Below, piece after piece: positions 1 through 64,000 of a stretch of DNA of 64,000 nucleotides. How positions within the stretch are numbered: the first letter of the stretch is position 1; every line of letters begins with the position of its first letter. A program made the translations under genes and the position numbers. The notes under the pieces were generated by a model. That model saw only the letters and a list, made by a program, of their open reading frames with translations. It was not told where the DNA came from and did not search any database. This DNA is from Ricinus communis (taxonomy: Eukaryota; Streptophyta; Magnoliopsida; Malpighiales; Euphorbiaceae), in the NCBI RefSeq assembly GCF_019578655.1, contig NC_063257.1, positions 33,904,242-33,968,241 on the forward strand, read 5' to 3'.

Positions 1-663
1 TATCTGGCTGAAATGCATTAAGTTTGTGTCGTATGAAATTGCCAGGCCGGAACTGCGTTATCTTGATTTCTGATCTTTATTTGCTTATTTTTCTTTCCTT
101 TGATCAAGTGCTCAATTTTCCCTTCCTTTTATCTTTGAAATTAATTACATGCTGGCATTGGTTTGTGAAATGGGTCGGTTTAAAATGTTAGTTGCTTTGA
201 ATTGAGAATAGGAAAAATCCCAACTAAAAACTTTGAGCTCAATTTGGTTGCAGAACAGCTGCTCGTTTCAAAATATGAATATAAATCTTTCTGAATTTCT
301 GTACAGTTACCAACATTTCCAAAAGCCACTTAGTTTCTATGAAAACTAATTGAGTTCAAGCACCATTGTAAGAAAGCAAATAAAAACCAGAGAAACCCCA
401 AAAATCACTTCAATGTGTCCCTTGGAAGAGCAAACGTTCCAATTCCTTTCCAAACACGTGATACAAACAGATAATTTAAAAAGGAGAAAGCACAATGAGA
501 CATGTGTCAGCAAACCAAAGGGAACTTCTCTGTGTTTTTGGCATATATGAGTCTCTGGGTATGATGTGATATTATGCGCCTTTTTTAAGATAAATTACTG
601 GTTTGTCATATTCTTTTGGATTTTTTGATGACTCCTATCAGTGCAGTCTGCTGATTTTTTTAG
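1..663 (+). other. F2KP intron sequence at the left edge
   Basis: No exon could be placed with confidence here. The stretch is AT-rich, ends in a T-rich tract before the acceptor at about 662-663, and is best read as intron between the missing upstream kinase exons and the exon at 664. Confidence 0.6.
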
Positions 664-9114
<8,451 letters not shown>

Positions 9115-10372
9115 ACATATTTGTTGAAAGTTCTCTGATAACCCAAAATTGGAAGGAAATTTCCATTTTTTTCAAAAAAAAAATAATTTCCATTCATTAA
9201 CGAGATGCAATACTGATGTATCAAACTGTATCTACAAGACATGAATTCAATGTTTAAATTCATTTCCATTAGCTGATTTTTCTGCATGCGTTTTAGACTG
9301 AAGGCAAGTGCCGAGAAAACTTGGAGGAAACATGTAGAATATAGTAGCTTAAGGTAAGCAGATTTATTTTCTTTTTAAATTTAATTTTCTAATTTTTATA
9401 AACAAAGTGTTAATTGAGGTAGATCAGGGTTGGAACGGCTCCATTTTTGGATATTAAAGATGATTGGGCCAATTCCAAAGGAGCCCTTAAAAGAATAAGA
9501 AATTTTTTTTTTCCAGAAATACCTCTTTTTATAAAATAATTGTATTTTCATCTAAAAAAAATTATAAAAATACCTTTTTAAAAAAATTTATATTTACAAA
9601 AATACGCATAAATTAAATATACTAAAAACCAAGTAAACTTCAATAAAATTATCCCATTAAAAAAATTAAATGTATAAAAAATAAAGAAGAAACCAACAAA
9701 TAAAATTAAATTTAAGTAAATATAGATTAGACAATAAATAAAAAATCAATTAAATATCAACAAAACATAAACCGGATTTTCTTAATATCAACTAAATATT
9801 AACAATTAATACATAATAAAATTAAATAAAATAATTAATATAGAATTTACCAATATTAATAGAATTTGAATATATAATTTTGTGTTATTAATCAAACTAA
9901 ATAAAAAATTAATATAAAATTTAGTAATATTAATAGAAATTGAATATATAATTTTGTATTATTAAGCAACTATTTTAAATATGATTAGTATAAAACACAG
10001 TAATAATGTGTATAATTAACTTATTGAATCTTATTTGATTAAGTTAAAAGAGCAACTACAAATTTATGTTAGTAATGAACTTTGATGTAAGCAAAATAAA
10101 TAGCTCGAAAAAATTTAGTTGTTGCACCAGTTTATGGCGAAGTGGATATTAGAGCACTTCAACAAGTGGAATCCGAGGAGGAAAGCAGAATCTTGCAATG
10201 AAGCTTCAGTATGCATTTATTGTTTCGATTTCAGCTAAAACTGTTTTACAACATATATTAATAATCTAAAAACAAAGTTATAATCACAGATTTGGATAGC
10301 AAACTTCTATCATAAAATTATAGTGTTGGACTTGTAAAAAATTACTCTCATATACTTGCTTTGAGCTTCTAC

Positions 10373-10408
<36 letters not shown>

Positions 10409-10878
10409 TTTCGTCCTGGAAAAGGGAGATAAACAATTATTCTCACTAACGCATCTTCAACAAGCTATCCTGCTGTTATGATGTTATTTTGTGTAAAAAA
10501 GATCACAACTTGAATGATGATTGCGATTCTTATGGCCGGATTTTGCATTGAACACTGAATTGAGCAAATGGGCATTACATGTAAAATAAAAAAAATTGTT
10601 CTAAAGAGGCACAATTAAGCCAGAAATGTGGGCCATCAAGATCAATTACAAGGTTTATAGGTATTTTAAGAGCTCCTTGGTTGATTCGGGTAATGTGTTG
10701 AAGAGTTAAAAGATTTTTAATAACAGAAAAATAAAGATATTATGGATGAACTAATCGGTAAAGAAAGAAAGAAAAAAAGCAAAGAAAAAATGAATAGAAA
10801 GCTTAATGGTTTTTTTAGCACTTCAGCGAGCAAAACATAGAAAATCAAGCAAAAACTTCTTCTTTTACTAGAGCAACA
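9115..10878. other. F2KP 3' UTR and AT-rich spacer
   Basis: The first 200 or so bases after the stop are probably 3' UTR, with a possible splice donor after 9354 (AAG then GTAAGCAG). From 9480 to 10350 the sequence is very AT-rich with near-repeats such as AATTGAATATATAATTTTGT (about 9873 and 9938). No gene is supported. Confidence 0.6.
10378..10405. repeat. (CT)n microsatellite
   Basis: An uninterrupted run of 14 CT units, directly visible. Confidence 0.98.
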
Positions 10879-11501
10879 TGTCACGTGAGTTTTGTTTTAT
10901 TTTCAAATTTTGCCCACGTGCGGCCTAGCTCACTTGATTTCCCCGAAGTCAAGATTGCTAGTCAGCCTTCCCTCGGATGCCAAACTCGGCAAAATGGCAG
11001 CAATTACGTCAGCGGAAATAAGCTTAAGAAAGTGGCACAAAGAGAGCACAAGAGTTTTGGAAAGGTAGGCTTGTATATTCTCTTATTTTTCCTTCCTTCT
11101 TTCCTTCCTTATATATTAAAAATGAAGCATAGAGGTGGTATTTATAGGCATGGATGGCCACCATCCCACCTCCTTAAAAGAATGTTCTAGATGCTACTTA
11201 TATCCATACAAGTCTAGAATATTCTAGAATAGCCTACATGTGTCTAGAATATTCTAGAGTATTCTAGTATATACAAGAATTATCCACTCCCTTCTAGAAT
11301 GTTCTAGAAGTATCTACACCCTTCTAGAATATTCTAGAAGTATCTACATCCTTCTAGATTGTTCTAGAAAGTTCTAGACTATTCTAGAGTGTTCTAGAAG
11401 GTTCTACACGTTTCTAGAGAGTTCTAGAGTATTCTAGAGAATTCTACACTACTCTAGTACTCTCGGCAAAAAATTTTGGATTTGAGCTCCACGGTGTGAC
11501 A
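10879..11501 (-). repeat. 3' LTR of the chromovirus
   Basis: 623 bp, direct repeat of 15133-15790. It is 35 bp shorter than its partner; 30 bp of this is three missing decamers of the internal TTCTAGA array. The termini are TGTCACGTGAG and CGGTGTGACA. Confidence 0.95.
11211..11460. promoter_or_regulatory. 10-bp-phased TTCTAGA / heat-shock-element array, 3' LTR
   Basis: About 25 successive decamers of the form NTTCTAGANN, some decayed, all in one 10-bp register. Because TTCTAGAA is TTC-NN-GAA, neighbouring decamers build perfect alternating TTC/GAA pentamers, for example TTCTAGAATGTTCTAGAA at 11292-11309 and the same with TA in the middle at 11322-11339. This is the textbook plant heat shock element. 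Heat response is inferred, not shown. Confidence 0.85.
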
Positions 11502-11514
11502 TTCTCCCCCACTT
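11502..11514 (-). other. Polypurine tract of the chromovirus
   Basis: AAGTGGGGGAGAA on the - strand, directly before the 3' LTR start. Confidence 0.8.
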
Positions 11515-13813
11515 AATCTGGCAATGCCCCCGTTGCCTTCTCCTCGTAAGCTTTGATTTTCTCCTCGAATTGCCACAAGTCACGAATCGGCTCCCAACTT
11601 GCCTCACTTTTGGGGAGTCCCTTCCACTTGACAAGAAACTTCGTCATTGGAGGTTGATTGGATTGTGGCACCTTATGATGGGAGATGATATAGTCCACCT
11701 CTTTATCATACTGAGCCCGCACATTCAAAGGAGCTCTTTTAGACTTACCTCTGCTCAGGTCATCGCGATCCTCCCTATAAGGCTTCAGCATGCTCACATG
11801 AAAAACAGGATGGATCTTGATGCCTTGTGGAAGTTCTACTTTGTACGCTACCTTACCCACACGTTTAATAATAGGGAAAGGTCCATCGTACCTTCTTCTG
11901 AGTCCCCAATGAAGTCCGTCAGCTTTGCCATGCTAATATAACTTGACAAGCACCTTGTCCCCTTCCTTGAACTCCATTGGTCTCCTCTTCTTGTCCGCCC
12001 ATTTCTTCATTCGCTTGGACGCCTTTTCCAAGTAGGCTCGAGCAATGTCGGCTTGCTCCTTCCATTCCTTCGCAAGCTTGAAGGCAGGTAGACTTCGGCT
12101 TGACCAATCCATGGCAAGAGCACTCGGTGTGTAGGGTTGTTGGCCTGTAACTATCTCGAATGGACTCTTGCCTGTAGACTCACTCTTCTGCAAGTTGTAA
12201 GAGAATTGGGCAACATCAAGCAGCTTCGCCCAATCTCGTTGGTTGGCACTCACGTAGTGCCTCAAATATAGTTCTAAGAGTGCATTGACCCTCTCGGTTT
12301 GCCCAGCGGTTTGGGTCTCGAATGCCTTCGTATGGTCGGGAAGTGCTAAGACCGGCTCCTCCATGATGGCCTTCTTTAGCCCTTCAAAGGCTTGTTGGCA
12401 CTTCGTAGACCAATCCCAAGCACGACCCTTCTTTAATAGATCCGTCAAAGGAGTGGCAATAGAAGAATAGCCCTTGATGAACCTCTGATAATAGTTCACC
12501 AAACCAAGGAAAGATCTCAACTCGGTCACCTTGGTTGGCGGCTCCCAATCTTGGATGGCCTTCACCTTTGAACCATCCATCTGTAGCTTTCCATCACCAA
12601 CAATATGCCCAAGGAATGCCACCTCTCGCTGGGCAAAGGAGCATTTCTCCTTCTTGACGTAGAGCTCGTTATCTCGCAAGGCTTTGAACACTAGCCTTAG
12701 ATGCTCTACGTGCTCCTCCAAAGTGTTGCTATAAACAACAATATCGTCGAGGTAAACAACGACAAACTGATCAAGGTAAGGAGCAAGTACCTTGTTCATA
12801 AGTGTACAGAATGTGGCCGGTGCATTCGTGAGGCCAAAGGGCATGACAAGGAATTCGTATGATCCATATCTCGTCACGCATGCTGTCTTTGGCTCATGTC
12901 CCTCGGAAATGCGCACTTGATAGTACCCAGACCGCAAATCCAACTTGGTAAACCACTTAGCACCACCAAGTTGATCGAAGATGTCAGCAACGTTAGGAAT
13001 CAGGTACTTATTCTTGACTGTGATCTTGTTTAGGGCACGGTAGTCAATGCATAACTGAAGGGAACCGTCGTGCTTCTTTTGAAACAAGACCGGCGCACCA
13101 TATAGAGCTTTGGATGGCCTTATGTAGCCTGCATCAAGTAGCTCATTGAGTTGCCTCCTTAGTTCCTCTAGCTCAGGAGGCGCCATTCGATAGGGTGCAA
13201 AGGCGGGTGGTTTGGCTCCCAGTTCTAATTCGATTTCGTGGTCCACTTCTCGTCGTGGATGAAGCTTCTTCGGTAATTCGGGAGGCATAATATCTTTGAA
13301 CTCATCAAGCACGCATTGGATAGGGCTTGGAAGTGTGGCACCATCAACATGGGGACCTTCTTCTACCTTGAGGGTTGCTAGGAAGGTTGGCTCCTTCCTT
13401 TTTACCCCTTTAGAGAGCTGTATGGCCGATACCATCATATCTTGGCTTAGCTCCCTCTTTATCGGCACCACACAAGGTTGGCCATTCTCCATTATGCATA
13501 TGGTATTGGCGTAGGGAACTAAGAACGCCTTCACCATGTCGAGGAAGTCCATGCCAAGATAGAATCGTTGATCATCAATAGGAGCAATGGTGATATCAAC
13601 CTTACCTTGCCATTGGCCTATACGGATGTTGGTCCCTCTCGCTATGCCAATGATAGGTAGCCTCTTCGCATTCACACCCTTGATGAAGCCCTTTTCCTTT
13701 TTATAAGGCAGCCCTATAGAGTCGGCCACCTCCTTTGCCATGTACACTGTATCAGCCCCGGTATCCACCATGGCTTGGATGCTTTTGCCTCTGATGTTAG
13801 TCTCCACGTACAT
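11513..13813 (-). pseudogene. Chromovirus pol: protease, RT, deleted RNase H/integrase, chromodomain
   Basis: The 626-residue frame 11933-13813 begins with an aspartic protease (AMVDTGAD) and reverse transcriptase ([23 protein letters not shown]). At about 12316 the RT tail ([10 protein letters not shown]) is fused in frame to the end of the integrase core ([18 protein letters not shown], holding the third acidic residue of the DDE triad). RNase H, the integrase zinc domain and the first two catalytic Asp residues are gone. A TAG ends this frame at 11933; the same frame resumes and, at 11513-11860, gives the integrase tail and a chromodomain (FLVKWKGLPKSEASWEP). Another TAG lies between gag and the protease. 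The fusion kept the frame, so the deletion may predate the stops. Confidence 0.93.
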
Positions 13814-13879
13814 TCGACCACGAGGCTTCTACTCCACTTTAGCTTGGATGGCATTGAGGAGTCGAAGGGAAGCAATTCT

Positions 13880-15060
13880 TCATTCTTCTTCTCGCTTCTC
13901 CTCTTCGGTGATTACTAAAGCTCCAAGCTTCCCACGCTTTGGACACTTGTAAGCACGATGAGGTCCATCGCAGATGAAGCAAGCAAGCTTTCTCGGAGAA
14001 GAACTACGCTTGTCTTCCTTCTTCCACTTGCCCTTGTCCTTGTACGAAGCCTTACCATCCTTGGTAGAAGATTTTCCTCTATCTCCTCCACTTTTGTCAC
14101 TTCCTTCGTACTTCTTTACCTTTGGCTTGAATGAGTCCTTCTTCTTCAACTTTATTAAGGACTCGGCAACCGCCATCACGGTGGCAAGGTCTTGCACACC
14201 TCGCCTTTCTAGCTCCAATTGAGCCCACCGAGACAAACCATCAATGAAGGCATGGAATGCTTCTTTCTCTCCCAAGTCGGGAATCTCCAACATCAATTCA
14301 GAGAATTCTTTCACATATTTCCGAATATAGCCATCTCTATGTTGGAGTCATCGAAGCTTTGACCTTGCCTCCTTCTCGGCATTGTCGGGATAAAATTGCT
14401 TCTTAAGCTCCTGCACAAAATCATCCAATGTATTAATAGTGCAAAGGCCCTTTTCACATCCTCGCACCTGCGTCTCCACCATACGGTAGCAATATCACTT
14501 AAGTAGAGAGATACAAACTTTACCTTGGTGGCGTCGTCCACTATGCCCACTGCATCAAAGTATCTCTCCAAGCTCCACAAGAAGTTTTCGATCTCCCTTG
14601 CACTCCTAGCCCCACCATAGGCCTTTGGTTTAGGAGCATCGACTTTGTGCACCGTTGTTACTTGCGCTCCCCCACTATTCGCCAACGTGGCCTTGCATAA
14701 GTTAAGCTCCACCTCGAGCTTATCGACCTTCTCCAGGCTTTGGGCAAGCAACTTCTTAAGAGCCTCATTGTCCCTCGCTAAATTATCGGCGAGAACATTT
14801 AAGGCACCTTGTATCTCCCCTCGAAGCTCCCCATCGTCCTCCTTGGACTCTAGCTTCTCGATGCGAAGGTCCATGTCTTCAATTTTATCACACCAATCAG
14901 ACATGGCAGTCTCCACCTTGACTAGCCTTTCCTCAATCGCGCCAATCACGTCGCGGGACTTATCCCTACGGCCCTTTCCGCTTTCCTTTCCTCCTTCCCT
15001 TGGAGTGGGAGGAGCGGTAGAAGTGGATTGCTCACAAACTTTGGCCATAATCTCGTGCAA
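13880..15060 (-). pseudogene. Chromovirus gag, frameshifted
   Basis: Capsid/nucleocapsid protein of the 10.9-15.8 kb element. An open frame runs from 15060 (MHEIMAKVCEQ) with a charged coiled-coil-like stretch and the gag core (REIENFLWSLERYFDAVG). It shifts frame near 14450. The correct frame continues below, meets a TGA in the Leu-Arg-Leu stretch near 14350, and goes on as 13880-14314 (EFSELMLEIPDLGEKEAFHA). The latter ends in a lysine-rich region and a zinc knuckle CFICDGPHRAYKCP (CX2CX3HX4C). The frame then stops before protease. The breaks mean no full-length gag can be made. Confidence 0.88.
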
Positions 15061-15112
15061 GAATTCCCCAAAGAACTCAACCGCGCTCTAATGCCAACTA
15101 GGCTTTGATACA

Positions 15113-15131
15113 AACTTGGCTCTGATATCAA
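15113..15131 (-). other. Primer-binding site, initiator-Met tRNA type
   Basis: On the - strand just inside the 5' LTR, TGATATCAGAGCCA differs from the usual TGGTATCAGAGCCA by one base. A second, poorer copy lies at 15097-15112. Confidence 0.7.
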
Positions 15132-15397
15132 CTGTCACGTGAGTTTTGTTTTATCCCCAAACTTTGCCCACGTGCGGCCTAGCTCACTTGATTTCCCCGA
15201 AGTCAAGATTGCTAGTCAGCTTTCCCTCGGATGCCAAACTCGGCAAAATGGCAGTAATTACGTCAGCGAAAGTAAGCTTAAGAAAGTGGCACAAAGAGAG
15301 CACAAGAGTTTTGGAAAGGTAGGCTTGTATATTCTCTTATATTTCCTTCATTCCTTCTTTTCCTTCCTTATATATTACAAATGAAGCATGGAGGTGG

Positions 15398-15405
15398 TAT
15401 TTATA
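15398..15405 (-). promoter_or_regulatory. TATA box of the chromovirus 5' LTR
   Basis: TATAAATA on the - strand, within CCTATAAATACCACC. It is conserved at 11139-11146 in the other LTR. Transcription would start near 15370. Confidence 0.7.
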
Positions 15406-15470
15406 GGCATGGATGGCCACCATCCCACCTCCTTAAAAGAATGTTCTAGATGCTACTTATATCCATACAA

Positions 15471-15750
15471 GTCTAAAATATTCTAGAATAGCCTACTTGT
15501 GTCTAGAATATTCTAGAGTATTCTAGTATATACAAGAATTATCCCCTCCCTTCTAGAATGTTCTAGAAGTATTTACACCATTCTAGAATATTCTAGAAGT
15601 ATCTACATCCTTCTAGATTGTTCTAGAAAGTTCTAGACTATTCTAGAGTGTTCTAGAAGGTTCTACACGTTTCTAGAGAGTTCTAGAGTATTCTAGAGAA
15701 TTCTACACTACTCCAGAGTGTTTTGGAGAATTCCACACTACTCTAGTACT
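15471..15750. promoter_or_regulatory. 10-bp-phased TTCTAGA / heat-shock-element array, 5' LTR
   Basis: The same array in the promoter-bearing LTR, about 28 decamers. Perfect four-pentamer elements sit at 15551-15568 and 15581-15598, and a longer run covers 15611-15660. The array lies 66-345 bp upstream of the TATA box in element direction, where an inducible enhancer would be expected. Confidence 0.85.
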
Positions 15751-15923
15751 CTTGGCAAAATTTTTTGGATTTGAGCTCCACGGTGTGACAAACGAAGGAG
15801 CTAGAAGAGGACGACAGTGCTCAATTCCAAGAAAAGGAAAAAGAGAAAGAAGAAGAAAAATTTCTTCATCAGAAATGAAATAAAAAGTAAAAAACATAAA
15901 ATTGAAATAGAGAAGCGTAAAAA

Positions 15924-16298
15924 GGGTAAATTGCCCATCTCATATCAAACTTTAGGACTATATATCAATTTAATATCAACATCTTAATTTGAATCAAAAT
16001 GATACCAAAAGTATAGAAAAGTATATCAATTTAGTCCAAATGCTCAATTTCCGACAACAGATGGTGACGTAGCAAGCTGAGGTGGTATATTCCGATTGTT
16101 TCGCCCCCTCAACGTGTGCCATGTCAATTAACTTTGTCTTCTCAGCTTGTCACGTCACCATCCGTTGTCGGAAATTAGACATTTGGACTAAATTGATATA
16201 CTTTTCTATACTTTTGGTACCATTTTGATTCAAATTAAGGTCTTAGTATCAAATTGATATACAGTCTCAAGTTTTGGTATCAGCTGAGCAATTTACCC
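15924..16298. mobile_element. Mutator-type MITE with long inverted repeats
   Basis: The 375-bp element starts GGGTAAATTGC and ends GCAATTTACCC. The arms stay complementary for about 150 bp, including the internal pair CCGACAACAGATGGTGACG and CGTCACCATCCGTTGTCGG. The flanks are a near-perfect 9-10 bp duplication (AGCGTAAAAA at 15914-15923, AGCGTAATAA at 16299-16308). Target duplications of 9-10 bp and long inverted ends are typical of Mutator-like elements. There is no coding capacity. Confidence 0.85.
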
Positions 16299-16308
16299 AG
16301 CGTAATAA

Positions 16309-16792
16309 TGTATCAAATTTAAACATGAAGTATTTTTGTAATTATTTGTAAAAAATGACATATTTAAAGTAAATTTCTTAAAAAATAAAGGAAAAGTACA
16401 TAATTACAGGATACGTCTCACAAATCTTTATTTTTCGATAAAAGATAGAAATTTTGTTAATACAAAAAATTAGCTTAAATAATTTTGTTTATACAATTTT
16501 AAATTTTAGCTTTTTTTCTATTAAAAATTATAATTTTTTGCAAAACTAAAACCGTCATGGAACAAGAAACAAAATCAACAAATTTGATATAAAATTCATA
16601 AATCTACAATTTTATTTCGATATCCAAAGAGAAAAAAAGCAGAAAAGAAAACAGATTAATCAAACAAACATTATTACAAAAAAAAAAAAAATGAAATCAG
16701 GCTCATAATGCAGCTGAAAATTAGTTTCACTATTCAAATCAAGCTTCGAATCAAAATCAAGCTAAACATAGAAAATACTTCAATTAAAGTCC
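16309..16792. other. AT-rich spacer
   Basis: Includes a poly-A run at 16677-16690. I see no gene or recognisable element. Confidence 0.6.
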
Positions 16793-16797
16793 ATTAT

Positions 16798-17676
16798 TGA
16801 CATGGACCAGCTACCATCACATGGAATTCCTGAAGTTAGATTGATGATGAGCATGAACTTGGTAGATTTCAGCTAAGACTAGAAGTCCAAAATCAAAGTC
16901 CAATAGGTCAAGGATCCAATAGCCTTACTACAAGGCCTTATTACTAGATTAAGAGCTAAAAAGTATCAAGAGGTCTTAATAAAGCATATCCAAGGCTTAA
17001 CATTCCATATGTGGAAGAACCGAGGAGATTATTTGAGAGAAGATAGTGTGGATCACATCTCTTATATGTTACAAGTCCAAGTTCAAGATGGGCCAATTCT
17101 ACAACCATACTTGGGCTTTAGTTTAACTTTGATATTTGGGCCTATTTAGCTTATATTTAAATAAGGCCCATGCACATTACTTGTTTTAATTTAAAGTTTT
17201 ATAGCTTGATATAGGTGGCTACTTATGTGTTTTAGTTTAATTTGGAATTATCTTTAGTTATCTCTTTTAGTTAGAAAAGTTATCTCTATCCTTTTTGAGA
17301 TATGTTTCCTAAGCAAGCTAGGATTAGGGTTTTAAGGCTTATAAAGCCTAAAAAGAATTTTCTTTGTGAGGTGGAACTTTTATCAATAAAACTTCAAGTA
17401 TTTTTCCTTTAAAAGTTATTACTTTGAACCTTGTCTTCTTGAGTGAATACAATCAAAGTTCTCAAAGGAATTGATCTATCCTTTATAGCGTTTATAGGTT
17501 GGGGTTTCAAAAGCTTTAGTTTCCTTTAGGTTCTAATATAAAGATCATCTCTTTTGATATGTTCGCAATTTTCTTTAGGTAGGTATATCGAATTGCTAAC
17601 GGATTTTCTAGTTTGTAAATCACGAGTTCACATAACTAAAGGGTTCATAGTTCCAATCCTTGAAGGTTTCTTAATA
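16798..17676 (+). repeat. 5' LTR of the non-autonomous element
   Basis: 879 bp, starting TGACATGGACC. It aligns along its whole length with 18940-19809, with many point differences, so the insertion is not recent. Confidence 0.9.
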
Positions 17677-17824
17677 TTTGATATTAGAGCTTTGGCTCTA
17701 AGATCAAGTTACTTATCCATTTATTTTGCATTATTTTATGAGGCCCTTCTTTAAATTTTCAATTCAGTTCTTGATTACGAAAAAAACTTAAAATTCAAAA
17801 TTAAAAAGAATTCCAGTAGGCAAC

Positions 17825-17938
17825 ATGGTTGTAGCACATCCTTCACATGGGCATGCCACAACTAAAAATATTTCCAATAGGCAACATGACTTGAAGAACG
17901 ACCTCGACATGGGCATTGCTGTAACCAAAATTTCTTTT
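17825..17938 (+). other. Short ORF after the primer-binding site
   Basis: A 37-codon ORF, MVVAHPSHGHATTKNIS and onward, ending in TAG. It holds two related stretches, each around ACATGGGCAT. The product is unknown and may not be translated. Confidence 0.25.
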
Positions 17939-18271
17939 TAGTATTATTGTTTCTTTTTATATGTCTTTTGCTTCTTTTTGAGTTTTCTTGTTTATTGGCT
18001 TCTCAATTATTTTTCTTTTTCTTTTCTCGTTTTGACCATTTTGCTTCAACTAAGACTTTAAAACTTCAATTTGTGAATTTCACTAAAACAATCAGTCTCT
18101 TTGTGTTGTTTTGTTTTGATTTACTTAAGAACATAAAGGGAATAAGTCGAGAGGTGCGAGGTATACCTCTATGTGATATGTTATCAATTGAGTACAAACA
18201 CGAGTGAACACCCCCATTATTAAGTGTAAACACATGAGTTATGTATTGAGAGATGTTTCATTAAGAGGAAT

Positions 18272-18757
18272 TTGCTAGACAACTTTAAGATCTTAGTTAT
18301 CAATCTTATGATAGATTGTGGGGACAAAAGAATGATGATCATTATAAAAATATCCGTGGAACTTTTATATCCTAAACCTAAACCAAAGAGGTTAGTGGGA
18401 AAACTGCGTCAAGTTCAAAATGATAAATATTCAATGGAGCTAAAATCTATAAGAAGTGCTTGTGAAATAATTTGTCAAAGTTTAGAAGAAATAAAGAGAT
18501 TGGTTGAAAGCCGATATAAGCAACCTAAAGATGAAGTTGAATCTAAGCCATTTTTGGAAACTAATATTGATGATATAGAAGAAGTAAAATGCTCTACCAA
18601 AGTTAATAAAGATTTTGAAGACGTAATTATTGAAGATGGTGAGAAAGACAATGATTTGCTATCTTTGAGCAAATCCAAAATTGAAAAGATCATTGTTGAT
18701 GTTGAGGAAAATATTAAGGTTGTGAAGAGTGAAGATGTTCTACTTGATACAATTTAG
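18272..18757 (+). CDS. Unrecognised 161-residue ORF inside the non-autonomous LTR element
   Basis: The longest open frame of the internal region. The first 40 residues look random, but from about residue 50 the protein is charged and helical in character, with many Glu, Asp and Lys (KSIRSACEIICQSLEEIKRL; then acidic stretches such as DFEDVIIEDGEKDND). No zinc finger, protease or polymerase motif was seen. It may be a remnant gag-like or accessory protein, or chance. The start codon is uncertain because useful similarity could begin at the Met near residue 55. Confidence 0.35.
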   Translation: MLDNFKILVINLMIDCGDKRMMIIIKISVELLYPKPKPKRLVGKLRQVQNDKYSMELKSIRSACEIICQSLEEIKRLVESRYKQPKDEVESKPFLETNIDDIEEVKCSTKVNKDFEDVIIEDGEKDNDLLSLSKSKIEKIIVDVEENIKVVKSEDVLLDTI

Positions 18758-18939
18758 CTAATTGAACATGTTGATTTTATTGACATTAAGTATTATGTGT
18801 TCTACAGTTCCTCTAACCACTTTTGTGAAAGAATTGCAAGTTGATAATAAGCTTGTATTATTATTTGAGTTTATGTATTTATTTCTTTCACAATATTTAG
18901 TCAAGACTCGAGAATGAATCTTTTTAAAGAAATGGAGAA

Positions 18940-19809
18940 TGCTATGGACCAGCTACCATCACATGTAATTCATGAAGTTGGATTTGATAAAGATGAGCAT
19001 GGACATGGTGAATTTTTGCCAAGACTAAAAGTCCAAGATCAAAATCCAATGGGACAAGAATCTAATAGCCTTACCATAAGGCCCTAGTAGTAGATTGAGA
19101 GGCCTTAATAAAGGATATCCAAGGCTGAGCATTCCAAATGTGGGAGGACTAAGGAGATTATTTAAGATAAGATAGTGTGGATCACATCTCTTTTAATATA
19201 TTACAAGTCCAAGTTCAAGATGTGCCAGTTCTACAAGCCACACTTGGGCTTTAGTTTAAGTTTTTTATTTAGGCCTATTTAGCTTACATTTAAATAAGGT
19301 CTATACGCATGACTTGTTTTAATTTAGGGTTTCATAGCTTGATATAGGTGGCTACTTATGTGTTTTAGCTTAATTAGGAATTGTCTTTAGTTATCTCTTT
19401 TAGTTAGGAATGTTATCTCTATCCTTTTTGAGATATATTTCCTAAGCAAGCTAGGATTAGGGTTTTTGAGGCTTATAAATCTTAAAGCGAATTTTCTTTG
19501 TGAGATGGGACTTTTATCAATAATATTTCAAGTATTTTTCCTTTTAAAGTTGTCTCTTTGAACCTTGTGTTCTTGAGTGAATGCAGTCAAACTTATCAAA
19601 GGAATTGATCTACCCTTTAAGGCGTTCATAGGTTAGGGTTTAAAGGCTTTAGCTTCCTTTAGGTTCTAATGTAAAGATCATCTCTTTCGATATGTTCTTA
19701 GCTTTCCTTAGGCGTGTATATCGAATTGCTAAGGGGTTTTCTAACTTGTAAATCACGAGTTCACATAACTAAAGGCTTCGTAGTTTCAATCCTTGGAGGT
19801 TTCTTAACA
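18940..19809 (+). repeat. 3' LTR of the non-autonomous element
   Basis: 870 bp, starting TGCTATGGACC and ending TTAACA next to ATTAT. Confidence 0.9.
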
Positions 19810-19814
19810 ATTAT

Positions 19815-20274
19815 ACTTGAAGACAAATAATATATGCTTTATAATTCTACAAAAATAACAAAAAGACTACTATACGTGTAATGTTATAACAAAATATTGA
19901 AGGAATTCCATATAGTAATGATTTATTTTAACTTCTAATTCAATTTTCAAAAATTGATGCATCGGTGTATGTTTTTAAAACTTATAAGATTATAAGATAT
20001 GTAATAGATATCTTTCTAGTATTTTGATAGTATCTTTTACAAATTCATGGTAATGAACATAGAGTACATCAAAAGTATCTCTTTTACACCAAAAATATTT
20101 ATCAATTTATGATTGTATACATATTATTTTATATTGTAAAGATATCTGAAAAGTGCAGTAAATATATATTTTAAATATCTACATAGTATCTTTTTATACA
20201 ACTCAGTAATAACTTCATGTATTTAACTTTAACTAAAACAATCATAAATACACATATACTAGTATATGTTGTCC
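19815..20274. other. AT-rich spacer
   Basis: Nothing recognisable apart from AT-rich words such as AGTATCTTTT repeated a few times. Confidence 0.6.
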
Positions 20275-20985
20275 CTTGGAACCAAGAAGGGGGATTGAAT
20301 TAGTGATTCCAAATTGCAGAAAATAAATAAAGTGCCACTCATCGGGATTGGCATAAACGTGCAATACCCACACAAATGGTAAAAGAGCAGCACGAATGCA
20401 TTATGACAAATAATGAGTATGATTCATGACATTATTCCTTTGTTAGTGTCTGAAACCTAGATTTACACTATTTATAATTAAAAATTTCTTTTCATGACGA
20501 AATTTTGAGAAGCGCATGATTAAGGGACACCAAATGAAAGTTCAATCTGCCTTAGAATGTGAGACTCACAAGATGTCTAATATGGAATTTCTAATTATGA
20601 ATTAGCTTAAGCCTAAGTTTCAAACACTAGAAAGAATCAAGCTTTGACCATCCCTTATTGGTGGTCTAGCTAAATTAAAACACCTAGGAAAGAAGACTTC
20701 GCCACTAATCGACTTTGGAAGGGAGTGTTGCATGAGAAATGAACATTTTACATCTATTTACACACACATGCTTGGTTATGATTTGTCTATGAATAACCAT
20801 TGTGGTTGGTAACCTCTTTTCTTTTTATAGACATTGCATGTGCATTCATGACATCCACACATCTAATCATTTCTTGTAGCCATTTCTTTTCCTGGCTCGA
20901 CAATTTCTTCATCCAAGAAGAAAGCATACATGCATACACGTATTCTACATCATCATGCATTCTTTAACCTTAATTTCTTCAAAGG
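20275..20985 (-). mobile_element. Probable copia-type LTR fragment, minus orientation
   Basis: Starts TGGAACCAAGAAGGGGGATTG. Its complement has the AATTCAATCCCCCTTCTTGGT-like end also seen at the LTR ends around 27.8-30.2 kb. The right end and target duplication could not be fixed. Confidence 0.4.
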
Positions 20986-23740
20986 TCACAATTACTTGGA
21001 TTAGGTCCAGCTGGCGACTCATTAGACAACAAAGCATTAGAATGGAAAAACACATTGAAGCATCTTGAGTTGAAAAACTGGAAGTAGCTCAAAATGATAT
21101 TGCCAATATGAAGACTCAAATGGAAAACTTAATGGCCATGAAGCAAAAGTAGGTTGAACTATTGCAAGCTTTTACTGCACAATGCCAAGTGGCTACAGTG
21201 GCTCCAGCTCCAACTACAATACCAGCTGACAATGGGACCACCAATGGGTTTGATAGTGCAAGAAAAACTTTTAAAAACCCAGTTGTACTAGATTTTGGAG
21301 AAGCATCAGACAAGGACAAAAATGGCGATAACCCATACGAGTTCATTGATGCTGGAGAGGAAGTTTAGGTTAAACAGACTGTTGTTCTGAAATCCCTCCT
21401 CATGAGAATCCCAAAGTAAAAGAGATATAGAAGAAAATTGATAAGCTCCAGGAAATGCTAAAATTAGAAGGACGGGAAGTAATAGGTGATATGCATTATG
21501 TTACACATGTTTATATGCCCAATTACTTTCATTTTTGTGCATAGTTATCCTGTTTTATGCCAGAATCACCTGTGTTTCGGTTCTTTTCATGTTTCAGGTG
21601 ATTAACGATGGACATTATCAGTATTTGAGGGAGATATGTGCGAATACGGGCCATAATCCATTAAAATTGAGCAAAGGCTAGCATTTTAAGGTTGAGCACG
21701 ACTTGGACTTTGGCCGTGCTGAACCATCGACATTTGATTTTTAAAAGGTGGCCTTTCAGCACGGTTTTTGAGGCCATCACGGCCCGTTGTGGCTCAGCAC
21801 CGGCGATGGCACGGTCAGGGAGAAAAGGCTAATTTTTGGGACTCGAAGGTCCAACACAAGCTTGAGCATGACCGTGCTGACCAGCACAGGCTTGAGCACA
21901 GCCGTGCTGGAACATTTATATAGGCAAAATCGAGTTCTTTTGTAAGGGTTCAATTTTTTTGACTTGAGATCTCATATACACGCGCGAGCCACCCCTTTTT
22001 AGACTTCGATATTCGACTTTGGAAGACCATTTGCACATATTGAAGTACATATTTTAGTGGATTTTAAGGCAAATCAAGAGGCAATTTGGGAGATCAACCG
22101 CAGTGTAGATTTAGATTTTGAGTTGTTCATCCAATTCGAGGGAAAAAGGTGTATCCATTTCATTTTCTTTATTCTTTCATTGTAATCTAATTCCTAGTTA
22201 TTTTAGACATGAACTTGTGTAGCTAGATCGATTAAACCTATTGGGATTTCCTTACTATTTTGGCTTAGTACTGAATTGTTACATTATTCATGAGACGTTG
22301 TGAATTGTGTTCCTTAGATTGCTTTCTGTAATTGAGAAATTCATTAAGTAATTGGAATTTTGAATAGCAAGAACTGGTTAATGATCACTTAGAGATAAGG
22401 GTAGTTGACTAGCCGAATTAAGAATTAATAAAGCTTAATAGAGGCAGATTAAAGCTTAATGCTAACTTAATAATCAATCGTTAGGAAGAGATTCCAACTT
22501 TAGGTTCTTAGGTTTAGGAATTCGGTTATCTTGAGAGGGAGATCGAATTCAGTTAAGAATTTGTCCACGGGTAGCATAATTGGATTCATCAATTCGTTAT
22601 CTTTTGTTTGACTGCCAACTAGTTTAGGTTCCCTTTGGGTTTGCATTTCTTGTCTTGATTGTTTCATTCATTCATTCTTGCATCTCATTTAGAACTCAGT
22701 TTCCAGTTATTAGTAAATTTAGAATTCATCCATCATATATTTTAGGTTAGATAACAAAGAACGAAGTAATAACTCTGAGTTTTCACTTTCCTGAGAATAC
22801 GACCTTGATACTTACCATTAGTGGTAGACTGCATTGATAGGTTCACTTCCTTGGATTGTAGCTGCATAAATAGCCTATCAATAGGCAACATTAGAGAGGT
22901 TACTACGGTGATTACTAAAGCTAAGAAAATAACCTCCCGGATTTACCCAAGTTTGATGGTACAAGTGATCCTCATGCCTTTATCAACTCTTATCGAGTAG
23001 CCATTTCCATATGCTAGAATCTCAATAAAGAACAGACTGTCAAGTTCTTCATGCTCTATCTGGAAGGCCAAGCCAATCCTTGGTACTAGCATTTAGATGA
23101 GAAAGTTCGTAATGATTGGAAAGACATGGTTGAAAGGTTTGTGGGCCAATATGAGTATAACACAGAAGTAGAGGTCATCGTCAGAGACCTAGAAATGACC
23201 AAGTAGATGCCAGACGAGGGTATTTGCAATTTGATGTTGTGCTTTAGGGTGAAGGTAGCTACGATGGTCACCAAGCTTTCAAAAAGAAATTAGGTTTGAT
23301 ATATGGCTAAAGGAGCACTTCCCCATATGCAAGAAATTTGGCACCTATTCCTCTCAGTACATTCGAGGACTTCAGGGAGTGCCTAGAATTCGGAGGACCT
23401 TGAGCACTAAAAGGGTAGCTCTAAGAGAGGTTCGATAGGAGCTCACAGATTAAGGAGGTTAGTATGCTAAGCTCGAGCTAAATTCTGATCCTTAACCCCG
23501 AAAGTATTCTAAGTTCTAAGTTCTCGGTTCCCTTATCTCAAGTCTTCACCAAGCTGAGCTCCAATTATTAAGTGCACCTTTTATAAGGCCAGGGGTGACT
23601 CAAATGGGTAATGACCCGAATGCTTATTACAAATATCATCAGATGCTCAATCATAACACTGACCTCTACTATACCTTGAGGAACGAGGTTTAAAAGATTA
23701 TCGAGGAAGGGCAGATCATCGATCTTGAGTGAAGGCTACC
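20985..23740 (+). pseudogene. Decayed Ty3/gypsy (TAT-like) gag, split by a solo LTR
   Basis: Scattered coding similarity in several frames. Before the solo LTR: a coiled-coil-like stretch (QNDIANMKTQMENLMAM) and the open piece 21162-21368. After it: PKFDGTSDPHAF-like and GQANPWYQHLDEKVRNDWKD-like words of the retrotransposon gag core (22940-23200), then an eroded zinc-knuckle region near 23610 (YYKYHQMLNHNTD, where Cys has become Tyr). Many stops and frameshifts. The domain style matches the gag at 42.7-44.3 kb. Confidence 0.7.
21487..22880 (+). mobile_element. Solo LTR inserted in the old gag
   Basis: 1,394 bp from TGATATGC to GCCTATCA, with a perfect 5-bp duplication ATAGG on both sides (21482-21486 and 22881-22885). 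It holds GCACGG/CCGTGC words repeated between 21700 and 21915 and a TATATAGG box at about 21917. Gag similarity resumes right after it. The strand is judged from the TATA box. The internal part was presumably lost by LTR-LTR recombination. Confidence 0.88.
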
Positions 23741-24227
23741 TTATTTTCAGTTGCTTTATGACTTTGATAAATAATACTTCCAATTTATTGTAGTGGATAA
23801 TCAATGCTGCTTTTCTATTTGTGCAGTTGTTATGCCTGATGCTAATTTGCATTTTTATTGATTTTCTTACATGCATATTGAGATTCTATGCCGTGACATT
23901 CATTAATTCAAGTATAACTGACTCCGTCTAAGAGGTCATGTTCATAGCTCGCCTAATTCCTGATAAGAGAGAGAGAGAGAGAATAATAAACAAATTAAAG
24001 AGATAAAATCACTTTTGCTTGATCTTATAAAAGATGCCTAGTTTAAGCTTAGCCCCAATCCACCCATATGCTAAGCAATTGAGCCAAAAATAGACTCAAC
24101 TAAATAAGCATAAATAAGTAGAAATGAAGACCCAAGCTATCCAACGTGGTTCTGATCCAACAAAAAAACCAAATACAAACCTAATGGAGAGAATCCCTCC
24201 TTATCAAGAAATTTTTTGTAAAGCTAC
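23741..24227. other. Spacer with a (GA)n microsatellite
   Basis: No gene. (GA)n lies at 23966-23982. The stretch 24121-24227 is open in one frame but not recognisable. Confidence 0.6.
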
Positions 24228-24380
24228 TATTAGTCTAAGTCCATTCATTACTTTGGGAACTCTTGATTTTGATCTTGAAATCAAATTGAGGTGTCTAATT
24301 TCATATTTTGAGCTCTATTATATAGTATTAAAGTGACAAAAGGTCTTAGAGAAAATCAAATAGCATTGCTAAAGCTATAA

Positions 24381-25805
24381 AATGGAAATATATTTGAATA
24401 GTTATATGGTGGATGTTTGGGATTGTGTTAGGAAGGAGTAGAAACCTGAAATAAAGCAAGAAGATGGTGTAGGGATTCCTTTTGATATAAATGAAAAGGT
24501 TGAGGCTCATAGAAGAGCTAATGGAAAAAATAAAAGAGTAATGATCATTCTCTTGAGCTCTCTATCAAGAGAAGAATATGAAAGAGTTAACCATCTTCCC
24601 ATCACCTTCAAAATTTGAAAGACCTTAAAGAAATGGGTCTCAAGTAGGAGGAAGAGCAAGAAGAGAAAAGAGAAGGCAAAAAGAAGTTCTTTACCCTCAA
24701 GAGCTCAACTAAGCATCATCGAGTGATAATGTTAATAAAGAACTTGTCATGCTTTCTAGAAGGGTCAAGAAAATCATCAAGAACAAGAAAAGAGATAAGA
24801 AACTTTTCAATAAACCTCCTTCAAGCTCAAGTGAAGATATAATTTGCAATGGGTATAGCAAGTAAAGGCATGTCAAGGCCGATTGCTGTAAAAGTAAGAA
24901 CAAGAAGGAGAAAACGAAAGCATTCAAGGCAACTTGGGATGCTAGTTCTTTAAGTGAAGAAGATGAAAAGGAAGTTTGCAACCTCTGCTTTATTGCCATG
25001 GAAGATGACTGCAATGAGGTATGTTCTTCATCCTATACTTATGATAGTGATTATGGTCATGATATGCATGGGATGATTGATATTGAACTCTTAGAAGCCA
25101 TAATTTCAAAATGTGAAAAGTATCATTCTGAAATGAAGTTTTATAAAGAAAAGAGTTTAAAACTAGAAAATGAGTTTAAAGAATTAGAAAAAAAAGTTTC
25201 AAGTGAATTAAAAAAATAAGTTTCAAGTCTTACTTGGTCAAATTTAGAGCTAAAAGACTCTTTAAATGAAGTCTTTTCAAAAACCTCCTCACTTAATAAG
25301 TTGTATAAGGAAAACAATGATTTCAAAAATGAAGTAGAGAAGTTAAGAAATTCTATTTAAAAGTTTCATAAGGGAAAAGAAGGTTTGGGTACACTTATTG
25401 TATCATGGAGATTTATCTAGTTCCTTTTTTGTTAAAGCCTCTATACCTCAAACATCAACTATGGAGGTAGTACCAAAGGAGGTTAAAGCACACACTAGGC
25501 CTCCTCTCCCTAAGGGAAAAGGGAAGGCACCAAAAGGTCCAAGAGGTAAGTCTCAAAGGACTAATCGTGCTTTCATGTATAACAAGAGCGCCAACAAGCA
25601 CACCCAATCACATAAACCTTATTTTTGTATGCATGATAGAGATAGGAATGTGGTGAGACCCAAATTCCAAGCAAGAAGACCATTGAACAAAAGGAACCTC
25701 AAACCCAATGTTCAATGTCATTATTGCATGAAATTTGGGCATATAAATATGTTTCATTATATTAGGAAGGCTCACCTTAAATTAGAGGATCCCTTCCAAG
25801 ACTAA
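24381..25805 (+). pseudogene. Copia-type gag, degenerate
   Basis: Words of the copia gag are visible: MEIYLNSYMVDVWDC near 24382 and SSLSREEYERVNHL near 24560. A broken knuckle region lies near 24850 (C-x9-H-V-K-A-D-C, one Cys lost). An acidic stretch then reads KAFKATWDASSLSEEDEKE into MEDDCNEV. Open pieces are 24998-25219 (coiled coil) and 25398-25805 (basic, with VQCHYCMKFGHINMF, a degenerate second finger). Stops at 25216-25218 and elsewhere break the frame. The N-terminus and leader are missing at 24380. Confidence 0.75.
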
Positions 25806-26241
25806 CCACTATGGACCCAAGTTTATGTGGATACGAAAGAATATCATCTTTTTATATTCTTATAGGGCAACCTCCAATCCACTTCAAAGGAAGAAAGCTA
25901 GCATTTGGATGGTGATTGCTAAAGACAAACAATTATAAACTCTACTTCTCTCCAACTAAATGGAAGTGGATAAATGGGAAGATAATAGATATAAGCAAAA
26001 TTGGTATATTCCTTTTTGACCTTGACAAAGGGGGAGAGAATATGAACTTGTGCAAAAAATAATCAAATCTAACATTAAGGGAGAGAGATGTGCAAAAGTA
26101 AATCAACTCTAACATTAAGAGGGAGAGATCAACTTAAAAATAATTTTTAAATTTTACTTATTCATGAGTTAAGGGAAGCATATGCACTTTGTGTATTCTA
26201 TGTATAACTTGTTTATTTTTGTTCAATTTAATTGTTAAAAT

Positions 26242-26256
26242 AAAAAAGGGGGAGAC
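26242..26256 (+). other. Polypurine tract of the copia remnant
   Basis: AAAAAAGGGGGAGAC directly before the LTR start TGTTAGCC. Confidence 0.8.
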
Positions 26257-27052
26257 TGTTAGCCTAAGTCCTTTCATGACTTTAGGAACCTTTATTTTGA
26301 TCTTGACTCTAAAATTGAGGTATACTAATTTCATATTTTAAGTGTCTATTATATAGGATTAAATGGCTTAAGCATTGGATAAAAGGTCTTAGAGAAAAAT
26401 AAATAGCATTGTTGAAGCTACAAAGCACCCGAGCGCTTTTTTCAAAGTCATTTAGAAGCCTCCTAGACAGACATTGACACTTGGTAGTCAAAGAGTCTTC
26501 TCCTTGTAAAGTGTGAAGGCACTTTTGGAGTGCGAGGGCACCTCCCATTAAGGAGAAATATAGAATATGGTAGAGAGTAGCGCAAGCTTAAGCGCGATTG
26601 TGCTTCTAGGAATGCTATAAGGAACCGCAAGGGTGCTTCTCTAGCCTGGGGGCAACATTCGCACTAAATGCTGAGTTAGTGACTATTATTACCTTAATCG
26701 ATAAAGCAACATCACATTTCAAGAACTGTTGGAGTTCCCACGATTATTTTTCAAAAGCACGGGGGTTCTTCTCTGGCAGAAAGTTGACTTTAAAATTGGG
26801 ATATACTAATTTCATATTTTAAGTGTCTATTATATAGTATTAAAGTGGCTTAAGCATTGGATAAAAGGTCTTAGAAAAACAAATAACATTGTTGAAGCTA
26901 TAAAGCACCCGAGCACTTTTCTCAAAGTCACTTAGAAGCCTTCTAGACAGACATTGACACCTAGTAGTCAAGGAATATTCTCTTTGTAAAGTGCGAAGGT
27001 GCTTTTGGAGCACGAAGGCACCTCCCATTAAGGAGAAATACAGAATATGATA
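26257..27052 (+). repeat. LTR start with an internal 480-bp duplication
   Basis: 26310-26780 and 26790-27052 onward are direct repeats (both contain ACTAATTTCATATTTTAAGTG and the GGCACCTCCCATTAAGGAGAAATA word). The first copy is cut off inside the later unit, near 26780. Confidence 0.8.
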
Positions 27053-30000
27053 GAGAGTAGCGTAAGCTCAAGCGCGGTCGCGTTTCTAGGCACACTATAA
27101 GGAACCACAAGGGTGCTTCTCTAGCTTGGGGGCAACATTCACATTAAATGCTGAGTTAGTGACCATTATGCCTTAATTGATAAAGCAGCATCACGTGTTA
27201 AGAACAGTTGGAGTTCCAACGACTATATTCAGAAAGCATGGGGGCTCTTATCTAGTAGAAAATTACTTTTGCCAAATCATCTTTACTTTGCATTTAATAA
27301 AGCGTGAGCTATTTGTAACGTCTCTAAGAGGTTGCTATATGTATAAAAATACCCCTTTTAAAGACTTAGACAATGGTTGTTCAATTTTCTAAGTGTCCAA
27401 ACTCTTGCAAAGTGATTTCTCATGTTTCTACATTAAATTCTCTTTATATAGGTTTAAATGTGAGCTATAAAACACTTCTAAAGGTTTGAGTATTAATCTT
27501 AAACACTTGGGTAAAGGGTTTGAGAGTTAGCATAGGAAGAAAAACTCTTGTAAGATTTAGTGTGAGCCTAAACACTATGTTTGGGGGTGAGCTTGGGAAA
27601 ACTCCTAGGGAAAAGTTTGAGTATGAGCTTAGAAAAACTTGGGTTTGATCTTGCACTTGCAAAAGGATCATTTGTAGTGAAATACCAAATTATAGATTAG
27701 GGAGTGGATGTAGGGTTAGTTAATACTTGAATCACTATAAATATTTATGTTGATTTTCTTTCTCTTCTATCTAATCTTTTAGTTGAATTTCTTAATTTCC
27801 TATTAACCTCTCATATACCAATTCAACCCCCCTTCTCAGTGCAGAGAGTAGCGTAAGCTCAAGTGTGGTCGTGTTTCTAGGCACACTATAAGGAACCACA
27901 AGGGTGCTTCTCTAGCTTGGGGGCAACATTCGCATTAAATGTTGAGTTAGTGACCATTATGCCTTAATCGATAAAGCAGCATCACGTGTTAAGAACCGTT
28001 GGAGTTCCAACGACTATATTCAGAAAGCATGGGGGCTCTTATCTAGTAGAAAATTACTTTTGCCAAATCATCTTTACTTTGCATTTAATAAAGCGTGAGT
28101 TATTTGTAACGTCTCTAAGAGGTTGCTATATGTATAAATACCCCTTTTAAAGACTTAGACAATGGTTGTTCAATTTTCTAAGTGTCCAAACTCTTGCAAA
28201 GTGATTTCTCATGTTTCTACATTAAATTCTCTTTATATAGGTTTAAATGTGAGCCATAAAACACTTCTAAAGGTTTAAGTATTAATCTTAAACACTTGGG
28301 TAAGGGGTTTGAGAGTTGGCATGGGAAGAAAAACTCTTGTAAGATTTAGTGTGAGCCTAAACACTAAGTCTGGGGGTGAGCTTAAGAAAACTCCTAGGCA
28401 AAAGTTTGAGTGTGAGCTTAGAAAAACTTGGGTTTGATCTTGCACTTGCAAAAGGATCATTTGTAGTCAAATACCAAATTATAGATTAGGGAGTGGATGT
28501 AGGGTTAGTTAATACTTGAATCACTATAAATATTTATGTTGATTTTCTTTCTCTTCTATCTAATCTTTTAGTTGAATTTCTTAATTTCCTATTAACCTCT
28601 CATATACCAATTCAACCCCCTTCTTGGTGCAGAGAGTAGCGTAAGCTTAAGCGCGGTCGCGCTTCTAGGCACACTATAAGGAACCACAAGGGTGCTACTC
28701 TAGCTTGGGGACAACATTCGCATTAAATGCTGAGTTAGTGACCATTATGCCTTAATCGATAAAGCAGCATCATGAGTTAAGAACCGTTGGAGTTCCAACG
28801 ACTATATTCAGGAAGCATGGGGGCTCTTATCTAGTAGAAAATTACTTTTGCCAAATCATCTTTACTTTGTGTTTAATAAAGCGTGAGCTATTTGTAACGT
28901 CTCTAAGAGGTTGCTATGTGTATAAATACCCCTCTTAAAGACTTAGACAATGGTTGTTCAATTTTCTAAGTGTCCAAACTCTTTGCAAAGTGATTTCTCA
29001 TGTTTCTACATTAAATTCTCTTTATATAGGTTTAAATGTGAGCCATAAAACACTTCTAAAGGTTTGAGTATTAAGCTTAAACACTTAGGTAAAGGGTTTG
29101 AGAGTTAGCATAGGAAGAAAAACTCTTGTAAGATTTAGTGTGAGCCTAAACACTAAGTCTGGGGGTGAGCTTGGGAAAACTCCTAGGGAAAAGTTTGAGT
29201 GTGAGCTTAGAAAGACTTGGGTTTGATCTTGCACTTGCAAAAGGATCATTTGTAGTGAAATACCAAATTATAGATTAGGGGGTGGATGTAGGGTTAGTTA
29301 ATACTTGAATCACTATAAATATTTATGTTGATTTTCTTTTTCTTCTATCTAATCTTTTAGTTGAATTTCTTAATTTCCTATTAACCTCTCATATACCAAT
29401 TCAACCCCCCTTCTTAGTGCAGAGAGTAGCGTAAGCTCAAGTGTGGTCGCGTTTCTAGGCACACTATAAGGAACCACAAGGGTGCTTCTCTAGCTTGGGG
29501 GCAACATTCGCATTAAATGTTGAGTTAGTGACCATTATGCCTTAATCGATAAAGCAGCATCACGTGTTAAGAACCGTTGGAGTTCCAACGACTATATTCA
29601 GAAAGCATGGGGGCTCTTATCTAGTAGAAAATTACTTTTGCCAAATCATCTTTACTTTGCATTTAATAAAGCGTGAGCTATTTGTAACGTCTCTAAGAGG
29701 TTGCTATATGTATAAAAATACCCCTTTTAAAGACTTAGACAATGGTTGTTCAATTTTCTAAGTGTCCAAACTCTTGCAAAGTGATTTCTCATGTTTCTAC
29801 ATTAAATTCTCTTTATATAGGTTTAAATGTGAGCTATAAAACACTTCTAAAGGTTTGAGTATTAATCTTAAACACTTGGGTAAAGGGTTTGAGAGTTAGC
29901 ATAGGAAGAAAAACTCTTGTAAGATTTAGTGTGAGCCTAAACACTATGTTTGGGGGTGAGCTTGGGAAAACTCCTAGGGAAAAGTTTGAGTATGAGCTTA

Positions 30001-30212
30001 GAAAAACTTGGGTTTGATCTTGCACTTGCAAAAGGATCATTTGTAGTGAAATACCAAATTATAGATTAGGGAGTGGATGTAGGGTTAGTTAATACTTGAA
30101 TCACTATAAATATTTATGTTGATTTTCTTTCTCTTCTATCTAATCTTTTAGTTGAATTTCTTAATTTCCTATTAACCTCTCATATACCAATTCAACCCCC
30201 CTTCTCAGTGCA
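27053..30212 (+). repeat. Four tandem copies of a 790-bp partial LTR
   Basis: Units start GAGAGTAGCGTAAG at 27053, 27844, 28632 and 29422 (lengths 791, 788, 790, 791); a 14-base stub follows at 30213. Each ends in AATTCAACCCCCCTTCT(C/T)(A/G)GTGCA, a copia LTR end. The short ORFs in it (for example 27465-27671 on the - strand, repeated at 29834) are by-products of the repeat, not genes. Confidence 0.93.
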
Positions 30213-30226
30213 GAGAGTAGCGTAAG

Positions 30227-30915
30227 AATTTCTCTTTATAATTTCTCTTACATTTGTGCTTATATTCTATGGTGTTCATCTCTAATGATTTGGATTATTC
30301 CTTGATAATATCCACTACTCGTACCATTAGAGTTGAACAATGCCTTTAGTATGATTGTATGCCATCAATTGTGATGTATAAATTAATAAAGACCATCTGA
30401 TAACTCTTTGTCTTTAGGGTATACTCTAACATTAGCCGGCTAAGAGGCTACATTAAAAAATGAAATGAAATGAGGAAAATAAAGAAAAAAAGAGAGAATA
30501 AAAATAGGATCCGCTAGGCTAATAATCTAGCAAAAGAAAATAAGCTAGCAAAAGTTAGGACATCTAAGAGAGAAAATAGTCAATCAGAAAACTTGAAAAG
30601 GCTGACTGATGATGGAAATTCAGTTAAGCCCTTGGACACGACACCAGTTCTACTTGAATTAAATGGTTTTATGACATCACATTGAATAGTAAGATGCTTA
30701 TTGGATGATCTCTCAGAATGTTCAGTTAACAAAAGTGCAAAATATCCTGTAGGCAGATGCAGCAAAAAACCATGATCACCAATTAAGAAGTCATCATTGC
30801 TAGAAGCGATTAGGGGTAAGTAGCTCCCACTCCTCTTGCACCATACTCTCAAAGAAGAAGAAGAAAAAATAAAGAAGCAATAACAAAAAGAAAAAATCAC
30901 ATAAAGAGATACATA
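30227..30915. other. Unassigned spacer
   Basis: A-rich between 30450 and 30560. A 106-codon - strand frame at 30580-30900 is not recognisable. No gene is supported. Confidence 0.5.
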
Positions 30916-31070
30916 CTAAGTTGAAAACCCCTAAAGGGGCGGCTTAGGCAAAAGTTAAGGCTCACTTACTAGGTGGAAAATCTGCAAAGGTCGATCTAGG
31001 CAAAAATAAAGGCGACAGTAGCATGCTAAATCAAAAACTCGAAAAGGGCGGTTTAGGCAAACATTAGAGC
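30916..31070 (+). repeat. CTAAG...CTTAG stem repeat array, three units
   Basis: Units of about 50 bp at 30916, 30971 and 31027, each CTAAG/CTAGG/CTAAA, then an A-rich loop with AAAGGGGCGG-like text, then CTTAGG/TCTAGG/TTTAGG and CAAA. The outer arms are complementary in each unit. The same repeat occurs inverted at 37380-37523. Confidence 0.75.
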
Positions 31071-31094
31071 ATGAACGAAGAAAAAAAAATAAAA

Positions 31095-31096
<2 letters not shown>

Positions 31097-31164
<68 letters not shown>
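31097..31164. repeat. (AAT)n microsatellite
   Basis: About 22 uninterrupted AAT units. Confidence 0.98.
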
Positions 31165-31165
<1 letters not shown>

Positions 31166-31954
31166 GAAAAAAAGGGTATAGGGCAATAAAAACTTGATGG
31201 ATGAGCAACTTGCATTAGAGACAGTCATTCTCTCCTCTCCAAATTGTGGCCAAGACAAATAGAATCTTAGCTGAAATTAGAGGGGCCATGATAGAAGAAT
31301 CTAATATCATGCACGCTTAAAAAGTGCTGGCATATCTTTTAGGCTAATCTCGCTCATATATAGAGGCTATATCTCATCTCTAAACTATCGATCATAATAG
31401 TATTTCTGATGACAAAATATGTTCAAAATGATTCTTCCATATATGCTTCTGTGCACGATATATGCTTCGCGGCTATTAAGTAAGCGATAGTCTAAATCCA
31501 GTAGAAGTAAGGGTATCCTTTTAAAGCAATAGAGAGCCAAGCACCTAATGGATAAAAACAACAGCAGAAAGATTAGACAGCGGTGATGCTACCATTATCG
31601 AGCACTCTTCTTGCTGCTTGACCAAGCAAACACACAAACACATATATACTAAGCTATCATTGCACATCATGCATACATGCATTCATGAATAAATAGGACT
31701 TGATACAAAGAACCTTACAGGAATAACTCAAACAACCCACTGCCTCTCAAGTAATCAAATTATTGCCTCACAGGGAAAATTCACATTATTCTTTCATTCC
31801 TACTAGCCCAAGCCTAGGATAACATTGTTGAGGCCAAGTTTCTTTACAGGAAATTGCTTTATTCAACTTCACTTTGTTTACTCTCCAAAGCAAGAGGGCC
31901 AAGTCGCTCACACTATCCATAAACTCTTCATCCATAAGCAGTCATACAAGTAGT

Positions 31955-32600
31955 GAGATGGTGTCTCCCATAATAAGTGCAAACAATCAGGTGGTGCCTC
32001 TTGTTCTACTAAGTAGCTATCATTTAAAAATAATTATACAAACAGCGAGATGGTGTCTCCCGTAATAAGTGCAGATAGTGAGGTGATGCCTCCTATTCTA
32101 CCAAGTAACTCGAGCAAATAGCGAGGTGGTGCCTCCTATCCTAGGAGCAAGATGGTGTCTTCTCTATAGAGGCTTGTTTATCAACACATTGAAGTGGTGC
32201 TTCCTGCTTCAATCAAAGTAGCGAGATGGTGTCTCCTATAACCTGAACAAATAGAGAGGTGGTGCCTCCTATCCTAGAGGCAAGATGGTTTCTTCCCTAC
32301 AGGGGCTCTTTTATTAGTAGTGAGGTGGTGCTTCTTGCTTCAATCAAAGTAGCAAGATAGTGTCTCCTACAACTTCAACAAACGACAAGGTGGTGTCTTT
32401 CACAATAAATCTAAATAGCAAGGTGGTGCTTCCTATCGTATCAAATAATGAAAGTGGCAAGATGGTGTCTTCCACAGCAAAATGCTAATTTCTACAACAT
32501 GCACGAGATAGTTAGGTGGTGCCTTCTATACTAGGGGCAAGATGGTGTCTTCCCTGCAGAACAACGTTCATTGCAGCAGTGAAGTGGGGTGCTTCCTGCC
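31955..32600 (+). repeat. Array of about 18 mini-palindromes with a TGGTG loop
   Basis: Units of about 13 bp: GAGGTGGTGCCTC, GAGATGGTGTCTC, AAGATGGTGTCTT and GAAGTGGTGCTTC. They recur at irregular 24-45 bp steps (for example 31955, 32047, 32123, 32149, 32191, 32223, 32255). A higher-order unit of about 132 bp holding four of them repeats at 32112-32245 and 32246-32377. The arms vary in matched pairs while the loop stays constant. Confidence 0.88.
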
Positions 32601-32609
32601 TCAGTAAAT

Positions 32610-34470
32610 GAAACTTTAAATCTAGAGATCATTATCAGGTGATATTTAGCTCTTTGTTGCTTTAATTAACTCATTCCCTAAAAATTGATTTTACCCTACC
32701 TAAAGGCACACCACCCCATTTTACATACTAAAACTTCTTGTCTTGTTGGTATCCTCACGAGGTCCAAGAGTTCTAAGAGTCCCTTGGTATGTTTAGGAGC
32801 TTAAGAGTCCTTTTCCCCTATTCAAAGTCCTTTTACGTTTTAAAATTCATCAAAGTTATACCCGGGGGCCTAATCTATAGAGTTCAACTTGCTTTTGTAC
32901 ATATTAATCAGTATTTTTATTGTATACATTATTTTCATTAAGTGTTGGAGGTTCTCAATTGAAGAATAGTAAAACATAGAAGTTTGAAGGCTTTTGTAAC
33001 CTTAACCCAGGTAGGCTCTCATTAAGCCCATGTGTTAAGCTTACCCCAAGCAGGGTAAGCTTGTAGAAGCCTCCAAACTTATATTTTTAAGGTGTTTATG
33101 GGCAATAAGGGTTTCTGATATGCTTCATATGATAGAATAATGTTTTCCCAATAGGTCTAGCTCCTATTTACATGTTTCAAAGTACCTTTGGAATTGTTAA
33201 GCATGCTTTAGGTTGACTCTTAGATTAATATGTGTCTAGGTTGCTTATTTAAATTAATAATTTTTTAGTGCTTTATTCGCATATTAGAGACATACTTAGG
33301 GTTAAATGAGCATGTTTACTTCTTGTTTTGTTTAGAAATAATTTGGTTTTAGGTTTCATACATAATTTTTTTTTGCATTTTCTTCATGTTTTGATTATTT
33401 TAGATATTAAACTTGTCATTTCGCTTATTTGTTGTTAATCTTAGTATTTGAATGCTAAACTAACTTCTTATCTTCATAGTACAGGTTTGGCTCCTTTAGA
33501 GTTGGCTCAACCCTCCCTAATGAGGGTTCCCTATGTTTAATTTTAATTTAGGACCAATTATATGCATGTGTGTTTATATGATTGTGTGTATGATAGTGTT
33601 AATTAGGGTGTTAGATGATTTCCCCCTTTATAATTATTTATCCAGTTTGTATCCCATTAATTCATTCATTTCCTTCCATTATGGTGTGCTTAGGTTGATT
33701 GATCACCTTGCATGACAATTAAAATAAATCAACTCACCAATATGACTTCCTACTTTCTATCTCTCATTCATTTAATTAACATAAGATAAAATGAACCTAA
33801 CACCCATATGCTTAATAAAATTGGTTCTTGTTTGATCAGCTTCACATGTCAGATAAAATCTTAGAGTACCAACGTACCTCCCTAGGAATAGTGGCACTAA
33901 TGTGCCTTTCCCCTTTAAGTAGATGTATGATAGGTTAGTTTCTCTTTTTCTCATATTTGCATGTTTAAACAAGATAAGAAAATGTGATCATAATAAAATG
34001 AGTAGCAACTAAGCTAGGTTAGTACGATTGAAGAAACTAAACGCCTTAGAGTCTAGCAGAAGCTGGATTGTGTGTCCGGGCATGTTTGGGTGCCTAACCC
34101 GTTCCGAGCACATCCCTAACTTTCTGAACCTAAATCTTTGATTCGAGAAGGGGGAAAGTTAAGCTCTCCATGAGGAATTCGAGCCGCCATCATTTTCCCC
34201 TCACTATTTGTCCTAATTATTTTACCCAGGTGGTGACTACCAATCTTCTCTGATAATTCACAGACTCTGAAACAGCCGTGCTCACACTAAGACTTAGCCC
34301 CATGGTAATGACTGTAGTAACCTACCCTAGGAAATTGCTTTCTATATGAGATATTTTTCCTTATAAGTGTTTAAGCCTATATTTTAAAAGCCCTTTAGCT
34401 AAGACATGTGATGTTAGGCCTTAGGCCCAAAAACATACAAGCTTTACACTTATATTAGAAAATATCATTA
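32610..34470. other. Non-coding, probably LTR or 3' end of an old plus-strand Ogre-like element
   Basis: No gene. It follows the repeat arrays in the order expected for the 3' end of an Ogre-like element on the + strand, but I could not find LTR ends. Nothing else is recognisable. Confidence 0.35.
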
Positions 34471-36235
34471 TGGGCGGCGGTTTCGGGTGTGCACCCAAGT
34501 ATCTTTAGCGACTACGGTACTGCAAGACTTTTCAACCTAATTGAAAACACGCTAACTAGTCATAGAGACTAGCACAGAGATGGGAGTCGCCACTCGGATA
34601 ACTAGGACACTTTTACTAATTAGTGACATTTCTCGATTCCATAAGGAAGCTTAGATTACAAATCCATAGGTGGATCCAAAAGCCAACTTCGTAATTTATG
34701 CATATTTGTCTTTAATTTTATTATTTAACGGGCTATACCCTATAAATGCAACAATTATATATTACACATCAAGCACTACAACATATGAGGTCCTTTTGAA
34801 TCTAGCCCATTTTATTAAAGCCCGTTCCATACTCCAAGTTATCAACATAACTTACTAATTAATTACGTATAAAGCTCACTTACTCTAGCCCAATTATAAG
34901 TTATGCTTTGATTTCCAACCTTTAAGCCTAATGGATTACTTTTTATGAAAATGCTTAATTCAGTGATCTTAAATCTAACATGGCCCAATTAATTCAACTA
35001 AAGTACGGCAAAACCCACTAAGTCTATATGGATTTTAAATTTAGGCCCATATAGCATCTCCTTAACCTAATGAACTATAATTTTCATGTCAGATCCAATT
35101 TTAAGGCCTAATGTCTATATATCAAGTTTTAATTAGGTAATCAAATAGCTGATATTTGGCATAAGCAAAATTAAAGTGTAGGGAAATTAAATCTAGTTAT
35201 TACAACCCTCCTATAACTGAAAATCAAAAAGAAAAATGCATAAACTCAGTTATAGTGTACAAGAATTTCCAAAAATTGCATAAAAATCCAAAAATAGGGA
35301 CAAAATTGGTGCAGAGCCAAATCGTCACTACACAGAGCTGATCGGCTATAGGACTTAGTAATGATTGATTTTTTGCATCTTTTTTTCGATCCTTTCAACC
35401 TGAAGCGTAGATTGTTGATCTTTCAGTCTCTAAAGATATTGAAGCGGTTGAATTAAAGAACATAGAAGAATCCAGTGTTGTCTAGGATTAAAAATAACCT
35501 TCTATCATTCTAAATAAAAACTTTCTTAATTCAAAGCTCTTTCTTAGTGACTTCTCTCTTAGTTTCCTAAAACTCTTTGCTTAAATGAACATCTAAATTA
35601 ATGGAGGTCTGATTGCTTAATGAATGTAGCTAACCTTAGCATATGGCATATTGTGCTATTTATAGTAGTAAGGTTCAAGAAACCCTAGATGTATTAGATA
35701 AGTGTTAATTATTTAAAATAAAATCATCGATCATCTTTCTCTTTTATTATATATTAATATAAAATAAAATAAAAAATCTTTTATATTCAAATAATTATCA
35801 CAAATTACTTCTAGAAACTCATTTTCATTAGTTTCAATATTTTAAGTCAAAAATATGCAAAAAACGACATCGAATCTTTAAAAATAGCTAACTAGCACTA
35901 TGTAGAGCCGACCGGCTCCGCATAGAGCCGATTTGGCTTTATGCTAAGCCGATTCAGTTGTATGCAGAGCTGATTGGCTTTATGAGCAAGAACTTTGAGA
36001 AATTTTCTCAATTTCGTCCCTAAACTTTTAAAAACTGCCATTTAGTCCCTTAAAGTTATTTTTTTTGATAATTGAGTCCAAATTGATGTTAAAGAGTAAT
36101 TTTTATTCAATTATTCTCAATCCTAATTTGGATTCACCGTCCTTAATCTCCCGAGACTTGAGAAAGGGAGTAGCTTTCATCATTGGATTTTCCATAATTC
36201 CCTCGATATCTAGATCCGAAGAATGGGTACTGACA
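34471..36235 (-). repeat. 3' LTR of the Ogre/TAT-like element
   Basis: About 1,765 bp, starting GGGCGGCGGTTTCGGG and ending GGGTACTGACA on the + strand. It is clearly but loosely similar (many substitutions and small indels) to 40481-42276. Confidence 0.88.
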
Positions 36236-36249
36236 ACTGCCCCCAATTT
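36236..36249 (-). other. Polypurine tract of the Ogre/TAT-like element
   Basis: AAATTGGGGGCAGT on the - strand, immediately before TGTCAG. Confidence 0.75.
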
Positions 36250-36329
36250 GTCGAAATTTATGCAAATAAATTTTAAATAAATGAAGGCAACATATAAATA
36301 TCAAGGATACAGTAAAAGAATATGAATGT

Positions 36330-36575
36330 GAGCTGTAAAAGCCACGCTTGGTAGGCTCATGTTGGTGCAGACTTTCTATGGCTTTGATTTAGGGACCACA
36401 ATCATTACATCTTGAAGACCTCCCCTTAAGATAATTGTAGTTGACTGAGCTGTAGAAGCCACGCTTCATAGGCTCGTGCTGGTGCAAATTTTCTATTTGG
36501 CTTTAATTTAGGGACCATGCTCATTTGATTTAGGGACCATGCCCGTCTGATTTAGGGACCATGCCCAATGATTTA
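36330..36575 (-). repeat. Tandem repeats near the 3' LTR
   Basis: Two units of about 120 bp share AGCTGTARAAGCCACGCTT, TAGGCTC and TTTAGGGACCA. A 22-bp unit (GATTTAGGGACCATGCCCGTCT-like) then repeats three times at about 36508-36575. Confidence 0.8.
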
Positions 36576-36672
36576 TACTTGCAGAGATTTCCCTCTGGCT
36601 TCTTGATCACTTCTCGTATCGAGATGTAATTATGTTGTAATTTCTGCTTTAGGTTGTGATTTAGTAAATTTT

Positions 36673-36922
36673 CCCACTTCCGAATCTTCTACTTTGAGGA
36701 GTAAATTGGTTATCTACTTTATAATCTTCTGCTTCGAGAAGTACACTTGTTCTTTAGAACTTGAATTAGTTCTCCACTTTTGAGAATAGGCTTGTGACCT
36801 TCCACTTTGGGATGTATATGATATTTCACTTCGGGAAGTAAGCTGATTTTCCACTTCGGGGAATGAGCTAATCATCTTCTGCTTCAGGATGTAAACTTAT
36901 GAGCTTCGCTTTGGAAAGTAAA
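36673..36922. repeat. Array of CTTC..GAAG mini-palindromes
   Basis: At least eight short palindromes spaced 25-45 bp apart, among them GCTTCGAGAAGT (36731), CACTTCGGGAAGT (about 36827), CACTTCGGGGAATG (36852) and GCTTTGGAAAGT (about 36907), in similar flanking text (AAGTAAACTG). Arms vary; several keep pairing. Confidence 0.7.
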
Positions 36923-37379
36923 CTGAGTGTAGATCAACACTTGTTGTAGCGAGATTCTTATCCATCAAATTTTTCTTTATTTTCCTGTTAAAGGTTAATG
37001 GTACATATACAAGAGTAAATCAAGCAAAAAGTAATGAGGCTGCATGATATGCATGTTATGTATGACATGTAATGCATTTTTAAAAATCATCCTTCAGTTT
37101 GGACATAGGCTTTCTGGTGCCCATCAATATCAATATTTTGAGAGTTCAATCGCCTGCTCTTCGAGCATATGGCATGGAGCCTAATGGTCGAAGTTATAAT
37201 TGATTCATATCAAAGATCTAAAATTCATGGTGATGACAAGAAGTGCAGATCTAAAGATAACTAGCAAAGACTAAATATTTTTGCTTTGGGATTGTACTGA
37301 TACTTGTGCAATGACAGTTAGCTTTGCAACAATCTCATGCAGATAGCAACCAAATCTCTTTATTTTTCTTACTTTTACG

Positions 37380-37523
37380 CCTTAACTTTTGCCTAAGCCA
37401 TCTTTTTAGGTTTTCAACTTAGCATGCTATTGTTTTAACTTTTATCTAAGCCTCCTTTTAGGGCTTTCAACTTAGCAGACTCTATTTTTGCCTAAGCCGT
37501 CCTTTTAGGTTTTCAACTTAGCG
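37380..37523 (-). repeat. CTAAG...CTTAG stem repeat array, inverted relative to 30916-31070
   Basis: Three units read on the - strand as CTAAGTTGAAAACCT, then a purine-rich loop, then CTTAGGCAAAA. They match the + strand units near 30.9 kb. Confidence 0.75.
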
Positions 37524-38699
37524 ATTTATTTTCTTTATATTTTATTTTATTTTCTCTTTTTTCTCATATTTTTCTTTTTTGCAGATTCGCTTAATCGAGT
37601 ACTTGTAGTCTTTTTTATCAAGCTTGCTGATGATTCCACTGATTTTTAGGACTTCCCCTGAGACGAGATTTCTTAAGTTGAACTTGAAAGACTTTGGCTG
37701 TACTGATTCATTGAGCGTGATGTCACGATTTAAGAAGACTTCAGCACTATAAATTTTTGGATTTTTCCTGTAAGAGAGTTAAAGAAAATGATCTTGCTTT
37801 TATTCAGATCTCATAGATTTCGCTTCTTATTCTATTTTCTCCTTCTAGTAGTGCACAAGCAATAAAAACTAATCTGCAAGTTTGATAAAGATTCTTATCA
37901 AATTTTGTTCATTTAATAAGGGCACAAATAAGTACATTTTCTATTCCACATAATACTACTCTTGTTATTAGCTAGTCAATTCAGATTTTCTAGTCGAATA
38001 TTTTTTCCTCACCTTTAATTTTCTTAAATTTTGTTTAACTAACTTATATAGATCCTCTACTTAGTAGGATTTTTTTCCTATGTTTTACTTCTTTTTTATT
38101 TTTTTTAAAAGATAGTATCTAAAATAGTATAGATTGACTTATGAACTTATTATCCCCGAGATTTGAACTCCTTTCAGCATCTTTGAGCATAATAACTTTT
38201 TCTTGTCTCTGATATGGAATTATTCCAGCTCGATCTAAATTTCTTTTTAGAGTCAAATGCAATAGGTCTTGCACTTTTCAGGGTTAGAGCACTAATATTT
38301 AATCTCTTCTAATATTTGACGGTCCATACTTCAAGGTTGTTATGTAATAAGGGATGAATTTGGCCTTCTTAATTAACCTAGTATGTTGAATAATTCTATT
38401 ACATTGAATTCAATTATGCGTATCAAATATTATCTTTTCTTTTTCTTTCCTTTTTTTCATTCTCCCACTTTTTCTCTCTTCAAGAGTTATACTATGTAAG
38501 ATAGAAATGTATCTATGATTATCATTTGTGCCTAGATTAAATAAACCAATTCAAATAGAATTAATATTAAACATGCTAATGTAATAATCATTATCATACA
38601 GAATACCATTAAGATGAACAACAAACAAGCAAAAATCATAGTTATTTCATTGATCCTATTAGTATAATCATGTTTTTTTTTAAAATAAATCAATAGTTG
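37524..38699. other. AT-rich internal non-coding DNA of the Ogre-like element
   Basis: No pol motif on either strand. T-rich on the + strand. Nothing further recognised. Confidence 0.5.
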
Positions 38700-39760
38700 A
38701 ATCTTATGAAGCTTTATCATCTTTAGATGGTAGCTTTTCAATCTCTATAGCTTCAAAGTTTTCCATGCTCCAACCAGCTTTAGCATTTTCAATTTCTTCT
38801 ACTTGTAAGCCATCATCGTACAAGCCTACGAAGGTCTTGGGATTCATCATTTGCAGCTTTTCCACCTAAGATGGGAGAACATTTCAGACTATCATCCGAA
38901 CTTGATCCTTTTAAGAAGGCTTGTTCTTCATTAAAACTATTTTATTCATCTATCTAGTCAATAAGCCATAAAGGAATTCATTAGGCTTTTGCTTCGTCAA
39001 TTCTAAATCTCTTATAGAGACTTCTAGGTGAGTGTTATAATCATATTGTTGCATAAAAGCATCGCAATGGGCCTTTCCAACCTATAGTACCAGTTCACAG
39101 TTAGCCCTTCTAATAAGAGTGCAAACAGCTTGATAATTTAGGTTTTAGCCAAATGAGTAGTACTCATGATAGTAGCATATTACTTCAAGTGCACTTTAGA
39201 CCTCCAATTCCATTAAACTTTTGCATTTCAGGCATGTGAAATTGGAGAGGTAACTTGTTCTCTCTAGTCAATATTAGTTCATCGAAATCAAAGATTGAAT
39301 CTAAACCTTGATCTTTCAGCATATCTTGCATCTTGTCAAGCCTTTTAGTTAGACTATACAAAATCTCAGATTCCATAACAGCTTTTTCCAGTAAGAGTAA
39401 ACTTTTTCTTAACTTGTTCTAGCATGTAGTCATATAGATTCCAGAGATGCTCATCACCTGCTTCCACATATGAGTAGCTATTATAGTATTTGTAGGGGCA
39501 GCATTAGTCTTTTGGATATTTTATTTCCTAAAAATCTCAGCTAAAGCTTGCTAGAGTTCCTCTTGGATCATAATCCTTAGATCAGCCATGATAGCATCAA
39601 TGTCTTGCTTGTGGACTATCTTTGTTTCAACTTCTGAAGTACTACTTCTTGGGCTCTTATCATAATTGCTGGTAAGAAGGGTCCTTTTAATATCCATTCT
39701 AGCTTGCCACCCTCTTGTCTCTTCCAAACCAAAGGTGATAAATCTATATGGCTAAAAAAT
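38700..39760 (-). pseudogene. Ogre/TAT-like gag, degenerate
   Basis: The open piece 39185-39376 (RLDKMQDMLKDQGLDSIFDF) lines up with RLDKIQGMLEIKGLDPTYDF encoded near 43075 on the + strand. Further gag words follow at lower coordinates (KNKPSxKDQVRMIVxNVLPS-like near 38930; TFVGLYDDGLQVEEIENAKA near 38800). Stops in every frame make it a pseudogene. Confidence 0.75.
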
Positions 39761-40459
39761 AAGGTTTTAGTATGATGCATGCAGTACATGGGATGCATGA
39801 TGCACATATTATGCAAATGGAAAAAGAGAAAGCTTTAGCAGACAGAAAATCATTATACAAAGCATCCTTTCGACCTTATTTCTCCTACACACGGTTCATG
39901 GTGATTCCATCTTTCCTAGGATTTTGGGCTTGGGCTTCTTTCCAGCAGGGGGATAGTAGGCCCGACTGCATGACATAATTTCTCAAAGCAGATTTAAAAC
40001 AAACAAGGCAATATTTTTCAATATACGTATGAAGCCTGCATATTTTGGATGTAGGGCCTGATTACATATGTTGGGCTAAGGCTTTTCAATATTTGGGCTT
40101 AAGTACTTATAAAGAGAAACATCACAAATAGCAAGCAATAGGGTTCCTATGGGAGATTACTACAATCATTACCATGAGATGAGTCTTGGATAAGGATAAA
40201 AGGCTCCCACAAGTAAAAAGTGCTCTTCCTTGGCTCGTCTCCCCACTCAAGGGTCCATGCGACGAAGGACATTCACTCATTACTTGTGAGCGACGGTTAT
40301 CACAATTCCATGGTTTGAGTGGAACTAAAGAACTAATAGCCAATGCCATAAGGGCTATAATGATCAAAGTGCACAATGTGTGAATGGTGTAGTGATGCAA
40401 GAATCACTCATTAAATAATAAAATTTAAAATAAAGATACACTAGAATCAACTTCTCTTA

Positions 40460-40477
40460 TCCCCAGCAGAGTCGCCA
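40460..40477 (-). other. Primer-binding site of the Ogre/TAT-like element
   Basis: TGGCGACTCTGCTGGGGA on the - strand, next to the 5' LTR. This resembles the tRNA-Arg-type primer site reported for Ogre elements (family knowledge; match not computed). Confidence 0.75.
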
Positions 40478-40480
40478 CTA

Positions 40481-42276
40481 TAGGCGGAGGTTTCGGGCAT
40501 GCACCCAAGTGTCTTTAGCGACTACGGCATTGCAAGGCTTTTCAATTTAATTGGGAACACACGAACTAGTCATAGAGACCAGCGCGGAGATAGGAATCAC
40601 CACCTGGGTAATCAAGACACTTTTACTAATGAGTGACATTTCACATATCCATAAGGAAGCTTACGTCACAAATCTAGAAATGGATCTGGAAGACAATTTC
40701 CTTATTTGTGTATATTTGTCTTCAATTTTATTTTTTAATGGGCTATTCCCTATAAATGCAATAGTTATATATTACACATCAAGTACTACAACATGTGAAG
40801 TCCTCTAAATCTAGCCCATTTTATTAAATCCCAGCCCATACTCCAAGTTATTACTATAACTTACTAATTAATTATGTACAAAGTACGCTTAGTCTTAGCC
40901 CAATTACAAGTTATGCTTTGATTTCTAACCTTTAAGCCTAATAGACCACTTTCTAGGAAAAGGCCCAATTCAGTGATTTTAAATTTAATATGACCTAATT
41001 AATTCAACTAAAGCATGGCAAAAACCATTAAGTCTATATGGATTTTAAATTTAGGCCCAATATACCATCTCCTTAACCTAATAGACTACAATTTTCATGC
41101 CAGGTCCAATTTTAAGGCCTAATATCTATAAGTCCATTTTAATTAGGCAATCAAATAACAAATATTTGGCATACATCCAAAATAAAGCAAAAATAAAATG
41201 CAGAAAAATTAAATCTAGCTATTACAATCCTCCTACAACTAATAATAATAAAAAATACATAAACGAAGTTACAGTCTACAAAAATTGCCAAAAAGTAGAT
41301 AAAAATCCAAAAATAGGGCCAAAATTGGTGCAGAGCTGATCGGCTCAACGCAGAGTCGAATCAACACTGCATAGAGCCGATTGACTCTAGGGCTTGGTAA
41401 TGACTGATTTTACATCTTTTCTTTGATCCTCTCGCCTCGAAGTGTAGATTGCTAATCTACGAGTCTTTGGAGATAATGAGGAGGTTGAGTTGAAGAACAA
41501 ATGAGAATCTAGTTTTATCTAGGGTTAAAAGAAATAATATTTCATTCTAAAGAAAAAAATTTCTAATTTAAAGCTCTTTCTTAGCGACTTCTCTCTCTGT
41601 TTCCTAAAACTCTCTGCTTATATGATCGTCTAAATTAATGGAGGTCTAGTTGCTTAATGAATATAGCTAACCTCAGACCTAGGGCATATTGTTTATAGCA
41701 GTAAGGTTATAAAACTCTAGATGTATTATATAAGTGTTAATTTTTTAAAATAAGAATCATCAATTATCTTTCCTTTTTATCATATTAATATCTAATAAAG
41801 TAAAATAAAATCTTTTATATTTAAATAATTATCGCTTAAAATATCCAACAATTATCACAAATCACTTCTACAAACTTTTGTTCATCAATTTTAGCATTTT
41901 AAGTCAAAACAAATGTAAAAAAAACAGTGTTAAATCTTGAAAAATAGTTGATTTAGCTCAATGCTAAGCCGATCAGCTCTGTGAAGAGCCGATTTGGCTG
42001 TACACAAGGGCGATTGGCTTTGTTAGCAAAAATTTTGGAAAATATAGCAATTTAGTCCTTAAACTTGCAAAAACTATTGTTTTACCCCTAAAAGTTAATA
42101 GTTTCTAACAATTGAGTAAAAATTGATGCTAGAAAAGTAATTTTGATTCAATTATTCTCAACCCTAACTTGCATTCACCCATCCTCAATCTTCCAAGATT
42201 TGAGAAAGGCAATAACTTCATCATTGGTTTTTTTGTAATTCTTTTGATATCGGGATTCAAAAATGGGTGCACGACA
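40481..42276 (-). repeat. 5' LTR of the Ogre/TAT-like element
   Basis: About 1,796 bp, starting GGCGGAGGTTTCGGG and ending GGGTGCACGACA. It contains the AGCCGAT palindrome words at 41332-41391 and 41955-42022. Confidence 0.88.
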
Positions 42277-42689
42277 ATCACCTTGCTCGTGTCAGCACCC
42301 ATTTTCCCCAAAAGTGCTACCTAAAATTTGCTTTAATCTACTTTGAGAGCTTTTAGCATGTAAGTCGAGACTATTATCTTTTATTGATAATAAGCTCAGG
42401 CCCAAAATCCTAAGGAAAAAACACACCTTGAACCGTGTGCAGGAGTAGTAAGGTTGGAAGGATAGTATTTTGTAAATGTCTTTGTGATTGCTATTCCCTA
42501 ATCTTATGCATGACATATGGGTCATTCATACTATGCATCTTATGCATCATACTAACTCTTTGTTTTAAGCCATATAGATTCTCCTTTAGCTTGGAAAAGA
42601 TAAAAAAGTGGTAGGCTAGAGAGGGTACCAATTTCATTGAAGATCCAGTTTGTGTTAGAGTACCTCAAGAGACCAAGGTATCAATCTTC

Positions 42690-44330
42690 TATGATTGAGA
42701 TCGAAGCTATACCTAAACTAGCTAATGAGAGAGCTAATGAGTAGGATGTCGATATCCTTAAGAATGCTATGATCGATGATCTGAAGGGTATGATTCGGGA
42801 GGATTTCCAACAACTTTTGGGTGGAATGGCTGCAAACCAAGCCCTACCGACTACTTCGGCTGCACCAGCTACCCTTTCGATAGCTAATCCTCCTACTGTC
42901 ATCGACTCAACTGCTAACGTTGCTGAAACTGCTGTTGCTCCTGCTATTAATGCTAAAGATCCTGTTAGGAGGGCAATGCCCTAGAATTTTAGGATTTTGA
43001 TGAATTTGTATTAGATCGAGCTAAGAAGAAGACTACCCTTGCCACTAATGAGGCTATGAGTGGCTTAAGTGCAAGGCTTGACAAGATCCAAGGGATGCTT
43101 GAAATCAAGGGTTTGGACCCGACCTATGACTTTGATGAGTTGGTCCTAAAGGGTGAAGATAAGTGACCTGCTAAATTTAGAATGTCCGAGATAAACAAAT
43201 TTAATCTGAAGGTTCATATGAAGTAGTATGTTGCAATCATGGGAACTACTCAATTGAGTAAGACCCAAGTTGTCAAGCTAGTTGTATTTCCTTAGAAGGA
43301 TTTGTTGTAAATTAGTACCATGGCGTAGAAATGTCCACCAAAGCTAAATGGCAATGTTTATGTAATTCCTTTATTAAACAATATGATTACAACATTCAGC
43401 TCAAAGTGTTAATAAGGGATCTTAAGTCCACTAAGCAAAAACTGAATGAGTCCTCTAATTTCTTAATGAGGTGGAGGAATAAGACTGAGTTGATGAAGAA
43501 TAAGCCTTGTACGAAGGACAAAGTTCATATAGTGGTCCAAAAAATTCTTCCAGCTTGGGTTAAAAGGCTCAAATGATGAACTTGAAAATGTTCATGGACC
43601 TATATGATGACAAAAGGAAGAATGTTTGAATTGGTGGCAAAATGAACTGTCAAGCTGGAGGAGCAGAACTCTTTATGTGAATGTTGTCTATCAACCAAGG
43701 AGGTTCTCCAATTTTAAGCAGCCTCTTTCAAAAATCTTCAAAAGGCTGGTATAAAATTGCCTGCTCCAACCCACTACCTTCAAAAACCTACAGAACCTTA
43801 ACATACCTAGATATAAGCCAAACACATGCTGCAAATTCCACCAAGCACTCGGACACCACACTGACAACTGTATCCCCTTAAAACAGGAAATAGAAGACCT
43901 CATCGACATCGAAAAACTAATCGACCCTTACTAGCCTAACACCAAAATAAACCTCCTACCTAATTACAACACCATACCACCCATGATCACTCTTGACTTT
44001 AATGAAAAGGAGGTCATGAATTCCTTCCAAGACATACCCTTACCCGAGACTGAGCCTCAGCCAAAACCAAAAAGCCTATAAAGAACCTTTATTGAACTAG
44101 AGCACCATTATTTGAGGTTTTCCATCACCTAGTTAGGAGTAGGAAACTCAAACCCTTATCACCAAGAAGTGGTCCTAAGCCTTATAAAGGACAATATTGT
44201 GAGTATCACCAGACTTTCGACCATTTGACAGGTCAGTGCAATTGTCTCAAGCACGAAATCCAGGACTTGATAGACTTTAGGCATTAGCAAGTGGATTAAC
44301 TTCCTCAAGATTAGTGTGAAGACCTGTTAG
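42690..44330 (+). pseudogene. Ogre/TAT-like gag, plus strand
   Basis: Pieces in order: 42769-42984 (MIDDLKGMIREDFQQLLGGM and an Ala/Pro/Thr-rich linker), RLDKIQGMLEIKGLDPTYDF near 43075, then 43331-43576 with the gag core (WQCLCNSFIKQYDYN; DKVHIVVQKILPAWVKRLK). Two zinc-knuckle-like motifs follow near 43835 (CKFHQALGHHTDNC) and 44195 (CEYHQTFDHLTGQC). TAG and TGA stops and frameshifts separate the pieces. Two such motifs in one gag is consistent with TAT-type elements. Confidence 0.8.
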
Positions 44331-44912
44331 GGTAGCCTTTCAATAAATTTGACTTCAAGGTTCGATATTTAAGACCTTTTTTGACTGACATTTGGATTAA
44401 GAATATTGTGCCGAGTGGTTAGGGATTGGATAGGTAATGTGTTACTCTTGCCTTCTTGGAAGTATGGAAGGAGGGTGAAAATAAGTCGCTCATGCCCATT
44501 GAGATCTGGTACAGTTCTAGGGATGAGTGTGAAGTCCATGACAACGGTGCTAAGGATAGATGAGTGTGAAGTCCACAATGATGATGCTAAGGATATTTGG
44601 GCAGATAGTGATTTTGATAAAGAAGCTGAGTTAAAAGTTAAAGGCAATGACAGAGGAGCACACAAGCTGAAGTAGGTCGAGAAAGAGCCATAAGAAGAGG
44701 AGAGCTGACATTTAGGAGCTGTTAATGCACTCATAAGACCATATGAAGGCTTTGATTCAAGCCTTGTCCAGCATCACCATAAGCACAATAACTACCCCTG
44801 AGGAAATGATCAAAACGGTAACTAATAAAACCACCGGGATGATCACTTTCTCGAACGAGATTTCCCACAAAAAGGAAGGGACCGTAACAAGGCTCTCTAC
44901 ATTGCGGCTGAA

Positions 44913-45116
44913 GTGAAAGGGAGAAGGACTCCTTATATGATGATAAATGATGGGTCAGACATTAATGTTTGTCTTTCTCGTATACTTCCTAAACTAGGGT
45001 TGACTGCAAGAGATCTGAAGCCATATGACATGGTCATAAGAGCCTATGATGAGACCAAAAGAGACATGAAAGGGAGTTTCTCAGCACTAGTAAAGATAGG
45101 TCCTATAGAATTGTAG
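44913..45116 (+). pseudogene. Retroviral-type aspartic protease of the Ogre/TAT-like element
   Basis: The frame contains RRTPYMMINDGSDINVCLSR, in which DGS stands where gypsy proteases have DS/TG(A/S), then ILPKLGL and ALVKIGPIEL. It stops at TAG (45114-45116). Downstream to 45223 another frame gives LDISVTFALLL, a protease-tail word. The native start is not visible because upstream gag is broken. Confidence 0.7.
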
Positions 45117-45223
45117 TACTAGTTTATTATTTGGATATCTCAGTAACTTTTGCTTTGTTACTGTGTAGGATATGTTTCATGCCCTAGGAAGAGTTCCTTC
45201 CACTGCATATTAGAAGGTTAAAT

Positions 45224-47532
45224 TGTAACACCCCCATCACATGTTAACCAATAAACATTAGCCAGGAAGCATACAAGCGTCGTAGAATATATACTACAGG
45301 TAGATAGGTCAATATGTAGGTTGTTAAGAATCCAGACACAAGGTTATTAACATATAAACATATGATTATACTTAAACATCATTTAACAAGTATTACAAAC
45401 ATCTTCTTATGCCTTATAAGGCATACTTCCATATATATCACATAGCGCATACAAAAATGCATCGGAGGAGACTTCACAAAACTGGCCCAACTTGGCGAGC
45501 TGCTAAAAGCTAGACTTCGCATACAACCAACGGATGCACTACTATTTACAAACCTGAAAAGAAAAATTTTGGAGAGGGGTGAGCCTCCATTTCGGTAAAT
45601 AAATAATCAACATAATCTTATCACATACACTTAATACAATTTCCACCCAATCACATAACTTTCCATGATATTCATAGTTTAGGTATAAAGTCATACCATT
45701 CTACTCAATTCATTACAACCATCATAGAAGAAATACAATTCAACAATTATGGTTAGTTCTCACGGCTTGTGGATCCCCTTTAATGTGCTGCTCCGCCTCA
45801 TCCTCACATATCACACACGTAAGGCCGCTCCGCCTCATCTCACATTATACACTTTTATAGCCTCTCTAGGCTTTAGCCTCCCAAGGCTTTATATATATAT
45901 CTTTTTTTTCATAGGGGAATCCACCATTCACATGCACATATGCACTTAACATCACAATTCAATCATTTCACTTATATCATATTTCAGCAATAACAATTGT
46001 TCCACTCAACACCAATCATTTCCATCTCGGTCATTCAAACATAAACAATATTAAGCAAACGCAACCATTTGCGAACATTTGATTAAATATATGAACATAG
46101 CAAATATTAACTATTTACTTACTCAAAATATACTTATTCCTTTAGCATATAAGAACCTCCTTTCTCCACAACTTCCTTTCCGGTGGCCTTTGAGTACTGT
46201 CAACACATTCATCAATTCACATTTCATGCATATTACAAATATTCATGTAAATGCGAGTTCTAATGCATTACAAGATCATCCCCTCTCTAATTCATAGGTC
46301 TAACTCTTCCTCTAAGACTCTCAATTACTGTTTTAATATCCTATAAACATTTCCCATCTAGTTAAATACCAATTTAACTCAAATTAACATCAATAAATTG
46401 CATAAAACTAATCTCCAACATTTCTGTTTTCTAGACAGAATTTAGTACCAAGGTATATTTATTGCTGGGAAAAATTGGCTTAATACAAAAATCTCATATT
46501 AAATAGAAATATCCATTTATGCGTCTAGTTTCATCTCCAAGAAGAATTACTCAATTCCGACTTCTATAGATTTAATTATTTTCAAATTACTGAGCAAGGG
46601 TCATACAGCTAGTTGTACCCGAGCAGCAATCTGTTTGCTCAATTTAAGCAACCAAAACGGCAAAAATAGCAAAATCACAAAACTACAAAGTTATAGAGGA
46701 CTCTTTAAAATTTCCATAGACACCAACTAAGCTTAATTTGGACTTATATGACCCATGTTATGCCTAAAATACAGAACATCAAGGTTGCTGGAATTTTGAC
46801 AGTTTTCTATCTTAACATACTTAAACTTAAATCAAGCTTAATCTTTATGCAATCATTCAATACTCTACTAATTCATGATAATCAGACCTTTAATTAATCA
46901 ATGAGAGCATCAAATGAAGTTTTTCCAATTTGTAATCATGAACCCTAATGACAAATTAATAACACTCAAGTAACAACTTACCAATTTCAGCTTTTGGGTT
47001 GCTAATATGCTTAAATCCTTTAGCTTTAGCTTGGCTCCTTCAATAGTTGGCAAAAACCTATCTTAATCTTAAGTTTTTCTAGGTATTCCACTCCTCTCTT
47101 TTATTCCAAATTTTGTGTTTTTGGCCATATACGAATTTTAGAGAAATGAAGAGGTAAAATGAGCTTACTCATGGTTCCAATTTCCAATATTCCTCTCTTA
47201 ATGCCACCACCTACTAAACTATTTTTATCACCCTAAATTAATTCTTACTAACCATATATAGGTACTAACTTTTAATTGTATCTTTTAAGTCTAATCTATT
47301 TACCCAACCTTCAACTATTGGTTCAATTAAGTCTTAAGGCTTAATACACATAACTCAAGTACTTAATCAACTTATCTAAATTAATAATCTAATATCATGC
47401 TTCTTATTCTTTACTTATAATTAATATATATATGTTCTCATAAAATAAAAATATCATTGATATACCATCATATGCCCAATGATTAAATATAAATGCACAT
47501 AACATGGATGATGAGAAAATGCAGGCGTTACA
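45224..47532 (-). repeat. 3' LTR of the Tekay-like element, complete
   Basis: 2,309 bp, TGTAACACCCCCATCAC to GCAGGCGTTACA on the + strand, giving TGTAACG...GTTACA in element direction. It has no gene. 45850-45900 holds AGGCTTTATATATATAT. Confidence 0.93.
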
Positions 47533-50532
47533 ACTCTCCCTTCCTTAAGAAATTTCGTCCCCAAAATTTTAACAACTCACCAACATTACAATGGAATAGA
47601 TGTGGATACTTCTGTCTCATATGCTCTTCTACTTCCCAAGTTGCTTCTCTTGGTGAATGATGACTCCACTTAATTTTGACCATAGGAATGTCTTTATTTC
47701 TCAATTTCTTAACCCTTCGATCAAGAATTTCTATCGGTTCTTCCACATATGTCAACTTTTCTGTGATTTCTATCTCTGGCTCTGGAATGATATGACTAGG
47801 ATCTGATCTATATTGCTTCAACATAGAAACGTGAAAAACATCATGAATAGAAGACAACTCTGTAGGTAATGCTAACCTATAAGCCAATGGTCCAACTCTT
47901 TCAATTATTTCATAAGGTCCTACATACCTCGGACTCAATTTCCCTTGTTTACCAAACCTTAATATTCCTTTCCATGGTGATACCCGTAAGAAAACTTTAT
48001 CACCCACAATATATTCCATTTCCCTTCGATGCAAATCAGCATAACTCTTTTATGCATCTGTGCTACTTTCAAATTCTTTTTAACTATCTCTATTTTATCC
48101 AACGTTTCTTGTACCATTTCGGACCTTCAAGCCGCTCTTAAACCTTCAACATCCCGACATCTTGGACTTCTACATTTCCTCCCATACAAAGCTTCATAAG
48201 GAGCCATACCGATACTAGAATGAAAACTGTTGTTATATCGCAAATTCCATCCGTGGTATGTAATCACCCCAGTTACCCTTGAACTCAAGTGTGCAAGCCC
48301 TCATCATATCTTCTAATGTCCGAATAGTTCTTTCCGATTGCCCATCCTGTTTGAGGATGAAAAGTCGCATCGAAATGAAGCTTAGTACCATATGCTTTCT
48401 CAAACTCTCCCGGAAACGAGAAGTAAATCCGGGATCCCTATCCGATACAATAGATATAGGCACACCATGCAATCTAACAATCTCGGGAAATATACAATTC
48501 AGCAAGTTTATCAAGTGAATCATTTTGCTTCACAGGGTAAGAAATGAGCACATTTAGTACGTCGATCAACAATTACCCAAATAGCATCATGCTTGTTAAA
48601 TGTACGCGGCAATCCCATAACAAAATCCATAGTAATCTTATCCCACTTCCATACAGGTATAGATAAAGAATGAAGTTTACCTATAGGTGCCTGGTGCTCT
48701 CCTTTCACTTGCTGACATGTCAAACACTTACTCACAAATTCGCCATATCCTTCTTCATTTGACCACCAATAATAAGGCTTCAAATTTTTGTACATTTTGG
48801 TACTTCCAGGATGCATTGCATAAGGTGCATAGTGCGCTTCATGCATGATTTCCTTTCTCAAATTTCCTACATCAGGTACACATACACGATTTCTATTCAA
48901 TAACACACCATCATCTTTCAACACAAATTGTGTATTCTTTCCTTTTTGTACTCTACCCTTCATCCTTTGCAAATAAGAATCTTCACACTGTGCATCTTTA
49001 ATTTTATCTCCAATCAAAGGCTTTACTTGTAATGTGGCTAACAGATCATTGTCATAAACATAAAACTTCACATCCATAGCTCTAAGTGCAACTAAATATT
49101 CTACATTGTAACAAATCATACTTGAAAAATTTTCCAACGACTTCCTACTTAAAGCATCGAAGAATAACATTTGCTTTTCCAGGATGATAATCAATAGTGC
49201 AATCATAATCCTTCAAAAGCTCAATCCATCTTCGTTGTCTCATATTCAACTCTTTCTGCGTAGGGATATATTTCAAACTCTTATGATCAGTAAATATCTG
49301 AAATGTCTCCCTGTATAAATAATGTCGCCATATCTTCAATGCATGTACAATAGCTGCTAATTCAAGATCATGTGTAGGATAATTCAGCTCATGAGGTCGT
49401 AATTGTCTTGAAGCATAAGCTATAACCTTCCCATGCTGCATTAAGACACATCCAAGTCCTTGCCTAGAAGCATCAGTATATACAACATAACCTCCATTTT
49501 CAGATGGCAATGCGAGTATCGGTGTAGTAGTAAGCCTTTTCTTCAACTCTTGAAAATTTTGATCACATAACTCCATCCACTGGAATGGCACATTCTTCTT
49601 TAACAAAGCTGTTAGAGGCTTAGCAATAACTGAAAAATCTTTTACAAATCTTCTATAATAGCCAGCTAACCCAAGAAAACTTCGAACTTCAGAAACATTT
49701 CTAGGCGGTTCCCATTCAATAATTGCTTTAATCTTTGATGAATCTGGTTGTACTCCATGTTTAGAAATAATATGCCCTAAGAATGCAATTTCCTCCATCC
49801 AAAACTCGCATTTGTTGAATTTTGCATACAACTGTTTTTCCCTCAAAATCTATAAAACAATTCTCAAGTGTTGTTCATGCTCTTCTGGGCTTCTAGAGTA
49901 AATCAGAATATCATCAATGAACACAATAACAAAGTGATCTAAATATGGCTGGAAAGTCTTGTTCATCAGTGACATAAAAACAGCAGGAGCATTTGTTAAA
50001 CCAAATGGCATCACAATAAATTCATAGTGCCCATACCTTGTTCTGAATGCTGTCTTGGCAATAGATTTCTCTTCAACCCGGAGTTGCCAATAACCTGATC
50101 TTAAATCAATTTTAGAGAACACAGTTGCACCTTTTAACTGATCAAGCAAATCATCAATTCTCGGCAATGGATATTTATTCTTCACTGTAATCCTATTCAA
50201 TTGCCTATAATCAATACATAATCGCATACTACCATCCTTTTTCTTCACAAACAGAACTGGTGCTCCCCAAGGTGAAGTACTTGGCCTGATGAAACCTTTA
50301 TCAAGTAACTCTTCTAATTGCTTCTTTAATTCTTTCAATTCTAATGGAGCCATTCTGTATGGTGCAATGGAAATAGGTGCAGTACCAGGGATGATGTCAA
50401 TCTCAAAATCAACCTCTCGATTTGGTGGCAAACCAGGCAAATCATCTAAGAATATGTTAGGAAATTCTCTGACCACTGGAATGTCTAATACCCCTGGACT
50501 GACCTTAGTAGTATCTATAAAACTAATTAGAT
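47528..50532 (-). pseudogene. Tekay-like pol: RT, RNase H, integrase, chromodomain (broken)
   Basis: The frame enters at 50532 with no start of its own. [13 protein letters not shown] and [11 protein letters not shown] (FIDD where most have Y-DD), then a TAG at 49847-49849, probably from CAG. RNase [18 protein letters not shown] in 49145-49846, ending in a frameshift near 49155 just before DALSRKS. Integrase: HHCC zinc region (HPGSTKMYKN...CLTCQQVK), core Asp in MDFVMGLPRT, second Asp in SDRDPGFTSRF, Glu in QDGQSERTIRTL. A break lies near 48522 and another frameshift near 48350. Integrase tail and chromodomain ([20 protein letters not shown]) are in 47528-48034. The stop TAA lies inside the LTR start TGTAA. 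Confidence 0.94.
47533..47546 (-). other. Polypurine tract of the Tekay-like element
   Basis: AAGGAAGGGAGAGT on the - strand next to the 3' LTR. The last pol codons overlap it. Confidence 0.85.
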
Positions 50533-51814
50533 ATGCGAGTTCTAATGCATTACAAGATCATCCCCTCTCTAATTCATAGGTCTAACTCTTCCTCTAAGAC
50601 TCTCAATTACTGTTTTAATATCCTATAAACATTTCCCATCTAGTTAAATACCAATTTAACTCAAATTAACATCAATAAATTGCATAAAACTAATCTCCAA
50701 CATTTCTGTTTTCTAGACAGAATTTAGTACCAAGGTATATTTATTGCTGGGAAAAATTGGCTTAATACAAAAATCTCATATTAAATAGAAATATCCATTT
50801 ATTCGTCTAGTTTCATCTCCAAGAAGAATTACTCAATTCCGACTTCTATAGATTTAATTATTTTCAAATTACTGAGCAAGGGTCATACAGCTAGTTGTAC
50901 CCGAGCAGCAATCTGTTTGCTCAATTTAAGCAACCAAAACGGCAAAAATAGCAAAATCACAAAACTACAAAGTTATAGAGGACTCTTTAAAATTTCCATA
51001 GACACCAACTAAGCTTAATTTGGACTTATATGACCCATGTTATGCCTAAAATACAGAACATCAAGGTTGCTGGAATTTTGACAGTTTTCTATCTTAACAT
51101 ACTTAAACTTAAATCAAGCTTAATCTTTATGCAATCATTCAATACTCTACTAATTCATGATAATCAGACCTTTAATTAATCAATGAGAGCATCAAATGAA
51201 GTTTTTCCAATTTGTAATCATGAACCCTAATGACAAATTAATAACACTCAAGTAACAACTTACCAATTTCAGCTTTTGGGTTGCTAATATGCTTAAATCC
51301 TTTAGCTTTAGCTTGGCTCCTTCAATAGTTGGCAAAAACCTATCTTAATCTTAAGTTTTTCTAGGTATTCCACTCCTCTCTCTTATTCCAAATTTTGTGT
51401 TTTTGGCCATGTACGAATTTTAGAGAAATGAAGAGGTAAAATGAGCTTACTCATGGTTCCAATTTCCAATATTCCTCTCTTAATGCCACCACCTACTAAA
51501 CTATTTTTATCACCCTAAATTAATTCTTACTAACCATATATAGGTACTAACTTTTAATTGTATCTTTTAAGTCCAATCTATTTACCCAACCTTCAACTAT
51601 TGGTTCAATTAAGTCTTAAGGCTTAATACACATAACCCAAGTACTTAATCAACTTATCTAAATTAATAATCTAATATCATGCTTCTTATTCTCTACTTAT
51701 AATTAATATATATATGTGCTCATAAAATAAAAATATCATTGATATACCATCATATGCCCAATGATTAAATATAAATGCACATAACATGGATGATGAGAAA
51801 ATGCAGGCGTTACA
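50533..51814 (-). repeat. 5' LTR of the Tekay-like element, truncated to its U3 side
   Basis: 1,282 bp, colinear with 46251-47532. Similarity starts abruptly at ATGCGAGTTC, where pol sequence ends. Confidence 0.93.
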
Positions 51815-52780
51815 TAAATACTCTTATAAAGGAGAAATTATCACTATCAATGTTGAAGGACTCAAGGTCATCTCGGCTATTCAAGAAGCTGCTAAGAAGC
51901 TTGATGTCCCAACTGCATTTCAAGTTGTTGTCCTGTATAAGGATTGTATGGATTCAAAGTTGGCGACCATGTTCAAGAAAATGAACTTCATGCCTGGAAT
52001 GGGGCTGGGGAAGAATCAGCAGATAATTGTAGAGCTGTCGAACTATAAAGGATAAAAGACTTGATATAGCCTAGCATATCATAAGGATAAAGATAAAGGT
52101 AAACCAAAGCGTAAAATCTCTGTGCCCGAGCTGGACTAAGGTGTCGAGCCTCAAGATCTTCAAAAGTTGGATCATCGACAGGATGATTGAACTGAGCATC
52201 AAGGATGTTCGAAATAAATTCACAAGCAAGGTCGAAGAGCTAAAGCTGGAGGAATTCATCTACTTGCCGGAGAATCTGAGTTCGTAGGGTTTAGTTGCTC
52301 TAGTTGAGGAGAATATAATTGATGTATTCTATGAAGAAACTGATGTGATAACGTCTGGTCTTTATCAAGATGATGTCTTTTTTACTTCTATAGCCAATGA
52401 CATGAGCTCTAATTTTACTTACTTGTGTGATGTCTTTCTTGATGGTAGTGTGCATTTTAATGATCATGACATGTGTATATTTGAAATTAATTCTATTTAA
52501 ATTGATTCATTTAATTTAGGCACATATAAAAGTCCAAGACATATTTTGATTGGTAATGATATAACTCTTGAGGAGAGGAAAGAATTTGAAAAACAAATGT
52601 TAGAAAGGACAGTCAGTATTTGCTTGGTCATATGACAACATGCTAGGGTTAGACAAGAAGATATAAGAGCACCATATCTTAGCCCATCCATATATCAAGC
52701 CAGTCAAGTAGAAAATGAGAAGGCTGAGGCCGGAATGGACAAAGAAGATCTGAAAGGAGGTCGTTAAGCAAATAAAAATC
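51815..52780 (+). pseudogene. Ogre/TAT-like polyprotein, right part, with G-patch
   Basis: Continues the element cut at 45223; without the insertion and one TAAAT the reading frame runs on. The open part 51786-52055 (its first codons belong to the LTR) holds GEIITINVEGLKVISAIQE and a G-patch-like motif FMPGMGLGKNQQ at the end. Further words follow: WIIDRMIELSIKDV near 52180 and ENIIDVFYEETDVITSGLYQ near 52310. Several stops interrupt it. It fades out by 52780 with no RT. G-patch motifs between protease and RT are known in some TAT-clade elements (family knowledge). Confidence 0.75.
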
Positions 52781-55700
52781 CAATTTCCTCAATGTAGTTG
52801 ACTATCATATCCTTAGCATTTTCATCATTTGAATTCTTCTTCTTGGTCATACGGGAGGGTCACTCGGTCAAGTAGGCTTCCCGTGTGAACCTCATGGATC
52901 TTTGGCCAATGTTGACTAGGTGACATGAAAAGGCATACGGGTGTGCCATCTTCTCACGTGAGCTTATTTGAAACTTGCTGTTTTGTCAACCTACACGGGC
53001 AAGCCACACGATCGTGTGCTCCCCATATCAAAAAACTTTTTACCACTTTGATCATTTTGCTTCAAAATGTGACATGGGAAAATCGCTTCCATGTCATGCC
53101 CGTGTGGAACTTCAATGATGGGTAAAAATATATTTTCTTTGCTCGATTCTCATGCTTTTCGATTCCAATCGCCTCCTTGACATGTAATATCTTCAAAATG
53201 TCTTAAAGAATTGAAAACCAATATAAAATAGAGCTCAATACTAAGTTCTTTTAGCAGTTAGTAAATTCCCCCACACTAGACAAATTGCTTGTCCTCAAGC
53301 AAATTGAATAACATCAAGAAATTGAAATGATAAACTCTCTCTCCAACAAATAAACAATGAATAATTTAGAATTTGATCATTTATGATAATACAACCTATA
53401 ATCATTAGTCAAAAGTCGATCCTCGAACAAAAAAACACAAACTAGGGGAATCTCAAAATAAGAAGCAAAGAAATTAAGAACCTTAGATTTAAAGTTAGGA
53501 AAATGAGCATTCTTTCCAAACAATTCAAGGCTTTAAAGAGATAATAAGGATTTTCCCCCTAAACATAAAATAAATTCTTCATGGAGAACAAGTACTTAAA
53601 TTTTCCTATTATTATTATTTTTTGAGAAGTCCAAACATATTTGAAATTGTCATTCTAACCTTTTGACGTGAGTGTAAACATTAGTAATGCCGATCCCCGA
53701 TTACTCAACTAGAGTCACAAATCCAAAGTACTATTCATATTCTCTGGTTTCTTTTTGATTTATAACTTCTTTTTTTGTTGGACCCTTTTTTAGAATATAG
53801 GAATGGAGTGCTTGGTTGATTTTCTTATATACTTTTTAGACAATAAAAAAAATGAGAAAGTACAAAGGGGTAATAAATGTGTCTACTCAATAAAATTAAG
53901 AGAAGCTTGAGAAAAGCTCATAAACATAAGTAAAGTTTCAAAATGTAAAATAATCATGCGACAACTACCAATTAAATACCCTAGCAAGAAAGTTAAGTTC
54001 AATTCTCAAATTAATGTCAAATTAACTAAATTGTAATTCAATGAATGGTTACCCATATTATTTTTAACTTATGTATTCGAGAGAGAATAAGTCATAGCAT
54101 ATTGAAAAATTCAATAGGCTTATAAAGAAAATCAAATGCCAAAAGATAAAAATAGATAATAAATATTAGAAACCCTTCGCCCACACTTATTGGTTACATT
54201 GTCCTCAATGTGTTTGCATTTAACATAGAAAACAAAAAGAAAGAAAGGAATTCCCTGAATTGAAATGATTTGCATAATTCAAATTCCAAATTCAGTCCAT
54301 GAGGCATCTGTGTAACTATCACAAAGCAAAAATGTGACAAAGCTAAAAGCAAACTATAGCCATCCAATCACAACAACAAACTAAAATAGAAAATATCCAA
54401 AATAAAATTAAACAAAACCAAATAATGTTCTTAAGAATAAGGAATTCATAAATCAAATAAAATTTAAAAAACAAATTAGAACTAAAATAAAGCAAATCAA
54501 ACCAGATTGTTCAATAGATCATAAAAATGAAATGAACACTCAACCCTCCATTCCATCATCATCCTTATCGGTGTCCTCCTCCTCATCGCTATCCTTGGGA
54601 CGAACATCATGTACCCCGGATCCATCATCCAATTGCAATTGATGCGCTTGATAAAAGCTCAATAAAGGCCTCGGTAGGGTATACTCTTGTGACTGCTAAT
54701 GGTGTATCATCGAGTCTTAGAGCCAATCTATAGTCGTTTGTTAACTATTCATCATTTCTTATTGGTTCTAGAGCATACCCATCATTTAAGTCTGATTAAG
54801 AAGCAACTTGTTATCTTGACATTGAAGCACATGCATTTGTATTTCAAGCCTACAAATTTGCTGCTCAAACTTCGTAGGCTTCTTATTTTCATCCGTCCAA
54901 ACATAATTGTAGGCCATCAAGTCTGTGTATAGTTCACCTCCACTAGGTGGAGGATGAACAGATGAAGAGGAAGGTTGATCGGTTGAGGGGTTAGCCGATG
55001 CACCTGAAGTACTCGTGGTGAAGGCCGGTGGTTCAGTTGGTAAATCAAATTAGAAATCATCTAGCGGAAGGGGGTACGACATGAAAAATCTACTCATCCT
55101 TATCCATCCGATGCAAAGTTTTTAGGCCCATCAACTTAGGAAAACTGTCTAAGGTCATTGCGGACAGCCCATCGAAAATACCTAGATTCTTCATTAGCCT
55201 TGTGATGTATATGCCCCCGCATAAACATTCTGTATCCAACTTCTTTACTTGTTCAACCGAATGCACTAATAAACATAATACAAAATTGCACAAAATCCCT
55301 TCTTAAAGACACATCAAATAAAACAAATCTTATTAGGCACAATGCTCACCATTCTTATCTCTACCCATTATAGTTGTAGTCAATAATAAGTGCAAAAATC
55401 GCAAAGTGAAAGACTCAAAAGCATATGCCTTAGACTTAGAGGTAATATACCTAGGCGCATTAGGTGCTAATTTCACCTAAACACCCTAAAAAGTACGATC
55501 ACCAAAGAATTTAATAGGTGCATTAGAATAGTCATCAGATGCTACCTCTTCCTTTGTGTAGATGCATATCGCAATAGCAAACTCATTAGTGGAAATGTCA
55601 TAATACTTCCTCCCCAATCAAAAATTTGATCGTCTTTCCCATATAATCCAAGTGTGATCTCTTTATAGGCGGGTTCCAAAATTTTAAAAATTTTCTTCCA

Positions 55701-56520
55701 TGCTGGTCGATTGACCTACCCCCTTAATTGCTCTTTGAAGCTAATGGAGCGCATGAAGTCCCAATCAAAGTGATGCGTAGGTGAGAACTTCTTGTTTGCT
55801 ATGTTTTCGAAGCGAGCCCTTGATATGTTGTCACTAAATTGGACCAAAGGATGGTTCCAATTGAAGGAAACCAAGAGGGCAGTCGAAGGTAGTGCTTGAG
55901 AGGAAGAACTTCCATTCCTTGGTCGTTTAGAGGGAACTTGAGAGGAGGTTCTCTTCTTAGATGCACTTTTCTTAGGACCCATGACAAAAAAAGAATAATG
56001 ACCAAAAAGATGAAGAAAAGTGAGAAATATGAGTGTTTATGGTGGGTTTTGAGATCAAAATCATGTTTGGAGGGCATGAAAAGAAGAAGAAAAGAAGGAT
56101 GTTTAGAGAAAATTTGAGAGAAAAGAAACAGAAGCTAGGGTTTTGTAAGGAAAAAGTGAAGAAAATGCTATTTATAAAACTATTTTATAACGTGATATGG
56201 GAACAGACACAACCATGTGCTCCTCTTGTGGCATTTTTTACCCATTTAGCATTTTGAATTTTTAAAGTCACACGGGAGGGACATGGCCGTGCAACCTCCC
56301 CATGTGAAATGGATTAGCTTTGGTTGTTCGTAGTATGTGTCACAGCTGCGTGAGATGGGCGTGTGAGGTCCCCATGTCAAAGCAGTCTTTATTCACATGT
56401 TACATAGGGGAGACATGGGCGTGTGACCTCCCTATATAGGTCCAATTTTCTTCGGTAGATTTCATAAGTCCAGATGGCTTAGTGACATAGCCGTGTCGAA
56501 TCTCGTTTGACGTAGTTATG
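52781..56520 (-). mobile_element. Athila-type gypsy, 3' part
   Basis: On the - strand: a leader rich in CACGG/CCGTG words (56520-56270), an Athila ORF1/envelope-like gene (55982-54540), then AT-rich DNA. The phrase GAGGACAAGCAATTTG...AGTGTGGGGGAATT follows at 53310-53268, a hallmark of the 3' untranslated part of Athila-like elements. Another CACGGG-rich stretch is at 52850-53110. LTR ends were not found; gag-pol is absent. Confidence 0.6.
54540..55982 (-). pseudogene. ATHILA ORF-1-like (envelope-position) protein, degenerate
   Basis: Starts MGPKKSASKKRTSS with a basic Ser/Lys-rich head. NHPLVQFSDNISRARFENIA follows in 55716-55982, then PAWKKIFKILEPAYKEITLG. A frameshift near 55600 is followed by DISTNEFAIAICIYTKEEV, KAYAFESFTLRFLHLLLTT and, in 55090-55293, ECLCGGIYITRLMKNLGI. 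The tail is Pro/Ser-rich, then acidic (DSDEEEDTDKDDDGMEG), ending at TGA 54542-54540. Domain order matches the ATHILA ORF-1 family; the role is unknown. At least three frame breaks. Confidence 0.72.
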
Positions 56521-57375
56521 AATTTTGTTTCTCAAGTTTTCCTTAACTTAAGCATCAAATCAATCATCTCATTCCTTATTTTAGTAAAAATAAAATAAAA
56601 ACCAAAATAAATGAAAAGAATAATAATTAACATTGAACTGAAAAGAACTAAGCTTCATTGATAAAGAAAATAAATGAATAAAAATCTAAGGATTCGAATG
56701 AAACCCTAAACAAAAGAAAATAAAATAACTAATAGAAAACTAGTTAACTAAAATCACTAATCTAAACATTATTCCAATTCTAATATTTTTTTCACTTTAC
56801 AATGACTTCCTTGGATATCCTCTCCCTCTCTTAACTATAGAAGGTTGCTCAACCTTCCTTGGACATTCTCATCCTCTTTTTGGTGTTGAGATGACATGAT
56901 CATGGTTCTTAAGGTGTCCTCGAGGACTTGGAGTAGGAGGAATGGCTTCTCTTCATTCCCAATCACTAGGTTCACTAGGATCACTCTATATATTATTATT
57001 TGGTAGCGTCATCCTAAGTATTGTCTTTATAAGGATATTTCTCTTGATAAGCTCTTTCCTAGCATTCATTCTCCACTATTTCTTCCAAAGAGAAGGTATA
57101 CTCATTGAGCTTAGGGTATGCCCTTCAATAAGCTAACATGGCAGTAAACTCTTCTAGCCTTGGATCGCATAAATTTCTCTTCTTATAGCATGGCATCCAA
57201 TTTCTAGGAGGTGATGAGTAGGGTTTGGAAAAATCTCGCTTCCCATACTTAATTGAATGTGGTGTGGGTGATATTTTAGGATGTGGGGATGGTGGTTTTG
57301 ACCTGTGCCTAGTTCTACGTGGTGATGAGGATAGTAAAGAAGGAACATCATAAATGAGTTTCCTTAGAACTCTTG
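56521..57375. other. Unassigned, weakly open sequence
   Basis: Short frames on both strands without recognisable motifs. GGAGGTGATGAG/GTGGTGATGAGG words repeat near 57205 and 57320. A TATA-like CTCTATAAATAG lies on the - strand at about 57429. Confidence 0.4.
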
Positions 57376-59825
57376 GCTATGGCAAAAGTAGAAAGAATAC
57401 AAAATCTAAAGGGGGTGGTGAGGATTCTATTTATAGAGCAAATCTCAAGAGTTTTAATCCTTATTAAAGTTGAAAGATTAATTGGAATATTTTATGGATT
57501 TATTATCGTATTAAGACTAAACTACTAGTCCTTAAAGAAAAAGGAAAAAGAAAAGTAACTAAAACACAATTACGAGCTTATTTCTAATAACTAAAAGACT
57601 AATGTGCTCAAATCTAAGAAAGTTTGGCTAAGGCCCAATTGAATGGCAAATATTGGACCTATGAATAAGGCTTTCGTTCCTAATTTAATTATGAAAGGCA
57701 ACTTAAACATGTCCTTAACATATGATTTAATATTGAATGAGATATTTGTTATTAAGCAGTGATTAAGGTCTCATGCTTTGACATGAACATACAAATATCA
57801 AATGGAAGGGTTTTATACTTTGGCATCATCATGCATATTTTATATATCACATACATAATATAAGCTAAGCATGCCAACATACTATGGATGATTATGTACT
57901 TTCTAAACTAGTTATCTCGAGCCATCGAAGATAACTAAATGGTCAAAGCCTAGGTATTGTCTTTATGACCTTCAAGTCTTGAAGCAATATTCCCTTCATC
58001 TCCATTTGGTGCCATATCTCCATCCGGATTATAAAATAAAATTATATCTAACTCATCTAATACTATATATAACATCTATATAAAATTTAAAGAAACCTTG
58101 AGTTGCATTCAAGGAGAGTTAGATGAGAAGAGAATTTTACAACCTAGAGAAATTTAGAAAAAGGCAAGGAACGCAGTCCTTATTTCAAAAATACAAAAGC
58201 AAAACATTCTACCATTCAACACAATCACATTGGTGTTTATAGTCTATAACCATCCATCATATGCCAAATATATCATATTATATAAAGCATATAAAAGAAT
58301 CAAGATAGCATAAATCAAGTTATTTGAGCATTAAATGCAATTAGGACTAAATTAAGTATGAAAATTTAAAATAATTAAATCATATTCAAAAATAAAAAAA
58401 AAATTAATATTTTAGAGTGTAATTTTCGGCCAAAACAAAAAAAAGGACATAAAGTCAACCTTTGACCAAACAAATTTTACTAATCTTAGTCATACTAAGA
58501 AACCAAGATTTAATCTTAGTTGAAGAAAGTTATTGAGAATTAAAATTAATTAAATCATGTTAATTAATAACTAATTCTCTTTCAAATATCCTTAATTTTA
58601 ATTTTATGTCCAATTAGGACACAAAGTCAAATATTAAGTTATAAAGTCAAACTTATGTCTTAATTAAGACAAACAACCTAGTCATACTAGGACACTAAGA
58701 CATGAGTCCTAAGTTAACAAAAAAAATGAGAAACTTTATTTAATTAAATCAAATTTAAAAAATAAAATTCCCCTTTAAGTCCTTAAATTTTTTGCCATGT
58801 CTAAATTTTAGGACAAAAGTAAAACTCTTACCCAACTAGGATTCTGAAATTATAAATCCTTGTCCTAGAGGATTTATAGTACTTGTATTAATTAAAATAA
58901 CCTTTTAATTAGTCTCCTAATTATATTAGAATAAGTAATTATAATCCTAAGACAACTAGGATAGTCTTAAGACAATGAGTCACATGCCAACTAGGATACA
59001 TCATCTAGAATTCCCTAAAAACAAGGACACTCCTTACTTGATAAGATTTAAATATCTAATAAGGCTAATTAATCACATTAATTATGGAATTAATTGAATT
59101 CAGCAAGATCTATCATTAAGATTCATCAAGATCCATCATCAAGAAAATCAAATTTTCTATCAAACAATTCAAGATAATTAAGATTCACAGGGCTATCATC
59201 AAGAAACATGCAAAAAATATGATCAAGATTCAAATCAACCTTCAAAAATTCATGATCTTAAATCTGATGTTCTTTTCAAAAGATTTTCCATTAGATCAAG
59301 AACCACACATGTGTCGAATTCTAACAAGCAACCCATACTATGCATCTAACTCATCAAATCAACACTTGATTTGTATGTTGTGTGCATATATGGTGTTCAT
59401 GAAAATCAAACGTTAAATTTCCAGAAACCTAAAGGTTCATTATTCATCTTCTAAATCATATTCATTACTGTCCAAAATCAAATCAAATCAAGACCCATAC
59501 ACACATGCACATGTCAAACCCTTAAGATTGGTAGTATGTGCATAGTTTTACTTTGATCATCAAGAATCTAATTCCAAATTGTTTTAAATAAATTCTGAAC
59601 ATCTAATTTTCAAGAATAGTGGCTGTAACTGTTACCAATACAATAATTATAAGCTCTATCCCTTAAGATTCATATGAAATAAGAATCACCCAAAAATTTG
59701 ATGTATAGCTATGACAACCAATGAAAGCTCTAAAAGAACCTAGAAATTACAGATTTGCATGCTTATGATCAATTAACAATTATACAACCATTATGACTAT
59801 ATTAATCAATGGAGGTCTGATACCA
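57376..59825. other. AT-rich DNA without supported genes
   Basis: Contains many AACTAGGA/CTAAGACA words (58680-58990) and ATCAAGAT/CATCAAGA words (59100-59230), as in old LTR sequence. On the - strand TGGTATCAGACC at 59814-59825 resembles a Met-tRNA primer site, but no LTR follows it. Confidence 0.45.
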
Positions 59826-59827
59826 CT

Positions 59828-60110
59828 AGGGATGGTAGTTCGGCAGATATTTATGGGTACCTGACTTGATCAAACCTTATCGGCAAAAATTTGGGTGGTA
59901 GTAAACGAGTTTGAGACTGATTTGGGATTTAATTTTATTAACCGTGTCGAGTTCGGGTTCGAACATGTGGATATCCGTTACCCAAACCCAATTATGTAGG
60001 CGGATAAGGATACAAGGTAGCCACTACCTACTTATCTAAATGGGTATCTTGTAGGGTACCCGCGGATACTCTACCCTATTACACCCATTAATAATATTTT
60101 TTATCATTTT
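59828..60110. mobile_element. Possible hAT-type terminus and subterminal region
   Basis: TAGGGATGGTAGTTCGG resembles the CAGGGATGGCA-type ends of plant hAT elements. It is followed by dense GGGTACC/TACCCGCGG/GGGTATC words up to 60080. The other end was not found. Confidence 0.35.
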
Positions 60111-60199
60111 GTTCCCTATAACTATTGAACCTTAGAACTTTTATAAATTAAGAAGTTATTCTACTACTAAGCCATTTAATATTATTTGTTAAAATGACA

Positions 60200-60257
60200 C
60201 ATACATATATATATATATATGTATACATATCTATACATATACATATCTATACATATA
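60200..60257. repeat. AT-rich microsatellite next to the viral junction
   Basis: (AT)8-type run with interruptions, then CATATCTATACATA repeats. It ends where the pararetroviral sequence begins. Confidence 0.9.
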
Positions 60258-60380
60258 CCAACAAGTGACAACAAGACCAACAAGTTTCTGGTGTGCAGGA
60301 TCCTCAAACGAGGCAAGCACAGAGCATATGCTTGTTAAATCTTAAAACAAGAATGGAAGATGGAAGATAAGATGATAAAT

Positions 60381-60386
60381 TTTATT
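60381..60386 (-). terminator. Possible poly(A) signal in the viral leader
   Basis: AATAAA on the - strand about 215 bases after the predicted start. Caulimoviruses keep such a signal in the leader so that it is bypassed once and used after a full circle. Confidence 0.45.
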
Positions 60387-60627
60387 GATAGATATAAACT
60401 TTGAACAAATATACAAGCTTTGAAATAAAAGCTTTAAAATGAAAGCTTTAAACTAAAGAAATATAACTTACAATAGGAGAAATTGAATATAAGAGGAAGG
60501 TGTTTCTTCTCACTATCACTCTCACACTATACTCTCTCTTTTCTCGCTATATTTCTCTTTTGTGACTTGAAGCATACAAGAGGTTCTTCGTATTTTTCAG
60601 TCTGCCCTCTTATTTGGGAAACTCCTC

Positions 60628-60635
60628 TATTTATA
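60628..60635 (-). promoter_or_regulatory. TATA box of the pararetroviral promoter
   Basis: TATAAATA on the - strand within CTCTATAAATAGAGG, downstream of ORF2 and upstream of the leader, where the genomic-RNA promoter of Caulimoviridae lies. Transcription would start near 60600. Confidence 0.75.
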
Positions 60636-60640
60636 GAGGT

Positions 60641-60682
60641 CTTGAAGCTTTGGATGCTCTTCTTGAAGCTTTGGATGCTCTT
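60641..60682 (-). repeat. Perfect 21-bp tandem duplication upstream of the viral TATA box
   Basis: Two identical copies, 60641-60661 and 60662-60682, each CTTGAAGCTTTGGATGCTCTT plus strand. They sit 5 bp upstream of the TATA box in viral direction and may be a duplicated promoter element. Confidence 0.85.
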
Positions 60683-60929
60683 CTTAGTGGAATAAGGGGC
60701 TCCACTTCTTTTTGTAGTCTTGTGATAATGGAGTAAGATGCTTCACTCCTTTTGCAGAAGTTGTCTGCCATGCTTTGAAGAAGAATCTTTTACTTTTTTA
60801 AAGAGTCTTTTATCTTCTTTCTTTTTCTTTTTAAATGACTCTTTTTTTTTAAAATTGGGCATTTGGCCCATTACATATATATTTTGGGCTGCCATTTCTG
60901 GTTTTCAACCCAAGGGCTTTACATAGGTG

Positions 60930-62383
60930 TCATTTGATGGGCTTGAAAATCCCAAAACAGTCATCTTCGTTCGAGTCACCATCTAGGTATATTGCTGCTG
61001 AGCTGGTGCTGGAATAGGAAGATGAAGCTTTTGATTTTCCTTTGGAAGAGGCGGTTTCCGACAATTTTTTTATCAACTGTAAGAAGTCTTCTTCTGTCTG
61101 AGCCGCTGCTAGCTTTAGAATAATGAAGGACTTCTGTGCCAAGAAAGTGGTCTGTTCTTTCGGAGGTGGCAAGAAGCTATTTTTTGAAATGAAATTTTGT
61201 ACTAACTTTAGTGATAATTTTTCTTGGTGGTTAAATTTATCCCACCATTTGACTTTGAACCTTCGGGCAAGGATGATTTCTCCATCTGCTGCTTGATTGA
61301 AATGGAAATACCATACACATACCCAGGAGAGAAAAAGTTTGAACAAAATAGAAGTAACGGGGGAAAACGTCTTTCTATTTTGTTTGGTATATAGTGGGCT
61401 TTGAAAAGGTTAAACAGAGGTAGAACTTCGGGAATTATGGTCTTAAGTACATTGCCATAAAAATTCCATCATTGTTTAAACCAATAGGGGATATTTGAAG
61501 TTTGGATTGAGCTTGTATCAAAGTAGAAAAGCCAGGAATGGCTTTGTCCTTCGTTTCGAAGAAGAAAGGTATTAAACCAAGCTTGTTGGTAATCCCAATA
61601 GTTGAAAGAAGTATTTAGGCTTGATGGGTAGGTTCTTTGGAGGGAAGATGGAAAAGATCTTGATGAGTGTAAATCCATTCACCAATCTGGAGGGTGGAGG
61701 ATTCTTTGTATGGTGCATGTGGAATATGCGGGGTCTTTATGGTCTTTATATTTTTTGAAGTGTTTGAACTTTGCAGAACCAGTTACCTCAAGGATAGACT
61801 GGTAGTAGGATTGAGGCTTTGAAATATTCTAGGGCTTGAAATACCATCTTGGAGGGAAAATCTTTGAAATCAGTTTTGAGGGACTTTCTGTACAGAATCC
61901 TTCCTCAATAGTCAAAATGCTTTGAAAATTTTGCTTTTCTATATACTCATTGGATTTGAAAAGTTTTGTTTATGACAAAACTATTTCTTGAGAGTTGGGC
62001 TTTGAAATACTTTTAAAGCTCTGAGATAGGTTTTGAGGAAAAATTTCTATCTCAAGTTTTGAAAAAGGGATAGAAAGTATACCTTTACCCTTGTTGGAAG
62101 AGGAGGATGACTTTGGAGAGGCTTCGGGTTGAAGTTGTATCAATTGCTTTGAATATTCTTCGACTCTTTTTAGGAATTCTGGATCTTGCTGAGCAAACCA
62201 CTCCTGAATTTGTAATTGTTGTCGGGTCGGATCTTCCTTGCTTTTATCAATTTCTTCCTGGATGATTTCCGTCCAGGTTCTGATGGTCTTTAAAGAAGAA
62301 GGCAAAATTTCCTTCTTTAGACTTTGGACAGGCTTTGAACTTGCTGTCGACTTTTCTTCTTTTGATTTTGATTTTCTTGGCAT
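60930..62383 (-). pseudogene. Pararetrovirus ORF2, function unknown (broken)
   Basis: Starts at ATG 62383-62381, only two bases after the ORF1 stop. The first piece (to 61970) is rich in Lys, Ser, Glu and Gln with a helical segment (LQIQEWFAQQDPEFLKRVEE). A stop follows. The piece 61469-61678 holds YQQAWFNTFLLRNEGQSHSW, and 60930-61346 has a helical, Ser-rich tail (TEEDFLQLIKKLSET) ending with an acidic stretch (DGDSNEDD). At least two breaks separate these. A second ORF after RNase H is a feature of florendovirus-like genomes; its role is unknown. Confidence 0.75.
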
Positions 62384-62385
62384 TT

Positions 62386-64000
62386 TCACTCCTGTTTTTG
62401 AAGGAACTCTCTGGTTAGAAAGTCTGGAATTGAATTTGAATCTCCTCTTATGTATTCGATTTCAAAATCAAAAACAGAAAGAATGGCTTGCCATCTGGCA
62501 AAAATCTATTTTGAAGCTATGTTTTGAACATCTTTTTGTAAAACTTCTTTAGCAGATTTATAATCAATCCTTAAAAGAAATTTTTGGTTTAAAAGATCGC
62601 TTTGAAATTTTGAAATGCACAAAACTATCGAAAGAATTTCTTTTATGATAGTTGAATAGTTTTTTTGTGTATCATTCCAGTGTGCAAAAGTAAACTGGAC
62701 AATACATTCTTTGTTGTTTTGGACTTGCTTAAGAATTCCACCATATCCTAGATTTGATGCATCAGTTTCAACAATTTTGAATGCAGATGGATCAGCTAGG
62801 TGTAAACATGGTATTTTAGAAACTTATTTTTTTATGCTTTGGACAATCTTTGTATGCTCATCGGTCCATGCAGGGGGGTTTTTCTTTAACCTATCATGTA
62901 GGGGCTTTGCTAGACAGTTCAAATTTGGATAAAAATCCATCACATAATTTAAACCACCAAGGAATCTTTGTAATTGTGTTTTTTCCAAAATTTTTCTGGA
63001 AACTTTGAAGTAAAGGCTAGAGACCTTTCAATTGGGGTGATAGTTCCCCGGGAGATATAGTGACCAAGAAACCTAATTTTTGTTTGGAATAAAGATATCT
63101 TGGATTTTAAAACCACTAAACCATTTTTCTTGACAACATAGAAAAATGTCTCCAGGTGTTTGAAATGTTGCTCTAGAGAATTTGAAAATATCAATACATC
63201 ATCAATGTAGACAATGCAAAACTTTGAATAAGGATTGAAAATGTCATTCATGATTTTTTGAAATTCAGAAGGAGCATTTTTTAATCCGAAGGGCATTACA
63301 TTCCATTCGTACTTGCCGAATGGAACTGTAAAAGTAGTTTTGTACCTGTCTTTTGGATGAATCTGGATTTGCCAAAATCCTGATTTCATATCAAACTTTG
63401 AAAAAATAAAAGCATAATGAAGCTTTTGAAGAAGATCCTTTTTGTTTGGAATTGGGTATCTAATCCATTTTAGGTCTTTATTTAAAGGTTTGTAATTATT
63501 CACCAACCTAGGTGTTCCTCTTTCTATCTCACTATTTTTATTGACATAGAAAGCTACACAAGACCAGGGGGATCTGGATTTGGTAATCAAACCTTTTTGC
63601 TCTAAATCTTTTATTTCTATTCTACAATGGCTTTTTAGGGTTTCATTCATTTGGATGGGTCTTGCTTTGGTAGGGATTTGTTTATTAGAAAAATCTTTTT
63701 CATATGGTAAATCTACCATATGTTGTTTTCGTCTCTAAAAAGCATTAGGAAGATCAGAACAAACTTCATTTTCAATCTTCTTTTGCAAATCAGAGATTTT
63801 TCTTTGGACAAAATCATTTTGCATTTGACTTTGGATCCTTTTCAAACCCATATGTTGTTTTAAGTGGAAAAGCTGGGTTTGTTTTCCTTTGATCAAAGCA
63901 TTTATCTCAAAATTGTAAATTGAGTGGGCTTTAATAAGATTGAGATTTCTCTTTTTGGGTTTTTCTATAAAAGGAAAAACAATCTTTAAATCTTTAGCTT
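62386..64000 (-). pseudogene. Pararetrovirus ORF1, C-terminal part: RT and RNase H (broken)
   Basis: The frame enters from the right edge and meets a TAG at 63737-63735. The 256-residue stretch 62949-63719 follows with the reverse transcriptase: GTPRLVNNYKPLN, IFSKFDMKSGFWQIQI, PFGLKNAPSEFQ, and YIDD as the catalytic pair. A frameshift near 62985 moves the connection domain to another frame. The RNase H part then shows acidic sites in VETDASNLGYGG, STIIKEILSIV, LLRIDYKSA and SIPDFLTRE. One more TAG is at 62508-62506. It ends with TGA at 62388-62386. Movement protein, coat protein and most of protease would lie beyond the window. Confidence 0.9.

Follow-up and report, generated by a model that had tools for sequence, protein, structure and literature searches.

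The two long terminal repeats (LTRs) of a Ty3/gypsy chromovirus of castor (Ricinus communis) each carry an array of decamers in one 10-bp register that contains perfect heat shock elements (HSEs), that is, runs of three or more alternating nGAAn modules (3P, three units; 4P, four units), and this array is probably a heat shock factor (HSF)-driven, heat-inducible upstream enhancer of the LTR. The element lies at 10879–15790 on the minus strand of the window, the whole 64,000-nucleotide stretch of DNA that was analyzed, and its features are collected in Table 1.

Table 1. Coordinates of the array-bearing chromovirus copy and of its perfect HSEs in the window
Feature	Position	Strand	Remarks
5' LTR	15133..15790	-	658 bp; TGTCAC...GTGACA ends
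HSE decamer array, 5' LTR	15471..15750	-	28 slots, one 10-bp register
4P perfect HSE, 5' LTR	15551..15568	.	
4P perfect HSE, 5' LTR	15581..15598	.	
3P perfect HSE, 5' LTR	15621..15633	.	
3P perfect HSE, 5' LTR	15651..15663	.	
TATAAATA (TATA box) of 5' LTR	15398..15405	-	
Primer binding site, initiator-Met-like	15118..15132	-	
gag frame, part 1	14311..15087	-	homologous to Ricinus proteins; Pfam: no match
gag frame, part 2	13880..14347	-	zinc knuckle by eye; Pfam: no match
pol frame: protease, reverse transcriptase, RNaseH stub	11933..13828	-	
Integrase end (SH3_Tf2-1, Integrase_p58_C) and chromodomain	11513..11932	-	Pfam matches
Polypurine tract	11502..11513	-	
3' LTR	10879..11501	-	623 bp; TGTCAC...GTGACA ends
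HSE decamer array, 3' LTR	11212..11461	-	25 slots, one 10-bp register
3P perfect HSE, 3' LTR	11217..11229	.	
4P perfect HSE, 3' LTR	11292..11309	.	
4P perfect HSE, 3' LTR	11322..11339	.	
3P perfect HSE, 3' LTR	11362..11374	.	
3P perfect HSE, 3' LTR	11392..11404	.	

The interval holds a single defective chromovirus copy with an LTR pair, a primer binding site (whose matching tRNA we take to be initiator Met), and a polypurine tract. Its domains (protease, reverse transcriptase, RNaseH stub, and integrase end) follow the Ty3/gypsy order PR-RT-RNaseH-IN, and the integrase end carries a chromodomain (PF00385, E = 1e-13) together with an SH3_Tf2-1 match (E = 3e-18); the chromovirus identity proposed in an initial annotation of this DNA is thus borne out by the chromodomain and PR/RT matches, the primer binding site, and the purine tract. 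Within the chromoviruses the element may be Galadriel-like. A search of the window copy for the remaining RNaseH and for the integrase core found neither, so this copy cannot move by means of its own proteins. The gag frame is 81–90% identical to proteins of Ricinus communis and 37% identical to a Hevea match, and a protein search with the integrase-chromodomain piece gave 221 relatives, those named among the 120 listed being from plants. The two LTRs differ by 20 substitutions in 623 sites (K2P 0.033), which, with substitution rates of 1.3e-8 and 7e-9 used for LTR dating, places the insertion at about 1.3–2.4 million years ago; of the 35 gapped positions in their alignment, 30 form a single indel inside the array. 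Comparison of the five bases flanking each LTR revealed no match between the two sides.

Several other features of the window may be recorded here. A MITE-like fold-back with 158-nt inverted-repeat arms (87% complementary, 59 nt apart) sits beside the 5' LTR at 15924–16298, and the end of each LTR contains two G-boxes (CACGTG; 15136–15141 and 15169–15174, with copies at 10882–10887 and 10915–10920), out of ten in the whole window. A second, broken chromovirus is found on the minus strand at 47528–50557 (SH3_Tf2-1, Chromo, and Integrase_H2C2 matches, with RT-like frames discerned by eye), and no strict 3P or 4P chain was found near it. Minus-strand frames at 60930–63734 (RVT_1, E = 4e-35) recall, by eye, an endogenous pararetrovirus, and a frame at 25347–25805, perhaps a copia remnant, has a gag-like zinc knuckle by eye and no match in Pfam.

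The initial annotation had placed a phased array in both LTRs and had put the 5' array 66–345 bp upstream of the TATA box, and the slots (decamer positions) of Table 1 agree with both statements; the difference between 28 and 25 slots is the 30-bp indel. The unit on the sense (minus) strand is NNNTCTAGAA. Strict in-register GAA occupies 18 of the 28 slots in the 5' LTR and 17 of the 25 in the 3' LTR, strict TTC nine and ten, giving 27 strict modules per LTR at the two HSE phases; at the other phases there are no GAA and two (5') or one (3') TTC. Each LTR has ten GAA at consecutive exact 10-bp steps, and a CTAGAA singleton at sense position 342 of the 5' LTR stands out of register. As a control, 280-bp tiles whose starts fall outside the LTRs (n = 6189) hold at most seven in-register modules (mean 3.08). 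The window contains nine perfect chains (at least three alternating GAA/TTC at 5-bp steps), all inside the two arrays (two 4P per LTR, plus two 3P in the 5' copy and three in the 3' copy), compared with a mean of 1.33 such chains (maximum 6), and 0.03 chains of at least four (maximum 1), in 60 dinucleotide shuffles of the window. The four 18-mers named as HSEs in the annotation are exact, and the five 3P elements had been missed. Its description as an array of TTCTAGA decamers overstates the uniformity: exact TCTAGAA occurs 14 times in each array, out of 28 slots in the 5' LTR and 25 in the 3' LTR, and seven slots per LTR hold the whole TTCTAGAA dyad, so the units are not uniform; nTCnnGAn is kept in 16. 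The array is a mix of perfect and degenerate modules.

Conservation within the decamer is very uneven. Between units, identity at TCTAGA is 0.77 and 0.85 in the two arrays, versus 0.31 and 0.29 at the three spacer bases, where 0.28 is expected at random; because the two LTRs share most of their spacers, the divergence of spacers among units predates this insertion. Conservation also goes beyond the nGAAn rule in that the TA separating TTC from GAA is maintained, a pyrimidine-purine dinucleotide being present there in 26 of 28 and 24 of 25 slots, and in that A precedes the TTC position in 15 of 28 slots (p = 0.017). Published HSF data agree with the kept TA: the motif from Arabidopsis HSFA2/HSFA3 ChIP peaks is TTCtaGAAnnTTCt (PMC10230730), which the array unit matches; the consensus of pepper CaHSF8 sites is TTCTAGAA (PMC10368638); and in HSF-DNA structures the spacer is pyrimidine-purine, G is the base conserved most strongly, and the A ahead of TTC is contacted (PMC8379338). 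Counting against a strict HSE reading is the weak outer T of TTC, which is found in 12 of 28 slots (p = 0.17) and is not above background; with C5 replaced by G in seven of 28 slots, this makes a third of the modules weak.

It is unlikely, in our estimation, that the array is a neutral minisatellite with no regulatory role, in which slippage or unequal exchange multiplied a 10-bp unit that was then spread by retrotransposition. Tandem repeats are common in LTRs, the two LTRs of the window differ by one indel of 30 bp, and lengths elsewhere also change unit-wise, since 104 of 147 array gaps between elements are multiples of 10, as against 17 of 416 gaps in the flanks. A neutral repeat fits poorly, on the other hand, with the very unequal conservation within the unit (chi-square 50 and 61, 9 df, with p-values that are too small because the units share ancestry) and with a core that is kept while the spacers are random, given that 0.33% of random decamers yield an endless perfect HSE; the fixed distance to the TATA box in 31 LTRs and the recurrence of the array in a second family, both described below, speak against it as well.

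The comparison of LTRs across the family, a check proposed in the initial annotation, was made in the castor genome (315.5 Mb, 140 contigs) with a 273-bp R-U5 piece lacking the array as query; of 200 first-look candidates, the best 40, including the two LTRs of the window, were scored. Of these 40 best-scoring LTRs, 35 retain the array (five or more upstream TCTAGA plus one or more upstream chains of 3P length or longer), 31 have a 4P element, and four (L019, L026, L042, and L050) lack the array from the 560 bp upstream, where each has a single TCTAGA; these four count against the enhancer reading. L019 and L026 are apparently an LTR pair from a single element, and the fifth LTR outside the 35, L024, has 130 bp of upstream sequence only. 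In the 31 LTRs with a single-register array, the last in-phase TCTAGA lies 70–104 bp (median 73) from the TATA box. We refer to these LTRs as family A.

Differences between 20 family A elements (190 pairs) amount to 0.052 in the core, 0.083 in the spacers, and 0.101 in the flanks, and those within nine LTR pairs, which arose after insertion, to 41 of 1146, 26 of 573, and 66 of 1321 positions, respectively. This contrast leaves out nine of the 40 scored LTRs, which have no array in a single register (L014, L017, L019, L024, L026, L031, L042, L049, and L050), uses nine of 12 listed LTR pairs, and omits aligned positions of differing class. The bootstrapped core/spacer ratio is 0.63 (0.46–0.85) between elements and 0.79 (0.59–1.09) within them. 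The slower change of the core between elements is suggestive, being in the direction expected if the core was kept while elements were active; the contrast before versus after insertion is not significant in this sample (ratio of ratios 0.79, 0.51–1.23), a point in favor of the minisatellite.

The 4P pattern TTCNNGAANNTTCNNGAA occurs at 273 places genome-wide, versus 117 for the pattern read backwards. We checked the first 50 listed, which come from contig C1 plus the initial 16.4 Mb of C2 and hence are not a random sample, examining the surroundings of 48, the other two being in LTR copies L044 and L046. Among these 50 sites, 39 are in LTRs of family A (4) or of a second castor family, B (35), with some assigned on a partial R-U5 match (e.g., L059, L062, and L089), and 11 are elsewhere. 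The sequence TTCTAGAANNTTCTAGAA makes up 35 of the 50 and in all 35 cases lies just upstream of a family A or B R-U5. If the first 50 are typical, the excess of 4P sites over the backward control is due to the LTRs of these two families.

Eight family B LTR pairs were read, with repeats of 490–653 bp that are 91–99% identical and 2.8–3.1 kb apart. The family A R-U5, compared with 20 stretches at E = 1e-8, had no match in 19, and the one match was a family A copy. One B copy, L056, has a gag like that of family A and the same kind of primer binding site and purine tract, and by eye seems to be without much of pol; its LTRs are 99% identical, from which it follows that family B moved fairly recently. 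Family B arrays read TTCTAGAACATTCTAGAATCATCTGGAAGC continuing for several decamers, are shorter than those of family A, and differ in length mostly by steps of 10 bp, with the 4P element 136–216 bp upstream of the TATA box. Because family B was sampled by way of its 4P sites, the sample does not give the share of B copies that lack an array.

The spacers bear on whether a different factor, either GARP/PHR1-type or an unknown TCTAGA binder, acts on the array alone or together with HSFs, which we regard as improbable. P1BS (GNATATNC) is the motif of GARP/PHR1-type factors, and it arises wherever the spacer gives GAATATTC; nine of the 30 matches in the window fall in the two LTRs, the 31 related LTRs hold 103, and the conserved heptamer TCTAGAA does not follow the textbook HSE rule exactly. 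However, the spacer is TA in only 79 of 167 GAA-NN-TTC dyads, and most of the listed family B 4P sites have the spacer CA and no P1BS. Since P1BS thus requires a spacer absent from most of the listed B sites, a phosphate factor would be at most a side input, and the conserved TA in the center of TTCTAGAA is accounted for by the HSF motifs cited above.

A third possibility, to which we give very little weight, is that the array acts simply as DNA, either as a CG/CHG-poor stretch that escapes maintenance methylation or as a phased stretch that excludes nucleosomes from the promoter. There are two CG and two CHG strand-sites in 306 bp of the 5' array and two and none in 279 bp of the 3' array, compared with 16 and 10–11 in the rest of each LTR, and shuffling the spacers alone gives P of about 0.03 in each LTR; the ONSEN LTR has no CG or CHG (PMC3907296). 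Against this, the scarcity is mostly automatic, because the core cannot hold such sites; 13.5% of the 280-bp tiles of the window are equally poor, and the whole 5' LTR has 20 CG and 13 CHG strand-sites. We therefore reject methylation avoidance as the main function, the scarcity following mostly from the core and being not unusual in the window.

Returning to the HSF-driven enhancer, the sequence suggests the following course of events. HSF trimers would occupy the perfect HSEs (4P and 3P) and, with less affinity, the degenerate modules that separate them; an array so loaded, upstream of the TATA box, would switch the LTR on under heat; and activated LTRs would drive transcription of full-length family members, with a presumed benefit to the element. 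In Brassicaceae copia elements, 3P elements are associated with up to hundred-fold and 4P elements with up to thousand-fold heat induction, and gap and step elements alone are mostly insufficient (PMC5059998). The castor LTR has at least three adjacent nGAAn modules upstream of the predicted start, and heat is likely to switch these LTRs on. The HSE identity and ONSEN-like logic put forward in the initial annotation gain support from the retention in family A, the second family, and the HSF motifs cited above. A homologue of HSFA2 is among the positively selected genes of wild castor (PMC9510866); a connection with the LTR arrays would be speculative.

As a more tentative proposal, which we put at somewhat less than an even chance, most high-affinity HSEs of castor may belong to LTR enhancers from a pair of related chromovirus families and not to heat-shock genes, the arrays having been kept since before the LTRs diverged beyond recognition. 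If so, heat would activate dispersed LTR promoters in large numbers simultaneously, and the arrays could act as an HSF sink or supply neighboring genes with preformed heat enhancers. The heat-responsive LTRs that we found described are mainly copia with one short cluster of HSF sites; a chromovirus lineage with long phased arrays in two families, holding 39 of the first 50 checked 4P sites, would mean that gypsy elements followed the same path on a much larger scale, which raises the question of whether retrotransposons dominate the HSF landscape of a plant.

Relatives of the array were also sought in other DNA. Scanning prokaryote genomes for three exact TTCTAGAA units gave none, and pattern scans of viral contigs (five and 17 matches) confirmed no chromovirus loci. 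Two viral contigs with short 10-bp repeats, L001 and L002, were considered as relatives and rejected, as their open reading frames are phage-like. The perfect 10-bp repeats that these phage-like contigs carry between genes (L001, 2877–2911; L002, 1786–1817 and 2115–2154) are of the GNNTTCTAGA type and unrelated to LTRs.

Repeated LTR enhancer units that confer stress responses are known from tobacco Tnt1 and Tto1, which are copia elements and use motifs and factors other than those of the castor array. Among the open-licence papers listed in literature searches, none presents such arrays for chromovirus LTRs or for castor in its title or abstract opening. ONSEN is activated through HSFA2 under heat (PMC3907296), and like ONSEN/ATCOPIA78, TERESTRA, and COPIA37, the castor LTR has adjacent nGAAn modules that include 4P elements (PMC3907296 and PMC5059998). 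Unlike those Ty1/copia elements, which have a single cluster of some four to six nGAAn, the castor element is a Ty3/gypsy chromovirus with 27 strict modules per LTR, known from its sequence; its gypsy domain order and chromodomain, and an LTR in which only the array is nearly free of CG/CHG, place it outside the ONSEN/ATCOPIA78 family. Ty3/gypsy LTR elements of Cryptomeria japonica are induced by heat (as cited in PMC9780303), and in the material available we came across no account of HSE arrays for these LTRs. In Cryptococcus, the fungal LTR retrotransposons TCN3 and TCN12 are mobile at 37°C and have putative HSEs in the LTR; these number one or two and form no phased array, which distinguishes them from castor (PMC12810828). 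Caenorhabditis Helitrons hold the majority of the HSEs of the genome, some of them tandem and HSF-1-bound (PMC6927752), but these are rolling-circle DNA transposons of animals with ChIP evidence, whereas the castor case concerns plant LTR promoters read from DNA. The castor arrays thus differ from their known kin in the clade of the element, in array length, and in the share of checked 4P sites that they account for.
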